This document shows, piece by piece, positions 1-64,000 of a stretch of DNA of 64,000 nt (position 1 is the first letter of the stretch; each line of letters starts with the position of its first letter). Made by a program: the position numbers and the translations under genes. Below the pieces are notes generated by a model. It worked only from the letters and a program-made list of their open reading frames with translations. It ran no database searches and had not been told where the DNA came from. This DNA is from Paenibacillus tuaregi (GTDB lineage: Bacteria > Bacillota > Bacilli > Paenibacillales > Paenibacillaceae): NCBI RefSeq assembly GCF_900086655.1, contig NZ_LT575476.1, positions 1,076,243-1,140,242 of the forward strand. Direction: 5' to 3'.

Positions 1-249
1 GTATCCGTATCGGGCGGAATAGGGTTCATCGGATTGATGTCCCCTCATATCGCCTCGCGTCTTGTTGGACGCCGCCATTCCCGCCTGCTTCCCGCCTGTG
101 GTTTGATCGGGGGATTGCTTGTCATGATCTCGGATTATATCGGGAGAACATTATTCTCCCCGGTTGAGCTGCCTGCGGGAATGGTTGTGGCCATCCTGGG
201 AGGCCCTTATTTTATCTATTTAATGTACCGGAACAGGCGGCAGGCCTGA
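1..249 (+). CDS. FecCD-family iron-siderophore ABC permease, C-terminal fragment
   Basis: The frame is open from the first base, so the gene starts outside the window. The visible 82 residues match the end of FecCD/BtuC permeases: a GFIGLMSPHIA stretch followed by RLVG and HSRLLP, then two membrane segments and a short basic tail. In this family the GL-SPH-R-LVG region is the cytoplasmic coupling loop that touches the ATPase. Role: membrane channel for ferric-siderophore import. The next gene is an esterase of the type that releases iron from siderophores, which fits an iron-uptake operon. Only the end is visible, so substrate and operon partners are unknown. Confidence 0.88.
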   Translation, partial: VSVSGGIGFIGLMSPHIASRLVGRRHSRLLPACGLIGGLLVMISDYIGRTLFSPVELPAGMVVAILGGPYFIYLMYRNRRQA

Positions 250-288
250 CTAATATAGACTTTTAGACAGGAAGGGGCAGTGGAAAAG

Positions 289-1104
289 ATGAATCTTATA
301 CAAACTCAGGCGGCGCATCCGCATGTGAGATACTTCTCCATGAAATCCGATTCAGGGGACCGGAATTATCGCATCTATGTGGCCTGTCCTTTTGCGGAAC
401 CTCCGGTAGATGGATACCCGGTTATTTATGTGCTTGACGCTAATGCCGTGATCTACACGATAGTTGAAGCCTTGTGCATCCAGGCCAGACGTCCGGAGAA
501 AACAGGCGTAAGTCAAGCTGTTATTGTGGGGATTGGATATGACACGGATGAGCCTTTCTCCCCGGCCCGCCATTATGACTTTACCATGGAGGTTCCCTTG
601 GAGGAGCTGCCAGCCCATCCCGAAGGTAGAACCTGGCCCCGGCAAGGAGGGGCTGATCGGTTCCTACGATTTATCGAGGAAGAGCTCAGACCTGTCATTG
701 AACAGGAGTTTCCGGTGAACCGTGACCGGCAGACCTTGGCTGGCCATTCGCTGGGAGGTCTGTTTGTGCTGTACACTTTATTCACAAAGCCGAATTTGTT
801 CAGGAACTACGCTGCAGGAAGCCCGTCCATTCACTGGAATGAGGGCCTTCTGGCTGATCTGGAGTGCAAGTTCGCCGGAAGCCTTCCCTCAAGGGCTGGA
901 GATATTCGTGTTTTTATTGGGGTAGGGGAACTGGAGCGAAGACACCCCAGCCGCATGAATGAGAATGCCGAGGCACTCTATGAGCGGTTGCGCATGCTCG
1001 AAGGGGCCGGATGTTATACCGAATTCCACGAATTTGAAGACGAGAATCATGGATCTGTCCTTCCTGTTTTTATGAGCAGGACTTTACGTTTTGGCATGCA
1101 GTAG
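289..1104 (+). CDS. Alpha/beta-hydrolase of the Fes/IroE-like esterase family
   Basis: A 271-residue putative esterase (PF00756-like). The nucleophile elbow GHSLGG places the catalytic Ser at about residue 154, and a late DENHGSVLP segment supplies the likely catalytic His. YPVIYVLDAN near the N-terminus is typical of IroE/Fes-type siderophore esterases, which cleave ester siderophores in the cytoplasm to free iron. It lies 39 bp after a FecCD permease on the same strand, supporting that role. Start: ATG at 289 sits 11 bases after AGGAAGGGG. An in-frame GTG at 280 is only 2 bases from that site and is less likely. The substrate is inferred from context; other carboxylesters are possible. Confidence 0.82.
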   Translation: MNLIQTQAAHPHVRYFSMKSDSGDRNYRIYVACPFAEPPVDGYPVIYVLDANAVIYTIVEALCIQARRPEKTGVSQAVIVGIGYDTDEPFSPARHYDFTMEVPLEELPAHPEGRTWPRQGGADRFLRFIEEELRPVIEQEFPVNRDRQTLAGHSLGGLFVLYTLFTKPNLFRNYAAGSPSIHWNEGLLADLECKFAGSLPSRAGDIRVFIGVGELERRHPSRMNENAEALYERLRMLEGAGCYTEFHEFEDENHGSVLPVFMSRTLRFGMQ

Positions 1105-1220
1105 ACAGGAATATAGCTCCACCATTGGAAAGAGAAATTTTAGAGGGGACTTGACCTGAAATGCGTTTCATATCTTATGCTGTTCCCTACAGACATCATT
1201 AAAGATAGGATGGGATAGGT

Positions 1221-1997
1221 ATGGAGCGAAGACTCATATTTTTTGATATTGACGGTACACTGCTGGATCATAGAAAAGAGCTGCCTGAATCTACGATTCA
1301 GGCGGTACACCAGCTGAAACAGGCTGGGCATGAGGTGGCTATCGCCACCGGACGTGCCCCGTTTGCTTTTAAGGAAATCCGGGAGCGGCTGGGTATTGAA
1401 TCCTTTGTATCGATGAACGGTCAATATGTGGTTTACCAGGGTAAGGTCATTCACAAGAATCCGATCGAGGCATCAATTGTTCAGTCGCTTACTGAGTTTG
1501 CGGCCCTTCAGGATCATCCACTCTTGTATATGGATGAGGAGGATATGAAGCTGAATGTGGTGGAGCATGAGCGGATAATTGCAAGTTATGTGCCGCACAA
1601 AATGGATATCCCAACCTATGACCCAAAGTATTACTTGGGTAGGGACATATATCAGTGCATTCTCTTCTGTACTGAGGAAGAGGAGGCGCGTTATTTGGAG
1701 GGCTTTACCCAGTCCCTCAAATTTGTAAGATGGGGTGAGGTGGCGGCTGATGTGCTGCCGACAGGCGGCTCCAAAGCGGCGGGAATCGCGAAGTTTGTGG
1801 AACATACCGGTTTTGAGCGGGAAGAAGTCATTGCATTTGGAGATCATCTGAACGATCTTGAGATGCTTGCGTATGTCGGACACGGGGTCGCCATGGGCAA
1901 TGCCTTGGATGCCGTGAAGCGCATTGCGAGATATACAACCAAGGATGTGGGCGATGACGGGGTTGCCTATGGACTTCTGCAGTTAGGGCTTATCTAG
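1221..1997 (+). CDS. Cof-type HAD-IIB family hydrolase
   Basis: A 258-residue HAD phosphatase. Motif I is FFDIDGTLLDH near residue 8 (Asp nucleophile and acid/base Asp), motif II is the IATGRAP segment, motif III is the Lys in TGGSKAAGI, and motif IV is FGDHLNDLEML. The cap between motifs II and III is the alpha/beta C2B type of the Cof subfamily. These cytosolic enzymes dephosphorylate sugar phosphates, flavin or pyridoxal phosphates, and the sequence does not say which. Start ATG follows AGGATGGG. The gene stands alone, followed by a long-loop hairpin. Confidence 0.88.
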   Translation: MERRLIFFDIDGTLLDHRKELPESTIQAVHQLKQAGHEVAIATGRAPFAFKEIRERLGIESFVSMNGQYVVYQGKVIHKNPIEASIVQSLTEFAALQDHPLLYMDEEDMKLNVVEHERIIASYVPHKMDIPTYDPKYYLGRDIYQCILFCTEEEEARYLEGFTQSLKFVRWGEVAADVLPTGGSKAAGIAKFVEHTGFEREEVIAFGDHLNDLEMLAYVGHGVAMGNALDAVKRIARYTTKDVGDDGVAYGLLQLGLI

Positions 1998-2065
1998 AAT
2001 CCGGCTAGCCTCATTTCTATAGCTTCATCTGATTTCTAAGAGGTAGCTTATTCTGGTTACTAACT

Positions 2066-2137
2066 CAAAAACACCTCCAAGGTTATCTCCATATCTTACG
2101 AAATGGCTGCATTCACTTGAAGGTGTTTTTGTTTGTT
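2066..2137 (+). terminator. Long-loop intrinsic terminator after the HAD gene
   Basis: Arms 2066-2081 and 2116-2131 pair over about 16 bp (CAAAAACACCT with AGGTGTTTTTG) with one mismatch, and T-rich sequence follows. The 34-base loop is unusually long. The A/T-rich ends could make it act for the minus-strand genes as well. Confidence 0.55.
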
Positions 2138-2178
2138 TTATGTTATGAGATTAGTCCCACGAGCTGAACTTTTTAGTA

Positions 2179-2622
2179 TTAACGGATGGCCCCTATCGTG
2201 TTGATTAATTGATTAGTTAAATCTACATTGCTAGGATCTTTGGAAAGCTCTTTTATTTGACCCTTCAACTTGTTTAACTGGTCCTCGGTTATTTTATAAG
2301 TTGAATTTTCAATATTAATTAGAGCCGATTCAAGCAGATTTGCTACCGACGAGATCCCTGCCTGTGAATTATTAAAACTACTTAAGGGGGCTAAGGCCCT
2401 CATATGTGATGCAGCTTGCAGTATTACATTTAGGTTTGATGGTAAGGTGGTGATATCTACTTTTGATAATTTATGGTCTAATTCACTGACACTTGAACTC
2501 AAGCTATCATCAATTTTTAATTGCAAATTCCTTGCCTTCTGCTGATATTGAAAAGTCATAATTAAAAAAAACGCAGCAATAATAATCAAACCCAAAATAA
2601 CGAATTTATAGCTCTTAGCCAT
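2179..2622 (-). CDS. Hypothetical single-pass membrane protein
   Basis: A 147-residue protein of no family I recognise. An N-terminal membrane anchor (about residues 6-27, FVILGLIIIAAFFLIM) is followed by a soluble, probably helical region rich in Ser, Leu, Ile and Asn, presumably outside the cell. Start ATG at 2622 is preceded by GAGGTGG at good spacing; the upstream in-frame GTG lies within the RBS region itself and is rejected. It follows the secreted protein gene on the same strand by 46 bp, so the two are probably one operon. Base composition is clearly more AT-rich than the flanking HAD and LacI genes, suggesting acquisition. Confidence 0.62.
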   Translation of the reverse strand: MAKSYKFVILGLIIIAAFFLIMTFQYQQKARNLQLKIDDSLSSSVSELDHKLSKVDITTLPSNLNVILQAASHMRALAPLSSFNNSQAGISSVANLLESALINIENSTYKITEDQLNKLKGQIKELSKDPSNVDLTNQLINTIGAIR

Positions 2623-2668
2623 AGATAACCACCTCACGTATTAAGCCAAAGCTCAAATGTCACTTGGT

Positions 2669-3592
2669 TTATTGAGCTTTATAGGTTAATTGACAAAACG
2701 AATTTACGTCAGCAAATTTGTCAGCATAAGTAAGTCCCAAACTCCCCCCTAGAGGAAGACTAACACTTGGACTAATAGTTGCCTGTGTTTCTTGGTGACG
2801 ATAGTATCCTTTAGTATCATAAACAGATCCGACCTTCCAGGTACTACCTTCTCTTGGAAGAACCGTAACACTTATATAAGCACGCTCATTTTGTGTTTGG
2901 CGCGGAGAATTAAATAGATCGAATTTAGCGGCAACTCCTCCAACATCATACACTATATCAGCTGAATTGTCTGTAAAAGTATCCCATTTGGAATATGTTC
3001 CATCCCATAATTCAGCTTTATGTGAAAAACTAGCTGTCCCTTTTTTTATGGCCACCCCTTGGTTTACTCCTAATGCTAAGATATCTAACTTTTTATTGCT
3101 GGCATCCTTAAGCCAAGTAGCATAATTAGAAATTGTTCCATTATTAGCGTAATAGGTCATATTTGTTTCTAATCGCAACCAGTCAGTGACCTTTACATCA
3201 GAATCAGAATTTGATAATGGGCTAATGGCTCCTTCATTTCTTTTTGCTTGTTCGACTTCTGCTAAAGCCTGCTCTTTTGTGAGTTTCGTAATAATCGGCT
3301 TACTTTCTACGTCCGCTGTTTTAAGACCTTTGTTATTATTTGACTTTGTCGGTTCATACTCTATTCTAAAATATTCCTCCTTGTTCTCACTTACGATTGG
3401 TTGTTGGGAAGAAAATTTCTTTAAATCCTTATCAGTCAAATCCTGAGCAAATTCTTTAGATATTCCATACTTGTTAATTACATATTGTTCTTGTTCCTCT
3501 CTAGTTGTTAATTGAGAACCTTCATTTGCTGACGACAATCCTGGAAATACCAAACAGAATAGTAATGAAAAAACTATCGCCTTCTTCAACAT
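2669..3592 (-). CDS. Hypothetical secreted protein with signal peptide
   Basis: A 307-residue protein with a clear Sec signal peptide (MLKKAIVFSLLF ... GLSSA, cleavage near residues 22-23). The mature N-terminal third is charged and helical (EEQEQYVINKYG). The C-terminal two thirds look beta-rich with Tyr/Trp/Thr and end in a Cys-containing NSFCQLTYKAQ tail. I recognise no family. Start ATG has AAGGAGG in front. A sigma-B-like promoter (3636-3660) lies upstream, and a membrane-anchored partner gene follows. AT-rich composition sets the pair apart from its neighbours. An extracytoplasmic stress-related or competition factor is possible, but nothing in the sequence proves it. Confidence 0.68.
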   Translation of the reverse strand: MLKKAIVFSLLFCLVFPGLSSANEGSQLTTREEQEQYVINKYGISKEFAQDLTDKDLKKFSSQQPIVSENKEEYFRIEYEPTKSNNNKGLKTADVESKPIITKLTKEQALAEVEQAKRNEGAISPLSNSDSDVKVTDWLRLETNMTYYANNGTISNYATWLKDASNKKLDILALGVNQGVAIKKGTASFSHKAELWDGTYSKWDTFTDNSADIVYDVGGVAAKFDLFNSPRQTQNERAYISVTVLPREGSTWKVGSVYDTKGYYRHQETQATISPSVSLPLGGSLGLTYADKFADVNSFCQLTYKAQ

Positions 3593-3635
3593 CTATTCCT
3601 CCTTAGTAATAAATATTATCATGAATATGGTATAT

Positions 3636-3660
3636 TTACCCAAATAAGTATTATTGAAAC
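3636..3660 (-). promoter_or_regulatory. Sigma-B-like promoter of the secreted-protein gene
   Basis: Read on the minus strand: GTTTCA (3660-3655), a 13-base spacer, then GGGTAA (3641-3636). This is close to the sigma-B consensus GTTTAA-N12-14-GGGTAT and has the same spacing as the two candidates at 11.2 and 11.6 kb. Confidence 0.5.
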
Positions 3661-3923
3661 AAATATTTACTATTTTTCTCTTTTAAATTTTACTCACACT
3701 CCTTTTTTGGGGACCACCCCTTTTATAAGACAGGACAAAAACACTATTGAGTCTAATAGCCAGTTGTCGGAATCCGGCGACCAGTTAATAATTTTGTTTC
3801 AATCGAATCGAGATAGTAGGTAGTGTAGTCTCGAACGGCCTGTTCAACGATGGCTGATACGGTTACTTCTTCTCGAATCGACTGCATCCAGGCGACAAGA
3901 ACTCGAGGCTCTAAGTCCTTTCC

Positions 3924-3946
3924 GCCGCACTCGCGGCTTGTTTTTT
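3924..3946 (+). terminator. Hairpin with T-run upstream of the LacI gene
   Basis: GCCGC (3924-3928), loop ACTC, GCGGC (3933-3937), followed by TTGTTTTTT. No plus-strand gene precedes it, so it may be a scar of a lost gene. Confidence 0.45.
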
Positions 3947-3954
3947 GTTTGTTG

Positions 3955-3983
3955 TTGACTTCTAGCGGGGGCTTGTCTACAAT
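3955..3983 (+). promoter_or_regulatory. Sigma-A promoter of the LacI-family regulator
   Basis: TTGACT (3955-3960), 17-base spacer, TACAAT (3978-3983): five of six matches in each hexamer with ideal spacing. The start codon is 46 bases downstream. Confidence 0.65.
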
Positions 3984-4029
3984 GTGCACAGGATTGCTGG
4001 AAATATAATCAATTTGGGAGCTGAACTTC

Positions 4030-5064
4030 TTGATCACCATTTATGACATTGCCCGTGTTACAGGATATTCACCGACTACGGTATCGAAGGTGTTCAATGG
4101 CTATACCGACGTAAGCCAGAAGACACGCCGGATCATTCTGGATACCGCTGCCGAGCTTGGATACGTGCCTAATGCCAATGCACGGAGCTTAACCATGAAG
4201 CGCTCCTGGACGATAGGCATGCTGTTTGTCGAACCGACGGGCACGGGTATCCGCCACCCCTACTTTGCCGGTGTTATTGAAGGATTTAAGAAGGTTGCGA
4301 CCTCTCTAGGGTATGATCTTATATTCATATCCAAAGACATTGGCGGGAGACCAAGCGGTTATTTGGAGCACTGCAAGATCAGGGGAGTTGACGGGGTCGT
4401 TGTTATTTTGCCGGATCATTCTGATCCCTACTTCCATGAATTAATGGACAGCAGCTTTCCCATGATCATGCTGGACTATGATACAGACCGGGCCAGTACG
4501 GTCAGTTCGGATAATACCGAGGGCAGTATAACAGCTGTAGAATATCTTTACTCGCTCGGACACCGGAGGATCGCCCATATCTCGGGAGGCATGAGCACCT
4601 TCGCTGGAGCCAGACGTAATTTAGGCTACAAGCAGGCGCTGGCTAAATTGGGCCTTACCTTAGATCCCGCTTATATTGTAGAGGGAATTGAGGGGGATTA
4701 CACGGTGGACAGCGGCTATTATGCCATGCGCAAGCTGTTTGAGCTTAAGGATTGGCCAACTGGCATATTTGCAGCAGGGGATAATCTTGCCGTTGGCGCC
4801 ATGCAGGCAATTAAGGAGAAGGGGCTTAGTGTTCCAGAGGACTTCTCGCTCATAGGGTTTGATGATATTGAAATGGCGAAGTACCTTACACCGGCTCTGA
4901 CGACGATCAGGCAGGATACATATCTGTTGGGAAAAACCGCTGCCGAGATGCTTATCAGTTCCATAGTGAACGCAGATGCGAAGGGTGGCGCACAAGACGT
5001 CATTCTACCCACCGAGCTAGTGATCCGTGAATCTTGCCGCCGGTTAACTGAAGATGAAGATTAG
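4030..5064 (+). CDS. LacI-family transcriptional regulator
   Basis: A 344-residue repressor. Residues 1-60 are the LacI helix-turn-helix and hinge (TIYDIARVTGYSPTTVSKVFNGY, then RSLTMKRS). The rest is a periplasmic-binding-protein-like effector domain including LGHRRIAHISGG, GFDDIEMAKYLTPALTTI and a C-terminal RESC motif. Such proteins bind a palindromic operator and release it on sugar or sugar-phosphate binding. The start is TTG, 9 bases after GGGAG. No sugar operon is adjacent: upstream is gene-free and downstream is a terminator, so its target lies elsewhere or was lost. Confidence 0.9.
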   Translation: MITIYDIARVTGYSPTTVSKVFNGYTDVSQKTRRIILDTAAELGYVPNANARSLTMKRSWTIGMLFVEPTGTGIRHPYFAGVIEGFKKVATSLGYDLIFISKDIGGRPSGYLEHCKIRGVDGVVVILPDHSDPYFHELMDSSFPMIMLDYDTDRASTVSSDNTEGSITAVEYLYSLGHRRIAHISGGMSTFAGARRNLGYKQALAKLGLTLDPAYIVEGIEGDYTVDSGYYAMRKLFELKDWPTGIFAAGDNLAVGAMQAIKEKGLSVPEDFSLIGFDDIEMAKYLTPALTTIRQDTYLLGKTAAEMLISSIVNADAKGGAQDVILPTELVIRESCRRLTEDED

Positions 5065-5091
5065 GAGATCTCATTTTGAGGTCTCCTTTAC
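5064..5091 (+). terminator. Terminator after the LacI-family gene
   Basis: GGAGATCTC (5064-5072), loop ATTTT, GAGGTCTCC (5078-5086), then TTTA. It overlaps the last base of the stop codon. Confidence 0.75.
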
Positions 5092-5216
5092 TATGTTTGC
5101 ACTTGAATTAGAACTTTTTACCTATTAAATTATGCTAATCTATTTACCAAAATGGAAATATTTGATAGTGTTAAGATAGCCGGCAAGCAAACATCTACGA
5201 TATGAGCAGCTAAGAT

Positions 5217-5240
5217 AAGCACCGTTGAAGGTGCTTTTCT
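5217..5240 (+). terminator. Short hairpin with T-run in the kinase leader
   Basis: AAGCACC (5217-5223) pairs with GGTGCTT (5230-5236), followed by TTTCTT. It lies about 85 bases upstream of the kinase start, so it could act as an attenuator. No known riboswitch core was recognised in front of it. Confidence 0.45.
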
Positions 5241-5322
5241 TATGGTCAGCAAACTTCTGCAGGCTTGAGGTTGTTGAAGTAATAGGAATGCGGTTCTTTC
5301 ATTAAATCGTAGAGGTGCAAAA

Positions 5323-7221
5323 ATGAAGGGTGTTCTCAAAGGAATTATCATTGTAATGGTTTTACTTGGCCTTGGCTTTGCTCTGTATTCCACAGGCCTG
5401 CTTAATAACAACAAGCTGGATGCCTATAACGTGACCAAATGGAACGTTGGATGGGTGAAGGACCTGAACATGCCTGCACAAAATGAGGAGATTAAGACAA
5501 TTAACGGCTGGCACCCGGCAGATATCGACAATCCTATGCCGGGGGAGCCTGATAACACGGCTCAGGCATGGATTAGGTTCCAGCTCCCCCCGTTGGGTGA
5601 GGGTACACAAGCTGTTCTCCTGGACAAGGTCTATGCCCGAAGTATTGTTATTTATATCGGGAACACTAAAATTTATCAATCATCGACCAAGAAAGATTAT
5701 CCGACCAAGAAAATCATAGCCCCTTTTCAAGTAAAGGATCAGAATAAGACTATTTATATTGGGTTAACACCACAGAATTCCCGGTCTGGGCTTATGAAAG
5801 ATGCGATTAAGGTAGGGGATTATGAACAATTAGAGAAGTATTATGTGAAAAGGGACATCTTGGATTTTATTCTTGGTGGAACACTTTTACTTATTGCGTT
5901 AGTAATGCTGATTTGTTTGCTTTTTTTGAATTATGAGTTTTTAACGAGTTGGATAGCTTTGTCTGTAGTGATCTTATCAAGCGGTTTATTGGTCATTACT
6001 TATTCAACATTCTTGTACACTTTTTATGAAGTGAATATTAGAGGAACTCAGTGGATCTTTGATGGTGCATTATTTGCTTTGCTATTCTCGATAAGCGTGT
6101 TTTTTGAGAAAACGATTGGAAAAGGATACTATTCCATCATCCCAATTACAAGAAGAATTTATGCCGTTTATGGACTCATATGTTTCTGCATGATCATCTT
6201 CAATGTAGCTAACAACTATGAATACGATAATTTATATCGTACTTTAACCACCACAGTTACTGGTTATATTATGATTGTCCAGTCTGTTATTATGGTAACT
6301 ACTGCATTGGTTGAGGCTCTCAAAGGGAAGATGGAGGCTATCGTTTTCTCAACTGGATTTATTTTGCTAGCATTTACAAGTCTTATCGAATTGATAATTT
6401 ATTTTGCTGAAAATCAGAAATATGTACTTGTATTATGGAAATTTGGTTTAATTTGCTTTGTTATTTCTCTAATCGTTATTTTGGGTAGAAAGTTCGTCAA
6501 GAATCATGAGCAGCTTGTGGAATATTCAGGACGACTAGAATTGTTCAATAATGAACTTCAACAATCCGAGAAAATGGAAATTATCAGTGAGCTGGCTGCT
6601 TCGGTGGCCCACGAAGTGCGAAATCCGCTGCAGGTAACGCGGGGATTTATCCAACTCATGGCCGAGAAGCATCAAAGCCAGGACAAGGTCTATCTAAGTA
6701 TGGCACTTGAGGAGCTTGACCGGGCATCTGGAATTATTACGGATTTCCTGACCTTTGCCAAGCCGGAGGCGGGAAAAGCGACAGTCCTCAATGTATTGAA
6801 TGAGTTTATACATATCGAGGGAATTCTTGTGCCTATGGCTAATCTGCAAGGCGGGCGTATATCCATGAACATTCCGCCTTTGCTTCAGGTTAGAGGGAAT
6901 TCCTCTAAATTCAAACAGGCCTTCATTAATATAATAAAAAACAGCATTGAAGCGCTGCACGGACATGGAGAGATACACATTTGGGCTTATGAGAAGGGGA
7001 ATTATGTTTATATCCACGTAAAGGATGATGGAGAGGGAATGACTCCGTCAGAACTTGCACGTCTCGGTGAGCCGTATTTCTCGAATAAGAGTAAGGGAAC
7101 AGGCCTTGGGTTAATGGTTACCTATAGCATAATTGAGGTTATGAGCGGAGTATTAACGTTTAAAAGTGAAAAAGGGGTTGGAACAGAAGCTGTTATCCGG
7201 CTTCCAAGCGTTAAGGAATAA
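5323..7221 (+). CDS. Multi-TM (7TMR-DISM-like) sensor histidine kinase
   Basis: A 632-residue membrane kinase. A signal-anchor helix at about 5-25 is followed by an extracellular beta-rich domain (about 26-180) and seven membrane helices (about 183-390), the 7TMR-DISM layout. A linker leads to the HisKA box AHEVRNPLQ (phospho-acceptor His430), the N-box IIKNSIEAL (about 537-545), the G1 box DDGEGM and the G2 box GTGLGL. The H-box is of the type found in Bacillus sporulation kinases, not the HisKA_3 type of ComP. No response regulator is adjacent, so it is an orphan, perhaps feeding the Spo0 phosphorelay (inference). It converges on the RiPP-like precursor gene with only 41 bp between them. 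Ligand unknown. Confidence 0.88.
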   Translation: MKGVLKGIIIVMVLLGLGFALYSTGLLNNNKLDAYNVTKWNVGWVKDLNMPAQNEEIKTINGWHPADIDNPMPGEPDNTAQAWIRFQLPPLGEGTQAVLLDKVYARSIVIYIGNTKIYQSSTKKDYPTKKIIAPFQVKDQNKTIYIGLTPQNSRSGLMKDAIKVGDYEQLEKYYVKRDILDFILGGTLLLIALVMLICLLFLNYEFLTSWIALSVVILSSGLLVITYSTFLYTFYEVNIRGTQWIFDGALFALLFSISVFFEKTIGKGYYSIIPITRRIYAVYGLICFCMIIFNVANNYEYDNLYRTLTTTVTGYIMIVQSVIMVTTALVEALKGKMEAIVFSTGFILLAFTSLIELIIYFAENQKYVLVLWKFGLICFVISLIVILGRKFVKNHEQLVEYSGRLELFNNELQQSEKMEIISELAASVAHEVRNPLQVTRGFIQLMAEKHQSQDKVYLSMALEELDRASGIITDFLTFAKPEAGKATVLNVLNEFIHIEGILVPMANLQGGRISMNIPPLLQVRGNSSKFKQAFINIIKNSIEALHGHGEIHIWAYEKGNYVYIHVKDDGEGMTPSELARLGEPYFSNKSKGTGLGLMVTYSIIEVMSGVLTFKSEKGVGTEAVIRLPSVKE

Positions 7222-7262
7222 AGTTGGAAACCGGATAACTGTTAACAATCATTGTTCAAGGA

Positions 7263-7514
7263 TTATATTGGATCAGGTCCCCAGATACCTCTTGCGCGAA
7301 CTTTACTATCAACCTCTTTGGGGCTTGGGGGCAACACTAGATAGAATTCGTCTGATTTCTCTTCAAGAGTAGTTATGCGAATATGCTCTGGGAGGATTAC
7401 ACCTAATGCTTCCTGGATAGCTTTCTTGGGATTGGCTAGCAGCTCTTCCTTAAAACTGGGGTCCTGCCAAGCTCTGTGAATCAATTGATTAGTAAGAATA
7501 GCATCATTAGACAT
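7263..7514 (-). CDS. NHLP-leader RiPP precursor peptide
   Basis: An 83-residue peptide with the nitrile-hydratase-like leader signature: MSNDAILTNQLI, then AWQDPSFKEELLANPKKA, then LGVILPEHIRI and the closing FYLVLPP (residues 57-63). In this family the LPP marks the end of the leader; the remaining 20 residues (64-83) would be the core, ending GIWGPDPI. The core has no Cys or Thr and a single Trp (78), so lanthionine or thiazole formation is unlikely, while Trp modification is possible. Start ATG at 7514 follows AAAGGATGG; a longer frame to 7550 has no better RBS. It is 75 bp downstream of an isoprenoid-synthase-fold gene on the same strand. No dedicated protease or exporter is adjacent. Confidence 0.85.
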   Translation of the reverse strand: MSNDAILTNQLIHRAWQDPSFKEELLANPKKAIQEALGVILPEHIRITTLEEKSDEFYLVLPPSPKEVDSKVRARGIWGPDPI

Positions 7515-7589
7515 TGTAACCATCCTTTCAAAATAGGTATTTTGATCCAAACTAAATATAGCATAAAGGTTCTGGGTAATCTAGGAATC

Positions 7590-8525
7590 TTATACATTTT
7601 TCGTTAACCAGTAGTTTAATCCCCCCTTGATTAGTAAATTTCGATTGTTTTTGATCTCCATCGCTATACTTTGCAGTTCATTTACCATATGAATACTGAA
7701 ATCTCTTAAGTGAGGGGAGTGCTCGGAGATGGATTGAACATGGATGTGATTGAGGTTTGCGAACTCCCCGTATCGTAGGAGACAGTCTCCGATAAATATC
7801 GCTTGGTCCATTTCCTCCTCAGATAGGGACTGACCGTTTGGGACTTCAAGTTCAGCTCTTACAAAAGCAATCAGACTATTATAGTTATTGTTCTCCAAGT
7901 CCTGCTTCCAGTCCTTAATGTCATCAAGCATCTGCAGCGTGATTAACGTATAATCCACCGCCTTGTCCAATGCCGCAATAAGGCCAGGTTGATTGGACAG
8001 GAGCATAGCACTAGCGACAGACAGCTTGACCGGGGCAGCCTTATGGGCCATGCCCAGCGGATTATCCTGCAGGTAGTTTTCTTCCTGCTCGCGAGATACC
8101 GCAGCGGCCCATTGCTGGAGATAGCTGCGGTAATAATCCCAGAACGGGGAAGCCTCCGGAAAATAAGAATAATAGATGGAAGTAAACTCTAGTTGAAAAA
8201 GACTCGCAAGTGGAAGCGATTCGACTGGTGAGGATTTGGGGTTGTCCATGACATCATCGATAAGCTGATAGTATAGCAGTCCGAAAATATTGGCTAAAGC
8301 AAATCTTCGGCTATCAATGATGCTGAGCTTCGAGCACTCCCGAAGCCAGAGTGGAAGCAGGTAGCTTATGTAGTTCTTACTTCGTCCCTCTTTAAGTACA
8401 TGGAACTTGTCCAGAAAATCCAACCCTGCTGACCTGAACGGAACAGGAAAATGCGATACGATATCCTCTGCTTCATTGAAAACAACCTGCATATCTTCCC
8501 TATAGGCGGTAAGCCATTCCTCCAT
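7590..8525 (-). CDS. Class 1 isoprenoid-synthase-fold enzyme (ComQ-like in fold)
   Basis: A 311-residue, all-helical protein with both aspartate-rich motifs of trans-prenyl transferases/class I terpene enzymes: LIDDVMDN (Asp90, 91, 94) and MLDDIKDWKQD (Asp201, 202, 205). These bind the Mg-diphosphate substrate. Lysines in HKAAPVKLS (about 162 and 167) sit where family members contact the diphosphate. The protein is clearly divergent from housekeeping polyprenyl synthases. ComQ, which prenylates the Trp of the ComX pheromone, has this fold and size. Because the next gene encodes a Trp-containing RiPP precursor, peptide prenylation is a reasonable but unproven role. Start ATG follows AAGGGGG. 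A palindrome at 8571-8586 lies in the leader. Confidence 0.75.
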   Translation of the reverse strand: MEEWLTAYREDMQVVFNEAEDIVSHFPVPFRSAGLDFLDKFHVLKEGRSKNYISYLLPLWLRECSKLSIIDSRRFALANIFGLLYYQLIDDVMDNPKSSPVESLPLASLFQLEFTSIYYSYFPEASPFWDYYRSYLQQWAAAVSREQEENYLQDNPLGMAHKAAPVKLSVASAMLLSNQPGLIAALDKAVDYTLITLQMLDDIKDWKQDLENNNYNSLIAFVRAELEVPNGQSLSEEEMDQAIFIGDCLLRYGEFANLNHIHVQSISEHSPHLRDFSIHMVNELQSIAMEIKNNRNLLIKGGLNYWLTKNV

Positions 8526-8570
8526 ATTACTCCCCCTTATAGACCTATAACATTTCAGTGTAGTAAGCGA

Positions 8571-8586
8571 TGTTATAGTGATAACA
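8571..8586. promoter_or_regulatory. Palindromic operator candidate upstream of the RiPP-like unit
   Basis: A perfect inverted repeat, TGTTAT-AGTG-ATAACA, with an extra ATAACA half-site at 8547-8552, all within about 60 bases of the enzyme gene start. It resembles GlnR/TnrA sites but is one base short of that consensus, so the regulator is unknown. Confidence 0.45.
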
Positions 8587-8663
8587 CTGCATGTTCGACT
8601 TAAGTTACGCTAATATACGAAAATTTTACAAAACCCCAGTATGATCGACAAAATACAGGCTGA

Positions 8664-8693
8664 TCAGCCGCCGCAATGGGCAGCGGAGGCTGA
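8664..8693 (-). terminator. Hairpin downstream of ytaF
   Basis: TCAGCC and CCGC pair with GCGG and GGCTGA around an 8-base loop, with one G/A mismatch. Only a weak T-run exists on the minus strand, so termination is probable but not strong. Confidence 0.45.
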
Positions 8694-8729
8694 TGGGAGT
8701 ATTGCCGTCTGGCATTGCTGTAAGACAAT

Positions 8730-9347
8730 CTACACAATCTGATGCAGGCCAATCAGAATCAGGAGGACTCCGGAGATAATGGTAGCCCGGTCTCCAAGCT
8801 TCTCCGCGGCATAACGTTCACCGAAGAGAGAGCAGAGGGCAAGCAGGATAAAGCTGAAGATCCCCACAGATAGCGAGGTCAGCCACACATTAAGGTGAGT
8901 CACTCCGGCATTAAACCCCCCGGCCAAGGCATTCATGGCAAGCGCAATGCCAAGCAATACTGCTTCCGTGAGACTGATGCTCTTGGAGCTGTCCCGGTCC
9001 GCTTCTTCCGGATTGCTTAGGTAGCGTGTGAAATTGCCGCTTTGTGCGGGGGATGCAGGAGCAGCAGCATTCTTCTCACGGAACGGTTGGAGAAGAACCC
9101 ATATCCCAACGGCGACAATGACCGTGGTCCCGATGGCCTGGCCGATCCAGGGTTCAATCCAGAGTGAAATGAGGTTGCCGAACAGGCCGGACAATAGTGT
9201 TGCCAGAAAGGAGATCACCGCGATCGTCAGGTTGGAGTACCAGGGGATACGGATTTTACGGACGCCATAGGCAATCCCGACTCCGGCATTGTCAAGGTTG
9301 GAAGCTACTCCAATCGTGAGAATTGCGATCAGACTGTAAGTATTCAT
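8730..9347 (-). CDS. ytaF: Sporulation membrane protein YtaF (MntP/DUF204 family)
   Basis: A 205-residue protein with about six membrane helices in two similar halves. The first half has ASNLDNAGVGIAYGVRKIRIP and the second IALAMNALAGGFNAGVT, the paired Asp/Asn-containing helices of the MntP/LysE-like fold. The YGVRKIRIP stretch points to YtaF rather than the manganese exporter MntP. Between the halves is a soluble loop of about 30 residues. YtaF is sporulation-linked in Bacillus with no firmly known substrate. Monocistronic; start ATG at 9347. Confidence 0.78.
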   Translation of the reverse strand: MNTYSLIAILTIGVASNLDNAGVGIAYGVRKIRIPWYSNLTIAVISFLATLLSGLFGNLISLWIEPWIGQAIGTTVIVAVGIWVLLQPFREKNAAAPASPAQSGNFTRYLSNPEEADRDSSKSISLTEAVLLGIALAMNALAGGFNAGVTHLNVWLTSLSVGIFSFILLALCSLFGERYAAEKLGDRATIISGVLLILIGLHQIV

Positions 9348-9530
9348 GAGGTTCGCCCCTTTACCATTGCTTATGACATCAGCATATGCCCAGGAGCTGG
9401 GTTTGGTTTCTTGAAAAAGAGAAGCGAAACTTACCCTGATTGAAATGTTTCCAATTTTGTCGAGAAAAAGTTACCCAGAACAGGGTTAACAGTGTATAAT
9501 CTGAGTATGATCCACTGAGGAGTGATAATT

Positions 9531-9734
9531 GTGCTTGAGAACTTATTGCGACCAACTCACTTGCTGCTGCTCGTTATTGCCGCACTGCTCTTGTTTGGTC
9601 CAAGCAAGCTGCCTGAACTTGGAAGAAGCTTTGGATCCATGCTGAAAGAGTTCAAGCGGGGCGCACGCGGAGATATCGTTGAAGAAGAGAAGGCTCCGGA
9701 AACGAACAAGCTGGAAGAGACTAATAGCAAATAG
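9531..9734 (+). CDS. tatA: Sec-independent translocase protein TatA/E
   Basis: A 67-residue protein with one N-terminal membrane helix ([23 protein letters not shown]), the FGP hinge and an amphipathic helix (RSFGSMLKEFKRGAR), followed by an acidic tail: the full TatA layout. It forms the variable-size pore of the twin-arginine pathway with TatC. GTG at 9531 is chosen because GAGGAG lies 8 bases upstream; the GTG at 9522 overlaps that RBS. No tatC is adjacent; a second tatA with tatC is at 54.2 kb. This copy may serve another TatC or a specific substrate. Confidence 0.88.
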   Translation: MLENLLRPTHLLLLVIAALLLFGPSKLPELGRSFGSMLKEFKRGARGDIVEEEKAPETNKLEETNSK

Positions 9735-9747
9735 ATAGATCGTTCTA

Positions 9748-9775
9748 GGGCATCCGTTAATGGGTGTCCTTTTTG
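9748..9775 (+). terminator. Terminator after tatA
   Basis: GGGCATCC (9748-9755) pairs with GGGTGTCC (9762-9769) through two G-U pairs, followed by TTTTT. Confidence 0.7.
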
Positions 9776-9976
9776 TTGTTTATAACTAAACTGAAGCGTT
9801 TGCATATCCTGCTGTTGTTAAAGGGATTCTAAGGGTTGGATGCTTCGCTGGCTTGGTTTTTTACTGATATGAGAAATGTGATACATTATAAGGAGAAAAA
9901 GAACAATAATATGGATAGATGGCTAAGTGCCAATTCCATATGACTCAAGTTGTTCAGGTTATGGAGGGGATTCAAA

Positions 9977-10366
9977 ATGCAGGAGGACTACGAACGCAAA
10001 CTAAGAGACCAGAAGGACCTATTCAGGCAGCTTGGCATTAAGCTGGACGCACTTACCATCCATGAGAAGGAATTTCCTGTGAAGATGCGCGGTTACGAGA
10101 AAGAAGATGTGGACCGTCTGCTGGATGAGGTTATTGTCGATTATGAGCGGTTTTATGATATTATTACGGATTTGCTTGATAAGTATAAGGAAATTCAACG
10201 GAGGCAGGCTTATTGGGAGGACGAGAAAAGGGCACTCACGGCTCAGAGAGCCAAGCTGGAGAACACCAATATGGTGGACCGCCATCTGGTCGATGAGGGA
10301 ATACGGTCGATGGAACGCTGCATAGAGCAGTTCCGGCTAAACATCCGCAAGGAATTTGATATCTGA
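9977..10366 (+). CDS. DivIVA-domain protein
   Basis: A 129-residue coiled-coil protein. LTIHEKEFPVKMRGYEKEDVDRLLDEVIVDYE is the N-terminal lipid-binding/dimerisation region shared by DivIVA and GpsB, here beginning about residue 25 after an extra charged helix. A second coiled coil follows. It is shorter than DivIVA, and the extended N-terminus differs from standard GpsB. Role: membrane-curvature or division-site scaffold, inferred from the family. ATG at 9977 is preceded by GGAGGGG at good spacing; the longer frame from 9950 includes that RBS and is rejected. Monocistronic. Confidence 0.78.
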   Translation: MQEDYERKLRDQKDLFRQLGIKLDALTIHEKEFPVKMRGYEKEDVDRLLDEVIVDYERFYDIITDLLDKYKEIQRRQAYWEDEKRALTAQRAKLENTNMVDRHLVDEGIRSMERCIEQFRLNIRKEFDI

Positions 10367-10488
10367 GTTAAATTGGATAATCGCCTGTATAAAAATAAGT
10401 TCATTTTATAAACTGAATTGATTCTTGTGTTCAGCAAAGTGTCATATAAAGTTCATTGAATCTTCATGTGAAATAAGCAATTAAGTGG

Positions 10489-10520
10489 TATGATTAGATC
10501 AGGAATTAGAATAAGTCTAA
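10489..10520 (+). promoter_or_regulatory. Extended -10 promoter with Per box upstream of dps
   Basis: TGG-TATGAT (the -10 at 10489-10494) is an extended -10. TTAGAATAAGTCTAA (10506-10520) matches the PerR operator TTAGAATNATTCTAA at all but one defined base and overlaps the expected transcription start. Peroxide-derepressed control is inferred. Confidence 0.7.
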
Positions 10521-10574
10521 AATCAATCTTGGATCAGAGAGTCACAATTCACTTTTCATATGGAGGTCATACAA

Positions 10575-11042
10575 ATGGCAAATTCAACTCAAATTGTAAA
10601 TGCGGCAGGAACTGAACTGGAGAAGAAGCTGAATCGGCAGGTTGCTAACTGGACCGTGCTGTATACGAAGCTTCATCAATTCCACTGGTATGTCAAAGGG
10701 CCTAATTTCTTCACTCTGCATGCAAAATTTGAGGAGCTTTACACAGAAGCAGCAGAATATCTAGATGAAATTGCAGAGCGGCTGTTGGCGATCGGCGGAA
10801 GACCTGTGGCTACACTTCGAGAGTCGCTTGAATTAGCGTCTGTACAGGAAGCTGACGGTCAAACTTCAGCAGATCAAATGGTAGAAGCGGTAATTCAGGA
10901 CTTCAAGCTGCTGGTTAGTGAGCTTAAGGAAGGGATGAGTACAGCAGAGGAAGCAGACGATGAAGCGAGTGCGGATCTCCTGCTGGGCATTCAGGCCGCC
11001 TTGGACAAACATATCTGGATGCTGAGCGCATATCTGGGTTAA
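10575..11042 (+). CDS. dps: Dps-family DNA-protecting ferritin
   Basis: A 155-residue Dps/MrgA protein. LHQFHWYVKGPNFFTLHAKFEELY carries the ferroxidase His and Glu/Asp ligands (the H of FHW, the H of TLHAKFEE), followed by DEIAERLLAIGGRPVAT, the diagnostic Dps signature. Twelve such subunits form a shell that oxidises Fe(II) with peroxide and shields DNA. ATG at 10575 is used because GGAGGT is 7 bases upstream; the frame's ATG at 10560 precedes that RBS. The Per box upstream indicates peroxide induction like B. subtilis mrgA. Monocistronic, closed by a strong terminator. Confidence 0.93.
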   Translation: MANSTQIVNAAGTELEKKLNRQVANWTVLYTKLHQFHWYVKGPNFFTLHAKFEELYTEAAEYLDEIAERLLAIGGRPVATLRESLELASVQEADGQTSADQMVEAVIQDFKLLVSELKEGMSTAEEADDEASADLLLGIQAALDKHIWMLSAYLG

Positions 11043-11081
11043 TTTAATCAAACGAAATAAATCTTGTGAATAATTGAATTT

Positions 11082-11151
11082 AGAAACCTTATCTTCGTCT
11101 AAGCTGGTTGCCGCTCTTGTGGCAGCTCTTGGTGAGATAAGGTTTCTTTAT
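11082..11151 (+). terminator. Terminator after dps
   Basis: Perfect 13-bp stem AGAAACCTTATCT (11082-11094) with AGATAAGGTTTCT (11135-11147), a structured loop, then TT-A-T-rich sequence. Confidence 0.75.
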
Positions 11152-11198
11152 GTTTTCCATGAAGTGTATGGATCTTTGATCCAGCCAGTTAGCCGGCT

Positions 11199-11223
11199 GT
11201 TTCGAATTTAGATCATCGGGTAT
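11199..11223 (+). promoter_or_regulatory. Sigma-B-like promoter of the small ORF at 11.3 kb
   Basis: GTTTCG (11199-11204), 13-base spacer, GGGTAT (11218-11223). The -10 is a perfect sigma-B match. Confidence 0.5.
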
Positions 11224-11316
11224 ATAAATCTAGTATCGCTAAAGTCAACAATGAAACCTTCAGCCAAACATTCAATGGGCATGATAGCCCTGCACAAGAT
11301 AAAGGAGAGCATAACC

Positions 11317-11484
11317 ATGAGAGAACAGGAACAACGTTTTAAAAGAATTATGATCACGGTAAACGGTGAGCCGGTAGGAAGCGAGCTGCTCATCGATGAG
11401 GAGACTTACCTTCCAGTGGCCCGGCAATACGTAATTGGGGCCGAACAAGGTCCTAATGAGGCGGCTGAATCGGCCTCATTGTAA
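11317..11484 (+). CDS. Small hypothetical protein, possible stress gene
   Basis: A 55-residue protein. The centre (IMITVNGEPVGSELLIDEETYLPVARQYVIG) resembles half of a copper-amine-oxidase N-terminal-like domain (VNG ... YLPVR), but this is a weak likeness and I assign no function. ATG at 11317 follows AAAGGAGAG at ideal spacing, and a sigma-B-like promoter and a strong terminator frame it, which supports a real gene. The frame can be extended to 11251 without an RBS. Confidence 0.65.
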   Translation: MREQEQRFKRIMITVNGEPVGSELLIDEETYLPVARQYVIGAEQGPNEAAESASL

Positions 11485-11503
11485 CAAGCGTTGGCAGATG
11501 CCT

Positions 11504-11540
11504 AAAGCACTCGAATAATCCTATCGAGTGCTTTTTATAT
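11504..11540 (+). terminator. Terminator after the 55-residue ORF
   Basis: AAAGCACTCGA (11504-11514) pairs perfectly with TCGAGTGCTTT (11524-11534), followed by TT. Confidence 0.85.
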
Positions 11541-11584
11541 TTTTATACCAAATTTTGATTATAATTACTTATTTACAAAATTGT

Positions 11585-11609
11585 GTTTAGGAAACCTGAA
11601 GCAGGGTAA
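11585..11609 (+). promoter_or_regulatory. Sigma-B-like promoter of the KGG-repeat stress gene
   Basis: GTTTAG (11585-11590), 13-base spacer, GGGTAA (11604-11609): the sigma-B arrangement expected for a gsiB-type gene. Confidence 0.6.
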
Positions 11610-11671
11610 TAGAATAGCGTAGCAGACAACAAGGTCTGACAAACTTCAAAAACCATAAGGAGTGATTCATA

Positions 11672-12010
11672 ATGGCACGTAATAACGATAACAACAAAAT
11701 GAGCCGTGAAGAAGCAGGACGCATGGGTGGAGAAGCTACAGCTAAAAATCATGACAAAGAGTTTTACCAAGAAATTGGTCAAAAAGGCGGCGAAGCTACC
11801 GCAAAAAATCATGATAAGGATTTCTACCAGGAAATCGGTCAAAAAGGCGGCGAAGCCACTTCCCGGAGTCATGGTAAAGAATTCTATCAGGAAATTGGCC
11901 AAAAGGGCGGCGAAGCCAGAAGCGATTCCGATGGTGGCGATGGCAAAATGAGCCGCGAAGAAGCTGGACGCAAGGGCGGCGAAGCCCGGGCGCGTCAGCG
12001 TGATAATTAA
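11672..12010 (+). CDS. GsiB-like KGG-repeat general stress protein
   Basis: A 112-residue, highly hydrophilic protein. It starts and ends with MSREEAGR-GGEA units and between them has three near-identical 20-residue repeats of the form KGGEATAKNHDKEFYQEIGQ. This is the KGG/Con-10 (PF10685) architecture of B. subtilis GsiB, a hydrophilin induced by desiccation, salt and heat. The matching 60-base DNA repeats could change copy number by slippage. ATG follows AAGGAGTG, and a sigma-B-like promoter is 63 bases upstream. Monocistronic. Confidence 0.88.
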   Translation: MARNNDNNKMSREEAGRMGGEATAKNHDKEFYQEIGQKGGEATAKNHDKDFYQEIGQKGGEATSRSHGKEFYQEIGQKGGEARSDSDGGDGKMSREEAGRKGGEARARQRDN

Positions 12011-12047
12011 GAACCAAACAGCACCTTCAATTGGAATATATTAGTAG

Positions 12048-12088
12048 AAAATGCCCCGGATTGCTTATCGATCCGGGGCATTTTCTTG
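12048..12088 (+). terminator. Terminator after the KGG-repeat gene
   Basis: A perfect 14-bp stem (12048-12061 with 12071-12084; AATGCCCCGGAT core), 9-base loop, U-rich 3' side. Confidence 0.88.
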
Positions 12089-12193
12089 ATCTTTGTACCC
12101 CAAATAAGTTATATTGGGAAAATGTGTGTGGAATACTGGTGTTCTGGCTAATCTAAATTATGGGTTATGTGGAATAGATAAGGGGGGTTGAAC

Positions 12194-12757
12194 GTGAGCC
12201 TTAGAGAAGAAAATTGGCGTATTTTTATTGCAGTTCCACTCGCAGATACACTTAAAGGCACGTTGGATGACTGGGCTAAGACCTATCAGAGCCAGGGAAT
12301 GTTCCGCAAATGGGTGCATCCTTCTGATCTGCATATTACGGTTCAGTTTCTGGGGGATACTCCTACGTCTAACCTAAAGAAGCTTGGAGAGATGCTTCGT
12401 GAAGCCGTGAAGGGCTTTGGTGCAATTCAACTTGAAGCCAAAGGCGTGGGCACTTTCGGAAGGCCTGGGCAGCCAAGCATTCTGTGGGCTGGGGTCGGTG
12501 GAGAGACAACACGTCTGGGGGAACTTCATAGGCTTGTAACGGGCGCCACCTCCAGACTAGGGTATATACCGGAGGAGCGGGCTTATCAACCGCATATCAC
12601 GCTGGCCCGAAAATATCAGGGGGATGTCCCGTTTGTACAAGGGGCGCTGGAGATTCCTGCGGGCTTCGGGGAATGGACTGCGGAGACACTGGTTGTTTAC
12701 AGGACACGCATGGGCCAGAGCCCGATGTATGAAGTAATCGATAGGGTAGCGTTTTGA
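12194..12757 (+). CDS. thpR: RNA 2',3'-cyclic phosphodiesterase (2H family)
   Basis: A 187-residue 2H phosphoesterase with the two signature motifs HITVQFLGD (about residue 42) and HITLARK (about 136); the two His-x-Thr pairs form the active site. N-terminal RIFIAVPL and PSILWAGV are also typical of ThpR (formerly LigT). It hydrolyses 2',3'-cyclic phosphate RNA ends in vitro; its role in the cell is unclear. GTG at 12194 has AGGGGGG directly upstream; TTG at 12188 is too close to it. Monocistronic. Confidence 0.88.
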   Translation: MSLREENWRIFIAVPLADTLKGTLDDWAKTYQSQGMFRKWVHPSDLHITVQFLGDTPTSNLKKLGEMLREAVKGFGAIQLEAKGVGTFGRPGQPSILWAGVGGETTRLGELHRLVTGATSRLGYIPEERAYQPHITLARKYQGDVPFVQGALEIPAGFGEWTAETLVVYRTRMGQSPMYEVIDRVAF

Positions 12758-12902
12758 ATCTTCCATATTCGGTTACATAGATAGAGTACGCATAGAGCAA
12801 AAATCAACATGAAGGTGTCTTCTGTGGGAGAGAGGGATATCCGGGGTATCCAGAACACTTCATGATAGAGAGAGAATTTTACAAGGGCGTAGGAGGTCAC
12901 TT

Positions 12903-13667
12903 ATGGATTTATTCAAACAGAATCGTTACGTCGCGCTTTTAATCGGCGCTATATTAGTGTGTGTGGGGTCAATTTGTCTATTATGGAGAACGGTTGTCGT
13001 AGAAGGCCAGGAGTATTTTCCTGTGCAGGAGATGGACTCCTACATGCCGATGAAAGAGAATAACCAGGTTCAGTCTGCTTCTTCTTCTTTCGTCAGGGCC
13101 AAGACCCATCAATTGCCGAAATCGGCTGTGGTGGGTATTCCGTTGAAATCTAAGATGATACAGCAGCATCAACTACTTAAGGAGCAACAGGTACCTGCTG
13201 TTCCTAAATTAGACAAAACCATCCCCCCTAAACAAATCTTCTTCACCAAAACGGCGCTGTTAAAGCCAGAGGATCAAGCCAAATCCACTTGGAAATACGC
13301 GCTGTCTGATGAAGAGCTGCTTCTCCTGCAAAAGATCGTCATGGCAGAAGCAGAGGGCGAACCGTACGAGGGCAAAGTGGCAGTTGCCAATGTTGTCCTG
13401 AACCGGCTGCGGTCAGCCAATTATCCCGACACCATTAAAGAAGTTATATATCAAAAGCATCAATTCAGTCCTGTACGCAATGGGCGCTTAAAGCGTGTGA
13501 AGCCCAACAAGGATACGGTTCGTGCTGTTACCGAAGCTTTGTATGGACGCAAGGAAGTCAGTGATGACACCTATTATTTCCTGTCTATAAAGTTAGCCAG
13601 TGATTTAACTGTGGCACGAACTCAGAAGAAGACCAAACAGATTGGCAATCATACATTCTATAAATGA
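12903..13667 (+). CDS. SleB/CwlJ-type cell wall hydrolase
   Basis: A 254-residue protein with an N-terminal membrane anchor (about 10-29), a low-complexity linker, and a C-terminal Hydrolase_2 domain (PF07486) from about residue 138: LLQKIVMAEAEGEPYEGKVAVANVVLNRL, with the catalytic Glu in the AEAEGEP segment, then QFSPV and the final IGNHTFYK. SleB and CwlJ are lytic enzymes of the spore cortex. This anchored form lacks the usual N-terminal peptidoglycan-binding repeat of SleB, so it may act in vegetative or mother-cell wall remodelling instead. ATG has AGGAGG. It converges on the glycosyltransferase gene with a 37-bp gap. Confidence 0.85.
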   Translation: MDLFKQNRYVALLIGAILVCVGSICLLWRTVVVEGQEYFPVQEMDSYMPMKENNQVQSASSSFVRAKTHQLPKSAVVGIPLKSKMIQQHQLLKEQQVPAVPKLDKTIPPKQIFFTKTALLKPEDQAKSTWKYALSDEELLLLQKIVMAEAEGEPYEGKVAVANVVLNRLRSANYPDTIKEVIYQKHQFSPVRNGRLKRVKPNKDTVRAVTEALYGRKEVSDDTYYFLSIKLASDLTVARTQKKTKQIGNHTFYK

Positions 13668-13704
13668 TCCGGTCCTCTTCAGAAGATTCCGAGTGAATCA
13701 ACCG

Positions 13705-14898
13705 TTACATGCCAATAGGAGTTAGAAGCTGCTCGTCAATATGGCTTTTGGAGCGCCCAGCCTGGATCTGGTTCAGCATTTCCGCCAAATCACGCACACA
13801 GCGGTCTGGCTGATAATTCGGCTTGAAGGCTTTAATCCGGGAATGATTAGACTGTTCATGGTGATGTCTGGTTGTCAGACGCTCAAGCCAGCGGTCGATC
13901 GCTTCCGAACTGAGCATTTCCCCGTAACCGCTATTGATGAAATATTCACGATTGCTGTCTTCTTGCCCTGGAATGGACTCGCAGAACAGCATAGGCAGAT
14001 CCTTCGCCAGAGCTTCAGTACAGGTCATGCCTCCAGGCTTCGTAATGAGCAGGTCAGCCGCATCCATCCATTTGCTAATCTCATTTGTGTGGCCGAGAAT
14101 AACAATATTCGGGTGCGTGAACGAGGGGTGATGCTGAAGCTTCGCGGCCAGCTTCTCGTTCGTGCCTGTGCAGAAGACCAGCTGAACCTTGTCTTTCCAG
14201 GAAGTCAGCGTATCCAGGACCTGCTTCTTAAACAGCAGTCCCCAGCCACCGCCCATGACCAGCACAGTTGGAATGTCGCGGAGATTCAGTTCACTTCTTG
14301 CACAGGATTTATTCTTGGTCGTCCAAAAATTCGGATGCACCGGAATGCCGGTTACTTGGATCTGGCTTGGTTGAACTCCCCGCTTCATCAGCAGTCTGCG
14401 GACTTCAGGGGTGGAGACCAGATAGCGGTCGATTTCCGGGTTAATCCAGGCCGCATGGGCGTCATAATCTGTGATCAGAGTATATAAAGGCACTTTAAGG
14501 CCGGCTGCCTTCAATCTGGAGATCACGGCACTCGGAATATAGTGAGTGCAGATAATCAGATCCGGCTTTAGCTGCTCAATAACATTTATAGTTTGGGTGT
14601 AAAATATTTTATGGAGTGCCAGCCGAGTCAGCCGGTTAATAGGTTTATCGTATTGCTTGCGGTACAACATCCCGATCAGTGCCGGGCTTGTAACGACAGT
14701 TCTGCGGTAGGCCGACAGAATAATTGGAGCAATGACAGGATTAAGGAACGATCCCAGCTCAAGCACCTTGGTATGAATGTCGGGACTGACGAGTTTCATT
14801 CCCGCAGCGATTGCATAAGCCGCCTGAGTATGTCCGCCTCCGAAGCCTTCAGATAGAATAAGCACTCTTTTTCTTTTCACTATATTCACCTGCTTCAT
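13705..14898 (-). CDS. MGDG-synthase/UgtP-like glycosyltransferase
   Basis: A 397-residue GT28-type enzyme. The N-terminal MGDG_synth domain has ILSEGFGGGHTQAAYAI, PDLIICTHYIPSAV and LYTLITDYDAHAAW; the C-terminal half carries the nucleotide-sugar site VMGGGWG ... DLLITKPGGMTCTEAL ... PGQED. Members transfer sugar from UDP-sugar to diacylglycerol (UgtP/YpfP, making glycolipid anchors for lipoteichoic acid) at the inner membrane face. Donor and number of sugars added cannot be read. ATG at 14898 has AAGGAGG. Transcribed alone, convergent with the SleB-like gene. Confidence 0.85.
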   Translation of the reverse strand: MKQVNIVKRKRVLILSEGFGGGHTQAAYAIAAGMKLVSPDIHTKVLELGSFLNPVIAPIILSAYRRTVVTSPALIGMLYRKQYDKPINRLTRLALHKIFYTQTINVIEQLKPDLIICTHYIPSAVISRLKAAGLKVPLYTLITDYDAHAAWINPEIDRYLVSTPEVRRLLMKRGVQPSQIQVTGIPVHPNFWTTKNKSCARSELNLRDIPTVLVMGGGWGLLFKKQVLDTLTSWKDKVQLVFCTGTNEKLAAKLQHHPSFTHPNIVILGHTNEISKWMDAADLLITKPGGMTCTEALAKDLPMLFCESIPGQEDSNREYFINSGYGEMLSSEAIDRWLERLTTRHHHEQSNHSRIKAFKPNYQPDRCVRDLAEMLNQIQAGRSKSHIDEQLLTPIGM

Positions 14899-15122
14899 GG
14901 ATAGTCCTCCTTATATTAAGGAGGCTATTTTTTTTCTTTCAAAAGAAAGATGTGAGCAGCCACCCTTGATATGTATATATTAACGTTCGTTTGTTTATAG
15001 TGTATTACTTTTTTGCTCCAGAGAGAACAGGCCGTGGACCAGTGAAATCCTGGACCAAGGTCGAGGAGTGAGTATGGAATAATTAGGTCTTGCGGCTGGA
15101 GGAAGAAAGTGGTACATTTGTA

Positions 15123-15157
15123 ATTGACCAAATGACCATATGAGAATATCGGTCAAT
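15123..15157. promoter_or_regulatory. Putative TetR operator, first cassette
   Basis: Perfect inverted repeat ATTGACC (15123-15129) / GGTCAAT (15151-15157), with a direct repeat TGACC-AA-ATGACC inside the left side. The motif TGACCNAATGACY recurs upstream of the second TetR gene, so autorepression by the adjacent regulators is likely. Confidence 0.55.
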
Positions 15158-15184
15158 AAGGAACCTGTGGAAAGGGTGAAAGCT

Positions 15185-15799
15185 ATGTATGTGGTGGATC
15201 GCCGGAAGCAGATTACCGAGGCGGCTGCCAAATCATTTGCCTTGTTCGGGTACAAGGCTACAACAATGGACCAGGTGGCGAAGATTGCGGGTGTTGGGAA
15301 GGGGACCATCTATACTTTTTTTGCGAATAAGGAGCAGCTGTTTGATGAGATTCTTCGCTCTGTCTTTGTGGAAATGAAGGGGATTATAGAACGCGAGGTC
15401 CAGGTGGGCAGGTCATTCACTGAAAATTTGCAGCGGACCCTGGATGTGTTACTGGATTTCCGGGAGGAGCATGAGCTGCTCATGAAGCTCTCACAGGAGG
15501 TTCGTGACTTTGGTACTCCCCAGGCTAAGGAGGCCATGTACAAGGTAGAGAATGTTATTCTTGAGCACTTGGAGATTCAGATTCAGCGGGCCATGGAACA
15601 AGGAGCCATTCGGAGACTAGATCCGAAGATACTCTCCTTTGTCATGCTGGAGCTGTATATTGCCCTCACTTCGAAATGGAATAAGAACCATACACCTCTA
15701 GATAAAGAACAGATTAAGCAGGTATCTCGGATTCTTCTTGCTGAAGGGCTCTCAGTAACGGAAACAGACCGGACCTGTAAGAAAACTGAACGGGTATAG
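15185..15799 (+). CDS. TetR/AcrR-family regulator, first cassette
   Basis: A 204-residue TetR protein: N-terminal helix-turn-helix (RRKQITEAAAKSFALFGYKATTMDQVAKIAGVGKGTIYTFFANKEQLFDEIL) followed by an all-helical ligand/dimer domain. ATG at 15185 is chosen because its product aligns with the paralogue's start (MYVVDRRKQI against MSSVDRRKQI); the frame's upstream ATG at 15140 lies inside the operator. A YhgE/Pip gene follows by 24 bp, so the regulator probably controls itself and that gene. About two-thirds identical by eye to the TetR at 18.2 kb. Confidence 0.9.
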   Translation: MYVVDRRKQITEAAAKSFALFGYKATTMDQVAKIAGVGKGTIYTFFANKEQLFDEILRSVFVEMKGIIEREVQVGRSFTENLQRTLDVLLDFREEHELLMKLSQEVRDFGTPQAKEAMYKVENVILEHLEIQIQRAMEQGAIRRLDPKILSFVMLELYIALTSKWNKNHTPLDKEQIKQVSRILLAEGLSVTETDRTCKKTERV

Positions 15800-15823
15800 A
15801 TTAGATAAGGGAGTGTAAGAGAA

Positions 15824-18007
15824 ATGAAGTCTTTATCTGTGTTTATAAGTGATATGATATCCAGTTTTAAAAAGCCGAGGGTTATCATCCCTATCTTGGT
15901 TGTCCTGTTTATTCCCGTACTATATAGCGGGATGTTTCTTACCGCCTTCTGGGACCCCTACGGCAAGATGAATGAGCTGCCCGTTGCAGTGGTCAATCAG
16001 GACCGGGGCGCCGAGTTCAAGGAGAAATCTCTGCATGCCGGCGAGGATCTGATTGAGGAATTGAAGAAGAATGATGATTTCAAATGGGAATTTGTAACCC
16101 GCCAGGAAGCGGAAGAAGGCATTAAGGATAACAAGTACTATATGACGATTGTAATTCCCGAAGACTTCTCAACCAAGGCCACCACGGTGATGGATGAGCA
16201 TCCGCAGCCTGCGGATATTGTGTTTGAACCCAACGAAGGCTATAACTTTCTGGCTGGACAGATTGGGGGAACGGCCGTAAAGGAGATTAAGTCGAAGGTG
16301 TCTGCTAAAGTCACGGAAGCCTATACGGAAACCCTGCTCACCCAAGTGGAGAAGATTTCCGGTGGGCTGTCCGATGCAGGCAGCGGCGCAGATAAGATCC
16401 ATGATGGCGCAGCCAAGGTAGATGAGGGTGCTGATAAGCTGAAGATAAATCTGGCCAAATTGGTTGAAGGAACCGTGAAACTGGAGCAGGGCGTGACTCC
16501 ACTTACCCAAGGAGTCAGCAGCCTGGATAAAGGCGCTAAGGACCTGCATAAAGGAGCAAGCAAGCTGGCAGATGGTCTGGGAAAATTAGCGGGTGCGGAG
16601 AAGCAGCTGGAGCAGGGCGCCGTGGCGGCTGAACAAGGTGGCAGCAAGCTTCACGCAGGTATCCAGTCTTCGCTGAATGGAGCAGCCAAGCTGCAAGCTG
16701 GGCTTGAAGCCGCGAAGACAGGCGGCAGCAAGCTTGACGAAGGAATGGAAGCGGCACTTCAGGGGAGCGGCAAAGTCACAGAAGGCGCGCAAGGTGTGGC
16801 CCTGGGCCTGGAGCAGTTAGTCAAAGCAAGCCCGGAACTTGCGAAGAGCCCGCAGGTTCAGAAGCTGCTGGCAGCCAGCCAGGCGGTAGCCAAAGGCAGT
16901 GAGCAGGTGTATAAAGGCCAGCAGCAGCTTGCCCAGGGAGTCAAGAGCCTGGGTGAGGCTCATGAGCAGCTGGCTGGAGGCAGCAAGCAGCTGGTCGAAG
17001 GGCAGCATCAGCTTGCCCAGGGGGCAGCTCAGCTGAATGAAGGCCAGTCCAAGCTGGCTGCCGGGATGAAGCAGTTCGGTAGCAAGCTGGCCGAAGCGGC
17101 TTCAGGCGGTAAGGAGCTTGCAGCCGGGGCAGGCAAGTTAAGCGCGGGAACTGGGCAGTTAAGCGCCGGAGTAGGTAAGCTTGCAGACGGAACCAAGGCC
17201 ATTGCCAGCGGCTCCAAGCAGCTGGATAGCGGCGCGGGCCAGCTCAAGGAAGGTACCGGCAAATTGACGGAAGGCTCTGGAGAACTCGCCTCGAAGCTGA
17301 ATGATGCCGCTAAGCAGACTTCAGAAGTGAAAGCGACCGATGATACGGTAAGCATGTATGCGAAGCCTATTGATATTCAAGAGAACAAGCATAATCCAGT
17401 TCCTAACTATGGTACAGGATTCGCTCCTTACTTCTTATCCCTGGGGCTGTTCGTGGGGGCGTTGATCGCCACATTGGTTATTCCGCTTCGTGGTTCTTCC
17501 ATAAATGAAGCGAGTGGTTGGAATCGGTTCGTCAGCCGTTCCCTGTCGTTTGGTCTTATGAGTCTGGCGCAGTCGGTTTTTGCTGTTACGCTCGTGCTTT
17601 ACGGACTCAAGCTGCAGGTGCACAACAAACCGATGATGTTCTTGTTCAGTTTCGTAACAAGTCTATGTTTCATGTTCATTATCCAGGCGCTTGTCACCTG
17701 GCTGGATAACCCTGGACGTTTTGTTGCGATTCTGATCCTGATCATTCAATTGACCACAAGTGCCGGAACCTTCCCGCTTGAGCTGATTCCTGACTGGATG
17801 AAGGTATTCAATCCATGGCTGCCGATGACCTATAGTGTATCTGGTTATAAGGCTGTAATCTCCAGCGGTGATATGCATTTGGCATGGTCATATCTTGGAA
17901 TTCTTGCGGTCTTTGGCGGCATCTTCTTGATTCTAACTTTGATTTACTTCCTAATGAAACATAAGCGTACATCAGAAGTTGAGAATGAACAGGCGCTGAC
18001 CGCTTAA
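15824..18007 (+). CDS. YhgE/Pip-domain membrane protein, first cassette
   Basis: A 727-residue protein. One N-terminal membrane helix (about 19-43) is followed by the conserved FWDPYGKMNELPVAVVNQDRGAEF of the YhgE/Pip N-domain. A long extracytoplasmic stretch (about 180-495) then has degenerate 7-11-residue repeats of the form G-x-x-x-L-x-x-G, predicted helical. Five or six C-terminal membrane helices (about 530-715) belong to the ABC-2-permease-like superfamily. Relatives are phage-infection protein Pip, YueB and EsaA of type VII secretion. Function unknown; proposed envelope-spanning transporter or scaffold. Start ATG with GGGAG. No WXG100 or EssC gene is nearby. Confidence 0.88.
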   Translation: MKSLSVFISDMISSFKKPRVIIPILVVLFIPVLYSGMFLTAFWDPYGKMNELPVAVVNQDRGAEFKEKSLHAGEDLIEELKKNDDFKWEFVTRQEAEEGIKDNKYYMTIVIPEDFSTKATTVMDEHPQPADIVFEPNEGYNFLAGQIGGTAVKEIKSKVSAKVTEAYTETLLTQVEKISGGLSDAGSGADKIHDGAAKVDEGADKLKINLAKLVEGTVKLEQGVTPLTQGVSSLDKGAKDLHKGASKLADGLGKLAGAEKQLEQGAVAAEQGGSKLHAGIQSSLNGAAKLQAGLEAAKTGGSKLDEGMEAALQGSGKVTEGAQGVALGLEQLVKASPELAKSPQVQKLLAASQAVAKGSEQVYKGQQQLAQGVKSLGEAHEQLAGGSKQLVEGQHQLAQGAAQLNEGQSKLAAGMKQFGSKLAEAASGGKELAAGAGKLSAGTGQLSAGVGKLADGTKAIASGSKQLDSGAGQLKEGTGKLTEGSGELASKLNDAAKQTSEVKATDDTVSMYAKPIDIQENKHNPVPNYGTGFAPYFLSLGLFVGALIATLVIPLRGSSINEASGWNRFVSRSLSFGLMSLAQSVFAVTLVLYGLKLQVHNKPMMFLFSFVTSLCFMFIIQALVTWLDNPGRFVAILILIIQLTTSAGTFPLELIPDWMKVFNPWLPMTYSVSGYKAVISSGDMHLAWSYLGILAVFGGIFLILTLIYFLMKHKRTSEVENEQALTA

Positions 18008-18034
18008 GAAAGATTACCTTAATATGTGAAGAGG

Positions 18035-18070
18035 AAGCATCCGATATAAAACATCGGATGCTTTTTTTTT
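18035..18070 (+). terminator. Terminator between the two TetR-YhgE cassettes
   Basis: A perfect 11-bp stem AAGCATCCGAT/ATCGGATGCTT (18035-18045, 18053-18063) with a long T-run. Confidence 0.92.
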
Positions 18071-18137
18071 CTGAAAAAAGATGAAAATTTATACAAGGGA
18101 GTTGCAAAACGTAGAAAAAGTGTGATAAATTTAACAG

Positions 18138-18176
18138 TGACCGAATGACTGAATGACTAAAATTGATTATTAGTCA
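18138..18176. promoter_or_regulatory. Putative TetR operator, second cassette
   Basis: TGACCGAATGACT (18138-18150) matches the motif in the first cassette. A perfect inverted repeat TGACTAA (18154-18160) / TTAGTCA (18170-18176) follows. Confidence 0.55.
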
Positions 18177-18219
18177 AAACTAAACTAAAATGAAATCTTC
18201 ACTGGAAAGGAGGAGAACC

Positions 18220-18798
18220 ATGTCTTCAGTAGATCGCCGCAAACAGATTGTTGAGGCAGCGACTAAATCTTTTTCCATGTTCGGCTATAAGGCGACGACG
18301 ATGGACCAGGTTGCCCGGATTGCGAATGTTGGCAAAGGGACCATTTACACGTTTTTCTCCAACAAGGAGGAGCTGTTCGATGAGATCCTTCATGTGGTCA
18401 TCGGAGAGATGAAGCGAATTACGGAATTAGAGGTTCGTGAAGACAAAGCTTTTTTTGACAATCTGTACAGCGGACTTGACTCAGTCCTCGAATTCAGGAA
18501 GGAGCATGAGCTGCTTATCAAGCTGTCGCAAGAGGTGAGGGAATTTGGAACACCCCAAGCCAGAGAGGCTATGCAGAGGGTTGAGGTTGCGATCCTTGAC
18601 TACTTGGAGCAGCAGATTACACGTGCCGCGAGTCTTGGGGAAATCCGCAAGGTCGATCCCAAGGTGACGTCCTTAGTGATGCTGAAGCTGTATATTACGC
18701 TGGCATCCGACTGGAACAAGCTCTATGAACCTCTGGATAAGGAGCAAATCAAGTCTTATTTTAAGCTGTTCCTCGCGGATGGCTTAGCGAATGGGTAA
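18220..18798 (+). CDS. TetR/AcrR-family regulator, second cassette
   Basis: A 192-residue paralogue of the regulator at 15.2 kb. The HTH region (SMFGYKATTMDQVARIANVGKGTIYTFFSNKEELFDEIL) is nearly identical, including the recognition helix (GTIYTFF), so the two may bind each other's operators. The ligand domain is also alike (KEHELLIKLSQEVREFGTPQAREAM). ATG at 18220 follows AAAGGAGG; the upstream in-frame ATG at 18190 is rejected. It lies 45 bp before the second YhgE gene. Confidence 0.9.
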   Translation: MSSVDRRKQIVEAATKSFSMFGYKATTMDQVARIANVGKGTIYTFFSNKEELFDEILHVVIGEMKRITELEVREDKAFFDNLYSGLDSVLEFRKEHELLIKLSQEVREFGTPQAREAMQRVEVAILDYLEQQITRAASLGEIRKVDPKVTSLVMLKLYITLASDWNKLYEPLDKEQIKSYFKLFLADGLANG

Positions 18799-18843
18799 AT
18801 AATTTTATAGAGAGAACGAGAAACATAAGGAGAGAAAATCGCG

Positions 18844-21117
18844 ATGAAAACATTATCGGTGTTTTTCAAAGACATGAGATCTGGCATAAAAAAACCGATG
18901 ACCCTGATATCCTTCATTGCGGTCATTTTTGTGCCCATTCTGTACTGCGGTATGTACTTAACCGCCTTCTGGGACCCGTATGGTCATCTGGATGAGCTGC
19001 CGGTTGCGGTGGTGAATCAGGATAAGGGTGCCGAATATGAAGGCAAATCGCTGCACATCGGCAATGACTTGATGGATGAATTGAAGAAGAACAAGGATTT
19101 CAAGTGGGATTTCGTAACCGAGCAGGAGGCGGAAAAGGGAATCGACGAGAATCGGTACTATATGAAGATTACGATTCCGGCAAACTTCTCTTCACAAGCC
19201 ACTACGCTGATGAACGACCATCCCGAGCCAGCTGATCTGATCTATGAGCCTAACGGCAACTATAACTTCGTTGCAGGACAGATCGGGAACAGCGCCGTGA
19301 AGGATCTCAAGGCGAAAATTTCCGCCAAAGTTACGGAGGCCTATACGAACAGCCTGTTCGATAAAGTAACGGAGATCTCTTCCGGGCTTAAAGAAGCGGG
19401 CGATGGAGCCGGGGATATCCATACCGGTGCTGGCAAGCTTAAGGACGGAACCGTGAAGCTGAAGGAGAATCTGAACAAGCTTGTGGACGGGACACTTCAG
19501 CTGAAGGATGGTGTAGCTCCTCTAGCCAGTGGGGCAGGCAAGCTTCATAGCGGAGCCACCGACCTGAGCAAAGGTGCCAACTCTCTCGCAAGCGGGCTTG
19601 ATCAGCTGAGCGCGGCTCATAAACAGCTTCAAAACGGAACCCAGCAGGCCGTGGGAGGCGTCTCCCAATTGTCACAAGGTCTGCAGTCCTCCCTTGAAGG
19701 GAACAAGAAGCTGAATCAAGGGCTTCACTCTTCGGCAGAGGGCACGGCCAAGCTTCAAGAAGGCCTGCATTCTGCGGTGGACGGCAGTGCGAAGCTGAAC
19801 CAGGGACTGCAGTCCTCGGTAGAGGGCAGTGCCAAGGTTGCCGAAGGCGCCAAAGGCGTAGCCCAAGGGCTCGACCAATTGGTGAAGGCGAATCCGGCAC
19901 TCGGCAAGGACCCTTCTATTCAGAAGCTGCTAGCCGCAAGCCAGGCGGTTGCCCAGGGCAGCCAGCAGGTGGCTGACGGGCAGAAGCAGCTGGCCCAAGG
20001 CAGCGAGCAGCTCGCTGCGGGAAGCAAGCAATTGGCTGACGGCAGCGACCAGCTGGCCGCAGGGAACAAGCAGCTTGTAGCCGGCAGCGACCAGCTTCTG
20101 GCAGGTAACCAGAAGCTGGTTGAAGGAGCAAACAAGCTTACGGCCGCAGGCCCGCAGCTGACCGGCGGCATGGCAAAGTTCGGCAGCAAGCTGTCGGAAG
20201 CGGCAGCTGGAGGCCACAAGCTGGCTTCAGGCGCCGGGCAGCTCGCCAGCGGCACAGATTCCCTGGTACAGGGAATCCACAAGCTTGGCGGCGGCGTGAA
20301 TACGCTCGCCAGCGGCTCCGAGAAGCTGAACAAGGGCGCCGGTGAGCTCAAGAACGGCATGGGCGACCTGGTCAGCGGCTCCGGCAAGCTGGCGGATAAA
20401 CTGAACGAGGCAGCGCATAAGACTTCGGATGTCAAAGGTACAGACGAGCGGGTAACGATGTATGCCCAGCCGGTGGATGTTAAAGAGAACACGTCCAAGA
20501 AAATTACGAATTACGGAACAGGGATTGCCCCTTACTTCCTGTCCATCAGTTTATTTGTGGGTGCCCTGCTCTCTACGATCATCATCTCTATGAGAGGGAC
20601 TACCGTAGAAGGAGCAACGGGTCTGCAGCGGTTCTTCAGCCGGACGTTCATGTTCCTGCTGATGAGTATGTTCCAATCTGCGGTAGTTGCTACCCTGGTA
20701 TTGGTGCTGGTTGGTCTTAAAGTGCAGAGTGTACCGCTCTTCTACTTGTTCACTTTCGGAACGAGCTTTGCATTCATGATGATTATTCAGGCTATTGTAA
20801 CCTGGCTGGATCAGCCTGGCCGGTTCCTGGCCATCATCCTGATGGTTCTGCAGCTGACTACAAGCGCGGGCACATTCCCGCTCGAGCTGCTTCCGGAATG
20901 GATGAAACCGATCAATCCAATTCTGCCAATGTCCCATTCGGTAACTGGCTTCAAGTCGGTCATCTCCAGTGGGGATTACAGCAGCATGTGGCCGCAGTTC
21001 GGTCTGCTGCTTGGATATGGTCTGGTATTCATGATGATTACGCTGGCTTACTTCCTTATTCGGACTCCGAGATCCACAGATATGAATCAGGAAGAGATTG
21101 TAACACCGCTTGCGTAA
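18844..21117 (+). CDS. YhgE/Pip-domain membrane protein, second cassette
   Basis: A 757-residue paralogue of the protein at 15.8 kb: same N-terminal helix, FWDPYGHLDELPVAVVNQDKGAEY block, and C-terminal membrane bundle with AIVTWLDQPGRF and TTSAGTFPLELLPEWMKPINP. The repeat region (about 180-525) is about 30 residues longer and very regular, with runs of GSKQLADGSDQLAAG-type units, so expansion and contraction of repeats is evident. The GC-rich repeat DNA may recombine with the first copy. Start ATG with a weak GAGAG. Ends at a terminator. Function unknown; see the first copy for family notes. Confidence 0.88.
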   Translation: MKTLSVFFKDMRSGIKKPMTLISFIAVIFVPILYCGMYLTAFWDPYGHLDELPVAVVNQDKGAEYEGKSLHIGNDLMDELKKNKDFKWDFVTEQEAEKGIDENRYYMKITIPANFSSQATTLMNDHPEPADLIYEPNGNYNFVAGQIGNSAVKDLKAKISAKVTEAYTNSLFDKVTEISSGLKEAGDGAGDIHTGAGKLKDGTVKLKENLNKLVDGTLQLKDGVAPLASGAGKLHSGATDLSKGANSLASGLDQLSAAHKQLQNGTQQAVGGVSQLSQGLQSSLEGNKKLNQGLHSSAEGTAKLQEGLHSAVDGSAKLNQGLQSSVEGSAKVAEGAKGVAQGLDQLVKANPALGKDPSIQKLLAASQAVAQGSQQVADGQKQLAQGSEQLAAGSKQLADGSDQLAAGNKQLVAGSDQLLAGNQKLVEGANKLTAAGPQLTGGMAKFGSKLSEAAAGGHKLASGAGQLASGTDSLVQGIHKLGGGVNTLASGSEKLNKGAGELKNGMGDLVSGSGKLADKLNEAAHKTSDVKGTDERVTMYAQPVDVKENTSKKITNYGTGIAPYFLSISLFVGALLSTIIISMRGTTVEGATGLQRFFSRTFMFLLMSMFQSAVVATLVLVLVGLKVQSVPLFYLFTFGTSFAFMMIIQAIVTWLDQPGRFLAIILMVLQLTTSAGTFPLELLPEWMKPINPILPMSHSVTGFKSVISSGDYSSMWPQFGLLLGYGLVFMMITLAYFLIRTPRSTDMNQEEIVTPLA

Positions 21118-21132
21118 AAAAGTATAAATTTG

Positions 21133-21183
21133 GAGGTTGCCCCAAGGCCTTAATGGCTGAGGTGCAGCCTCTTTATTTTTTTA
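21133..21183 (+). terminator. Terminator after the second YhgE gene
   Basis: GAGGTTGC (21133-21140) pairs with GCAGCCTC (21164-21171), and an inner AAGGCC/GGCT stem adds stability; TTTATTTTTTT follows. Confidence 0.75.
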
Positions 21184-21468
21184 TAGATATACAGCATTTG
21201 GAAGGCCGTTATTTTCATAAAATTTCTTATCGCTATCATAAAAAGATTAGATTATCCAGCGTATAGCGCGGATGCTACAATATTAGAACCCATAATACGA
21301 GGGTGCAGTGTATCCAGGTGCACAGGATATGGAACGGGCGCAGAAAATTAATGCAAGCAACTGAAGATTTATGCAAATAAAGTGTTCAAAAGTCTATTGG
21401 AAACCCGTCGTTTTACGTATAGATTGGTGGGAACGAGCTATTTTACGAACAGAAAGGTTGAAAATGAT
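21184..21468 (+). other. Leader region of gltB
   Basis: About 285 bases without a gene. A possible -10 TACAAT lies in the GATGCTACAATATTAG stretch, but its -35 is poor. I could not identify a GltC, TnrA or riboswitch site. A weak in-frame TTG extension of gltB runs through it. Confidence 0.35.
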
Positions 21469-24400
21469 ATGAAACATACGGATATTCCTGCTAGGCAAGG
21501 TTTATACGACCCGTCTTTTGAAAAAGATGCCTGCGGTATGGGTTTTGTCGCTCATATTAAGGGACGCCCGTCTCATAGTATCGTCAGCCAGGCACTAACC
21601 ATGCTCACCAATATGGAGCATCGCGGGGGTCAAGGCAGTGAACCGAATTCCGGGGACGGCGCGGGGATTATGATTCAGATTCCGCACCGCTTCTTCGCGG
21701 CTGAAGCGGAAGCTCTCGGTTTCCGTCTGCCCGAGGCGGGACAGTACGGCGTGGGTATGATGTTCCTGCCGCACGATGAGAAGGTGCGTGGTGAACAGGA
21801 AGTCCGCTTTAAGGCGATCGTGGAAGAGGAAGGGCAGGAGCTGCTCGGCTTCCGCACAGTGCCGACTAACGATGAGATGCTCGGCAAATCCGCCAAGGCA
21901 GCCAAGCCTTATGTGCGCCAGGTATTTATCGGCCGCAGCCAGGATCTTGTGAACGACCTGGATTTCGAACGCAAACTGTACGTCATCCGCCGCCGGGCGG
22001 AATTAGCCATCCGATACGGGGGAGCTGAGCAGGGGGATGCATTCTATATGCCGAGCCTGTCCTGCCGTAAAGTGGTTTATAAAGGGATGCTCACGACCGA
22101 ACAGGTGGGCGAATTCTATGTGGATCTGCAGAACGAACAGCTGGAATCCGCAATCGCTCTGGTACATTCCCGTTTTAGTACGAATACATTCCCAAGTTGG
22201 GAACGCGCGCACCCGTATCGCTTTATGATTCACAACGGGGAGATCAACACGCTGCGCGGCAATGTGAATTGGATGCATGCGCGCCAATCGCTCTTCCAGA
22301 GCGAGGTGTTCGGTGAGGATCTCGCAAAGGTGAAGCCGGTTATCAATCCGGATGGGTCCGATACCGGAATGTTTGATAATACGTTTGAATTCTTATATTT
22401 GAGTGGACGTTCGCTGCCGCATGTGGCAATGATGATGGTGCCAGAGCCTTGGAACAATCATGAAACCATGGACGACAGCAAGAAGGCGTTCTACGAGTAT
22501 CACAGCAGCTTGATGGAGCCATGGGACGGTCCTGCCGCAATGGGCTTCACGGACGGGATTCAGATTGGGGCCATACTGGACCGCAACGGGCTTCGTCCAT
22601 CGCGTTATTATGTGACCAAGGACGACCTGATCATCCTCTCCTCCGAAGCGGGGGTACTCGATATAGCACCGGAGAACGTGCTGTACAAAGACCGCTTGCG
22701 CCCTGGGCGGATGCTGCTTGTGGATACGAAGGAAGGCCGGATCATCTCCGATGAGGAAGTGAAGGCTTCGATCGCGAGCGAGAATCCTTACCGTGAATGG
22801 CTGGATGAGCACCTTATCCGTCTGGAGGACCTTCCGGACGCGCCGGAGCTTCCGGAGAAGAGACATGACGATGTGACCAAGCAGCAGCTTTCATTCGGCT
22901 ATACGTTCGAGGAGCTGCGCAAAATCATTGAACCTATGGCCTCAACAGGACAGGAAGCAATCGGATCGATGGGATACGATGCCCCGATTGCTGTATTGTC
23001 CGATCGGCCTCAGCGTCTATTCAGCTACTTCAAGCAGATGTTCGCCCAAGTGACGAACCCGCCAATTGATGCGATCCGCGAAGAATTGGTCACCTCAACG
23101 CTGACTACGATCGGGCCGGAACGCAACTTGCTGAATCCGGAGCCGGAGAGCTGCCGCCAGATTCGTCTGGAATCACCGATCCTGTCAAATGAGGATTTCG
23201 CCAAGCTGCGCCATGTGCGCCGTCCGGGCTTCAGATCAATGACCATCCCAACGCTGTTCCCTGCTGCCGAGGGTGCGGAAGGCCTGCGCAAAGCGATTGA
23301 AATCCTCTGTGAGGCGGCCGACCGCGTTATCGACAAAGGGCACAATGTTCTTATTCTGTCCGACCGCGGCGTGGATGCTGAGAATGCGGCGATTCCTTCG
23401 CTGCTTGCGGTATCCAGCCTGCATCACCACCTGATCCGCCAGGAGACGCGCACTAAGGTAAGCATCCTGCTGGAATCCGGAGAGCCGCGCGAAGTGCACC
23501 ATTTTGCCCTGCTTCTTGGTTATGGGGTAAGTGCGGTGAACCCTTATCTGGCGTTCGAGACGCTGGATGACATGATCACCCAGGGCATGCTGCGCGGCGT
23601 AACCCATGAGAAAGCCTGCAAGAACTTTATCAAAGCGGCAACCAAAGGCGTGGTCAAGGTGTTGTCCAAAATGGGAATTTCCACGATCCAGTCTTACCGG
23701 GGCGCCCAAATCTTTGAGGCCGTCGGGCTGAATCAGGAATTCGTAGACCGCTACTTCACCTGGACGCCTTCCCGGATCGGAGGAATTGGGCTGGAGGAAG
23801 TGGCTCAGGAGACGCTTGCCCAACATCACCGCGCATTTAATGAGAAAGACGGTAACGACCTTGTGCTTGATTCCGGTGGTGAGTATCAATGGCGCGCCAA
23901 CTCGGAGGAGCATTTATTCAATCCTCAGACCATTCACCTGCTGCAGCAGGCGGTTCGGACGGGGGATTACAGTATATACAAGAAGTACGCTTCGCTTGTT
24001 CAAGGAGAGAACGAGAGTCATCTTACCCTGCGTTCCCTGCTTGAGCTGAAGCCAGCTGGACCTAAAGTGCCGCTTGAAGAGGTAGAATCTGCGGCTTCGA
24101 TTATGAAACGCTTTAAGACCGGAGCTATGTCGTTCGGCTCGATCAGTAAAGAAGCACACGAGTCGATCGCCATCGGGATGAACCGCATCGGCGGCAAGAG
24201 CAACACGGGTGAAGGCGGGGAAGACCCTGCCCGTTATATTCCAGATGCCAATGGCGATTCCCGCCGCAGTGCGATCAAGCAGGTGGCCTCCGGCCGCTTC
24301 GGAGTAACTTCCCATTATCTTGTTAATGCCGATGAGATTCAAATCAAAATGGCGCAGGGCGCCAAGCCAGGTGAAGGCGGGCAGCTTCCGGGCCGTAAGG

Positions 24401-26064
24401 TCTATCCTTGGGTTGCGGAAGTCCGCGGATCAACCCCGGGTGTGGGTCTGATTTCTCCGCCTCCGCATCACGATATTTATTCGATCGAGGATCTGGCTGA
24501 GCTGATCTATGATCTGAAGAACTCCAATCCGCGCGCACGGATTAACGTGAAGCTGGTATCTGAAGCCGGTGTGGGCACGATTGCTGCTGGGGTAGCTAAA
24601 GGCCGCGCCGATGTCATTCTGGTCAGCGGTTATGATGGGGGGACAGGAGCTTCCCCACAAGGTTCGATCCGTCATGCGGGTCTGCCTTGGGAGCTTGGTG
24701 TGGCTGAGACCCATCAGACCCTGATGATGAACAACCTTCGGGACCGCGTTGTCCTCGAAACCGACGGCAAGATGCTGAACGGTCGTGACTTGGCGGTAGC
24801 AGCACTTCTTGGAGCCGAGGAATACGGCTTCTCCACAGCGCCGCTCATTGCTGTAGGCTGTATTATGATGCGTGTGTGTCAAATGGATACATGTCCGGTT
24901 GGGGTTGCAACCCAGAATCCTGAGCTGCGCAAGAACTTCACAGGTGATCCACAGCATGTGGTTAACTTCATGACCTTTGTGGCAGAAGATCTGCGCGAGT
25001 GGATGGCTGAGCTTGGCTTCCGTTCCATTAATGAGATGATCGGACGTACAGACTGCCTGGAGACCAGCAAGGCTGTGCAGCATTGGAAGAAGAGCGGTGT
25101 GGATCTTAGCCCGCTTCTGCATATGCCTGAGCTTCAAGAGGGGACAGAGCGTTATAATACGCAGGAACAGAACCATGGACTTGAGAAAACACTGGATATG
25201 ACAAAGCTGGTTGAGCTTGCAGCTCCTGCTTTGGAACGCGGGGAATCCGTCTATGCGGAGCTTCCGATCACGAACGTCGACCGGGCCACAGGTACGATTC
25301 TGGGCAGTGAGGTTACCCGTCTGTACGGGGCGGCAGGCCTGCCTGAGGATACAATCCGGTTCCATTTCATCGGATCGGCCGGTCAGAGCTTCGGCGCGTT
25401 TGTGCCGAAGGGCATGACGCTTACGATTGAAGGTGATGCCAACGACTATATTGGCAAAGGCCTCTCGGGCGGTAAGCTGGCGGTGAGACCTTCACCGAAG
25501 GCAACCTTTGTCGCTGAGGAGAACATTATTGCCGGGAATACGGCATTCTACGGTGCAACCAGCGGTGAAGCTTATGTCCGCGGTATTGCCGGCGAGCGCT
25601 TCGCCGTCCGGAACTCAGGCGCGAACGTGGTGGTTGAAGGTGTTGGTGATCACGGCTGTGAATACATGACCGGAGGACGTGTTGTTGTTCTTGGTGGAAC
25701 CGGACGCAACTTCGCGGCGGGGATGTCTGGCGGTATCGCTTATGTGTACGATCCGGAAGGCACCTTACTTGACCGCTGCAACCTGGAGATGGTTCTCCTG
25801 GAGCGGGTCGAGGAAGCCGAGGAAGCAGCCGAGCTTCGTTCCCTGATTGAGCGCCATGTGGAATACACAGACAGTGCTGTGGGCCGCAGAGTGCTAGACA
25901 GCTGGAATGAGTCGCTGAATGCTTTTGTCCGTGTGATTCCGAAGGATTACAAACGCATGCTTCAGCAAATCCGCAAGGTTCAGGACCAGGGGCTTCAAGG
26001 CGAGGCTGCTCTGCTTGCAGCGTTCGAGGCGAACATGCGTGAGCTGGCCCGTACAGGGAACTAA
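21469..26064 (+). CDS. gltB: Glutamate synthase, large (alpha) subunit
   Basis: A 1531-residue enzyme that makes two glutamates from glutamine and 2-oxoglutarate. Order: class II glutaminase domain (catalytic Cys22 in DACGMGF; the short propeptide before it is normally removed), central domain, FMN-binding synthase barrel ([40 protein letters not shown]), the 3Fe-4S cysteines in the [15 protein letters not shown] stretch, and the C-terminal GXGXG beta-helix ([10 protein letters not shown] ... [11 protein letters not shown]). ATG at 21469 gives the normal start; AAAGG is 11 bases upstream. The small subunit gene gltD is not next to it, so it must be elsewhere. Codon use is GC-richer than in the first 8 kb. 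Confidence 0.96.
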
Positions 26065-26125
26065 TTCGGAATTGACAGAGCAGATTGCGGAATTAGCTTT
26101 AATTACGGTAATAAAGTTGAGATTA

Positions 26126-26168
26126 GACCTGCAGGTCCTTCTATGAAGGATCTGTGGGTCTTTTTTTT
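26126..26168 (+). terminator. Terminator after gltB
   Basis: A 15-bp stem with three G-U pairs (26126-26140 with 26146-26160), 5-base loop and eight T residues. Confidence 0.88.
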
Positions 26169-26219
26169 CTCCACATATATGGGCAAAAGTTCACTGAATA
26201 CGGGACGGGCGATAAAAGC

Positions 26220-26766
26220 AACGTAAGAAATACAAGAAGTGCAAGAAATACAAGAGATACAGTAAATACAGTAGATACAAGTGGATTACAGAGGATACAG
26301 TAGAGATACTAGAGATAGTAGAGATAGGCGAGACAGGCGAGACAGATATCTGCTTCCATCAACTCAAGGCACTCCGCAATTCGAAGCACTTCAAGAAATT
26401 CAAGCACTCCAAGCAGTTACTGGAAACTACTGTGGTTCTTAAAAACCTACGCACCCATAAGCATCCCAAGCACCCAATCAACCAGGCAACCAAGTAACCT
26501 AAGCAACCAAATAACCAAATAACCAAATAACCAAATAACCAAATAACCAAATAACCAAATAACTTAAGCACTTAACAACCCAAACAATCACAGCTGAGAA
26601 ACACGCAGGGGTATCTTTCAAGCATAAGACCAAGAGGCACACGCAGTGGTATCTCTCAAGCTCAAGACCAGGAGACACACGCCGTGCCAGACGGGGCTAG
26701 CCTTACATACATTAGGAACAAGGACTAACTGCCGCCTTTGGCAGGCAGCGGGGGAGGTGTGTTCAT
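26220..26766. repeat. Low-complexity, repeat-rich spacer before rfbC
   Basis: Three successive blocks. 26220-26345: degenerate short repeats of the ATACAAGA/ATACAGTA kind. 26505-26560: seven perfect tandem copies of the octamer AACCAAAT. 26601-26686: two copies of a 38-base unit (26601-26638 and 26639-26676, starting ACACGCAG) and a partial third. No convincing gene; the hydrophobic minus-strand frame across the octamers is a product of the repeat. Confidence 0.8.
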
Positions 26767-27312
26767 ATGCGTATCCTAGAGACAGGATTGTCCGGGGCTG
26801 TGATCCTTGAACCTCAGGTACACGGGGATATAAGGGGGTTTTTTAGCGAGAGCTATAACCGGGATGTGCTGGATAAAGCGGGCCTTCATTATAACTTTGT
26901 TCAGGATAACCACTCCTATTCAGCTGAGGCAGGTACGCTCAGGGGGCTTCATTACCAGCTGCTTCCCAAGGCGCAGACCAAGCTGGTACGGGTGCTGTCG
27001 GGAGCAATCTATGATGTGTTTGTGGATTTAAGAAAAGATTCAGCCACTTACGGGGAATGGAGGTCGGTCATCCTGACCGCTTACAATCACAGACAGGTTC
27101 TCATTCCCAAAGGCTTCGCCCATGGGCTGTATACGCTTGTGCCTCATACTGAGGTTCTGTATAAGGTGGATGAGTTCTATTCGAAGGAGCATGACCGGGG
27201 GATTCTCTGGAATGATCCCCAGCTGAATATTCCTTGGCCGGGCTCCACAGTAATTTTGTCGGATAAAGACAAAGTCCATCCGCTTTGGGCGGATGCCGAG
27301 TTTGACTTCTGA
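26767..27312 (+). CDS. rfbC: dTDP-4-dehydrorhamnose 3,5-epimerase
   Basis: A 181-residue RmlC cupin. DIRGFFSESYNRDVLDKAG, FVQDNHSYSAEAGTLRGLHYQ (active-site His in LRGLHYQ) and IPKGFAHGLYTL are diagnostic. It catalyses the third step of dTDP-L-rhamnose synthesis in the cytosol. rfbD (step four) follows after 300 bp of low-complexity DNA; rfbA and rfbB are not in the window. ATG follows GGGGGAGG. L-rhamnose would go to wall polysaccharide or S-layer glycan (inference). Confidence 0.94.
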   Translation: MRILETGLSGAVILEPQVHGDIRGFFSESYNRDVLDKAGLHYNFVQDNHSYSAEAGTLRGLHYQLLPKAQTKLVRVLSGAIYDVFVDLRKDSATYGEWRSVILTAYNHRQVLIPKGFAHGLYTLVPHTEVLYKVDEFYSKEHDRGILWNDPQLNIPWPGSTVILSDKDKVHPLWADAEFDF

Positions 27313-27612
27313 CGGGCGCAGCGGTTGAAGAGGAAGAATGTGAGTAATTAGCAGAGTGGGTGCAAAATAAGGCAACTGTACGAGAAGTATAGAAGTAGAG
27401 TAAGTAGAGAGCCAAGGGCATAAGGGATAGAAATAGTAAAGGAAAAAACAGAGCAACAGAAAAGAAGAGGTTCAAACACAGAAAAGTTAAAAGGCTCAAA
27501 GAACTCAAAAAGCTTAAAAAACGAACATGAGCATATTCAGGGCAGTGTCCTGTATTAAGGTCCGGAAGCTGATGGCTGTTGTTCCAGTTAAGGCAGGCCA
27601 GGGGGGAGAAGG
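27313..27612. other. Purine-rich spacer between rfbC and rfbD
   Basis: Roughly 300 bases strongly biased to A and G on the plus strand (runs such as GTATAGAAGTAGAGTAAG), with repeated AAAGGCTCAAAGAACTC-like words. No gene, terminator or clear promoter was seen. Confidence 0.5.
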
Positions 27613-28500
27613 TTGGAGGAGAAGATGAGGGAAGCTCAGCCCGAAGACAAAACGAAGGTTTTGATTACAGGTGCGGGTGGCCAGTTGGGCCTGGAGCTTC
27701 AAAGGGTGTTTCGGGAGAAAGGGTATGAAGTATATGGGATGGATCGGGACAGCCTCGATATTACAGATGCGGAGCAGTGTCATATCATGCTTAACCGGGT
27801 GCGCCCCGATGTGGTTATTCATGCCGCAGCCTATACACAGGTTGATCAAGCTGAGAGCGATCCGGATACGGCATACCGGGTGAATGCCTATGGGACACGC
27901 AACATCGCAGCCGCGGCAGAAGCGGCCGGAGCCAAGCTGGTATACATTAGCACGGATTATGTTTTTAACGGAAAGGGAACTATGCCGTATTCGGAGTTTC
28001 ATCCCACCGACCCGGTTAATGTGTATGGCTGTTCTAAATGGGAGGGCGAGGAGCTGGTTCGTCAGCTCCATACGCGATTCTTTGTCGTAAGAACTTCTTG
28101 GGTATACGGAGCAGGTGGGAGTAATTTTGTACGTACAATGCTGAAGGTGGGCAAAAGAGACGGTCGTGTCTCGGTTGTTGCTGACCAAATCGGTTGTCCG
28201 ACCTATACCAGGGACCTTGCTTCAGTCATCGAGCAGCTGAGCTCAACGCAGAGGTATGGCACGTATCACGTATCAGGTGCAGGCAGCTGCTCCTGGTATG
28301 AGTTCGCCTGTGCTATATTTGAGGATGCAGGCATGCGTGTTGACGTCGTTCCGGTCACTACGGGAGAGTACCCACGCCCGGCTCCACGTCCGGCCTATTC
28401 TGTGCTGGATCATCAGGCTCTCAGGCTGAACGGCTTCCATCCGATTCGTCATTGGAGGGAAGCGCTGCAGGACTTCTTACGATCAAGTCATGAAACCTAA
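27613..28500 (+). CDS. rfbD: dTDP-4-dehydrorhamnose reductase
   Basis: A 295-residue RmlD short-chain dehydrogenase: NAD(P)-binding VLITGAGGQLGLEL, DITD, HAAAYTQVDQAESD, and the catalytic YxxxK in VYGCSKWEGE, with the Ser/Thr of YISTDYVFNG. It performs the last step of dTDP-L-rhamnose formation. The start is either TTG at 27613 (GGGGGAG just upstream) or ATG at 27625 (GGAGGA upstream); the difference is four residues outside the fold. Genes rfbA and rfbB are absent here. Confidence 0.93.
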   Translation: MEEKMREAQPEDKTKVLITGAGGQLGLELQRVFREKGYEVYGMDRDSLDITDAEQCHIMLNRVRPDVVIHAAAYTQVDQAESDPDTAYRVNAYGTRNIAAAAEAAGAKLVYISTDYVFNGKGTMPYSEFHPTDPVNVYGCSKWEGEELVRQLHTRFFVVRTSWVYGAGGSNFVRTMLKVGKRDGRVSVVADQIGCPTYTRDLASVIEQLSSTQRYGTYHVSGAGSCSWYEFACAIFEDAGMRVDVVPVTTGEYPRPAPRPAYSVLDHQALRLNGFHPIRHWREALQDFLRSSHET

Positions 28501-28589
28501 TCCAGGGCCCGCACGTTATACTCAGGTGTGGTAAAATTAGAAAATCATTCCGTCCTTATCGGACGGGTACATAAGGAGAGTGAATTCAT

Positions 28590-29495
28590 ATGTCTCAGGA
28601 ACCTGTTGTCCGCCTGACGAATGTGACGAAGAAGATTGGCGCCAAGACCATCATCGACCGTCTTACACTCGATATCCCGGCGGGTCAGGTGTTCGGCTTC
28701 TTAGGCCCCAATGGATCAGGGAAGACCACAACGATACGGATGATGGTAGGACTCATGTCGATTACACAGGGAGACATCGTCATCAATGGCTCAAGCATCA
28801 AGTCGGATTTCGAAAAAGCGGTTGCGCATGTGGGAGCGATTGTAGAGAACCCCGAAATGTATAAATTTCTGACAGGGTATCAGAACATGGTACATTACGC
28901 GCGGATGTCCGGTGTAGGCAAGGAGCGGATTGACGAGGCTATTGCCCTGGTCGGGCTGGAGAACCGGATTCACGATAAGGTGAAGACGTATTCTCTGGGT
29001 ATGCGCCAGCGGCTAGGTGTTGCCCAGGCGATTCTTCAGCGTCCGAAGCTGCTGATCCTGGACGAGCCCACCAACGGGCTTGATCCTCAGGGGATCCGGG
29101 AGCTGCGGGACTATCTGCGCCAGTTGACCCAGCAGGAAGGTACCACCGTCTTCGTCTCAAGTCATCTCTTATCCGAGATGGAGCTGATGTGTGATACCGT
29201 AGCGGTTATCCAGGGAGGCCGGCTGATTGATGTGCGTTCCCTGAAATCTCAGGATGCCGGAGAGCAGTATGCTGAAACGGGCTTTGATGTCAATGAGCCG
29301 GAACGCGCGCTTGAACTGATTGGGACAGGCCGTCTTGAAGGCACAAGGCTGATTGTAACCGCAAACCGCGAGCAGATTGCGGATTTGAACAGCAGACTTG
29401 TCAGCGCTGGGATCAAGGTATACGGCATCCAGACCTTGACAAGATCGCTGGAAGATCAGTTCTTGGAAATGACGGGGGGTGGGCAAATTGGGTAA
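28590..29495 (+). CDS. ABC transporter ATP-binding protein
   Basis: A 301-residue ABC ATPase: Walker A GPNGSGKTT (about residue 41), Q-loop, signature YSLGMRQRLGVAQAI, Walker B LLILDEPTNGLDP and switch His in VSSHLLSEME. The C-terminal 80 residues form the extra domain of drug or bacitracin-type ABC-2 exporters. ATG follows AAGGAGAG. The permease gene overlaps its 3' end by 17 bp, so translation is coupled. Substrate unknown. Confidence 0.92.
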   Translation: MSQEPVVRLTNVTKKIGAKTIIDRLTLDIPAGQVFGFLGPNGSGKTTTIRMMVGLMSITQGDIVINGSSIKSDFEKAVAHVGAIVENPEMYKFLTGYQNMVHYARMSGVGKERIDEAIALVGLENRIHDKVKTYSLGMRQRLGVAQAILQRPKLLILDEPTNGLDPQGIRELRDYLRQLTQQEGTTVFVSSHLLSEMELMCDTVAVIQGGRLIDVRSLKSQDAGEQYAETGFDVNEPERALELIGTGRLEGTRLIVTANREQIADLNSRLVSAGIKVYGIQTLTRSLEDQFLEMTGGGQIG

Positions 29496-30306
29496 TTTTC
29501 TGGCATTAGTACAGAACGAAAATATGAAAATCTACCGCCGGCTGCGGACTTGGATTATGTTCGGAATGATCATCGTCCTGCCGATTGTGTTCGCAGGTCT
29601 GATCGCCTTCAGCGAAAGCCATACCGGCTCTTCGCAGACGGGTGCCTGGGATATGGCCAAGAATTTGAGCTCCATTTACTTTCTGGTGTCAATCTTCACC
29701 CTTATTGTTGCTGCGGATATTGTAGCGGGCGAGTTCACCTGGGGAACGGTTAAGCTGCTGCTCATTCGGCCTTGGTCCCGGAGCAAAGTGCTTTTGTCCA
29801 AGCTGCTTAGTGTACTGCTCTTTAGTATCCTGATGAGCATTGTCTTTTTCATCGTTATAATCTCGGTATCCATGCTCTTCTTCCAGCACAATCCGCCAGC
29901 CTTCCTGGAGCTGGGTTCGACCCCGTTGGAACAGGTGCTTCTGGTACTGCTATACAAATTTATTGATCTTCTTGTTATTTCGAGTCTTGCATTTATGATC
30001 TCCACGGTCTTTAGGGCCAGTGGAATTGCAATCGGATTGTCTATGTTCATCATGATGGCCGGGAATACGATTGCCGTGCTGCTCAACCCGATTCGTTATC
30101 CGTGGGCCAAATACCTGCTGTTCCACAATATGGATCTGTCCAAATATGTGACGAATACGGGAGGGGATACTTCATTCTCATTCGCAAGCCTTTATGAAAA
30201 GGCGGGCATGTCGATGGGCTTCTCTGCAATCGTGCTCGCTGTATATGTGGTGGTCTTCCTTGCCATTGCTTGGATGGTATTCAAGCGCCGGGATGTTGCC
30301 GCTTAG
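29479..30306 (+). CDS. ABC-2 type transporter permease
   Basis: A 275-residue integral membrane protein with six helices. GEFTWGTVKLLLIRPWSRSKVLLSKLLS is the conserved cytoplasmic coupling segment of ABC-2 permeases of the bacitracin/multidrug type. It works with the overlapping ATPase gene; together they probably export a peptide, lipid or antibiotic. GTG at 29479 is used, and a TTG at 29488 is an alternative start. Confidence 0.88.
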   Translation: MGKLGNFLALVQNENMKIYRRLRTWIMFGMIIVLPIVFAGLIAFSESHTGSSQTGAWDMAKNLSSIYFLVSIFTLIVAADIVAGEFTWGTVKLLLIRPWSRSKVLLSKLLSVLLFSILMSIVFFIVIISVSMLFFQHNPPAFLELGSTPLEQVLLVLLYKFIDLLVISSLAFMISTVFRASGIAIGLSMFIMMAGNTIAVLLNPIRYPWAKYLLFHNMDLSKYVTNTGGDTSFSFASLYEKAGMSMGFSAIVLAVYVVVFLAIAWMVFKRRDVAA

Positions 30307-30680
30307 GAGACAGGTATAGCAAGATTAGCAGTGACAGCCAATAAACAGCCAATAAGCAGCTAGTAAACAACCATAAACAGTCAGCCTAAGTAAAGTTAGC
30401 CAGAAGCTGCTGTAGTACCGTCTAGTTGCAAGCGAAATCGCTGCAACTTTATACCAAACAGGTGAATGTGGCTGCCCGAATCCCTTTTTTAGCTCAAGTC
30501 CTCACAGCATTAACTTCCGGGCAGCCAACCCGTTCGGGCAAGAAAGCCGGGTAGGCTAGTTAAATAATAAAAGAAGGGACACATTCTCACAGGAGTGTGT
30601 CCCTTTATTGTGCTGTGCAATTACAGCATATTGGGGGCTTGGATAGGTGGGAGACCGGGCTGTTCATATACTTCTGCAAT
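30307..30680 (+). other. Intergenic stretch with three hairpins
   Basis: It holds a 7+3 bp hairpin AGTTGCA-A-GCG / CGC-TGCAACT followed by TT (30424-30450), a 9-bp stem GGCTGCCCG/CGGGCAGCC (30470-30478 with 30518-30526), and a bidirectional terminator at 30574-30606. No gene was recognised. Confidence 0.55.
30574..30607. terminator. Bidirectional terminator between the ABC operon and bactofilin gene
   Basis: AAGGGACACA (30574-30583) pairs perfectly with TGTGTCCCTT (30596-30605). T residues follow on the plus strand and A residues precede it, so it can serve both convergent units. Confidence 0.8.
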
Positions 30681-31100
30681 TTAGCCGGCTTCAGGCTGAG
30701 GAGTTTTTTTGCTCTTATTGTTGGAGTTAGGGGAGGGCACCGCGCTGATCAAGGGCTTCTCCATAATACTGATTCCGTTTAATACTCCGCCTTCCGCAAT
30801 GACCAGGGAATGGGCGGATACATTTCCGTCAACATGCCCGCTGGCCGTAATGGTCAGTTTGCCTTCTGTAGTAATATCACCAAACACTTTACCCGCCACA
30901 ATAATCTCATTTCCTTTGATTGAAGAGTGGGCTTCTCCTGATTCCCCAATGACAATCTCACCCGTACATTCAATTTCCCCTTGGAATTTCCCCTCCAACC
31001 GGAGGTTGTACTCCGAGCGGAGTTTTCCTTCGAAATGGCTGCCTGCACCAATCAGGGTATGAGTTCCTTTTACAGCGGTATTTTTGTTATCTTTAAACAT
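30681..31100 (-). CDS. Bactofilin-family polymer-forming cytoskeletal protein
   Basis: A 139-residue protein whose core (about 17-115) is a right-handed beta-helix of repeated strands: LIGAGSHFEGKL ... LRLEGKFQGEI ... IVIGESGEAHSSI ... IIVAGKVFGDI ... HVDGNV. The tails are short and unstructured, as in bactofilins, which self-assemble into filaments without nucleotides. It lies downstream of an M23 peptidase gene on the same strand (93 bp), a pairing seen in many bacteria where bactofilin positions a peptidoglycan hydrolase. Confidence 0.9.
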   Translation of the reverse strand: MFKDNKNTAVKGTHTLIGAGSHFEGKLRSEYNLRLEGKFQGEIECTGEIVIGESGEAHSSIKGNEIIVAGKVFGDITTEGKLTITASGHVDGNVSAHSLVIAEGGVLNGISIMEKPLISAVPSPNSNNKSKKTPQPEAG

Positions 31101-31193
31101 GATATTCCTCCATTATTTTGATTTGTAGAAGCCGAATTAACGAAGGCCTAGGAATAAGCAAAAGGGTGAAGTGATTCTGGAGAAGCGCATAAA

Positions 31194-32159
31194 TTAATTC
31201 AAATAGGGAACTGGGTCTACCGGTTCATTCTCCTTAACGACCTGGAAGTGCAGATGGGGGCCGGTGCTTCGTCCGGTGGAGCCGAGCTTGCCGATCACTT
31301 CCCCTTTTGTGACCTTCTCACCTGTATTAACTTGAATTTTATTTAAGTGCATATACCATGTCTGAAGTCCGCCTGGATGTTGAATAATAATAAAGTTGCC
31401 TCTTGCAGGAGAGTGATCGGCCTGAAGAACCGTGCCGGCCCCCGCCGAATAGATCGGATCTCCTATTTCCCCGGAAATATCGACACCTGCGTGAAAAGCG
31501 GCTTTCTTGGTGAATGGATCCGTACGGTAGCCGAAGCTGGAGGTCGTGCGTCTGGAGAGTGTTGGCCATAAGGAGGGGGTGCCGGACATCGATTCATGAA
31601 TGGCTTCAGCTTGGTCAACCATAGCGGGGATTCTATGGAGCATAGCCTGGATAAGGGCTGACATTTCCGCATAATCATCCCGGGTGGCCTGGCCGGATAT
31701 TCTGCTGTCCACATCATGAACCGCGATGAATTCTCCGCCGATATAGGAGGTGTCGCCCGGAGTGGCTGCTTCGGACGTTTTGCTGTTGCCAGTTCCGAAC
31801 TTATTAATAATCTGCTGCAGCTCATTCTCCATCTGCGAGACTTTCTTGATCTGGCTTCTCATATTCTTTGACTCCGCTGTGAGAGTCACGAGCTGATGTT
31901 GAAGCCGGCGAATGGCCTCCTCTTTGTCCGTTACGACCGCTTGAAGCTGTGTGTTGCTGCTCTGCAGTTCCTGTTCCAGACTCGCGGCTGTGTGGTTGGA
32001 GTAGGCTTGAAGGCTTACAATCAGGCTGGATATGGAGAGCAGAGCAACGAGGGGAACCGTGATGACCAAGGGCTTGGACACCTGGATTTGCTTGACGGAC
32101 TGGTTGGCATCCTGCAGCACAAGCAGGGTCATTTTGCGGGACAACGGGGCATTTTTCAT
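31194..32159 (-). CDS. Membrane-anchored M23 peptidase with coiled coil
   Basis: A 321-residue protein: cytoplasmic N-terminus, one membrane helix (about 30-50), a coiled coil (about 60-120) and a C-terminal M23/LytM domain with the zinc ligands in HAGVDIS and GPHLHFQV plus a YMHLNKI motif; all catalytic positions look intact. It would cut peptide cross-links in peptidoglycan outside the membrane, or act as a scaffold. ATG at 32159 has AAAGGAG. It is followed by the bactofilin gene, so the pair probably shapes the cell or spore wall. Confidence 0.88.
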   Translation of the reverse strand: MKNAPLSRKMTLLVLQDANQSVKQIQVSKPLVITVPLVALLSISSLIVSLQAYSNHTAASLEQELQSSNTQLQAVVTDKEEAIRRLQHQLVTLTAESKNMRSQIKKVSQMENELQQIINKFGTGNSKTSEAATPGDTSYIGGEFIAVHDVDSRISGQATRDDYAEMSALIQAMLHRIPAMVDQAEAIHESMSGTPSLWPTLSRRTTSSFGYRTDPFTKKAAFHAGVDISGEIGDPIYSAGAGTVLQADHSPARGNFIIIQHPGGLQTWYMHLNKIQVNTGEKVTKGEVIGKLGSTGRSTGPHLHFQVVKENEPVDPVPYLN

Positions 32160-32355
32160 GGCATCTCCTTTCATAAAGAACTGAAATTTTGATATTTTTC
32201 TTTAATTCATCCAACATTACTTCTATAATTTATGTATTCACCGCTCTCTCAAAACATGCTTAAAAGACCAGACTTATATGGCTATCATAGGGATCCGGTA
32301 TCCGGGTATTCCATGCTGCATGCCAAATAGATAAGGATATAGAAGGGGGACATCC

Positions 32356-33786
32356 ATGCTTTGGCTGGTTATTGCGCTGATAGCTTTCATATTTCAAAGC
32401 GCGACAATATTAATACTCGAATTTAAAAATCCCTCCAAAACCGTAGCCTGGTTGTTCATCCTGTTTTGCTTCCCGTTAATCGGCTTTGTTCTCTATTATT
32501 TTGTTGCCCAGGACTATAAGAAACGTAAAAATCTGCGTCGTAAGGGAACGAGATTGTTTCAAGAGATGAAAGGAAGACTGTGGCGCCAAGCGAAGATTGT
32601 GAGGCGGGTGGAAGAGATGCAAAACCCGGAATTCCATCATCAGGAGAGGCTGTTCAATCTCTTGACTCATCTGTCTGAAAGTCCGATCACAGGCTGTAAT
32701 GCCACCAAGGTGTTAACGAACGGGGAGGACACCTATGATGCGATACTTAGTGAAATGGACAAGGCCAAAGATCATATTCATATTGAATATTACATATTCA
32801 GAAGTGACGAAGTAGGGAGAAGGTTCAAGGAGGTTATGATCCGCAAGGCCCGGGAAGGGGTCAAGATCCGGATGATCTGCGACGGTCTGGGCAGCTATTA
32901 TTTGAAAAATGAATTTATCCATGAGCTGAAAGAGGCGGGAATTCAATTCTACTTCTTTCTCCCGCCCCTTATCGCGACGATTGACAGGCGGATTAACTAC
33001 CGTAACCACCGGAAGATTGTTGTGATTGACGGAACGGTGGGTTTTCTGGGTGGGATCAATGTCGGTGAAGATTACCTGGGGCTGTACCCCAAGCTTGGAG
33101 AGTGGCGGGACACCCATCTGCAGATCGAAGGCGACTCGATTTATTTCCTGCAAAATACATTTCTAACGGACTGGAGGCTGGCCTCCGGGGAGCGGATTTC
33201 GGACCCTGCTCTATTCCCCGAGCATAACTGTGCGAAGAATGAGCAGGTTCAGATTCTCACAAGTGGCCCGGACCAGCAATGGGATGCAATCCAGGAGATG
33301 TGCTTTGAAGCGATAGCTGTAGCAAAGAAACGGGTATGGATCACCAGCCCTTATTTCATTCCGGACCCAAGTGTGTATGCGGCTCTCAAGACGGCCGCCG
33401 TCAGTGGGGTTGAGGTCAAGATTATCATTCCTTACAATTCCGACAGCAAGCTCGTTCATCTGGCCTCGCTCTCCTATGTAGAGGAGCTGCTGCATGCTGG
33501 CGTGAAGTTTTACCAGTATACCAAAGGCTTCATCCATGCCAAGGTGATGATCATCGATGACCTGCTGGCAACGGTTGGAACCGCAAATATGGATATGCGC
33601 AGCTTCTTTTATAACTTTGAGATGACAGCGGTGCTGTTCGACCAGGCTCCTATCCGGCGGCTCATGAACGATTTCGAGGTGGATTTGACGCACTGCCGCC
33701 CTATCCATCTCCGGCAATTCTCCAAGCGATCCCGTCTTCAGAAAGGGGCGGAGATGCTGACACGAATGCTGTCACCGTTGTTATAA
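32356..33786 (+). CDS. cls: Cardiolipin synthase (phospholipase D type)
   Basis: A 476-residue protein with two N-terminal membrane helices and two PLD domains. HKD motifs are HRKIVVID (about residue 216) and HAKVMIID (about 393), each followed by the GGINVGEDY or GTANMDMRS block. It condenses two phosphatidylglycerols to cardiolipin at the membrane. ATG follows AAGGGGG. Monocistronic; it converges on the NHEJ polymerase gene with only 7 bp between stops and no obvious terminator. Confidence 0.93.
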   Translation: MLWLVIALIAFIFQSATILILEFKNPSKTVAWLFILFCFPLIGFVLYYFVAQDYKKRKNLRRKGTRLFQEMKGRLWRQAKIVRRVEEMQNPEFHHQERLFNLLTHLSESPITGCNATKVLTNGEDTYDAILSEMDKAKDHIHIEYYIFRSDEVGRRFKEVMIRKAREGVKIRMICDGLGSYYLKNEFIHELKEAGIQFYFFLPPLIATIDRRINYRNHRKIVVIDGTVGFLGGINVGEDYLGLYPKLGEWRDTHLQIEGDSIYFLQNTFLTDWRLASGERISDPALFPEHNCAKNEQVQILTSGPDQQWDAIQEMCFEAIAVAKKRVWITSPYFIPDPSVYAALKTAAVSGVEVKIIIPYNSDSKLVHLASLSYVEELLHAGVKFYQYTKGFIHAKVMIIDDLLATVGTANMDMRSFFYNFEMTAVLFDQAPIRRLMNDFEVDLTHCRPIHLRQFSKRSRLQKGAEMLTRMLSPLL

Positions 33787-33793
33787 TGGAAGG

Positions 33794-34687
33794 TTACTTC
33801 ACCCGGTTTAAGTGTTTCAAAATCAAATCTACGGATTGAGGCGGCACGGCTTGAAGCAGGTCGCCTTTTTGCTGCAGCCGCTGGGCAATATTATTCAGAT
33901 TAAACTCGGAAGGGTGCGGGTTCTGGCGGACCTCCTCCCAGGTTAACGGCGTGGATACGCTGGCTGCAGGTTTAGCCCGGGGCGTATAGGGGGCGGCAAG
34001 AGTTTTGCCGCTGTAGTGCTGAAGATAATCAAAATAAATTTTGTCTCCCCGGTCCTTTTTCAGGCGTTCAATCGTGAACAAAGAGGGAAAGCGTTCTGTA
34101 ACAAACCTGGCAATGAAATGTCCAAGCGTCCGAAGCTCATCAAAGGTGACCCCGTATTCAATCGGGACAATGATCTGGACTCCTGTCGCCCCTGAGGTTT
34201 TAGGAACCGATTGAAGCCCCAGGGAGCCGAGAATATCTCCCACATGGGCGGCAGCCTCCATAATCCGGGGGTCCTCTTCGAGAGTGGGATCGAGATCAAT
34301 CATCCACTCACAGGGAAGGGAATCATTGACATAGTGGAGGGAAGGGTGGAACTCTATGGACGCCAGATTCCCAAGCCACAGCAACGTTGGCAGATTGTCC
34401 AGCACGATATACCGGATATTCTCATGTGTTGCGGTGTTCACGAAGTCCGGCAGCGGTTCGGGGGCATTCTTCTGGTAAAAGAAGGGCCCGTCCACTCCGC
34501 CCGGATACCGGATCGTTGTTAACAAGCGGTTGCGGCAGTAAGTAAGAAGGTAGGGAGCCAGCTCCGCCAGCTTCTTCAGATAATCGCGCTTGGTGATTCC
34601 GGCCTCCGGCCAGAGCAGCTTGCCTGGATTGGATACGGGAACCTCATAGCCTTCAACGGTGATAGTACCTCTGACAGTTTTAGGCAA
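33794..34687 (-). CDS. ligD: LigD-type NHEJ polymerase/primase (stand-alone)
   Basis: A 297-residue protein equal to the PolDom of LigD: NPGKLLWPEAGITKRDYL, RYPGGVDGPFFYQKNAP, LASIEFHPSLH, and the catalytic Asp pair in MIDLDPTLEED. It fills gaps at broken ends, often with ribonucleotides, before ligation. In mycobacteria and many Bacillus it is fused to the ligase; here ligase and polymerase are separate genes on the same strand, 278 bp apart. The start is TTG at 34687 with AAAGGAG 9 bases upstream. The symbol is given by domain homology. Confidence 0.88.
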   Translation of the reverse strand: MPKTVRGTITVEGYEVPVSNPGKLLWPEAGITKRDYLKKLAELAPYLLTYCRNRLLTTIRYPGGVDGPFFYQKNAPEPLPDFVNTATHENIRYIVLDNLPTLLWLGNLASIEFHPSLHYVNDSLPCEWMIDLDPTLEEDPRIMEAAAHVGDILGSLGLQSVPKTSGATGVQIIVPIEYGVTFDELRTLGHFIARFVTERFPSLFTIERLKKDRGDKIYFDYLQHYSGKTLAAPYTPRAKPAASVSTPLTWEEVRQNPHPSEFNLNNIAQRLQQKGDLLQAVPPQSVDLILKHLNRVK

Positions 34688-34912
34688 GCGAAGCAGCTCC
34701 TTTGTTCATTGTGGTATAGACAGCTGGTGGGAAAGAAAGTTTAACCTTTGGCAATAGGATCTGCAGAAGGCATTCCTGCGGGAGTTCTAAAGCAAGCAGT
34801 GTGCGGCATGGGTTGCTATGGATTAAGCAGCAGCGGCTAAGCCAGTTAAGCCGAGTACAGATTATGATCCATGTTAAAATGCAGTTGATATTCAGTCTAT
34901 ATAGAATGAAAG

Positions 34913-34936
34913 GTAACCTTCATAAGTTCATTTTAT
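34913..34936 (+). repeat. Dispersed 24-base repeat, copy A
   Basis: This 24-base sequence is identical to 54568-54591. Its last 13 bases (AAGTTCATTTTAT) also occur at 10397-10409 and, inverted, at 54489-54501. All copies are intergenic. An imperfect inverted partner (TATATAGAATGAA) lies just upstream at 34899-34911. Confidence 0.75.
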
Positions 34937-34965
34937 ATAGGCGGGTTGTACTTGAGAAAAGTCCC

Positions 34966-35910
34966 TTAGCTGGACCCAAACCTGCACATCTTCGGATCAG
35001 CGGAGACCAACGCCTGGATGCTCGGCTGGCGGAGGGTGCCACCGGGTGTCCATTCCAGAAAATTAACCTTCACGGTGAGCTGAGGACTTACCCAGTAAGA
35101 CTCCTTGCTCCGGGAAGGCAGGGCGGCAAAGGGGAGCACAGTTTGAGTAAGCGGCTTGAGTGTCTCCGTGATGTCTCTCCAGTCCTGAACGGTCAGCTTG
35201 CCGGTACCCGCATGCCCGATATACCAAAGTCGCCCCTCTTGATCGTACAGACCGAGCATAAGCGCGTTAACAATTCCCCCCCGCAGAGTATAACCGCCAA
35301 TGACAGCAACAAGATCCTGAATGACCTTCTTTTTCATCCATCGTTTATCCTTGCCATCCGGGGCGTAGGTACTGTTCAGGTCCTTGACGATCACGCCTTC
35401 CATGCCATGCTGGCTCATGACCTCATACAATACGCCGGGAGACGGGAAGTCGGCTGTGATCTGAACCCTGTCCGTAGGTTTCACCGTCTGTCTAAGCAGT
35501 TCCTGTCGTTCTCTTAAAGGCAAGCTTGTCACCCATGATCCGTTGTAATACAAAATATCAAACAGCATATAGGTCACTGGAACCTCCTGCTGAACACGGC
35601 GAATGTTCTCTGCCTTGCGTGAACCGTCCCGGCGCATCACCTCATGGAAGGAAGGCTTGCCTTGATCCAGGGCAATAATCTCGCCGTCGAGGATCACCGA
35701 ATCAGCCCCGCAGTATTCACCAATAGAAGTTAATTCCGGGTATTGAAGAGTACGTTCGTTAAGCTTGCGGTTAACAAGCTGAACTTCATGACCGTCATAA
35801 TAGGTTAGCATTCGCACACCGTCCCATTTAATCTGAGCGGTCCAATCTTCTCCTTCGGGAAGCCGGTCTGTGGTCACCGGCTCAAAAGGAATAATGGGTT
35901 TCAGGTTCAT
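34966..35910 (-). CDS. ATP-dependent DNA ligase (LigD ligase domain)
   Basis: A 314-residue ligase with nucleotidyltransferase motif I AQIKWDGVRML (adenylated Lys), ILDGEIIAL (motif III), EGVIVKDLNSTYAPDGKDKRWMKKK (motifs IV and V) and a C-terminal OB-fold. It lacks the polymerase and nuclease modules, so it is the split version of LigD's ligase. It seals double-strand breaks with Ku. ATG at 35910 follows AAGGGGTGG; the GTG at 35919 is too near the RBS. It lies between ku and the polymerase gene on the same strand. Confidence 0.9.
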   Translation of the reverse strand: MNLKPIIPFEPVTTDRLPEGEDWTAQIKWDGVRMLTYYDGHEVQLVNRKLNERTLQYPELTSIGEYCGADSVILDGEIIALDQGKPSFHEVMRRDGSRKAENIRRVQQEVPVTYMLFDILYYNGSWVTSLPLRERQELLRQTVKPTDRVQITADFPSPGVLYEVMSQHGMEGVIVKDLNSTYAPDGKDKRWMKKKVIQDLVAVIGGYTLRGGIVNALMLGLYDQEGRLWYIGHAGTGKLTVQDWRDITETLKPLTQTVLPFAALPSRSKESYWVSPQLTVKVNFLEWTPGGTLRQPSIQALVSADPKMCRFGSS

Positions 35911-36007
35911 AAAGCCCACCCCTTAGCATGGAATCGGGTATGGGCCAGGTTAGCGCCGAATATGTCCATATTACGGACGATAGGGGGATGTTCCAGCCCG
36001 GTCATCA

Positions 36008-36913
36008 TCAGCTGATCGTCTTCTTGGCTTTGCTGGAGGTTTTCCGCTTCGGCTTAGGTGCTGCTGCTGTGTCAGCGGCTTCATCCGCCGCGGCCGTCCG
36101 TTTGGTCCGGGTTTTCTTCGCAGCAGGCCCCGGATCAGTGGCAATAGGCTTGACCGCTTCAATGCTCGCCTGCAGCGCAGCCATCAGGTCGATTACATTG
36201 CTCTCCGGTTTGGCCGGAGCCAGGCTGATTTCTTCCCCGGCGATTTTATGCTGGATCAGGTTCATCAGGGATTCGCGGTAATCATCCGTGTATTTGGATG
36301 GCTCAAACGGGGTGGAGAGCTGTTCGATCAGCACCTTGGCCATTCCAAGCTCCTTATCGTTGACACCGGCGGCTTCCGGAAGATTAGGAACCTGACTGAT
36401 CGGGCGAATCTCGTCCGGGTAGAAAATGGTTTCAATCGCGAGACACCCTTCCATAACCCGGATCGCTGCGAGGCTGCTCTTGGAACGGATGGCAATCTTG
36501 GCAATGCCGATCTTGCCAGTCTGCTTCATCGCTTCAAGAAGCAGCAGATAGGCGTTGGAGCCAGCCTGATCGGGAGAAAGATAGTAGGTTTTCTGAAAGT
36601 AAATGGGATCGATATCCTCAAGGTTGACAAAATCAAGGATGGTAATGGTTCGTTCCACCTGCGCGGAGAGCTGCTCAAGCTCCTGCTTCTCAAAGAGGAC
36701 ATACCTCCCCTTTTCATATTCGTAGCCCTTGGAAATTTCCTCCCAATCCACATCCTTCTCACATGAAGGGCATCTCCTCACATAAGAGATCGGGCTTCCA
36801 CAGGTTTTGTGAATGTATTTCATGGAAATGTCCTTGTCTTCCGTGGCGGAGAACATCTTCACGGGCACGTGAACAAGTCCGAAGCTAATTGCGCCCTTCC
36901 ATACGGTATGCAT
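36008..36913 (-). CDS. ku: Ku protein, NHEJ end-binding
   Basis: A 301-residue bacterial Ku: MHTVWKGAISFGLVHVPVKMFSATE start, HKTCGSPISYVRRCPSCEKDVDWEEISKGYEYEKGRYV core, then a Lys/Ala/Thr-rich C-terminal tail (KKTRTKRTAA ... KRKTSSKAKK) that in other species aids DNA binding and ligase recruitment. The homodimer rings DNA ends. ATG at 36913 has GGAG 9 bases upstream; the longer frame to 36964 is rejected. It heads the ku, ligase, polymerase set. A sigma-G-like -10 CATACTA lies upstream, fitting spore-specific NHEJ as in B. subtilis. Confidence 0.93.
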   Translation of the reverse strand: MHTVWKGAISFGLVHVPVKMFSATEDKDISMKYIHKTCGSPISYVRRCPSCEKDVDWEEISKGYEYEKGRYVLFEKQELEQLSAQVERTITILDFVNLEDIDPIYFQKTYYLSPDQAGSNAYLLLLEAMKQTGKIGIAKIAIRSKSSLAAIRVMEGCLAIETIFYPDEIRPISQVPNLPEAAGVNDKELGMAKVLIEQLSTPFEPSKYTDDYRESLMNLIQHKIAGEEISLAPAKPESNVIDLMAALQASIEAVKPIATDPGPAAKKTRTKRTAAADEAADTAAAPKPKRKTSSKAKKTIS

Positions 36914-36983
36914 GTTGTTCCAGCTCCTTTCAAAAAAGGTTATTAATGATCCGGTACGGTCCATAATCGTGCTGTGATACCTT

Positions 36984-37013
36984 TAGTATGGGACAAAAAA
37001 GGCTTTCTAATAA
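36984..37013 (-). promoter_or_regulatory. Sigma-G-like promoter upstream of ku
   Basis: On the minus strand: TTATTA (37013-37008; four of six to TGAATA), 17-base spacer, CATACTA (36990-36984; matches the forespore -10 consensus). It is 70 bases before the ku start. Confidence 0.45.
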
Positions 37014-37047
37014 CAGTCTTCCCCTATACAAATCATGATAGGCTTTC

Positions 37048-37076
37048 TTGCGGGGGGGACATGGTACCGATATAAT
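37048..37076 (+). promoter_or_regulatory. Sigma-A promoter of the tsaE operon
   Basis: TTGCGG (37048-37053), 17-base spacer, TATAAT (37071-37076; perfect -10). It points into tsaE-tsaB-rimI-tsaD. Confidence 0.65.
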
Positions 37077-37192
37077 GAGAACAGATGTATGGCCTGTGAA
37101 TTTGGTCATACCGTGTAAGAGAATGACCGGAATCATCATGACAGGCATGGTGCAGTGCGTGTCCCTTTTCCGGGTAAAAGGTGGTTGGTTGA

Positions 37193-37687
37193 GTGGAAGA
37201 ATTAAAACATAAAGCGGATCTCGTCTGGAATGCAAAGGATCTGGAGGATACGGGCAGACTGGCAAGTCTGCTGGCGCACAAGGCAGCGCCAGGCACTGTG
37301 ATTGCGCTGGATGGCGATTTGGGTGCGGGCAAGACGGCATTCTCCCAATTGTTTGCGAAGCAACTGGGCGTACATGAACAGGTGAATAGTCCGACATTCA
37401 CGATTATTAAGGAGTATGAGGGCAGATTGCCTTTTTATCATATGGATGTGTACCGCTTGTCGCTGGAGGAAGCGGATGAGCTTGGGCTGGAAGAGTACTT
37501 TGATGGACAGGGAGTTACACTTGTGGAGTGGGCCAGCCTGATCACCGAAATTCTGCCGCCAGAGCATCTGCATCTGTACATTGAAGTGACCGGGCTGAGC
37601 GAGAGACGGATTTATCTTAAGGCTGAAGGCAGCCCTTATTGCGAGTGGGTACAGGCCTTCAAGACAGAATGGGGAACCGGATTATGA
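37193..37687 (+). CDS. tsaE: t6A biosynthesis ATPase TsaE
   Basis: A 164-residue P-loop protein: ALDGDLGAGKTAFSQ (Walker A), VNSPTFTIIKEYEG, FYHMDVYRLSLEEADELGLEEYF and VEWASLI are diagnostic of TsaE (YdiB). It works with TsaB and TsaD to place threonylcarbamoyl on A37 of ANN-decoding tRNAs. GTG start with AAGGTGG upstream. First gene of tsaE-tsaB-rimI-tsaD; its stop overlaps the tsaB start (ATGA). In B. subtilis thiL precedes it; here it does not. Confidence 0.95.
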   Translation: MEELKHKADLVWNAKDLEDTGRLASLLAHKAAPGTVIALDGDLGAGKTAFSQLFAKQLGVHEQVNSPTFTIIKEYEGRLPFYHMDVYRLSLEEADELGLEEYFDGQGVTLVEWASLITEILPPEHLHLYIEVTGLSERRIYLKAEGSPYCEWVQAFKTEWGTGL

Positions 37688-38535
37688 GCGAAGAAGTGAG
37701 CAAATCTACGAAGTACACATTGGCTTTTGACTCGTCCACGGCTTCATTGGCTGTGGCGGTGATGAATGGGGGCGATCTGCTGGCTGAGAGGAATATTACA
37801 GCAGAGCGGAACCACTCGGTTCATCTCATTACGGCAATTGAAGAGGCGCTGGGCGAGGCCGGTGTCCGAAAGAGCGAACTGAGCGGAATAGCTGCAGGTG
37901 TGGGGCCGGGGTCCTACACGGGCATCCGGATTGCAGTGACCACGGCGAAGACGCTGGCGTGGTCGATGGCTCTGCCGGTGGCGGGCATCTCCAGCCTCGC
38001 GGCGCTGGGGCTGGGCGGCTGGGCCGAGGGCACAGATCAGCCGCCAGCAGCCTTCGCGGCCGCGGCGGGCAGCCCGGCCCGCCAAGGCACAGCAGCCGGT
38101 GAACAGGCTGCTGTTGGAAGTGCGCCAGCGGAATGGATTATTCCGCTGGTGGATGCGCGGCGCGGTCAAGTGTACACCGCGCTGTTTGAGGCAGCGCCGG
38201 GCAAGCTGCCCCGGCGCCTTGAGCCGGACGGCATCCGGCTGATGGAGCGCTGGACTGCAGCGCTTGCCGGACGCCTGGAGGCGCTCGCGCCAGAGGCGCG
38301 GCCATCCGCCGTGTGGTTCACCGGCGAGACCGAGCTGCACGCGGAAGCTGCCGAAGTACTCCGCCCCCTTCTGGGAGGGCGGCTTCAGATCCGGCCGCAT
38401 CTGCTGCAGGGGGCGTGGGCCGGTCTGCTGGGCGCGGACCGGCTCCTAAGGGGAGAATCGGACGAGGTGCATTCGCTCGTCCCGAATTACACCCAGCTTT
38501 CGGAGGCTGAGGCAAACCTGGCTCGCGGCAAATAA
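37684..38535 (+). CDS. tsaB: t6A biosynthesis scaffold TsaB
   Basis: A 283-residue inactive ASKHA-fold partner of TsaD: LAFDSSTASLAVAVMNGG, NHSVHLITAIEEAL, GVGPGSYTGIRIAVTTAKTLAW. Compared with B. subtilis YdiC it carries an Ala/Gly/Pro-rich insertion of about 40 residues (about 116-155) and a GC-rich second half, the richest stretch in this region. ATG at 37684 overlaps the tsaE stop; the earlier in-frame ATG at 37639 is inside tsaE. Confidence 0.92.
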   Translation: MSEEVSKSTKYTLAFDSSTASLAVAVMNGGDLLAERNITAERNHSVHLITAIEEALGEAGVRKSELSGIAAGVGPGSYTGIRIAVTTAKTLAWSMALPVAGISSLAALGLGGWAEGTDQPPAAFAAAAGSPARQGTAAGEQAAVGSAPAEWIIPLVDARRGQVYTALFEAAPGKLPRRLEPDGIRLMERWTAALAGRLEALAPEARPSAVWFTGETELHAEAAEVLRPLLGGRLQIRPHLLQGAWAGLLGADRLLRGESDEVHSLVPNYTQLSEAEANLARGK

Positions 38536-38547
38536 GGGGGGACGTTA

Positions 38548-39069
38548 ATGGAAGAGGCGCAGATTATGGGAGGCCTGCATGGGGCGGACGGCATCCGGTT
38601 TCGTCCGATGACGCTGGACGATATCCCCGATGTGATGGTCATCGAACATGAGTCATTTACGCTGCCTTGGACGGAGAATGCGTTCCGCAGTGAGATGACG
38701 CAGAATCATTTTGCCAAATATATCATTATGGAGAAGAATGGGGACCCGATTGGTTATGCAGGCATGTGGACCGTAGTGGACGAGGCCCATGTGACCAATA
38801 TCGCGGTGCGTACGGCATACCGGGGGCAGCACTTGGGTGAGCGGTTAATGCGGGAGATGATGCTCATGGCCGGACGGATGGGCATGACCAAGATGACCCT
38901 GGAGGCGCGTGTATCCAATACGGTGGCACAGTCCCTATACAGCAAGCTGGGATTCCGTCCGGTCGGGCTGCGCAAGGCCTATTACTCTGACAATCAGGAG
39001 GACGCACTGATTATGTGGTGTGACCTCCCTGAAGATATCGTTGCAGAAGGAAGCGAATGGAACTTATGA
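38548..39069 (+). CDS. rimI: Ribosomal-protein-alanine N-acetyltransferase RimI
   Basis: A 173-residue GNAT: FRPMTLDDIPDVMVIEHESFTLPW (substrate loop), the acetyl-CoA site in RGQHLGERLMREM, and LEARVSNTVAQSLYSKLGF. It acetylates the S18 N-terminus or related targets, and its place between tsaB and tsaD is conserved in Firmicutes. ATG with AAGGGGGG upstream. Its stop overlaps an ATG of tsaD. Confidence 0.92.
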   Translation: MEEAQIMGGLHGADGIRFRPMTLDDIPDVMVIEHESFTLPWTENAFRSEMTQNHFAKYIIMEKNGDPIGYAGMWTVVDEAHVTNIAVRTAYRGQHLGERLMREMMLMAGRMGMTKMTLEARVSNTVAQSLYSKLGFRPVGLRKAYYSDNQEDALIMWCDLPEDIVAEGSEWNL

Positions 39070-40115
39070 GCATATATGATAAACCAACGGATCAGGATGC
39101 CTATATTCTGGCCGTGGAGACCAGCTGTGACGAGACCTCGGTAGCTGTGGTCAAGAATGGGCGGGAGGTGCTCTCAAATCTGATCTTCAGTCAGATTGAG
39201 ACCCATAAGGCTTTCGGCGGGGTAGTGCCGGAAGTGGCTTCCCGGAAGCATGTGGAGAGCATTACGCAGATGCTGGAGGAAGCGGTTGTACAGTCTGGGA
39301 TAGCTCCAGCCCAGCTGTCCGCGGTTGCGGTGACACAGGGGCCTGGACTTGTGGGAGCGCTGCTTGTCGGGATCATGGCGGCCAAGAGCCTCGCATTTGC
39401 CCTGGACAAGCCGTTAATTGGCACGCATCATATTGCCGGGCATATTTATGCCAACCGGCTGGTGCAGGAGATTGAATATCCTTGTATGGCCCTCGTTGTA
39501 TCTGGTGGACATACGGAGCTTGTGCTGATGGAGAAGGAAGGGCATTTCCGGCTGATTGGCCGGACGCGGGATGATGCGGTTGGCGAGGCTTACGATAAGG
39601 TAGCCCGGGCCCTTGGGTTCCCTTACCCGGGCGGGCCTTATGTTGACCGTCTGGCCCATGAGGCTGAGCAGGCGACACTGCTTCCACGCTCCTGGCTGGA
39701 GCCGGATTCGTATGATTTCAGCTTCAGCGGGTTAAAGTCCGCTGTATTGAATGTGTTGAATCAGAGCCGGATGCGTGGGGAGGAGCCTGACCTGGCAGCC
39801 ATTGCACGCGGGTTTCAAGAGTCCGTGATCGAGGTGCTGGTCGAGAAGGCGGTTCGGGCTGTACGGGAGACGGGAGCCAAGGAACTGCTGCTCTGCGGCG
39901 GCGTGGCTGCGAACCGCGGGCTTCGCGAAGCTCTGGCACAGCGGTGTGATCAAGAGGAAATCGTCCTACGTATTCCGCCATTGAAATACTGTACGGATAA
40001 TGCGGCCATGATCGGGGCTGCCGCATATTTGAAATGGAAGAGTGGGGAGTTTGCTCCCCAGACAATGAAGGCCGAGCCTGGACTTTCTCTTGAAGCGTGG
40101 TCGGTAGAAGATTAG
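39057..40115 (+). CDS. tsaD: tRNA threonylcarbamoyltransferase TsaD
   Basis: A 352-residue Kae1/Gcp ATPase-fold enzyme: AVETSCDETSVAVV, HIAGHIYAN (metal-binding HxxxH), VSGGHTELVLM, GEAYDKVARALGFPYPGGP and LCGGVAANRGLRE. It transfers threonylcarbamoyl to A37 of tRNA. Start 39057 or ATG at 39066; the latter overlaps the rimI stop as ATGA, mirroring the tsaE-tsaB junction. Last gene of the operon, closed by a terminator. Confidence 0.95.
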   Translation: MELMSIYDKPTDQDAYILAVETSCDETSVAVVKNGREVLSNLIFSQIETHKAFGGVVPEVASRKHVESITQMLEEAVVQSGIAPAQLSAVAVTQGPGLVGALLVGIMAAKSLAFALDKPLIGTHHIAGHIYANRLVQEIEYPCMALVVSGGHTELVLMEKEGHFRLIGRTRDDAVGEAYDKVARALGFPYPGGPYVDRLAHEAEQATLLPRSWLEPDSYDFSFSGLKSAVLNVLNQSRMRGEEPDLAAIARGFQESVIEVLVEKAVRAVRETGAKELLLCGGVAANRGLREALAQRCDQEEIVLRIPPLKYCTDNAAMIGAAAYLKWKSGEFAPQTMKAEPGLSLEAWSVED

Positions 40116-40157
40116 GATTAGGATAACCCCTCTATGGAAAGAACGAGGAAAGCCACC

Positions 40158-40198
40158 AAGCTCACCTGATAAGCTGCAAGCTTTAAGGTGGGCTTTTG
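40158..40198 (+). terminator. Terminator of the tsa operon
   Basis: AAGCTCACCT (40158-40167) with AGGTGGGCTT (40186-40195), one G-U pair, an inner AAGCT hairpin, then TT. Confidence 0.75.
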
Positions 40199-40563
40199 TC
40201 TATAAGGAAGCTTCGGATTATGCTGTAATTATTCATGGTATGGGTCAAGGGGTATAGGGCTATAGAGGAGAGGACTCTTGATCAGAATTAGAACTCACCA
40301 TGCGGAGGATTGCAGGTGATGACCGGACTCACGTCCGATTTAGCCTGGTCCAGCCAGCCAGGAAGACTAAGGCTATGAGTTCTATGAAGCCTGGGATTCC
40401 AGATTAGTGGCTGCCGGTTTGTGAAGAGGTTTTAACCCGGGATTGAGCCACACAATTCATAATGTATATTAAGCTTGCACATCCTGGACCTGGCTGAAGA
40501 TCGGTTGCTCTACTGATTCTATTAGCTAAGCAGGTTACAGGATGATTATAGGAGGTGCTCGAA
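40199..40563 (+). other. Gene-free region with a possible structured RNA
   Basis: 40289-40384 can fold into a multi-stem element closed by a perfect 9-bp helix TAGAACTCA (40289-40297) / TGAGTTCTA (40376-40384). Inside are CGGAC/GTCCG (40324-40328 with 40333-40337) and CCTGG/CCAGG (40344-40348 with 40358-40362). It does not fit a riboswitch class I know. It lies about 180 bases before an SDR gene. Confidence 0.4.
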
Positions 40564-41352
40564 TTGGACTTGGGACTGGAAGGGAAATCTGTATTTGTCG
40601 CAGCAGCGAGTAAAGGTCTCGGCAAAGCCAGTGCGGAGGCTTTCGCACGTGAAGGGGCCAAGGTGACGATTGCAAGCCGGAGTGAAGAGCATCTTATCCG
40701 TGCAGCTGAGGATATCGAAGCTAGTACAGGTCAGAAGGTGGCTGTCATTCAGATGGATGCTACAAGCCAGGACGATATTGCCCGGGCTATTCGCACTACA
40801 GTGCAGACTCAAGGCGGTCTGGATGTCGTGGTTACGAACGCGGGCGGGCCTCCGGGTGGAACTTTTGCCGATATGCAGGATGAGGATTGGCAAAAGGGGT
40901 ATGAGCTTAATCTGCTAAGCGTGATCCGCATGATTGGGGAAGCTCTTCCACATCTGCGCTCCGCCGGTTCTGGAAGAATCGTCAATCTGGCATCAACCTC
41001 GATCAAACAGCCGATTGAAGGTTTGATTCTATCCAATGTGTTCCGGGCCGGGGTACAGTCGTTGACCAAGACCCTTGCCGGGGAGCTTGCGGACAGCGGC
41101 ATTTTGATCAATACGGTTGCCCCGGGGCGAATTGCCACAGACCGCATAACAGAGCTTGATTCCAAGCGGGCCGAAAGTGAGGGCAGCTCCTTGGAGGAGA
41201 TTCAATCGCGGATTGTTAAGGGGATTCCGCTGGAACGGATGGGGGAACCGGAGGAATTTGCCAGGGTAGTGGCTTTCTATGGATCTTGGGCCAATACCTA
41301 TGTCACCGGACAATCCATTCTTGTGGACGGCGGGATGGTCCGTAGCTTATAA
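40564..41352 (+). CDS. SDR-family oxidoreductase
   Basis: A 262-residue short-chain dehydrogenase: VFVAAASKGLGKASAEAFAREGA (nucleotide loop), NAGGPPGG, active-site Ser in NLASTS, and a C-terminal GEPEEFARVVAFYGSWANTYVTGQSILVDGGMVRS. The usual catalytic YxxxK is not evident; where Tyr is expected the sequence reads GLILSNVFRAGVQSLTKT, as in the 3-oxoacyl-ACP-reductase-like subgroup with altered active sites, so activity is uncertain. The start is TTG at 40564 with GGAGG 9 bases upstream; GTG at 40555 abuts the RBS. Monocistronic. Confidence 0.85.
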   Translation: MDLGLEGKSVFVAAASKGLGKASAEAFAREGAKVTIASRSEEHLIRAAEDIEASTGQKVAVIQMDATSQDDIARAIRTTVQTQGGLDVVVTNAGGPPGGTFADMQDEDWQKGYELNLLSVIRMIGEALPHLRSAGSGRIVNLASTSIKQPIEGLILSNVFRAGVQSLTKTLAGELADSGILINTVAPGRIATDRITELDSKRAESEGSSLEEIQSRIVKGIPLERMGEPEEFARVVAFYGSWANTYVTGQSILVDGGMVRSL

Positions 41353-41390
41353 CAGCAGTAGAGGCGGGAGACCGTCATTTCACAAATATG

Positions 41391-41428
41391 AACCTTTCTG
41401 CACTGGTGTGTGCGGAAAGGTTTTTTTA
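41391..41428 (+). terminator. Terminator after the SDR gene
   Basis: AACCTTTC (41391-41398) pairs with GAAAGGTT (41415-41422), with an inner CAC/GTG, then a run of T. Confidence 0.85.
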
Positions 41429-41601
41429 TAGGTCCTGATAAAATTCCCGATTACTTAATTTACCTGTATACGATACAATCTTTAATAACCAATCAGCCTG
41501 TGCTGAGCAGGCACAATGCCCTGCCAGCTGAATTGCGATCTATTGGGGGAACGGAAAAGATAAGGCGGTTAGGAACTTCTATATGAATGAGGGGAAAGAA
41601 G

Positions 41602-42258
41602 ATGTCTAAGTATACGACACCTAATCTGGAGAAGGCTGCTGTGATTACTATTGACACCCAAAATGATTTTACGCTTCCGGGGGCAGTTGCCGAGATTGCC
41701 GGAACCTATGAAGTCCTGCCCAACATGGCCAGAATTCTGGAAACCTGCAGATTGCGGAATATGCCGGTGGTGCACGTTATTCGCATCTATGAGCCGGATG
41801 GGTCCAATGCCGATCTTTGCCGCAGAGAGATTTTGCAAAATGGAAGTCAAATTGTTCATCCGGGTACGTTCGGGGCCCAGCTGGTGGATGTAATCAGTCC
41901 GGACCCTAACGTCCAACTGGACTATGAGGCCTTGTTGAATGGGCAGATTCAGCCGGTAGGACCGGAGGAGTGGGTGATGTATAAGCCAAGATGGGGCGCG
42001 TTCTACCAGACAAGTCTGGAGAAGTTTGCCCGTGAGTTGGGCGTGGATACGCTGATCTTCATCGGTTGTAATTTTCCCAACTGTCCTAGAACTAGTATTT
42101 ATGAAGCAAGTGAACGGGATTTCAAGGTGATTCTGATTGAGGACGCCATGTCTGGCGTATATGAGAAGGGAATTCAAGAGCTTGCGAACATCGGAGTGCA
42201 TACATACAAGACCGAGCAGCTCCTTTCCAAGCTTGAGACTTTGAATAAAGTGCTGTGA
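41602..42258 (+). CDS. Isochorismatase-family cysteine hydrolase
   Basis: A 218-residue hydrolase: ITIDTQNDFTLPGAV (catalytic Asp and substrate-binding region), the Lys of MYKPRWGAFYQT, and FIGCNFPNCPRTSIYEASERDF, whose first Cys is the nucleophile. This is the nicotinamidase/isochorismatase fold. The substrate could be nicotinamide, a carbamoyl amine or similar; the sequence does not decide. ATG at 41602 has GAGGGG 7 bases upstream; the frame's ATG at 41587 lies within the RBS region. Monocistronic. Confidence 0.87.
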   Translation: MSKYTTPNLEKAAVITIDTQNDFTLPGAVAEIAGTYEVLPNMARILETCRLRNMPVVHVIRIYEPDGSNADLCRREILQNGSQIVHPGTFGAQLVDVISPDPNVQLDYEALLNGQIQPVGPEEWVMYKPRWGAFYQTSLEKFARELGVDTLIFIGCNFPNCPRTSIYEASERDFKVILIEDAMSGVYEKGIQELANIGVHTYKTEQLLSKLETLNKVL

Positions 42259-42460
42259 GCAGAACCTGCTGCTATACAAGTTAACTACTGCTATACAAGT
42301 AAGATTGCTGTGTGAAACGTTCTTGCCCCGTGCCTATTGGTAATTCTCGTGTTCAACTTATATAACATAGATTTTACATTCAGGGATTATAGTTATAGGG
42401 ATGAATGATTTTCTTTTCCGTTATATGATGAATGCTTTTAGCTGCTAAGGAGGAAGCGCG

Positions 42461-43204
42461 GTGCACACTTGTATTAATATTGCCCATCGGGGCGCGGCCG
42501 GGCATTGTCCTGAGAATACGATGGCTTCATTTATCAAAGCCATTGAGCTTGGGGCGACAGGAATCGAGACGGATGTGCAGATGACCAAGGATGGTCAGCT
42601 GGTCCTGATCCACGATGAGACACTTGCCCGCACAGCCGGATCACCGGAATGGGTGAAGGATCTGACATGGGCCGAGCTGCGGGAGCGGGAGGCCGGCTCT
42701 TGGTATCATTCCGATTACCAGGGGGAGCGGATTCCTTCATTGGAGGATTTGCTGGAATTGGTAAGAGGCTATGAGCTGATGATTAACCTCGAACTGAAGA
42801 ACGGAATTGTCCAGTACCCTTCACTTGAAGCCAAGGTGATTGAAGTGGTCCGCCAATATGAGCTGGAGGAGCGGGTGATCCTGTCCAGCTTCAACCATTA
42901 TTCTTTGGTGGAATGCAAGAGATTGGCTCCTGAGATGCGTACAGGCATTCTGTACATGGAAGGGTTATACGAGCCTTGGGATTACGCCGCAAGGATCGGG
43001 GCAGATGCCCTGCATGCCTTCAAGTATGCATTGACGCCTGAACTCGTGGGAATGGCTGCCGCGAAGGGCATGCCTTATCACCCGTTTACCGTGAACGAAC
43101 AACAGGAGATGAGAGCCCTTCTGACCGCCGGAGTCTCGGGCATCATTACGGATTATCCGGACCGGCTGGCGGCTCTGCTGGCTGAGGCGGAGGATAACGG
43201 ATGA
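42461..43204 (+). CDS. Glycerophosphodiester phosphodiesterase
   Basis: A 247-residue GDPD-family enzyme: NIAHRGAAGHCPENTMASFIKAIELGATGIETDVQMTKDGQLVLIHDETLART holds the two catalytic His and metal-binding Glu/Asp residues. No signal peptide, so it is cytosolic (UgpQ type). It splits glycerophosphodiesters to glycerol-3-phosphate and an alcohol. GTG start after AAGGAGG. It overlaps the MFS gene start by ATGA, so the two are coupled and the carrier may bring in its substrate or a product. Confidence 0.92.
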   Translation: MHTCINIAHRGAAGHCPENTMASFIKAIELGATGIETDVQMTKDGQLVLIHDETLARTAGSPEWVKDLTWAELREREAGSWYHSDYQGERIPSLEDLLELVRGYELMINLELKNGIVQYPSLEAKVIEVVRQYELEERVILSSFNHYSLVECKRLAPEMRTGILYMEGLYEPWDYAARIGADALHAFKYALTPELVGMAAAKGMPYHPFTVNEQQEMRALLTAGVSGIITDYPDRLAALLAEAEDNG

Positions 43205-44391
43205 GAAAGACATGGCTGCTGGGGCTTGGCTTCTTCAGTATCAGTCTGACTTGGGCGTTGTATAATGCGTTTGTGCCCCTGTTCCTGGATGATTACTTGA
43301 ACAAGGCGGCACTGATTGGCTTTATGATGACAATTGATAACTATTTGGCGCTGTTCATTCAGCCGTGGATTGGCTACCGGAGCGATAAGACGCATACCCG
43401 GTATGGCCGGCGTATGCCTTATCTCCTGATTGGAATGCCGCTGGCGGCTGTGTTTGTTACGCTCATTCCCTGGTATAACAGCCTGGTTATGCTTGTGGTG
43501 TTTATGGTTCTGATGAATCTTTCAATGAGTCTATTCCGCTCACCGACGGTAGCCCTGATGCCGGATATCACACCAGAATCTAAGCGGACCAAGGCTAATG
43601 GAATCATTAATTTTATGGGCGGGCTCGGTTCTGTGCTGGCTTTCGGCGTAGGCTCCACATTGTATGGAATGGGTTCTTACCTTCCGTTTCTCGGGGCGGG
43701 TATGATCATGCTTCTCACGCTGGTTGTCCTGAAGCTGGTCATTCGTGAGCCTGTTGCAAGCAGCCAAGGTGCTGGGGAACAAAGCGCTGTCCGTATCAAG
43801 GATCAGCTGGATCGTACAACCGTGTTTATCCTCCTGGCGATTTTCTTCTGGTTCGTTGCTTACCAAGGAGTGGAGACACTGTTCACCCTGTATGGGACAA
43901 AGTATCTTGAAATGTCGGATAAGGACGCATCCTTCTCACTCACATTCTTCTCCCTTGCCTTTCTGATCTTTGCTCTTCCCAGCGGATGGCTTGGAGCCAA
44001 GTTTGGCAAAAAGAGTGTCATAACGGCTGGTGTATTGGGACTTTTCATTATATTTGGGTCCATACTGTTTGTTCATTCTATACTGCTGCTTCGAATTCTC
44101 CTGATTGTGGGAGGGATCTTCTGGGCCTGCATCAATATTAATTCGTATCCATGGGTGGTGGCGACCGGTAGAGAACAGAGCATCGGAACCAGAACTGGAT
44201 TGTATTATCTGGTTTCCTCGCTGGCCGCGATTATCTCGCCGCCGCTGCTTGGCTGGATGATGGATTTGTTCGGCTACCCGATGCTGTTTATAACGGCTTC
44301 CGCTGGCCTGTTGCTCGCGTTTCTTTGTCTTCTTGCCGTGCGCGGAGAACAGCCGGATACACCAAGCGGAATTCAGGCTCCATCCTTATAA
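43201..44391 (+). CDS. MFS transporter of the GPH/SLC45-like group
   Basis: A 396-residue carrier with 12 predicted membrane helices. The loop between helices 2 and 3 reads GYRSDKTHTRYGRRMPYLLIGMP, the RxGRRxPY motif of glycoside/SLC45-like sugar carriers. Later motifs include PDITPESKRTKANGIINFMGGLG. Proton- or cation-coupled sugar or glycoside uptake is inferred. The ATG overlaps the GDPD stop. The pairing hints at uptake of a glycosylated or glycerol-linked phosphodiester product. Confidence 0.87.
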   Translation: MRKTWLLGLGFFSISLTWALYNAFVPLFLDDYLNKAALIGFMMTIDNYLALFIQPWIGYRSDKTHTRYGRRMPYLLIGMPLAAVFVTLIPWYNSLVMLVVFMVLMNLSMSLFRSPTVALMPDITPESKRTKANGIINFMGGLGSVLAFGVGSTLYGMGSYLPFLGAGMIMLLTLVVLKLVIREPVASSQGAGEQSAVRIKDQLDRTTVFILLAIFFWFVAYQGVETLFTLYGTKYLEMSDKDASFSLTFFSLAFLIFALPSGWLGAKFGKKSVITAGVLGLFIIFGSILFVHSILLLRILLIVGGIFWACININSYPWVVATGREQSIGTRTGLYYLVSSLAAIISPPLLGWMMDLFGYPMLFITASAGLLLAFLCLLAVRGEQPDTPSGIQAPSL

Positions 44392-44437
44392 ATCTAACGA
44401 CCCGATCAATGTGTGAAGAAAGGAAGGGGAGACAACG

Positions 44438-45013
44438 ATGAATGGTGAAGTCTATTTGAAAAGCATGAGAAACCAGTTCTTATACTACAAGACACTTGGA
44501 GAGAAGGCGATGGATCAGCTGGAGCCTGAGCAGCTGTTCACGACGTATAATACCGACACGAACAGCATCGCCACTATAGTTAAACATCTTAGCGGCAATA
44601 TGCTGTCCAGATGGACCAATTTTTTGGCAGAGGACGGCGAGAAGCCTTGGAGAGACAGGGATAGTGAATTTGAGCAGGATATCATCGTGGACCGGGAAGG
44701 ACTTATGGAGAAATGGGAAAAAGGGTGGAGCTGTCTGTTTGAGGCTCTGGACCCGCTCCGTCCTGAACAGCTGTCAGATATCGTCTATATTCGCAATGAA
44801 GGACATACGGTGATGGAGGCCATCAACCGGCAGCTCGCGCACTATTGCTACCATGTTGGACAGATCATCTACGCATCCAAGCTGCTTAAGCATGACGACT
44901 GGACCAGTCTGTCGGTCCCTAAGAACAGCTCGAAGTCCTATAATGCGGCGAAGTTCTCTGAAGAGAGAACGATCCGTAATTTTACGGAGGAAGAGTTGAA
45001 GAGATTGAAATAG
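44438..45013 (+). CDS. DinB-like DUF1572 family protein
   Basis: A 191-residue four-helix-bundle protein. IATIVKHLSGNM, RDSEFEQDII and RQLAHYCYHVGQIIYASKLL carry the spaced His residues that bind metal in the DinB/YfiT superfamily. DUF1572 members are putative metal-dependent, thiol-related (bacillithiol-linked) enzymes; the reaction is unproven here. ATG preceded by AAGGGGAG. Followed by a terminator. Confidence 0.87.
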   Translation: MNGEVYLKSMRNQFLYYKTLGEKAMDQLEPEQLFTTYNTDTNSIATIVKHLSGNMLSRWTNFLAEDGEKPWRDRDSEFEQDIIVDREGLMEKWEKGWSCLFEALDPLRPEQLSDIVYIRNEGHTVMEAINRQLAHYCYHVGQIIYASKLLKHDDWTSLSVPKNSSKSYNAAKFSEERTIRNFTEEELKRLK

Positions 45014-45051
45014 TATACGGTTAACACAGGATGCTGTTGTAACCTCATAAG

Positions 45052-45092
45052 AACCGAGGCCATCTCTAGGGCTTCGGTTTTTCTTTTTTAAT
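45052..45092 (+). terminator. Terminator after the DinB-like gene
   Basis: AACCGA(G)GC pairs with GC(T)TCGGTT (45052-45060 and 45071-45079), followed by TTTCTTTTTT. Confidence 0.8.
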
Positions 45093-45212
45093 AAAATTTA
45101 TGCGGATTCCGGCAAATGCCGTATTTTTGCAGCAGGCAAAGAGAGAAGTTCAGCTTATTTAGAAGCTCTGCTATAGGCGCGCTTAATTAATTATTATTTT
45201 GTAAGCTGGAGA

Positions 45213-45240
45213 TTACAAGTTTCGGGATTAGTTGTATAAT
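45213..45240 (+). promoter_or_regulatory. Sigma-A promoter before the leader ORF and DUF2500 gene
   Basis: TTACAA (45213-45218), 16-base spacer, TATAAT (45235-45240). The expected transcript leads into a 13-codon ORF and then the DUF2500 gene. Confidence 0.55.
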
Positions 45241-45319
45241 TATGGAAAATGGTATAGAGTAGAATTCCAACCTATTTAAATCGTAGATGAAAAACTAGGA
45301 AGAAAAGGAGTGAGCCCTA

Positions 45320-45361
45320 GTGTCGACTCAAATCCTCGGATCTCCGGGCCTGTATAGTTAA
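45320..45361 (+). CDS. Possible 13-residue leader peptide
   Basis: GTG at 45320 stands 7 bases after AGGAGTG and opens a 13-codon frame (MSTQILGSPGLYS) that ends at TAA. It lies between a promoter and the DUF2500 gene, about 100 bases before the latter. It may be a regulatory leader or simply an orphan RBS-like motif. No run of one amino acid suggests classical attenuation. Confidence 0.3.
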   Translation: MSTQILGSPGLYS

Positions 45362-45459
45362 GGACGGCGGTGTACGAAGATATAGGCATGAGGAAACTTT
45401 GAGAGACGGGAACTATAAGTCTGTATAGAACTAATATAATGACAGAAAGGCTGGGAGCC

Positions 45460-45876
45460 ATGGATAGATTTGACGGGTTTGGCGGACCTGAAGCTTTTTT
45501 TGAATTTTTGATTGGTGTTCCGATGTGGGTGAAGGTGGCAGGTGTCATTTTGCTGGTTGTCGTCATAGCCATATTTGCTTATGCTATTATCAAAGGTTTG
45601 ATGGTTTGGTCTGCCAATAACAAAAACCGTTTACTCATGAAGTACGCGGTAGTCTCGTCCAAGAGGACGGAGATGCATGGGACGGGTTCCGGGCCTTATA
45701 CGCCCCGCTATTTCATCACGTTTGAACTGGAGGATGGGCGAAAGCTGGAATTTCGGATGGCGGCAAGAGAGTATGCCATACTAAAGGAGAAGGATGAAGG
45801 CGAGATCACCTACCAGGGTGGTGTCTTTAAAAATTTCAATCGGAGAATAAAAGGAGAGTACAAGCAGCATGGATAA
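45460..45876 (+). CDS. DUF2500 membrane protein
   Basis: A 138-residue protein with one membrane helix (about residues 21-45) and a soluble C-terminal beta domain: YAVVSSKRTEMHG ... YFITFELEDGRKLEFRMAAREYAILKEKDEGEITYQGG is the DUF2500 signature. Function unknown in all relatives. ATG at 45460 is chosen (AAAGG 9 bases and GGAG 2 bases upstream); an ATG at 45439 is possible but precedes these. It overlaps the next GNAT gene by 8 bp. Confidence 0.85.
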   Translation: MDRFDGFGGPEAFFEFLIGVPMWVKVAGVILLVVVIAIFAYAIIKGLMVWSANNKNRLLMKYAVVSSKRTEMHGTGSGPYTPRYFITFELEDGRKLEFRMAAREYAILKEKDEGEITYQGGVFKNFNRRIKGEYKQHG

Positions 45877-46327
45877 CTCTATAATTGTGTGTCAGGCTAC
45901 GATCAGGGATTTGGATTTAGTAGCGGAATTATTTAATGAATACAGGGTGTTTTATGGGCAGGTTTCAGACTTGCAAGGCGCCCGGGACTTTCTGTTTGAG
46001 CGGTTCGAGCACCAGGAGTCCGTGATACTCTATGCGAAGGAAGCAGCTTCGGGTAGACCGGCTGGTTTTACACAGCTGTATCCGCTCTTCTCATCCATTT
46101 CCATGCAGCGGCTGCTGCTGCTCAATGATCTGTATGTCGCCCCGCAGTACCGTCGTAACGGGGTAGGGCAGTTGTTGATGGACGAAGCCAAGCAGTATGC
46201 CAAGCTGGTGCGTGCCAAAGGCATTCAGTTATCCACCGGTGTGGAGAATCAAACAGCCCAGTCGCTGTACGAACGAAATGGTTATGTCCGAGATTTAGTG
46301 TATTATCATTACTTTCTTGCTATATGA
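45869..46327 (+). CDS. GNAT-family N-acetyltransferase
   Basis: A 152-residue acetyltransferase. LYVAPQYRRNGVGQLLMDEAKQYA is the acetyl-CoA pyrophosphate loop (R-R-x-G-V-G), and TAQSLYERNGY the conserved C-terminal motif. Substrate unknown. Translation appears coupled to the DUF2500 gene through the 8-bp overlap, although the functions look unrelated. Confidence 0.88.
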   Translation: MDNSIIVCQATIRDLDLVAELFNEYRVFYGQVSDLQGARDFLFERFEHQESVILYAKEAASGRPAGFTQLYPLFSSISMQRLLLLNDLYVAPQYRRNGVGQLLMDEAKQYAKLVRAKGIQLSTGVENQTAQSLYERNGYVRDLVYYHYFLAI

Positions 46328-46423
46328 TGATACTTAAGCGATATAAGACCCCTTTAATCTTTTTTTGGACTCCTTACATATATAGGGATTTCTCTATAAA
46401 AATTATAGTAAACCGAGGATAAC

Positions 46424-46984
46424 ATGTTTAGAGAAAAAGTAACTTCAGAGAGATTAATTCTGCGCGTGGTGGATGAGAGCTATGCCCCTCGTATTCTTGA
46501 ATTTGTAATCCGCAACAAGGAGCATTTGGCTGAGTGGGAACCCGCAAGAGAGACGGAGTATTACACGCTGGCCTACCAGCGGCAGCTGATTATGGGCGAC
46601 ATGCGAAATATGGCCGGAGGTCAATTATATAAGCTGTGGATGTTCAAGTCGGATCAGCCGGATTCCCCGGTAATCGGCTCTATCTCGCTTAGTAATATCG
46701 CCCGGGGCGCGTTTCTATCCTGTCATATGGGATACCGGCTGGATGCGGCTGAGCTTAATCAGGGTTATATGACGGAAGCCGTGCGGTGTGTGGCTGATCT
46801 GGCCTTCCGGGAATTGGGCCTTCACCGGATTGAAGCTAATATCATGCCCCGTAATGAGGCGTCCTTAAGCGTCGTCCGCAAGTGCGGGTTCCAACCTGAA
46901 GGATTGGCCCGGAAGTATCTCTGCATCAACGGAAAATGGGAGGACCATATTCATATGGTCCTCCTGAATGAAGCAATGGAGTAA
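46424..46984 (+). CDS. RimJ/RimL-type GNAT acetyltransferase
   Basis: A 186-residue GNAT of the RimJ/L group: SERLILRVVDESYAP at the start, GYRLDAAELNQGYMTEAVRCVADLAF (CoA site in the longer form typical of RimJ/L) and HRIEANIMPRNEASLSVVRKCGFQPEG. RimJ/L enzymes acetylate N-termini of ribosomal proteins or small amines. ATG with GAGGAT. It converges with the YqcI/YcgG gene (8 bp between stops). Confidence 0.9.
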   Translation: MFREKVTSERLILRVVDESYAPRILEFVIRNKEHLAEWEPARETEYYTLAYQRQLIMGDMRNMAGGQLYKLWMFKSDQPDSPVIGSISLSNIARGAFLSCHMGYRLDAAELNQGYMTEAVRCVADLAFRELGLHRIEANIMPRNEASLSVVRKCGFQPEGLARKYLCINGKWEDHIHMVLLNEAME

Positions 46985-46992
46985 TTACATAG

Positions 46993-47766
46993 CTAGGATG
47001 TTCCCTGTCCTTCAGAAGCATGGGATTTCTTCTGTGTGTGCCTGGAGAAGGGGCATGAGGGGGCGGAGCTGTGGTCATCTCTGAGGAAGTACTGCTTCCA
47101 CTCATAATTGTCCATCTCACCATACAGTTTCAGATCCGGGTGGGAAGAGATCGTATCATAGGCTTCAAGTCTCTGCCGGATCAACGGCTTCATGGTTTCA
47201 GCCTGCTTCGGAACCTTATTGAACTCTACGAGTACCCATCGCGGGGTCAAAGCGAGCATGAAATAAGGAAAATATCTGCTCTGCCGGTTTACATGTGAGG
47301 GTGTTGCACAATAGACGAAATAGGATTCGCCATGAAGACAATATTCCCAGAAGTGGTGCGAAGGCTCTGTAGGAATATGTGCTGGCCAATCCAGGGTGTC
47401 TTCACCACTGGTCCGGCTTAACAGATCCCAGAACAGGGACTCGTAATGTTCTACGGAGGAATGGTGTCTCAGATCATCAGGAGTATGGAAGAACAAGATA
47501 AGTGAGGTATATTTACCGAACTGTCTCGAGTTATCTGTAAATTGCCTTACAAGTTCGGACACCGCTGCCGGGGCTTCGCTGCTGCGGGGATCTGGCACGA
47601 ACCCGTATTTCAGGTGATTGTGGGCAAATCCGAGAGTCGCTGGGATGCAAGGGAACTTATCCTCCCGGTTTGTCATTTTGGCGGCGAACGCCTGATAGGC
47701 GGCAACCTTCCAGTCCTCCTTCGGGACATAGTGATCCTCCAGATTGGCTTTGTCATAAAGCATCAT
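46993..47766 (-). CDS. YqcI/YcgG family protein
   Basis: A 257-residue protein of the YqcI/YcgG family (PF08892): FPCIPATLGFAHNHLKYGFV, YTSLILFFHTPD, SEDTLDWPAHIPTEPSHHFWEYCLHGESYFVYCATPSH and RYFPYFMLALTPRWVLVEFN are recognisable. Function unknown; some relatives are found in guanitoxin-type hydroxylation pathways. Several in-frame ATG codons cluster at the start; 47766 has AAGGAG at the best spacing, 47772 and GTG 47775 are alternatives. Transcribed alone. Confidence 0.83.
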   Translation of the reverse strand: MMLYDKANLEDHYVPKEDWKVAAYQAFAAKMTNREDKFPCIPATLGFAHNHLKYGFVPDPRSSEAPAAVSELVRQFTDNSRQFGKYTSLILFFHTPDDLRHHSSVEHYESLFWDLLSRTSGEDTLDWPAHIPTEPSHHFWEYCLHGESYFVYCATPSHVNRQSRYFPYFMLALTPRWVLVEFNKVPKQAETMKPLIRQRLEAYDTISSHPDLKLYGEMDNYEWKQYFLRDDHSSAPSCPFSRHTQKKSHASEGQGTS

Positions 47767-47922
47767 CTGCATCACTCCTTCTCCCCCAGCTTATTAGGCA
47801 CAGCAGGTTTAGGTGACTGTCCATATAGGACTACAGCAATCATGTACATATTCTTATTTCACATAGCTGGTAAAGTATAGAACAAGAAGATGGATCCACA
47901 GGAGGAAGAGAGGTCTTGAATC

Positions 47923-48291
47923 ATGACGATAATACTTATGACACTGATTTTTGTGGGAGCCGTGGTTGTTCCTTTAATTATAATTGAGGTCAACCGAAGA
48001 AGAGAGATCACCTCGGAGTTCAATCAGCAGTTTTTCGGTTACAGCTGTCTGACGCTGGGGATGCAGGTCGTCTTTCTGCTTTTGTTTCTGACCGATAAAC
48101 TGCAAGGACTTGGCATGTGGGCGCATGCGATCTGGTGGTGGATTGTCCTCTCAGGCCTTTATGTGGCTGTGGTGGGGATTTGGAAGAAAACTAGGAATCG
48201 CAAGAACGTCGTTTTGTTTCTCTTAACGGGGGGAATCAGTGTGATTCTGGGCATCTTGTATTTGCTAGGGGTATTAATTACGAGCATGTAG
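47923..48291 (+). CDS. Hypothetical four-helix membrane protein
   Basis: A 122-residue protein with four predicted membrane helices (about 3-21, 40-60, 67-87, 96-118) and an RRRE basic loop after the first. No family recognised. ATG 47923 is preceded by GAGAGGT. It diverges from the YqcI/YcgG gene and ends before a short gene-free stretch. Size and hydrophobicity suggest an inner-membrane accessory protein; no function can be stated. Confidence 0.65.
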   Translation: MTIILMTLIFVGAVVVPLIIIEVNRRREITSEFNQQFFGYSCLTLGMQVVFLLLFLTDKLQGLGMWAHAIWWWIVLSGLYVAVVGIWKKTRNRKNVVLFLLTGGISVILGILYLLGVLITSM

Positions 48292-48385
48292 GAAGGAGAG
48301 AGTCAAGAATCTGAAGTTCACTTGCTCTCCATCGCTCTTAATCTTTGAACCTGAACGGCCATTCATTGGTATGGTCATTAAAAAT

Positions 48386-48421
48386 AGCCCTGCCGTTCCC
48401 TGAGTGGGGGCGTGCAGGGCT
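48386..48421 (-). terminator. Terminator of the rhodanese gene
   Basis: AGCCCTGC (48386-48393) pairs with GCAGGGCT (48414-48421); on the minus strand it is followed by ATTTTTAA. Confidence 0.82.
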
Positions 48422-48440
48422 GCTCTATATCAGCCAGTTA

Positions 48441-48833
48441 TTAAGATTGACGCTCCAGCCGGTCGGCATCAAATTGTTCAATTACATTCTCTGGGCCGGT
48501 CACGACCTCCTTGTCCCAGTTCAACATGCCGCCTTCGTAGTTATGAACCTTCGGGAAGCCTTGGCTTTGAAAGAAGCGTGCAACCTCGTAACTCCGTCCT
48601 CCGCTGCGGCAGACAAAGACATATTCGCGCTCCTTGTCAAAATCCTGCAGGTAAGCAGCGATTTCCCCCATTGGAATCAATGGAATACCAGGGATGTGCC
48701 CCGCGGTATATTCGTCAACCTCCCGTACATCAATGACTAGAGCCCGCCTTTCATCGTCATGCAGAATCTCGTACAGTTCCTCCCGGTCCACATGGGACAC
48801 GCCGTAAATCATCTTGCTCACTATATTCTCCAC
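48441..48833 (-). CDS. Rhodanese-like domain protein
   Basis: A 130-residue single-domain rhodanese: VIDVREVDEYTAGHIPGIPLIPMGEI and the active-site loop VFVCRSGGRSYEVARFFQSQGF, with catalytic Cys in CRSGGRS, then HNYEGGMLNW. It carries persulfide sulfur in the cytosol. It sits 67 bp downstream of cysK on the same strand, consistent with sulfur metabolism, although a separate promoter is possible. Confidence 0.9.
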   Translation of the reverse strand: MENIVSKMIYGVSHVDREELYEILHDDERRALVIDVREVDEYTAGHIPGIPLIPMGEIAAYLQDFDKEREYVFVCRSGGRSYEVARFFQSQGFPKVHNYEGGMLNWDKEVVTGPENVIEQFDADRLERQS

Positions 48834-48900
48834 CCTTCTGCTGAAAGTGTACCTGAGCGATATCAGGTTGAATTATCGGTTTATCATCGTTCATATTGGA

Positions 48901-49821
48901 TCAAAAGATGTCCATGCTCAGATAACGCTCACCTGTATCCGGTGCTATACATAAAATACGTTTGCCCCGGCCGAGCTTTCGGGCCAGCTGGACAGCAGTC
49001 CATACGGTGGCTCCGGCTGAGGGTCCGACTAGAATTCCCTCCTGGCTTGCCAGCTTACGTGTGGTCTCCAGAGCGTCCTCGTCCGCAACCTGCACAATCT
49101 CGTCGTAAACATCAGTATTCAGAATGGAAGGGACGAACCCGGGGCTTGTACCTACCAGCTTATGCGGGCCTGGCTCTCCGCCGGATAGAACGGGTGATCC
49201 CTTGGGCTCAACCACATAAATCTGGATTCTGGGGAGCTTCTCCCGGAGCACTTCCCCTGTTCCTGTTATGGTGCCGCCTGTACCGGATGAGGCTACAAAC
49301 ACATCCAGCCGGCCTTCCATCTGCTCAAGTATCTCCATAGCGGTTGTTCCACGGTGGGCATCCGGATTGGCCGGATTCTCGAACTGCTGGGGGATGAAGC
49401 TGTCCTGGATTTCCGCCTTCAGCTCAAGCGCTTTCTCGATAGCTCCTGGCATCCGCTTCGCAGCGGGGGTAAGAACTACTTCAGCTCCGTAAGCCTTGAG
49501 AATATTGATGCGCTCTTTCGTCATATTATCCGGCATGACCAGGATGGCACGGTAGCCCTTGGCCGCAGCATTCATTGCAAGGCCGATCCCGGTGTTGCCG
49601 CTGGTCGGTTCAATGATCGTGGAACCCGGCTTCAGATGTCCTTCTTGTTCAGCGCGGAGAATCATATGATAAGCCGCTCTGTCCTTCACACTGCGGCTGG
49701 GATTGAAATATTCGAGTTTGACATAAACCTCGGCATCCTCTGGCCCAACAAGTCGGCCAAGCTTTACAGCCGGCGTATCACCGATCAGTTCCGTGATGCT
49801 GTTCACTATTTTCCCGGACAT
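48901..49821 (-). CDS. cysK: Cysteine synthase A (O-acetylserine sulfhydrylase)
   Basis: A 306-residue PLP enzyme: EYFNPSRSVKDRAAYHMI (Lys forms the Schiff base), EPTSGNTGIGLAMNAAAKGY, VASSGTGGTITGTGEVL (phosphate loop) and GPSAGATVWTAVQLA. It makes cysteine from O-acetylserine and sulfide. ATG 49821 with GGCGGG. It is slightly divergent from the canonical CysK in its substrate loop, so it may be the second paralogue (YtkP-like). Its upstream region is the DnaA-box cluster. Confidence 0.92.
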   Translation of the reverse strand: MSGKIVNSITELIGDTPAVKLGRLVGPEDAEVYVKLEYFNPSRSVKDRAAYHMILRAEQEGHLKPGSTIIEPTSGNTGIGLAMNAAAKGYRAILVMPDNMTKERINILKAYGAEVVLTPAAKRMPGAIEKALELKAEIQDSFIPQQFENPANPDAHRGTTAMEILEQMEGRLDVFVASSGTGGTITGTGEVLREKLPRIQIYVVEPKGSPVLSGGEPGPHKLVGTSPGFVPSILNTDVYDEIVQVADEDALETTRKLASQEGILVGPSAGATVWTAVQLARKLGRGKRILCIAPDTGERYLSMDIF

Positions 49822-49942
49822 CGTAAGCCCGCCTTTCTTGGATAGTATGGTTTATCTTAGACGATGAATTGGTCCGTGGGCAAGATACATGAATTAAACC
49901 CTGCTAAACACACATATAGGACAAAAGTCGTGGTTGTCAAGA

Positions 49943-50192
49943 TGTGGACAAGGTTATCCACAGTTTACCTGAATAATGTGTATAAAATGTTGAAACCCTT
50001 ACCCAGATTCACTTTACATGAATCATGAAAAAGGGGACAAGATTTTCACAATTCAATGTGCAAACTGTGGATAATGTGGATAATCCAGTGGATAATCACA
50101 GGCTAAGTGAGTAAGGACGGGTGAAAAACTAGCAAAACAGGCCGTTTGGATAAGGACATATTTCTTAATTGTGTGGATAAGGCTGTGTATAA
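49943..50192. promoter_or_regulatory. DnaA-box cluster
   Basis: Six exact TTATNCACA boxes within 240 bases: 49954-49962 (+), and on the minus strand 49977-49985, 50066-50074, 50075-50083, 50172-50180 and 50184-50192. One-mismatch boxes lie at 49943-49951 and 50087-50095. No dnaA, dnaN, rpmH or AT-rich unwinding element with DnaA-trio was recognised, so this is more like the B. subtilis non-origin DnaA-box clusters that tune initiation. The whole 49822-50243 stretch holds no gene. Confidence 0.8.
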
Positions 50193-50243
50193 GTTAACCC
50201 GATTGTAAGCCTGATATAAAAAATATATTTAATGACGCTGTCA

Positions 50244-52196
50244 TTAAGCCTCAGCAAGAAGTTGCTCCCATTCGGTATAGGCCGCGGCCAGCTGGTTCTT
50301 GAGGCCATCAATCTTCGCCTGCCGTTCCTGCACGGCCATATAGTCCTGATAAACCTCAGGAAGAGCGAGCTCGGCCTCAAGTTCCGAGATACTGTCCTCA
50401 TGATTGGCAATCAACTGTTCAAGTTGATCGATACGGCGCTGCCGATTGCGTTCCTCACGTTTAGCCTGTTTATCCGCCTCAAAGGACTGGGCACCGCTCT
50501 TCGGCTCAGCTGCGGCCTCCTCAGTCTGCTTCTTGGCGGGGGAGGAATTGGCCGCCGCCTTCTCAAGAGCAAGCTCTTCAAGCTCCTGTTTTTTCTCAAG
50601 GTAATCGTCGTAGTTGCCAAGATACATCTCTGCTCCGTGCGGGTGCAGTTCCACGATGCGCTCAGCCATTTTGTTCAGGAAGTACCGGTCATGGGAAATA
50701 AACAGCAGTGTGCCATCATACTCGATCAGAGCTGCTTCAAGCACCTCTTTGCTATACAAGTCGAGGTGGTTTGTCGGCTCATCCAGGATCAGCACATTAG
50801 CTTTGAGCAGCATCAGCTTGGCCAGAGCAACCCTGGCCTTCTCGCCGCCGCTTAAGGCGGAGACCCGCTTGAGCACATCTTCACCACTGAATAGGAAATT
50901 GCCGAGCACACTGCGGATTCGCGCCTCTTCAATATGAGGGAACGCACTCCACAGCTCTTCAAGCACCGTATTGCTTGGATTCAGATGGGTCTGCTCCTGG
51001 TCATAGTACCCAAGCTTGACCTTGGTTCCCCAGTTGATTCTTCCGGAGGTTGCCTTCAGGTCGCCGGTCAGCATTTTCAGCAGGGTGGACTTGCCGATTC
51101 CGTTAGGACCGATCAAGGCAACCGTCTCTCCCCGGCGCAGATCAAAGCTGACATTCTGGAAGAGCGGAGCATCCTTATCGAACGCATAAGCTAATTGTTC
51201 AACCTGCAGTACTTCCTTGCCAGACATGATCTCCGCTTCGAAGGAGAAGTTGGCCTTCTTCAGATCCCCCTGCGGCCGGTCCAGTACTTCCATTCGGTCC
51301 AGCGCTTTGCGGCGGCTCTGTGCCCGCTTGGTGGTCGATGCGCGGACAATGTTCTTCTGAATGAAGTCCTCCAGCCTTGCGATCTCGTCCTGCTGCTTCT
51401 CGTATTGCTTGAGCTGGCTCTCATATTCCGCAGCCTTCAGTTCAATGAACCGGCTGTAGTTCCCGGTGTAGCGTTTGGATTGGTGACGTTCGATCTCCAC
51501 AATGGCAGTGACCAGCCGGTCCAGAAAGTACCGGTCATGGGAGACGATCAGAAGGGCGCCTGAATAGCTTCTTAGGTAATCCTCCAGCCAGGTCAGCGTC
51601 TGGATGTCCAAATGGTTCGTCGGCTCATCCAGCATCAGCAGATCGGGAGCCTGAAGCAGAATGCGGGCGAGAGCCAGACGAGTCTTCTGTCCGCCGCTCA
51701 GTGTGGATATCCGGGTCTCCGGAGGAAAAGTGCCAAATCCCATGCCGTGAAGCACACTGCGGATTCGCGTCTCCATCTCATAGCCGCCGTGGTCCTTGAA
51801 CCAGTCGGACTTACGCGCGTAACGCTCAAGCAGGTCTTCAAACGCCTTCTCATTCGCCGCGGTTTCCGGACTCGCGATCTCCAGCTCCATCTGGCGCAGT
51901 TCCGCCTCAGTCTCAATCAGAGGTGAGAACACATTCAGCATCTCTTCCCAGATGGTCCGGTCTGAATGAAGTCCGCTATTCTGGGCAAGATATCCGATTG
52001 TTGTCTCTTTAGCTTTGAAAATTTGTCCACTGTCATAAGACATTTCTCCGGCTAGGATTTGAAGCAGGGTGGATTTGCCGGCCCCGTTTACACCGACCAG
52101 ACCAATCCGGTCACGCTCCAGCACCTGCAGCCCGATGCCTTCTAATATATGTGTCGTTCCATATGATTTTCTGATATCTGTAGCTTGAAGCAGCAT
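50244..52196 (-). CDS. ydiF: ABC-F ATPase YdiF
   Basis: A 650-residue soluble protein with two ABC domains and no membrane part: Walker A sites GVNGAGKST and GPNGIGKST, signatures STLSGGQKTRLALARIL and ALSGGEKARVALAKLM, Walker B LLMLDEPTNHLD and LILDEPTNHLD, and a charged linker between them containing the P-site tRNA-interaction motif. A C-terminal coiled coil (about 545-650) follows. ABC-F proteins act on the ribosome. Its place between tsaD and moaC matches B. subtilis ydiF. ATG at 52196 with GGAGG 10 bases upstream; the ATG at 52214 precedes the RBS. Confidence 0.92.
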   Translation of the reverse strand: MLLQATDIRKSYGTTHILEGIGLQVLERDRIGLVGVNGAGKSTLLQILAGEMSYDSGQIFKAKETTIGYLAQNSGLHSDRTIWEEMLNVFSPLIETEAELRQMELEIASPETAANEKAFEDLLERYARKSDWFKDHGGYEMETRIRSVLHGMGFGTFPPETRISTLSGGQKTRLALARILLQAPDLLMLDEPTNHLDIQTLTWLEDYLRSYSGALLIVSHDRYFLDRLVTAIVEIERHQSKRYTGNYSRFIELKAAEYESQLKQYEKQQDEIARLEDFIQKNIVRASTTKRAQSRRKALDRMEVLDRPQGDLKKANFSFEAEIMSGKEVLQVEQLAYAFDKDAPLFQNVSFDLRRGETVALIGPNGIGKSTLLKMLTGDLKATSGRINWGTKVKLGYYDQEQTHLNPSNTVLEELWSAFPHIEEARIRSVLGNFLFSGEDVLKRVSALSGGEKARVALAKLMLLKANVLILDEPTNHLDLYSKEVLEAALIEYDGTLLFISHDRYFLNKMAERIVELHPHGAEMYLGNYDDYLEKKQELEELALEKAAANSSPAKKQTEEAAAEPKSGAQSFEADKQAKREERNRQRRIDQLEQLIANHEDSISELEAELALPEVYQDYMAVQERQAKIDGLKNQLAAAYTEWEQLLAEA

Positions 52197-52443
52197 AACT
52201 TGTATATCCTCCATAGTCTAATAGCAGCCTTGCGTGCTGCCCAGGGGTTCTTATTTCTAGTTTACATGAAACCCTATGCAAATGCACCGGATACTCCCGG
52301 ATCTTCGGGGACGATGGCGCTTTGTTCAAGTTTTCATTTTGGCGGAACAGTGATAAACTAAAGGGAGATATTTGGCGCATGAATGAAATTTTCCTTGCGG
52401 ACCGGCGTCAACCTAAGCATTTCGAAAGACAGGTGCTACGAAC

Positions 52444-53076
52444 TTGGATATACCTGAATTAAAAAGAGAGCTTCGTGAGCGCATGCTTCGCATCCGTGAG
52501 GCTGTTCCCGAAATCTCCAGAACTAAGCAGGCTGAGTCAGCAAGCCTCCTGGCCGAGGAGCAGCTGCTATCCCGGCTTCGGGCGGACAAGCCAGGCGGGA
52601 GACTTGTGGTGTTCAGCTATCTGTCTTTTCGGGACGAGCCCTCTACCCTGCCTTTGATTCGAAGCTGCTGGCACCATGGAGACCGTGTTCTTATTCCACG
52701 TATAACGGGGAAGTCTTCAATGAGTCTGCATGAGATTAAGAGCGAACGCGATTATTCACCAGGTTCTTGGGGGATTCCTGAGCCTGAAGATCACCTTCCG
52801 GTTTGGCCGGTTGAACAGTACCAGGAGATTGATCTGGTTCTCGTTCCGGGACTTGCTTATGATCGGAAAGGCGGAAGAATCGGCTTTGGGGCCGGTTATT
52901 ACGACCGGTTTATGGAACAGCTTACGCGGCAATTGCAGGGGGTACGTAAGCCAGTGCTGGCGGCACTCGCCTTGCAGGAGCAGCTGGTTCCCGAGGTTCC
53001 GATGGAGATGCATGATTTTAAGTTGGACCTGCTCTTTACAGCTGACGGTGTGATACGGATTGCGCAAGCGGTTTGA
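52444..53076 (+). CDS. 5-formyltetrahydrofolate cyclo-ligase
   Basis: A 210-residue protein of the YqgN/MTHFS family: KRELRERMLRIREAV, VFSYLSFRDEPSTLPLI, the ATP/Mg site LVLVPGLAYDRKGGRIGFGAGYYDRFM, and the late VPMEMHDFKLDLLFTADGVI. It converts 5-formyl-THF to methenyl-THF using ATP. TTG start at 52444 with AGG 10 bases upstream. Followed by moaC 32 bp later. It is an extra gene compared with the B. subtilis ydi order. Confidence 0.92.
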   Translation: MDIPELKRELRERMLRIREAVPEISRTKQAESASLLAEEQLLSRLRADKPGGRLVVFSYLSFRDEPSTLPLIRSCWHHGDRVLIPRITGKSSMSLHEIKSERDYSPGSWGIPEPEDHLPVWPVEQYQEIDLVLVPGLAYDRKGGRIGFGAGYYDRFMEQLTRQLQGVRKPVLAALALQEQLVPEVPMEMHDFKLDLLFTADGVIRIAQAV

Positions 53077-53108
53077 AGCATAAATGAAGATAAAAGGTTG
53101 GGAGAATA

Positions 53109-53606
53109 TTGACGGATTCTGCATCAGATCAGGCAAAAATGACCCACTTCAATGAACAGGGCCGGGCAAGAATGGTCGATATCTCGGAGAAAGCGGTCAC
53201 GGCCCGGACAGCGGTGGCGGTTACGAAGGTCACGATGCTGCCTTCGACTTTGCTAGCCATCAAGGAGGGCAAGGTAGGCAAGGGTGATGTCCTCGCTGTA
53301 GCCCAGGTTGCTGGAATTCAGGCGGCTAAGCGGACTTCAGACTGGATTCCGATGTGCCACCCGCTGCCATTGACAGGTGTGAATCTTATGTTCTCTGATA
53401 ACGGACATGATGAGTTATATATAGAGGCTTCAGTGAAGACCGAAGGCAAGACCGGGGTCGAGATGGAGGCGCTCACTTGCGTGTCGGCAGCTGCTCTGAC
53501 GGTATATGATATGTGCAAGGCGCTGCAGAAAGATATGATTATTGGCCCGACTCTTTTAAAGTCCAAGACTGGCGGGAAGAGCGGCGATTATAACCTCGGG
53601 GTATAG
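53109..53606 (+). CDS. moaC: Cyclic pyranopterin monophosphate synthase MoaC
   Basis: A 165-residue Moa[60 protein letters not shown] (active-site region), [29 protein letters not shown]. It forms cPMP in molybdenum-cofactor synthesis together with MoaA. TTG start with GGGAG. Followed by mogA after 39 bp. Confidence 0.95.
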
Positions 53607-53645
53607 ACAGATAAATGTTCCAATTCGGATAAGGAGGGTGACTTC

Positions 53646-54131
53646 ATGGTATGGAAAACAGCGATCTTGACGGCTAGCGACAAGGGAGCCAGAGGCGAAC
53701 GTGAAGATACGAGCGCCCAGGTTATCCGGGAACTGGTCGAGGAAGAACTGGGCGGAGAAATTGTGGAATACCGCATCGTTCCTGACGAACAGGATGAAAT
53801 TATTGCCGCTCTCATTGAGATGACGGACTATTTCCAGGCGAACCTGGTGCTGACCACCGGCGGCACCGAGCTGGCAGCCAGAGACGTGACGCCTGAAGCA
53901 ACACGGCGCATTATTGAGCGGGAGGTGCCGGGCATGGCGGAAGCCATGCGGGCGAGAGCGATGCAGAAGAACCCTGCGGCAATGCTGTTCCGCGGCGTTG
54001 TAGGCATTCGGGGCCGAACCTTGATTGTGAACCTGCCGGGTACGCCCAAAGGGGTTCATGAGAATCTGGCAGCTATTATGGGCCAGCTGCCGGATGCGCT
54101 GCTGATGGTGACAGGCCAGTTCCGGTTATAG
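53646..54131 (+). CDS. mogA: Molybdenum cofactor protein MogA/MoaB
   Basis: A 161-residue MoCF-domain protein: AILTASDKGARGEREDTSAQVI, VLTTGGTELAARDVTPEATRRIIEREVPGMAEAMR and AMLFRGVVGIRGRTLIVNLPGTPKGVHENL. It adenylates molybdopterin before metal insertion. ATG with AAGGAGGG. Second gene of a moaC-mogA unit that has no other Mo-cofactor genes in the window. Confidence 0.92.
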   Translation: MVWKTAILTASDKGARGEREDTSAQVIRELVEEELGGEIVEYRIVPDEQDEIIAALIEMTDYFQANLVLTTGGTELAARDVTPEATRRIIEREVPGMAEAMRARAMQKNPAAMLFRGVVGIRGRTLIVNLPGTPKGVHENLAAIMGQLPDALLMVTGQFRL

Positions 54132-54212
54132 CGGATGCTTGCTTAGACCTGTCACATAGTTTTTACTTATGATATGATGTGGACATAAGGACAGAACGGA
54201 GGAACTAGTCTG

Positions 54213-54440
54213 ATGTCAGCTATTATTATAATCATTATTGCAGCCCTGCTGCTGTTCGGGCCGAACAAGCTGCCGGATCTGGGACGGGCGGTGGGCCGTA
54301 CCTTCCGTGAATTTAAAGAGGCAACACGGGATATCGTGAGTGATGATGACGAGCCGCAGGTGAAGAAGGTTGAGGCTGCGCCCGTGAAGCCTGTGGAGCA
54401 AGCTCAGACACAGCCTGCAGAGCGCAGACTTCCGGAATAA
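54213..54440 (+). CDS. tatA: Sec-independent translocase protein TatA (TatAy type)
   Basis: A 75-residue TatA: one membrane helix ([21 protein letters not shown]), FGP hinge, amphipathic helix ([17 protein letters not shown]), acidic/Pro tail. It pairs with TatC at 54761, making the complete TatAy-TatCy-like system. GGAGGAAC upstream of the ATG. A second tatA lies at 9.5 kb. Confidence 0.93.
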
Positions 54441-54443
54441 TAG

Positions 54444-54472
54444 ACTCCTTCCCGAAGGAAGGAGTTTTTTTC
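54444..54472 (+). terminator. Terminator after tatA
   Basis: ACTCCTTCC (54444-54452), loop CGAA, GGAAGGAGT (54457-54465), followed by TTTTTT. It separates tatA from tatC, so tatC probably has its own promoter or relies on readthrough. Confidence 0.88.
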
Positions 54473-54488
54473 AAGACTTCTTTATGAT

Positions 54489-54591
54489 ATAAAATGAACT
54501 TTAGAATTAACTTGATCTCAGGAGAGAGGCCGAGTGATTCTGAAGAAGCGGTGCGTCCTAGAGGTGTGTAACCTTCATAAGTTCATTTTAT
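54489..54591. repeat. Inverted pair of the dispersed repeat, copy B
   Basis: ATAAAATGAACTT (54489-54501) and AAGTTCATTTTAT (54579-54591) are perfect 13-base inverted repeats 77 bases apart; the right one is part of the 24-base repeat shared with 34913-34936. The layout suggests a small palindromic mobile remnant. The rest of 54592-54760 holds a hairpin GCACC-GGGA-GGTGC followed by TTTTA (54700-54719). Confidence 0.7.
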
Positions 54592-54760
54592 TAGTACCTT
54601 CTTAAGGCTCGTATATTTGAGCAGGAGCTAGTAGGAGTTAGACCGCGGGAATGGCTGCTTCCTATAAAAGGGGAGGAACCTAAAGACCTCGTGAACCGGC
54701 ACCGGGAGGTGCTTTTATTTTGTCTGGTTATGCTGAAGATAGACAGGAGGGCGGCGTTAA

Positions 54761-55522
54761 ATGCCTGAGGAACAGGAAGGAATGTCGGTAGTTGATCATT
54801 TGGCGGAGCTTCGCAAGCGCTTGTTCGTCACGCTGCTGCTGTTTGCTGTGGTGCTTGTCGGCGGTTTTTTTGTGGCGCACCCGGTATATGATTATTTGAC
54901 CGTACAAGGACCTAAGGGATTGGAACTGAAGCTGAACGCCTTCTCTTTCTGGGACGGGGTCAATGTGTACATGAAGCTGGCCTTGATTGTTGCCCTTGCG
55001 GTGACACTGCCGTTTACCATATATCAGATTTGGGCGTTTGTGAGCCCTGGACTTAAGCCGAAGGAGCGCCGGGCCACACTGAAATATATCCCTTTTGTGT
55101 TTATTTGCTTTTTGGCTGGTGTCGCGTTTGGTTATTTCGTGGTGTTCCCGCTGGCGATGTCCTTCACCACCAGTCTAAATAAGCAGCTCGGATTGGTTGA
55201 GACCTACGGGATCGCGGATTATTTCAAGTTCATGATGAATATTATCCTGCCGATCTCGCTGCTGTTTGAGCTGCCGATCGTAGTGCTGTTTCTGACGCAG
55301 ATACGGCTGCTTAATCCCAAACGTCTGAAGAAGATGCGCCGGGTTGCGTATTTCGCGCTGGTCGTCGTTTCGGTTATGATTACGCCGCCGGACTTCTTCT
55401 CAGCGTTCCTGGTGCTGGTTCCGATGATTCTGCTGTATGAGTTCAGCGTTATGCTGTCGGGCAGGCTGTATCGCAAACAGCAGGCTGCCGAGGCGCTGCG
55501 GAAAGCTGAATATGATCTTTAA
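54761..55522 (+). CDS. tatC: Sec-independent translocase protein TatC
   Basis: A 253-residue, six-helix membrane protein: VVDHLAELRKRLFVTLLLF, FWDGVNVYMKLALIVALAVTLPFTIYQIWAFVSPGLKPKERR (the substrate-binding F/Y-E-x-PGL region) and YFALVVVSVMITPPDFFSAFLVLVPMILLYE are diagnostic. TatC recognises twin-arginine signal peptides and recruits TatA. ATG with AGGAGGG. Followed by a strong terminator. Confidence 0.95.
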   Translation: MPEEQEGMSVVDHLAELRKRLFVTLLLFAVVLVGGFFVAHPVYDYLTVQGPKGLELKLNAFSFWDGVNVYMKLALIVALAVTLPFTIYQIWAFVSPGLKPKERRATLKYIPFVFICFLAGVAFGYFVVFPLAMSFTTSLNKQLGLVETYGIADYFKFMMNIILPISLLFELPIVVLFLTQIRLLNPKRLKKMRRVAYFALVVVSVMITPPDFFSAFLVLVPMILLYEFSVMLSGRLYRKQQAAEALRKAEYDL

Positions 55523-55528
55523 TTATGC

Positions 55529-55578
55529 AAGCCCCTGGCTCGTAGCTTCCAAAGCTTATGAGCCAAGGGGCTTTTTTG
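55529..55578 (+). terminator. Terminator after tatC
   Basis: AAGCCCCTGGCTC (55529-55541) pairs with GAGCCAAGGGGCTT (55560-55573), with an inner AGCTT/AAGCT, then TTTT. Confidence 0.9.
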
Positions 55579-55665
55579 CGAATTCCTCTATATAAAAGGA
55601 ATATTTAAGCTGTGGAAGGGATAGGATGAAAGAGGCGTGTCCAAGAAAAAAATGGTCGCAGGGAC

Positions 55666-55732
55666 TTGAAATCTTACGCGAGTTTGAGTATTATAAAGTT
55701 GGCTGTTAGCACTACACGAAGTTGAGTGCTAA
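55666..55732 (+). promoter_or_regulatory. groESL promoter with CIRCE operator
   Basis: TTGAAA (55666-55671), 17-base spacer, TATTAT (55689-55694), then TTAGCACTA (55706-55714), 9-base spacer and GAGTGCTAA (55724-55732): the CIRCE element with one arm base changed (C to A). HrcA repression of groES-groEL is expected. Confidence 0.92.
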
Positions 55733-55792
55733 CAAAACAAACATAGAGTATTCAGCAAAACCAACATAACTAATTTAAGGAGGCTATTTTTC

Positions 55793-56074
55793 ATGATCAG
55801 ACCTTTGGGTGAACGCGTATTGGTAGAACCGATTGAACAAAACGAAACAACCTCTTTCGGGATTGTGCTCCCGGACACTGCCAAGGAGAAGCCGCAGGAA
55901 GGCAAAGTTATTGCTGTAGGCAGCGGTTCTGTGAAAGATGGTGTCCATGTAGCTCTTGAAGTGAAAGTGGGCGATGTGGTTCTGTTCTCCAAATATGCAG
56001 GAACAGAGCTTAAGTATGAAGGCAAAGAATATTTGATTATGAAAGAAAGCGACATTCACGCAGTTATCGGCTAA
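55793..56074 (+). CDS. groES: Co-chaperonin GroES
   Basis: A 93-residue Gro[47 protein letters not shown] and [26 protein letters not shown]. Seven subunits cap GroEL. ATG with AAGGAGG. First gene of the CIRCE-controlled groES-groEL operon; 97 bp separate it from groEL. Confidence 0.97.
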
Positions 56075-56168
56075 GTCAGCCAAATCCTGAACTTGAATAT
56101 ACGCAGTCCAGATTTGCACGATGAATACGGTATGAACCGTATTACCAATATATCAGGGAGGTTTTTGA

Positions 56169-57791
<1,623 letters not shown>

Positions 57792-57881
57792 TAAAGGGTT
57801 TAAAAACCCTTGTACAACAGGAGCTGTTGGGTAAGTTACATGGGGTTTGATCAATTTATGACCACATAAGAAACAAATCAT

Positions 57882-57924
57882 AAGCCTCTCAGGAGTTGTG
57901 AAAACTTTTGAGAGGCTTTTTTTT
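57882..57924 (+). terminator. Terminator of groES-groEL
   Basis: AAGCCTCTCA (57882-57891) pairs perfectly with TGAGAGGCTT (57909-57918), followed by T residues. A smaller palindrome AAGGGTTT/AAACCCTT lies just after the groEL stop. Confidence 0.88.
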
Positions 57925-58053
57925 CTTGGTTTTGGTGACGTTTAGATAACAACTCTCGGGCTATTTGTTGATAAGAAGTTCAACTTCAATTCGAAAGAAT
58001 TGCGCAAATGATTATGATATGAGCTGTCGCAAATTTTTTCTCTTGCCGCTGGA

Positions 58054-58245
58054 GTGGGTCCCTCATCCTGGAGTATTATTTTGCCTGATTCTTTCAAAGG
58101 TCTCTATGTAGCGGACTGGGCATTGATGATGGTCGGCAGGACAATCTCTGTTATCCCAGTACTCCTTGTTTATATTGTTGCTCAAAAGCAGCCAAGAACT
58201 CTTTTGAAAAGGGGCTTGGCTTCTTGTATATTGAGCGGCTTTTAA
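58054..58245 (+). pseudogene. Remnant of a sugar ABC transporter permease (MalG-like C-terminus)
   Basis: The frame reads SFKGLYVADWALMMVGRTISVIPVLLVYIVAQKQ, which resembles the last membrane helix of carbohydrate ABC permeases (usual form GTDW-LLMAG-VIS-IPVLLVYLFAQKYF). The rest of the permease and its EAA loop are missing, and after AQKQ the frame departs from the family. Being next to an AraC regulator and an alpha-galactosidase, it is probably what is left of the uptake system for the same sugar. A plus-strand terminator at 58296-58326 would end the old operon. Confidence 0.55.
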
Positions 58246-58295
58246 AGCCCTGCATATATGAGGAAAAATTACACTTAAAGTTTCATTACTTCGTG

Positions 58296-58326
58296 ATAGC
58301 CTACAGCAGGATGTGTGGGCTATTTT
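58296..58326 (+). terminator. Plus-strand terminator at the end of the permease remnant
   Basis: ATAGCCTACA (58296-58305) pairs with TGTGGGCTAT (58314-58323), one G-U pair, then TTTT. It lacks a T-run on the minus strand, so it belongs to the rightward remnant rather than to the AraC gene it touches. Confidence 0.6.
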
Positions 58327-59210
58327 ACCTGTATCGTTCTCAATTGATCTCTAAATTGGGTTGGCGACTGCCCGGTACTGCTCTTGAACTGTCTTGAGAA
58401 ATATAACGGGTCTTGAAAGCCGCAGGAAGCTGCCACCTGCTCCACAGTTAGACTAGTATGAAGCAACTCCTTAGCCCTTTCTATACGGATACGCTGGACA
58501 TACTGCATAGGGGAAAGGCTGGTAATCTGTCTAAATATCTTCGTAAAATGTGTTCGGTGATACCCAAGAGAAGCGGCCAGTTGTCCAATGGATACAGGCA
58601 GCATATATTGAGTACGGAACCATTTGACGGCTTGTTCGACTACGCGTTCTGATTCTGTCAATATTCGTGCTGAGGCAGGAATTTTATCCGTGTTCTGGCG
58701 AGCGAATTCGGCTAGAAGGAGACGGAGCCAGCCGCCAGCTTCCAGACCCGTTAAAATTTCTCCCGACCGCTTTCCCAGACTTTGCTCAGCTTGTTCGTAT
58801 ATGTAGGCTAAATTTACAGCATCGGCACCTCCTATCACGGGGTTGGACGGCGTAATTCCGATCGTGGCAAGCAGTTCCAGCGCATTTTGTCCTTGTATAG
58901 CGATCCAGCGGTATGACCAAGGTTCATTCTCATCGGATTGATAACTGAATAATCCCCCTGGAAAAATAACGAATGTATCTCCCTGACCGATGCGGTATGT
59001 ATGCCCTTCCCATTCAAATGTCCCCTCACCCTGGTCCACGCTATGAATCAGAATATAATCATGGACAGCAGGCCCAATCTGATGAAGTGGATAAGGTCTA
59101 GCAGCACCAACAAACATTACATTCAGCTCATTCTTATAAGGATAGGGGTTAATCTCTACCCTGTACTCATAATGTTCCGGAGTCTCCATGAGTTGTTCAG
59201 CCCCTGTCAT
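58320..59210 (-). CDS. AraC-family regulator, probable alpha-galactoside control
   Basis: A 296-residue regulator: N-terminal cupin-like sugar-binding domain (ILIHSVDQGEGTFEWEGHTYRIGQGDTFVIFPG) and a C-terminal double HTH (MLPVSIGQLAASLGYHRTHFTKIFRQITSLSPMQYVQRIRIERAKELL ... TVEQVAASCGFQDPLYFSRQFKSSTGQSP). This is the MsmR/MelR type, usually an activator. ATG 59210 (after TTG 59213) has only a weak RBS; ATG 59189 is an alternative. It is divergent from two copies of a CATATG-containing promoter (59262 and 59622), its likely targets. Confidence 0.88.
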   Translation of the reverse strand: MTGAEQLMETPEHYEYRVEINPYPYKNELNVMFVGAARPYPLHQIGPAVHDYILIHSVDQGEGTFEWEGHTYRIGQGDTFVIFPGGLFSYQSDENEPWSYRWIAIQGQNALELLATIGITPSNPVIGGADAVNLAYIYEQAEQSLGKRSGEILTGLEAGGWLRLLLAEFARQNTDKIPASARILTESERVVEQAVKWFRTQYMLPVSIGQLAASLGYHRTHFTKIFRQITSLSPMQYVQRIRIERAKELLHTSLTVEQVAASCGFQDPLYFSRQFKSSTGQSPTQFRDQLRTIQVK

Positions 59211-59252
59211 CAAATTAGTAGGCTACTTGTCTCCAATTGAGCCATTCCTTAT

Positions 59253-59340
59253 GTCAAATACCCATATGTTGATGGTAATATTCCGGTATCTATCGTTATT
59301 TGTATTCTATAGTAAAATACATGGAAAGCGTTATCAATAA
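59253..59340 (+). promoter_or_regulatory. Catabolite-controlled promoter, copy 1 (orphaned)
   Basis: CCATATGTTGATGG (59262-59275) as likely AraC-type half-site, -10 TATAGT (59308-59313) and a cre-like TGGAAAGCGTTATCAA (59322-59337). The gene downstream is a broken lipoprotein. Confidence 0.6.
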
Positions 59341-59430
59341 ATAAGATAATTGATTCATGGGCGATGAAATCACGTTATATCAGCACTCGAAACGGCCTGA
59401 GTTCGTACAATCATCAAGGAGGATGAAGAA

Positions 59431-59530
59431 ATGTTTAAAAAGTGGTTCGACATGGTTATGACTCTATCCATGCTCATCGTTCTTTTTGAGTGCCTGCAGC
59501 GCTAGCAACAGCTCTAAAAAGAGCCGCCAA
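59431..59530 (+). pseudogene. Remnant of a sugar-binding lipoprotein (frameshifted signal peptide)
   Basis: ATG 59431 follows AAGGAGG and gives MFKKWFDMVMTLSMLIVL before running into a stop. Shifting the frame near 59482 continues it as FFLSACSASNSSKK, a lipobox (LSAC) with the Ser/Asn-rich linker of ABC sugar-binding proteins. The remaining roughly 400 codons are gone. With the permease remnant at 58.05 kb this indicates a deleted alpha-galactoside ABC transporter. Confidence 0.6.
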
Positions 59531-59612
59531 ACCAGCTAAGTTTCTTCGAATGTCATGGGCACATTTTTGAAATATGGAGGGTGAAAGATCTGGTTAGCCG
59601 CCTCTTTCAAAC

Positions 59613-59700
59613 GACAAATGTCCATATGTTGATGGCAATGTTCCATGCCCAACGGATCATTAGTGTTTTATAGTTAAGTACATAGAAAGCGTTATCAAGA
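59613..59700 (+). promoter_or_regulatory. Catabolite-controlled promoter of melA, copy 2
   Basis: The same CCATATGTTGATGG (59622-59635), -10 TATAGT (59669-59674) and cre-like TAGAAAGCGTTATCAA (59683-59698), 361 bases after copy 1 and with the same internal distances. Repression by CcpA and activation by the AraC protein are inferred. Confidence 0.65.
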
Positions 59701-59732
59701 CATGTTGACGTTGTTTAGGAGGCTGAAGCAAT

Positions 59733-61034
59733 ATGGATAAAATCGTATTTTTAGGCGCAGGAAGTACAGTTTTTGCAAAAAATGTTCTCGGAGATTGCAT
59801 GCTCACTCCGGCTCTGCAAGATTTCGAAATTGCTCTGTTCGATATTAATCCTGAGCGGCTCCGGGATTCGGAGACGATGCTGAACAACATTCGTACAACG
59901 TCAGGAAGCCGCTGCCGCATTAAGGCATATTCCGACCGGAAGGAAGCGCTGCGCGGGGCCAAGTATATCATTAACGCGATTCAGGTAGGCGGATATGATC
60001 CCTGCACAATCACGGATTTTGAAATTCCGAAGAAATATGGACTTCGTCAGACGATTGCCGATACTGTGGGGATAGGGGGGATCTTTCGTAATCTGCGGAC
60101 GATCCCGGTGCTTGAGCAGTTTGCGGTGGATATCCGCGAGGCATGTCCGGATGCCCTCTTCCTGAATTATACGAATCCCATGGCCGTACTGACCAATTAC
60201 ATGAGTCGTTACGAAGGAGTGAACTCCGTCGGGTTATGCCACAGTGTTCAGGTATGTGTACCACGTCTATTTGAGACTTTAGGTATGGACACGACAGGAG
60301 TCAAGACACGTATTGCGGGGATTAATCATATGGCCTGGCTGCTCGAGGCATCCCGGGACGGTGTGGACCTGTATCCGGAAATTAAGCGCAGAGCACTGGA
60401 GAAGCAGAGGGAAGGCAAGCATAATGACATGGTAAGATTCGAACTTATGCTGAAATTCGGTTATTATGTCACGGAATCCTCCGAACATAATGCGGAATAT
60501 CACCCTTATTTTATCAAGAAGAATTATCCGGAACTTATCGATAAATTCAATATTCCACTCGATGAATACCCGCGCCGTTGTGTCGAGCAGATTAAGGGCT
60601 GGACCCGGATGAGGGATGAGCTGGTTGGGAATGTGAATCTGGAGCACGAGCGGACTCACGAATATGCTTCATATATCTTGGAGGCCATCGAGACGAATAT
60701 ACCTTTCAAGATTGGCGGGAATGTTCTGAACAACGGTTTGATTACGAATCTGCCACAAGAGGCCTGTGTAGAAGTACCTTGTCTTGTGGACAGAAGCGGA
60801 ATATCACCAACGTATATAGGTGACCTTCCCCCTCAGCTGGCGGCGCTGAATCGTACCAATATCAACACTCAGCTTCTGACTATTGAAGCGGCCGTGACCA
60901 AACGCCGGGAACACATTTATCATGCTGCGATGCTCGATCCACATACAGCAGCAGAATTGTCCATCGATGATATCGTAGCTCTGTGTGATGATTTGATTGA
61001 AGCCCACGGCGACTGGCTGCCGGCTTTTTACTAA
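59733..61034 (+). CDS. melA: GH4-family alpha-galactosidase
   Basis: A 433-residue NAD- and Mn-dependent glycosidase: KIVFLGAGSTVFAKNVLGD (Rossmann), LFLNYTNPMAVLTNYM, GLCHSVQ (metal-binding Cys and neighbouring His), and AGINHMAWLLE. The CHSVQ form and length fit MelA-type alpha-galactosidases rather than 6-phospho-glucosidases. It acts in the cytosol on melibiose or raffinose. ATG with TAGGAGG. Its promoter is a duplicate of one that once drove a transporter gene. With the transporter broken, substrate would have to enter by another carrier. Confidence 0.9.
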   Translation: MDKIVFLGAGSTVFAKNVLGDCMLTPALQDFEIALFDINPERLRDSETMLNNIRTTSGSRCRIKAYSDRKEALRGAKYIINAIQVGGYDPCTITDFEIPKKYGLRQTIADTVGIGGIFRNLRTIPVLEQFAVDIREACPDALFLNYTNPMAVLTNYMSRYEGVNSVGLCHSVQVCVPRLFETLGMDTTGVKTRIAGINHMAWLLEASRDGVDLYPEIKRRALEKQREGKHNDMVRFELMLKFGYYVTESSEHNAEYHPYFIKKNYPELIDKFNIPLDEYPRRCVEQIKGWTRMRDELVGNVNLEHERTHEYASYILEAIETNIPFKIGGNVLNNGLITNLPQEACVEVPCLVDRSGISPTYIGDLPPQLAALNRTNINTQLLTIEAAVTKRREHIYHAAMLDPHTAAELSIDDIVALCDDLIEAHGDWLPAFY

Positions 61035-61109
61035 GCTAACTGCCATACAGCATTGATATGGACGAATGCCAGCTGTATAGCGAAGCTGTGGTCCTTCTCC
61101 GAATTATCT

Positions 61110-61219
61110 TGTATCAGAACTGGAATGGCACCCAGTTGGCGCCAAAAGGGTACATTTCCCGGGCGGATGTTGCAGCAATCATTGAGCGGCTGTTACAAAA
61201 ATCAGATTTGATTAACTAG
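61110..61219 (+). pseudogene. C-terminal scrap of an SLH-domain protein
   Basis: In the frame ending at TAG 61217-61219 the sequence reads NGTQLAPKGYISRADVAAIIERLLQKSDLIN, the end of an S-layer homology domain (ISRA-VA-II-RLL motif). No start or upstream domains remain. It shows that an S-layer or surface enzyme gene was lost, perhaps in the same deletion as the sugar transporter. Confidence 0.6.
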
Positions 61220-61238
61220 AAAAAAATAAAGTAGAAAG

Positions 61239-61292
61239 GAGGGTGTTCTAAAAGTCATTAACTGACTGAGGGGCGCCCTCTCATTTTTTTGT
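61239..61292 (+). terminator. Terminator after the SLH remnant
   Basis: GAGGGTG (61239-61245) pairs with CGCCCTC (61274-61280) with one G-U pair; T residues follow. The remaining 61293-61400 has no gene. Confidence 0.6.
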
Positions 61293-61400
61293 ACAACAAA
61301 AAGAAACCGCTCTTTGGTAAAATGGAGGTACCACCCCTCTTTTAATGTTAAATCAACATAAAAATCACACAGAAGCGAATCAGAAATATTGAATAATCTG

Positions 61401-62279
61401 CTACTCGCTATTTTCCGAATAAGGCTCTACATGAACATGAACATTCATAATGTTATGTTTTTTGGTCATACTCCGTTCAATTTCATCGCTAATCTGATGC
61501 CCTTCTACAAGTGACAAGTTCTCGTCAACTAGTACTACAAGATCTACAATGACTTTACTGCCGTAAAACCGCGCTTTAATATCCTTGACTGATTTTACAC
61601 CTTTTGTTTTTTCAATAATCTCGGTTAAATTCAGCAGTTTAGAACGGTCAAATCCGTCGGTTAAAGAATGAGTGGCCTCTTTAAATATTCCCCAAGCTGT
61701 TTTACAGATAATTAATCCAACTATAATAGCACCAACGGGATCAAGCCAAGGCAGCCCGAATTGAGTTCCAAAAATGCCAATTGCAGCTCCTATGCTGACA
61801 AGAGCATCAGACCGATTATCCGCTGCGGCTGACATCAGAGCCAGGCTGTTCACCTTTTTTGCCAGTTTGCGGTTATATAAATACACAAAGGCCATACAAG
61901 CGGCACTGAACAAAGCCACCCAAGCAGTTACAATATCAGGGGAGGACTCTTTTCCATGCCACAAGGATTGAATGGTTTGAATCAATACTTGTATACCTAC
62001 TGCAGCCATGATAAATGAAGCGATTAGGGAGGCTACCGTTTCGGCCCGAAAATGCCCATAGGGATGATCCTCATCCGGCGGCTTTTGGGATATCCGAAGA
62101 CCAACTAGTACGGCAATAGATGCAACAATGTCTGTCATGTTATTTATACCATCAGCCAAAAGTGCCTCTGAACTATATAAATAACCAAAAGTGACCTTTA
62201 TCCCTGATAGAGCAATGTAAGCGAAAATACTTAACCATGCCCCTTTTTCCCCTTCTTTCATTTCAGAAATGTCAGTCAT
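61401..62279 (-). CDS. Cation diffusion facilitator (CDF) transporter
   Basis: A 292-residue CDF exporter with six helices: ALLADGINNMTDIVASIAVLVGL (metal site Asp/Asn), DEDHPYGHFRAETVASLI, SAAADNRSDALVSIGAAIG (second metal site) and the C-terminal cytoplasmic domain ending NVHVHVEP. Zinc, manganese or iron efflux by proton exchange; site residues are of the NxxxD/DxxxD mixed type, so the metal is not settled (MneS/FieF-like). ATG 62279 has AAGGAGA; the frame extends far upstream to 62732 without homology and that part is rejected. Confidence 0.9.
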   Translation of the reverse strand: MTDISEMKEGEKGAWLSIFAYIALSGIKVTFGYLYSSEALLADGINNMTDIVASIAVLVGLRISQKPPDEDHPYGHFRAETVASLIASFIMAAVGIQVLIQTIQSLWHGKESSPDIVTAWVALFSAACMAFVYLYNRKLAKKVNSLALMSAAADNRSDALVSIGAAIGIFGTQFGLPWLDPVGAIIVGLIICKTAWGIFKEATHSLTDGFDRSKLLNLTEIIEKTKGVKSVKDIKARFYGSKVIVDLVVLVDENLSLVEGHQISDEIERSMTKKHNIMNVHVHVEPYSENSE

Positions 62280-62404
62280 CTGCTTCTCCTTTGCTGCTAA
62301 GTTGTAAGTTATGATAGCAAATGGAAATCGTGTGGGTCTAGAGAAACAGATTTGCATATGCGGCAGAAAGTTAATCCGGGTAAACAAATGCCAACATTTT
62401 GATG

Positions 62405-62449
62405 TTGATAAGCGAACAAACGATCGTATATAATACAAACAAATGTTCT
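62405..62449 (+). promoter_or_regulatory. Sigma-A promoter with GAAC-type (SOS-like) boxes
   Basis: TTGATA (62405-62410), 18-base spacer, TATAAT (62429-62434). CGAACAAACGATCG (62413-62426) and, inverted, AGAACATTTGTTTG (62449-62436) each differ from the Bacillus LexA box CGAACNNNNGTTCG at one to three positions and flank the -10. Confidence 0.45.
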
Positions 62450-62466
62450 TATTGGAGTGATCGGTT

Positions 62467-62691
62467 ATGGAGCAGCTTGTGCGTAAATATGTTGGTGAAC
62501 AAGTGGAAATAATATATATCGACAGAGCCGGATCTATTACGCAGCGCCACATTGAGGTGCATGGGATTCGATGCGGGCTTGTTCGGGCAAAATGTTTAAG
62601 GAGCGGGCAGCCGCGTGCCTTTCGAGTGGATCGTATTCTGGCTGTACAGCCTGTCCTCGGAAAGAAATCCGTAAGTGGTTTCAGCAAGTAA
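62467..62691 (+). CDS. Small WYL-like domain protein
   Basis: A 74-residue protein. VEIIYIDRAGSITQRHIEVHGIRCGLVRAKCLRSGQPRAFRVDRILAVQPV looks like a lone WYL (Sm-like beta) domain: ligand-sensing strands with the F-R-V-DRI closing motif, but without the HTH found in WYL regulators. Such short proteins are common in Bacilli and may bind RNA, DNA or nucleotides. ATG 62467 with GGAGTG. The promoter carries GAAC-type boxes. No polymerase Y or other repair gene is adjacent. Confidence 0.7.
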   Translation: MEQLVRKYVGEQVEIIYIDRAGSITQRHIEVHGIRCGLVRAKCLRSGQPRAFRVDRILAVQPVLGKKSVSGFSK

Positions 62692-62820
62692 GCAGTTGGT
62701 TTAATTAGCAAGTAACCACCTTCTATTTGCAAGGTATAAGATGTGGTGGTTCTGTACCCGGGGAATTATATTACCTAAATTTTAGTATAAATATTTAGTA
62801 TCTATAAAAGGTGTGGTAAA

Positions 62821-63495
62821 ATGACTGTAAAAGAAAAGTCAACACTTATAGCAAGCTATACAGGCAAGCTTCTCAGGAACCGCTTCGGCAAGGGTCCTGA
62901 GTCTGTCAATGTATCTGTGGATTCCCATGGTATTGCCATACATATCCGAAACTTTATCAGTCCGGTTGAACAATTTCTGCTGGATAAGCAAGAAGAGCAG
63001 GCGCTGCGATATACCCGGGAGCTCCTGATGAAGTCTCTGCTGCCCGAATTGTCCGCTTATTTGAAGAACGAGCTGACACTTGAGGTTCAGGAGATGTACT
63101 ATGATTGGGGATTGCATAATGCGACAGGCATGATTGTGGGCTTGTTCGAACGGCACACGGAAAAGTCGGAATCCTACCCAGGACAGAAGAGCGTGCATGA
63201 TCATGTGATCCAGGTCAGCGGCAAGGTACAGAAAGAGCCTGTCCATATTGATTCTTGGTGGATGGGGCCAAAGACGTTGATTGTCGTCAGAGAAGGCATC
63301 CTGATTCTGATAGAGAAAGAATTCATTGATATGGGATATGAACATATTTTAAAGTCAACCAAGCGCAAGCTGGAGAAGCGGTATTTGGAGCAGAATATAG
63401 GTTTTGAGCAGGCTCTAGGTAAGAAAATTTCTGACTTCTATGTAGATTGGGACTTTTCGAATGACCGGAGTGTGATTCTGTATACATTTAAATAA
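62821..63495 (+). CDS. Tandem DUF2294 protein
   Basis: A 224-residue protein with two DUF2294 domains. Domain 1 (about 8-110): GKLLRNRFGKGPESVNVSVDSHGIAIHIRNFISPVEQFLLDKQEE ... MYYDWGLHNATGMIVGLF. Domain 2 (about 118-224): VSGKVQKEPVHIDSWWMGPKTLIVVREGILILIEKEFI ... FYVDWDFSNDRSVILYTF. Single-domain relatives accompany sodium/bicarbonate or stress genes, but function is unknown. ATG 62821 directly follows GGTGTGG; the RBS is weak. Ends at a strong terminator. Confidence 0.85.
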   Translation: MTVKEKSTLIASYTGKLLRNRFGKGPESVNVSVDSHGIAIHIRNFISPVEQFLLDKQEEQALRYTRELLMKSLLPELSAYLKNELTLEVQEMYYDWGLHNATGMIVGLFERHTEKSESYPGQKSVHDHVIQVSGKVQKEPVHIDSWWMGPKTLIVVREGILILIEKEFIDMGYEHILKSTKRKLEKRYLEQNIGFEQALGKKISDFYVDWDFSNDRSVILYTFK

Positions 63496-63541
63496 CATAC
63501 ATAGGTTGTAATGGGTCAGACATGAGAATGAGCTGAACATA

Positions 63542-63582
63542 AGCCAAAGAAGGAGTACTCAACTCCTTTTTTGGCTTTTTTA
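63542..63582 (+). terminator. Terminator after the DUF2294 gene
   Basis: A 15-bp stem (63542-63556 with 63562-63576; AAGGAGT/ACTCCTT core), 5-base loop, then TTTTT. Confidence 0.92.
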
Positions 63583-63666
63583 CATTTTGAGGTAAAGCTG
63601 TTCTTCCTAAAAGTATATTCCATGGTAACAGCCAAGGTAGATGCTTATCTAATAAGGAGTGAGGTC

Positions 63667-64000
63667 ATGGAATCATCGAGCTATACGATTCTATATATTG
63701 AAGATAACGAGCTTAACATGGCTCTAATGCACCATATATTCAAAAAGATTCCGCAAGTTGATCTCATCGGCGTGCCAAATGCCGAAGAAGGAATTGAACT
63801 TGCTGTTAGTAAACAGCCGGATATGATTCTGATGGATATTCAGCTGCCCGGTATGGACGGATACCAAGCTCTAAAGCTCCTCAGGGAACGCCAAGAGACC
63901 AGGGATATTCCCGTCCTGGCCGTAAGCTCCTATGCCCAGAAAGGGGATGTGGAGAAGGGCAAGCAGGCTGGATTTGCGCATTATATTACGAAGCCAATAC
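63667..64000 (+). CDS. Response regulator receiver protein, truncated by window end
   Basis: 111 residues are visible: TILYIEDNELNMALMHHIF (acidic pocket), MILMDIQLPGMDGYQALKLL (phospho-acceptor Asp in LMDIQ), VLAVSSYAQ and the Lys of ITKPI. AAGGAG precedes the ATG. This is the stand-alone or multi-domain receiver type close to DivK/CheY-like and GGDEF-linked regulators; the output domain, if any, lies beyond the window. Confidence 0.9.
   Translation, partial: MESSSYTILYIEDNELNMALMHHIFKKIPQVDLIGVPNAEEGIELAVSKQPDMILMDIQLPGMDGYQALKLLRERQETRDIPVLAVSSYAQKGDVEKGKQAGFAHYITKPI

Follow-up and report, generated by a model that had tools for sequence, protein, structure and literature searches.

The locus analysed here raises the question of whether three neighbouring genes, encoding an isoprenoid-synthase-like enzyme, a small precursor peptide and a membrane-bound histidine kinase, form one system, and which output such a system would serve. 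It lies in a stretch of 64,000 nucleotides from Paenibacillus tuaregi, which we call the window. The original prediction considered this combination possibly undescribed. This is refuted, since the same three genes were described in 2023 in P. alvei, where they were named PalP, PalX and PalQ, together with prenylation in vitro (PMC10853753). Judged by homology, the window set is a member of this PalXQP family, and the reading that we find fairly probable is that of a prenylated peptide pheromone, which would be read by PalP and would feed the sporulation relay. The enzyme and the peptide type are known since 2023; what is added here is the co-conservation of the genes, the internal Trp with tails behind it, and the specificity residues of PalP together with the covariation of its 7TM part. 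The features of the locus are the following.

5323..7221 (+): PalP-like orphan sensor histidine kinase, with N-terminal anchor, extracellular domain, seven hydrophobic segments, HisKA and HATPase_c
6586..6774 (+): HisKA domain of this kinase, with specificity residues QVGFQL (Bacillus subtilis KinB: TVGFQL)
7263..7514 (-): PalX-like precursor, 83 aa from ATG 7514, with NHLP leader and variable C-terminal core
7266-7280 (-): tail codons for GPDPI, between the Trp codon and the stop
7281..7283 (-): codon for the Trp presumed to be prenylated, which is invariant in 38 aligned precursors
7590..8525 (-): predicted PalQ-like peptide-tryptophan prenyltransferase, 311 aa, isoprenoid-synthase-like by homology and motifs

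The enzyme and its precursor

Both Asp motifs expected of an isoprenoid-synthase-like enzyme are present in the window protein, the FARM being IDDVMD (D90, D91, D94) and the SARM LDDIKD (D201, D202, D205). The catalytic Asp residues D90, D94, D201, D202 and D205, and also Q198 just before the SARM, are invariant in all 156 enzyme homologues, and the window enzyme shares 38% identity (240 bits) with its counterpart at locus L247 of P. alvei DSM 29. In vitro, PalQ of P. alvei prenylates the C-terminal Trp of PalX, attaching C5 to C15 isoprenyl groups, with an activity reported as strictly C-terminal (PMC10853753). The window enzyme very probably acts as a Trp prenyltransferase on its NHLP precursor. 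A search of solved structures with this enzyme gave weak FPP synthase matches only (best E 0.12), while phages gave no enzyme match and plasmids a match in two records.

The precursor starts at ATG 7514, a position that agrees with the homologues and with a Shine-Dalgarno-like AAAGGATGG, whereas the ORF listing puts the start at TTG 7550 (ORF end 7263, minus strand); a gap of 75 bp separates the enzyme stop from this ATG. The product passes the NCBIfam NHLP leader model TIGR03793 with 63.3 bits (cut-off 50.9). Its C-terminus reads ...VRARGIWGPDPI, with the Trp internal and five residues after it (W-GPDPI). An NHLP precursor with a C-terminal Trp had been announced; the leader and a Trp near the end are indeed there, but the Trp is not the last residue. 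The 20-residue core proposed with it was a guess; cleavage of the leader in P. alvei lysate leaves 8 residues of PalX (PMC10853753).

Co-conservation of the three genes

Loci were collected in three sets. L001 to L030 are short cuts, later taken again longer; L031 to L185 and the window form the set for the locus survey of family genomes; L186 to L265 are named records which partly repeat genomes of that survey, so that the named-record set and the family-genome set are not independent samples. The enzyme is present in 163 of 197 genomes of the host's family, and 141 of these 163 were examined, the other 22 being left out. A precursor was found in each of the 141, at the locus in 137 and elsewhere in four, these four having a Trp at the end or adjoining the end, compared with 0 of 34 enzyme-negative genomes for a comparable precursor. 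The convergent kinase stands at the locus in 138 of the 141. A strong kinase match anywhere in the genome occurs in six of the 34 enzyme-negative genomes, two of these six assemblies being only 89-90% complete, and these six count against the pheromone reading.

Among the named records (the best 80 of 241, with the window added) the enzyme, the precursor and the kinase are found together at all 81 loci, a spurious second ORF at L222 having been handled by hand, and the trio is therefore far beyond chance. Besides the enzyme and the kinase, every gene family of at least 110 aa is common to at most 22 of the 81 loci; the three genes stay together while the flanking genes change. All 40 genomes of the genus carry the system, in single copy as a rule, and each has one kinase match at E <= 1e-60. 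The proposal that the three parts belong together, for which absent co-conservation had been named beforehand as the refuting result, agrees with this survey, where co-conservation across genomes is near perfect.

Within gene families of at least 110 aa in the 81 loci, we found no conserved exporter or protease gene near the locus and no conserved immunity or export gene. Rfam gave no matches in positions 4900-9500. The Spo0A box is not enriched upstream of PalQ: 10 of 102 representatives carry it, and 200 random-window draws averaged 6.7, the highest of them giving 13. This result and the absence of a conserved exporter or protease count against the pheromone reading. In the same upstream regions the k-mer TACTATA occurs in 18 of 102 (expected 3.2); for ATGTTCG, with the two strands pooled, the count is 16 of 102 and the expectation 2.7. 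ATGTTCG was dropped as an upstream signal: of 156 upstream regions, 16 contain it and 4 contain CGAACAT, at scattered places.

Position of the presumed acceptor tryptophan

The statistics of Trp position cover 151 labelled loci; L114, whose precursor frame ends like that of P. alvei L247, was left out, and L183, which has an internal and a terminal Trp, was taken as terminal in the tree and column analyses and as internal in the tail statistics. One to six residues follow the Trp in 75 of the 151 precursors, the window included, and a very C-terminal Trp therefore does not delimit the PalXQP family as defined by homology. These internal-Trp precursors represent 50 distinct cores. Of the 21 distinct cores whose tail has at least two residues, 18 have Gly or Asn right after the Trp; these cores are related and hence not independent. 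One-residue tails show no preference, with 14 different residues in 29 distinct cores. On the enzyme tree there are 10 switches between the terminal and the internal state. No enzyme column was established as tracking the position of the Trp, the raw associations being strong but resting on 6 independent pairs on well-supported branches. K39 of PalQ (K40 in the window) was dropped as a determinant of the terminal Trp, as it is K in 23 of 77 terminal-Trp and 28 of 74 internal-Trp loci.

Since PalQ of P. alvei left Trp peptides with Ala extensions behind the Trp unmodified (PMC10853753), the internal Trp of the window contradicts the one characterised enzyme, unless the window enzyme is different, Gly lifts the block or trimming of the tail comes first. 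Trimming by a carboxypeptidase before prenylation, with a chemistry that would be strictly C-terminal as published, is possible but on the doubtful side. It would suit the requirement of P. alvei PalQ for a terminal Trp (PMC10853753), the one-residue tails, whose residue seems irrelevant, and the ten changes of state, for which a tracking column was sought with six independent pairs only; the Gly or Asn that opens the longer tails of those related cores counts against it, because substrates trimmed first would not need such a start, which moreover fits the low-level modification of an internal Trp by PalQ with Gly at -2 to +2 that is reported in PMC13290415. Trimming first rivals a single step and is compatible with the pheromone reading. 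The five-residue tail of the window could also be a frame artefact of the assembly, as a length error in the four-G run where the Trp codon meets the following codon would give another tail. The completeness of this assembly is 95.67, compared with 99-100 in 36 of 39 genus relatives, and the two nearest relatives, L171 and L172, have tails of 1 and 0; yet tails of 3 to 6 exist elsewhere too, in eight loci (L069, L183 and six from g8), and the Gly-led start agrees with the general tail pattern, and we regard an artefact as quite unlikely.

The kinase, its possible output and known systems

The multi-TM histidine kinase said to converge on the precursor is found as expected. Its placement in a 7TMR-DISM/HisKA type stands for the HisKA domain and the seven hydrophobic segments, while the Pfam 7TMR-DISM_7TM match of the window kinase is sub-threshold (E 0.28, 11.5 bits, cut-off 29). 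With a very permissive limit of E 10, this model is listed for 30 of 35 homologous sensor regions (best 2.5e-8), and hydropathy averaged over the 35 gives an N-terminal peak and seven further peaks. The best NCBIfam match of the window kinase is AtoS (160 bits), followed by KinD (155 bits, far below the cut-off of 775).

No REC domain lies within 56 kb of PalP in the window genome and PalP is an orphan kinase, paired or orphan status having been assigned by eye from listings. Its specificity residues QVGFQL recur in 138 of 152 PalP (L102, where the HisKA motif was not found by pattern, was left out of the count) and equal those of KinB at 5 of 6 positions, the first being different; the register of the six positions was deduced and is supported by L274, which reads TAGFQL, as published for KinA. 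Three of the four other orphan kinases of the window genome also have ..GFQL. From the 50 paired or hybrid kinases of this genome 16 were sampled, 2 of which were unreadable by pattern, and none of the remaining 14 has it. Its orphan status and its Spo0F-type specificity residues are the reason why PalP is proposed as an input to the phosphorelay; by these residues the kinase of the window copy looks wired to spore formation, and the suggested connection with the sporulation relay is plausible. The first residue, Q and not the T of KinA-KinE, counts against the Spo0 link. Should one of the P. polymyxa kinases Kin1038 and Kin1377 (PMC6429003, PMC7538429; PPE_01038 and PPE_01377 in strain E681) prove to be PalP, the complementation that PMC6429003 summarises would tie PalP to sporulation. 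Given the kinase domain, core similarity shows a modest partial rank correlation of 0.17-0.20 (bootstrap 0.10-0.26) with the 7TM part of PalP, compared with 0.01-0.05 (interval including 0) for the extracellular domain, where saturation of this fast-evolving domain could hide a signal.

According to the pheromone reading, the PalQ-like enzyme would put an isoprenyl group on the Trp close to the C-terminal end of the PalX-like precursor, in the window probably in place on the internal Trp and aided by flanking glycines. Removal of the leader would yield a short prenylated peptide acting outside the cell, which the convergent 7TM kinase PalP may sense, passing phosphate into the sporulation phosphorelay. 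Prenylation has been demonstrated, in vitro, for the published PalQ and PalX of P. alvei only, and signalling in the window system is what we infer.

The product might instead be a prenylated antimicrobial RiPP, sensed by the kinase for self-regulation or stress only and with sporulation uninvolved, which we consider unlikely. NHLP precursors are usually part of RiPP natural products, in agreement with such a role. So is the higher potency that PalQ prenylation confers on antimicrobial peptides, as reported in PMC13290415. An antimicrobial is harder to reconcile with a single-copy system near the core gene set of family and genus, with the lack of a conserved immunity or export gene of at least 110 aa, and with small variable cores that covary with the membrane part of the receptor, as in pheromone systems. 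Finally, the production of a free terpenoid without relation to the peptide would suit the isoprenoid-synthase-like motifs and the former annotation of PalQ as a terpene synthase in databases (PMC10853753), but the enzyme co-occurs with the precursor and the P. alvei enzyme is active on its precursor in vitro (PMC10853753); it is extremely improbable, and we rejected a free terpene synthase on the co-occurrence.

With clearly less assurance than the pheromone reading itself, we tentatively suggest that PalXQP may be the general route by which a lipopeptide quorum signal enters the Spo0 phosphorelay in much of Paenibacillales. The 7TM part of PalP would read the prenyl-Trp peptide within the membrane. 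The acceptor Trp would have switched between terminal and internal places some ten times, internal sites being made acceptable by Gly-led tails, and receptor-only genomes may listen to others. Should the PalX product indeed be read by PalP, cell-to-cell signalling coupled to sporulation would be present in most species of the host's family. The literature that we found treats the PalQ system as an enzyme tool, and in the main text of PMC10853753 PalP appears a single time and quorum sensing comes up for ComX only. PalQ-type peptide prenyltransferases are now used for lipidating peptides; the natural internal-Trp precursors are ready test substrates for the site selectivity of this family.

The window resembles P. 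alvei in the layout of enzyme, precursor and convergent kinase, in the NHLP leader type and in the FARM, Gln and SARM residues, whereas the published PalX ends in Trp and the window Trp is followed by its Gly-led tail. ComQXPA of Bacillus subtilis, as described in PMC4008528, likewise has a Trp prenyltransferase related to isoprenoid synthases, a short variable precursor with a Trp near the C-terminus and a polytopic kinase with a variable sensor region. Unlike ComX, the window precursor has an NHLP leader, and it gave no match to ComX (PF05952) at E <= 1; the kinase domain is PF00512 (HisKA), while that of ComP is PF07730, the many hydrophobic segments being present in the window too. ComQXPA has an adjacent ComA response regulator and four genes on one strand, in contrast to the orphan kinase on the opposite strand in the window. 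Membership in ComQXPA was rejected on these grounds, and the features tested bear out the earlier view that the parts are not ComQXP orthologues. Like the sporulation kinases KinA-KinE, PalP is an orphan HisKA kinase with ..GFQL specificity residues; it differs from them in that first residue, in its 7TMR-DISM-like sensor and in its dedicated peptide cassette.

The three-gene cassette and its distribution

In the window of Paenibacillus tuaregi the following genes were identified, the first three being named after their P. alvei counterparts PalP (sensor kinase), PalX (precursor with NHLP leader) and PalQ (peptide-Trp prenyltransferase):

5323-7221, plus strand: PalP-like sensor kinase gene, convergent on the enzyme/precursor pair
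ATG at 7514, stop codon ending at 7263, minus strand: PalX-like precursor gene (83 aa), which comes after the enzyme gene
7590-8525, minus strand: PalQ-like enzyme gene (311 aa)
8730-9347, same strand as the enzyme gene and upstream of it: YtaF, sporulation membrane protein

Kinase and precursor genes are separated by 41 bp, stop to stop. The precursor scores 63.3 bits against the NHLP leader model, whose cut-off is 50.9, and the kinase contains HisKA and HATPase_c. Searched by itself, the enzyme reached the cut-off of no Pfam family (polyprenyl_synt, E 0.22) and matched no NCBIfam family at E <= 1, yet it keeps both Asp-rich motifs.

The enzyme was found in all 40 genomes of the genus, in 163 of 197 of the family and in 123 of 198 of the order (18 of 43 genera). 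We fetched 156 loci, 141 from the 163 enzyme-positive family genomes (window included) and 15 further ones from the genus. Of these, 152 have the precursor on the same strand as the enzyme and 153 have a convergent kinase; for the family genomes alone the figures are 137 and 138 of 141, with the precursor at most 350 bp behind the enzyme in 130. The four remaining family genomes carry their precursor outside the locus (98-120 bits, Trp last or one before the end), which brings the total to 141/141. No comparable precursor was found in the 34 enzyme-negative genomes, whose losses of the enzyme are not phylogenetically independent; eight gave weaker NHLP matches with a top score of 59 bits, against 115-123 in the same search for the window and the two relatives closest to it.

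A scan of named genomes confirmed 241 relatives. In the best 80 of these plus the window, enzyme, precursor and kinase are all present (81/81 loci), and since no other neighbour family of at least 110 aa exceeds 22 of the 81 loci, the trio persists amid differing neighbours. No exporter or protease of at least 110 aa is conserved around it across these loci. YtaF is the enzyme's neighbour in 22 of them. Two kinases occur in 22/81 loci, including L257, where the gene is probably split, and two precursors with differing cores (the variable C-terminal part) occur at L067, L084, L085, L119, L135, L143, L243, L255 and L265. Locus L100 (G007) has enzyme and precursor, with no convergent kinase in the 11 kb covered.

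The cassette evolves fast. The 39 genus relatives share 37-59% identity with the window in the enzyme, 48-70% in PalP and 64-81% in YtaF. Across 37 genus loci, pairwise identity averages 0.52 in the enzyme, 0.76 in the leader and 0.41 in the nine residues ahead of the Trp; within PalP it averages 0.38 in the extracellular part, 0.53 in the 7TM part and 0.80 in the kinase domains.

Position of the tryptophan

Among 151 labelled precursors the Trp is followed by no residue in 76, by one in 36, by two in 30 and by three or more in nine. A FastTree phylogeny of the enzyme (156 rows; 38 of the 153 inner branches are open) gives 10 changes of the terminal or internal state, against a mean of 51 and a minimum of 44 in 100 label shuffles; the state is therefore inherited but labile.

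Activity of P. alvei PalQ is lost once Ala follows the Trp (PMC10853753), and trimming of the tail before prenylation is a serious rival to modification in place. A 2026 review (PMC13290415) states that an internal Trp is modified, at low activity, with Gly at -2 to +2. The 21 distinct cores with tails of at least two residues, which are related and so do not count as 21 independent cases, have at +1 Gly in 14 and Asn in four; the remaining three, of the form CGPWR, carry Gly at -2. One-residue tails show no such preference (Gly in 2/29), and in the six positions preceding the Trp, Gly accounts for 50 of 696 residues. In the window precursor both -2 and +1 are Gly. We favour modification of the internal Trp in place. 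The P. antibioticophila precursor (L200/L183) ends in IWGEW, thus having both a terminal Trp and an internal one, the latter as in P. brevis (L262, IWGN).

PalP as a candidate receptor and its output

Core similarity was compared with the parts of PalP by partial rank correlation, using one representative of each of 73 kinase clusters, cores of 5, 7 or 9 residues and 200 bootstrap draws. Given the kinase domain, it correlates with the 7TM part at 0.17-0.20 (intervals within 0.10-0.26) and with the extracellular part at 0.01-0.05, with intervals that include 0. Once the 7TM part is accounted for, the enzyme, whose divergence is about the same, contributes 0.05-0.10, the interval excluding 0 at nine residues only; with the enzyme accounted for, the 7TM part contributes 0.23-0.24. 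These sequence correlations lend modest support to the idea that the membrane part of PalP recognises the peptide.

No REC domain was found within 56 kb of PalP, which is thus an orphan kinase, one of five orphans among the 55 HisKA sites of this genome (status read from gene lists). The specificity residues reported for KinA-KinE are T[A/V/S/G]GFQ[L/I] (PMC6136694). QVGFQL stands at these positions in 138 of 152 PalP, and ..GFQL in three of the four other orphans of this genome and in none of the 14 readable kinases among 16 sampled from its 50 paired or hybrid ones. The phosphorelay is described as well conserved across 1,460 Paenibacillus genomes, 92% of which have a membrane-anchored Spo0B (PMC12826061); such an anchor would suit a membrane kinase. 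The passages covered of that paper do not link the phosphorelay to PalP.

Among the enzyme-negative genomes, six of 34 match the PalP sensor strongly and two weakly; the 9-11 kb around those six kinases showed no trace of enzyme or precursor. Five passed the full-length threshold (L266, L267, L268, L269 and L271, each an intact PalP kinase with no PalQ or PalX nearby) and that of L270 failed. These five genomes are possibly listeners, or the kinases leftovers.

Relation to described systems

In the literature searched (titles, starts of abstracts and some passages of main texts) we found no proposal of PalP as receptor or sporulation input and no report of internal-Trp precursors; given this coverage, the negative result is weak.

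On a plasmid of the cyanobacterium Tolypothrix sp. PCC 7910 (NZ_CP050446, L292:1-1115) the gene of a PalQ-like enzyme immediately precedes that of an NHLP protein of the Os1348 family, which has an internal Trp. This enzyme, clipped by the record start, aligns to 61% of the query at 28% identity (E 1e-18); its first Asp motif is kept, whereas the second has degenerated and lacks the Gln in front of it.

The P. alvei DSM 29 contig (L247) is itself among the best 80 of the 241 relatives. The end of its precursor frame (L247:6906-7289) differs from the published core peptide, and the precursor frame of L114 ends in the same way as that of L247. PalQ, PalX and PalP were described in P. alvei by Miyata, Ito and Fujinami in 2023 (PMC10853753), who report that the C-terminal Trp undergoes forward prenylation at C3, DMAPP, GPP and FPP serving as donors, and state that the three-gene cluster is conserved in various Paenibacillus. 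The window enzyme matches that of DSM 29 with 240 bits (38% identity) and the kinase with 522 bits. The original prediction, a ComQXP-like set of enzyme, NHLP precursor and 7TM kinase, had therefore the right prenylation chemistry, and its hint of novelty was mistaken, the cluster having been in print since 2023. The window trio is an already known type of cassette, that of PalQ/PalX/PalP.
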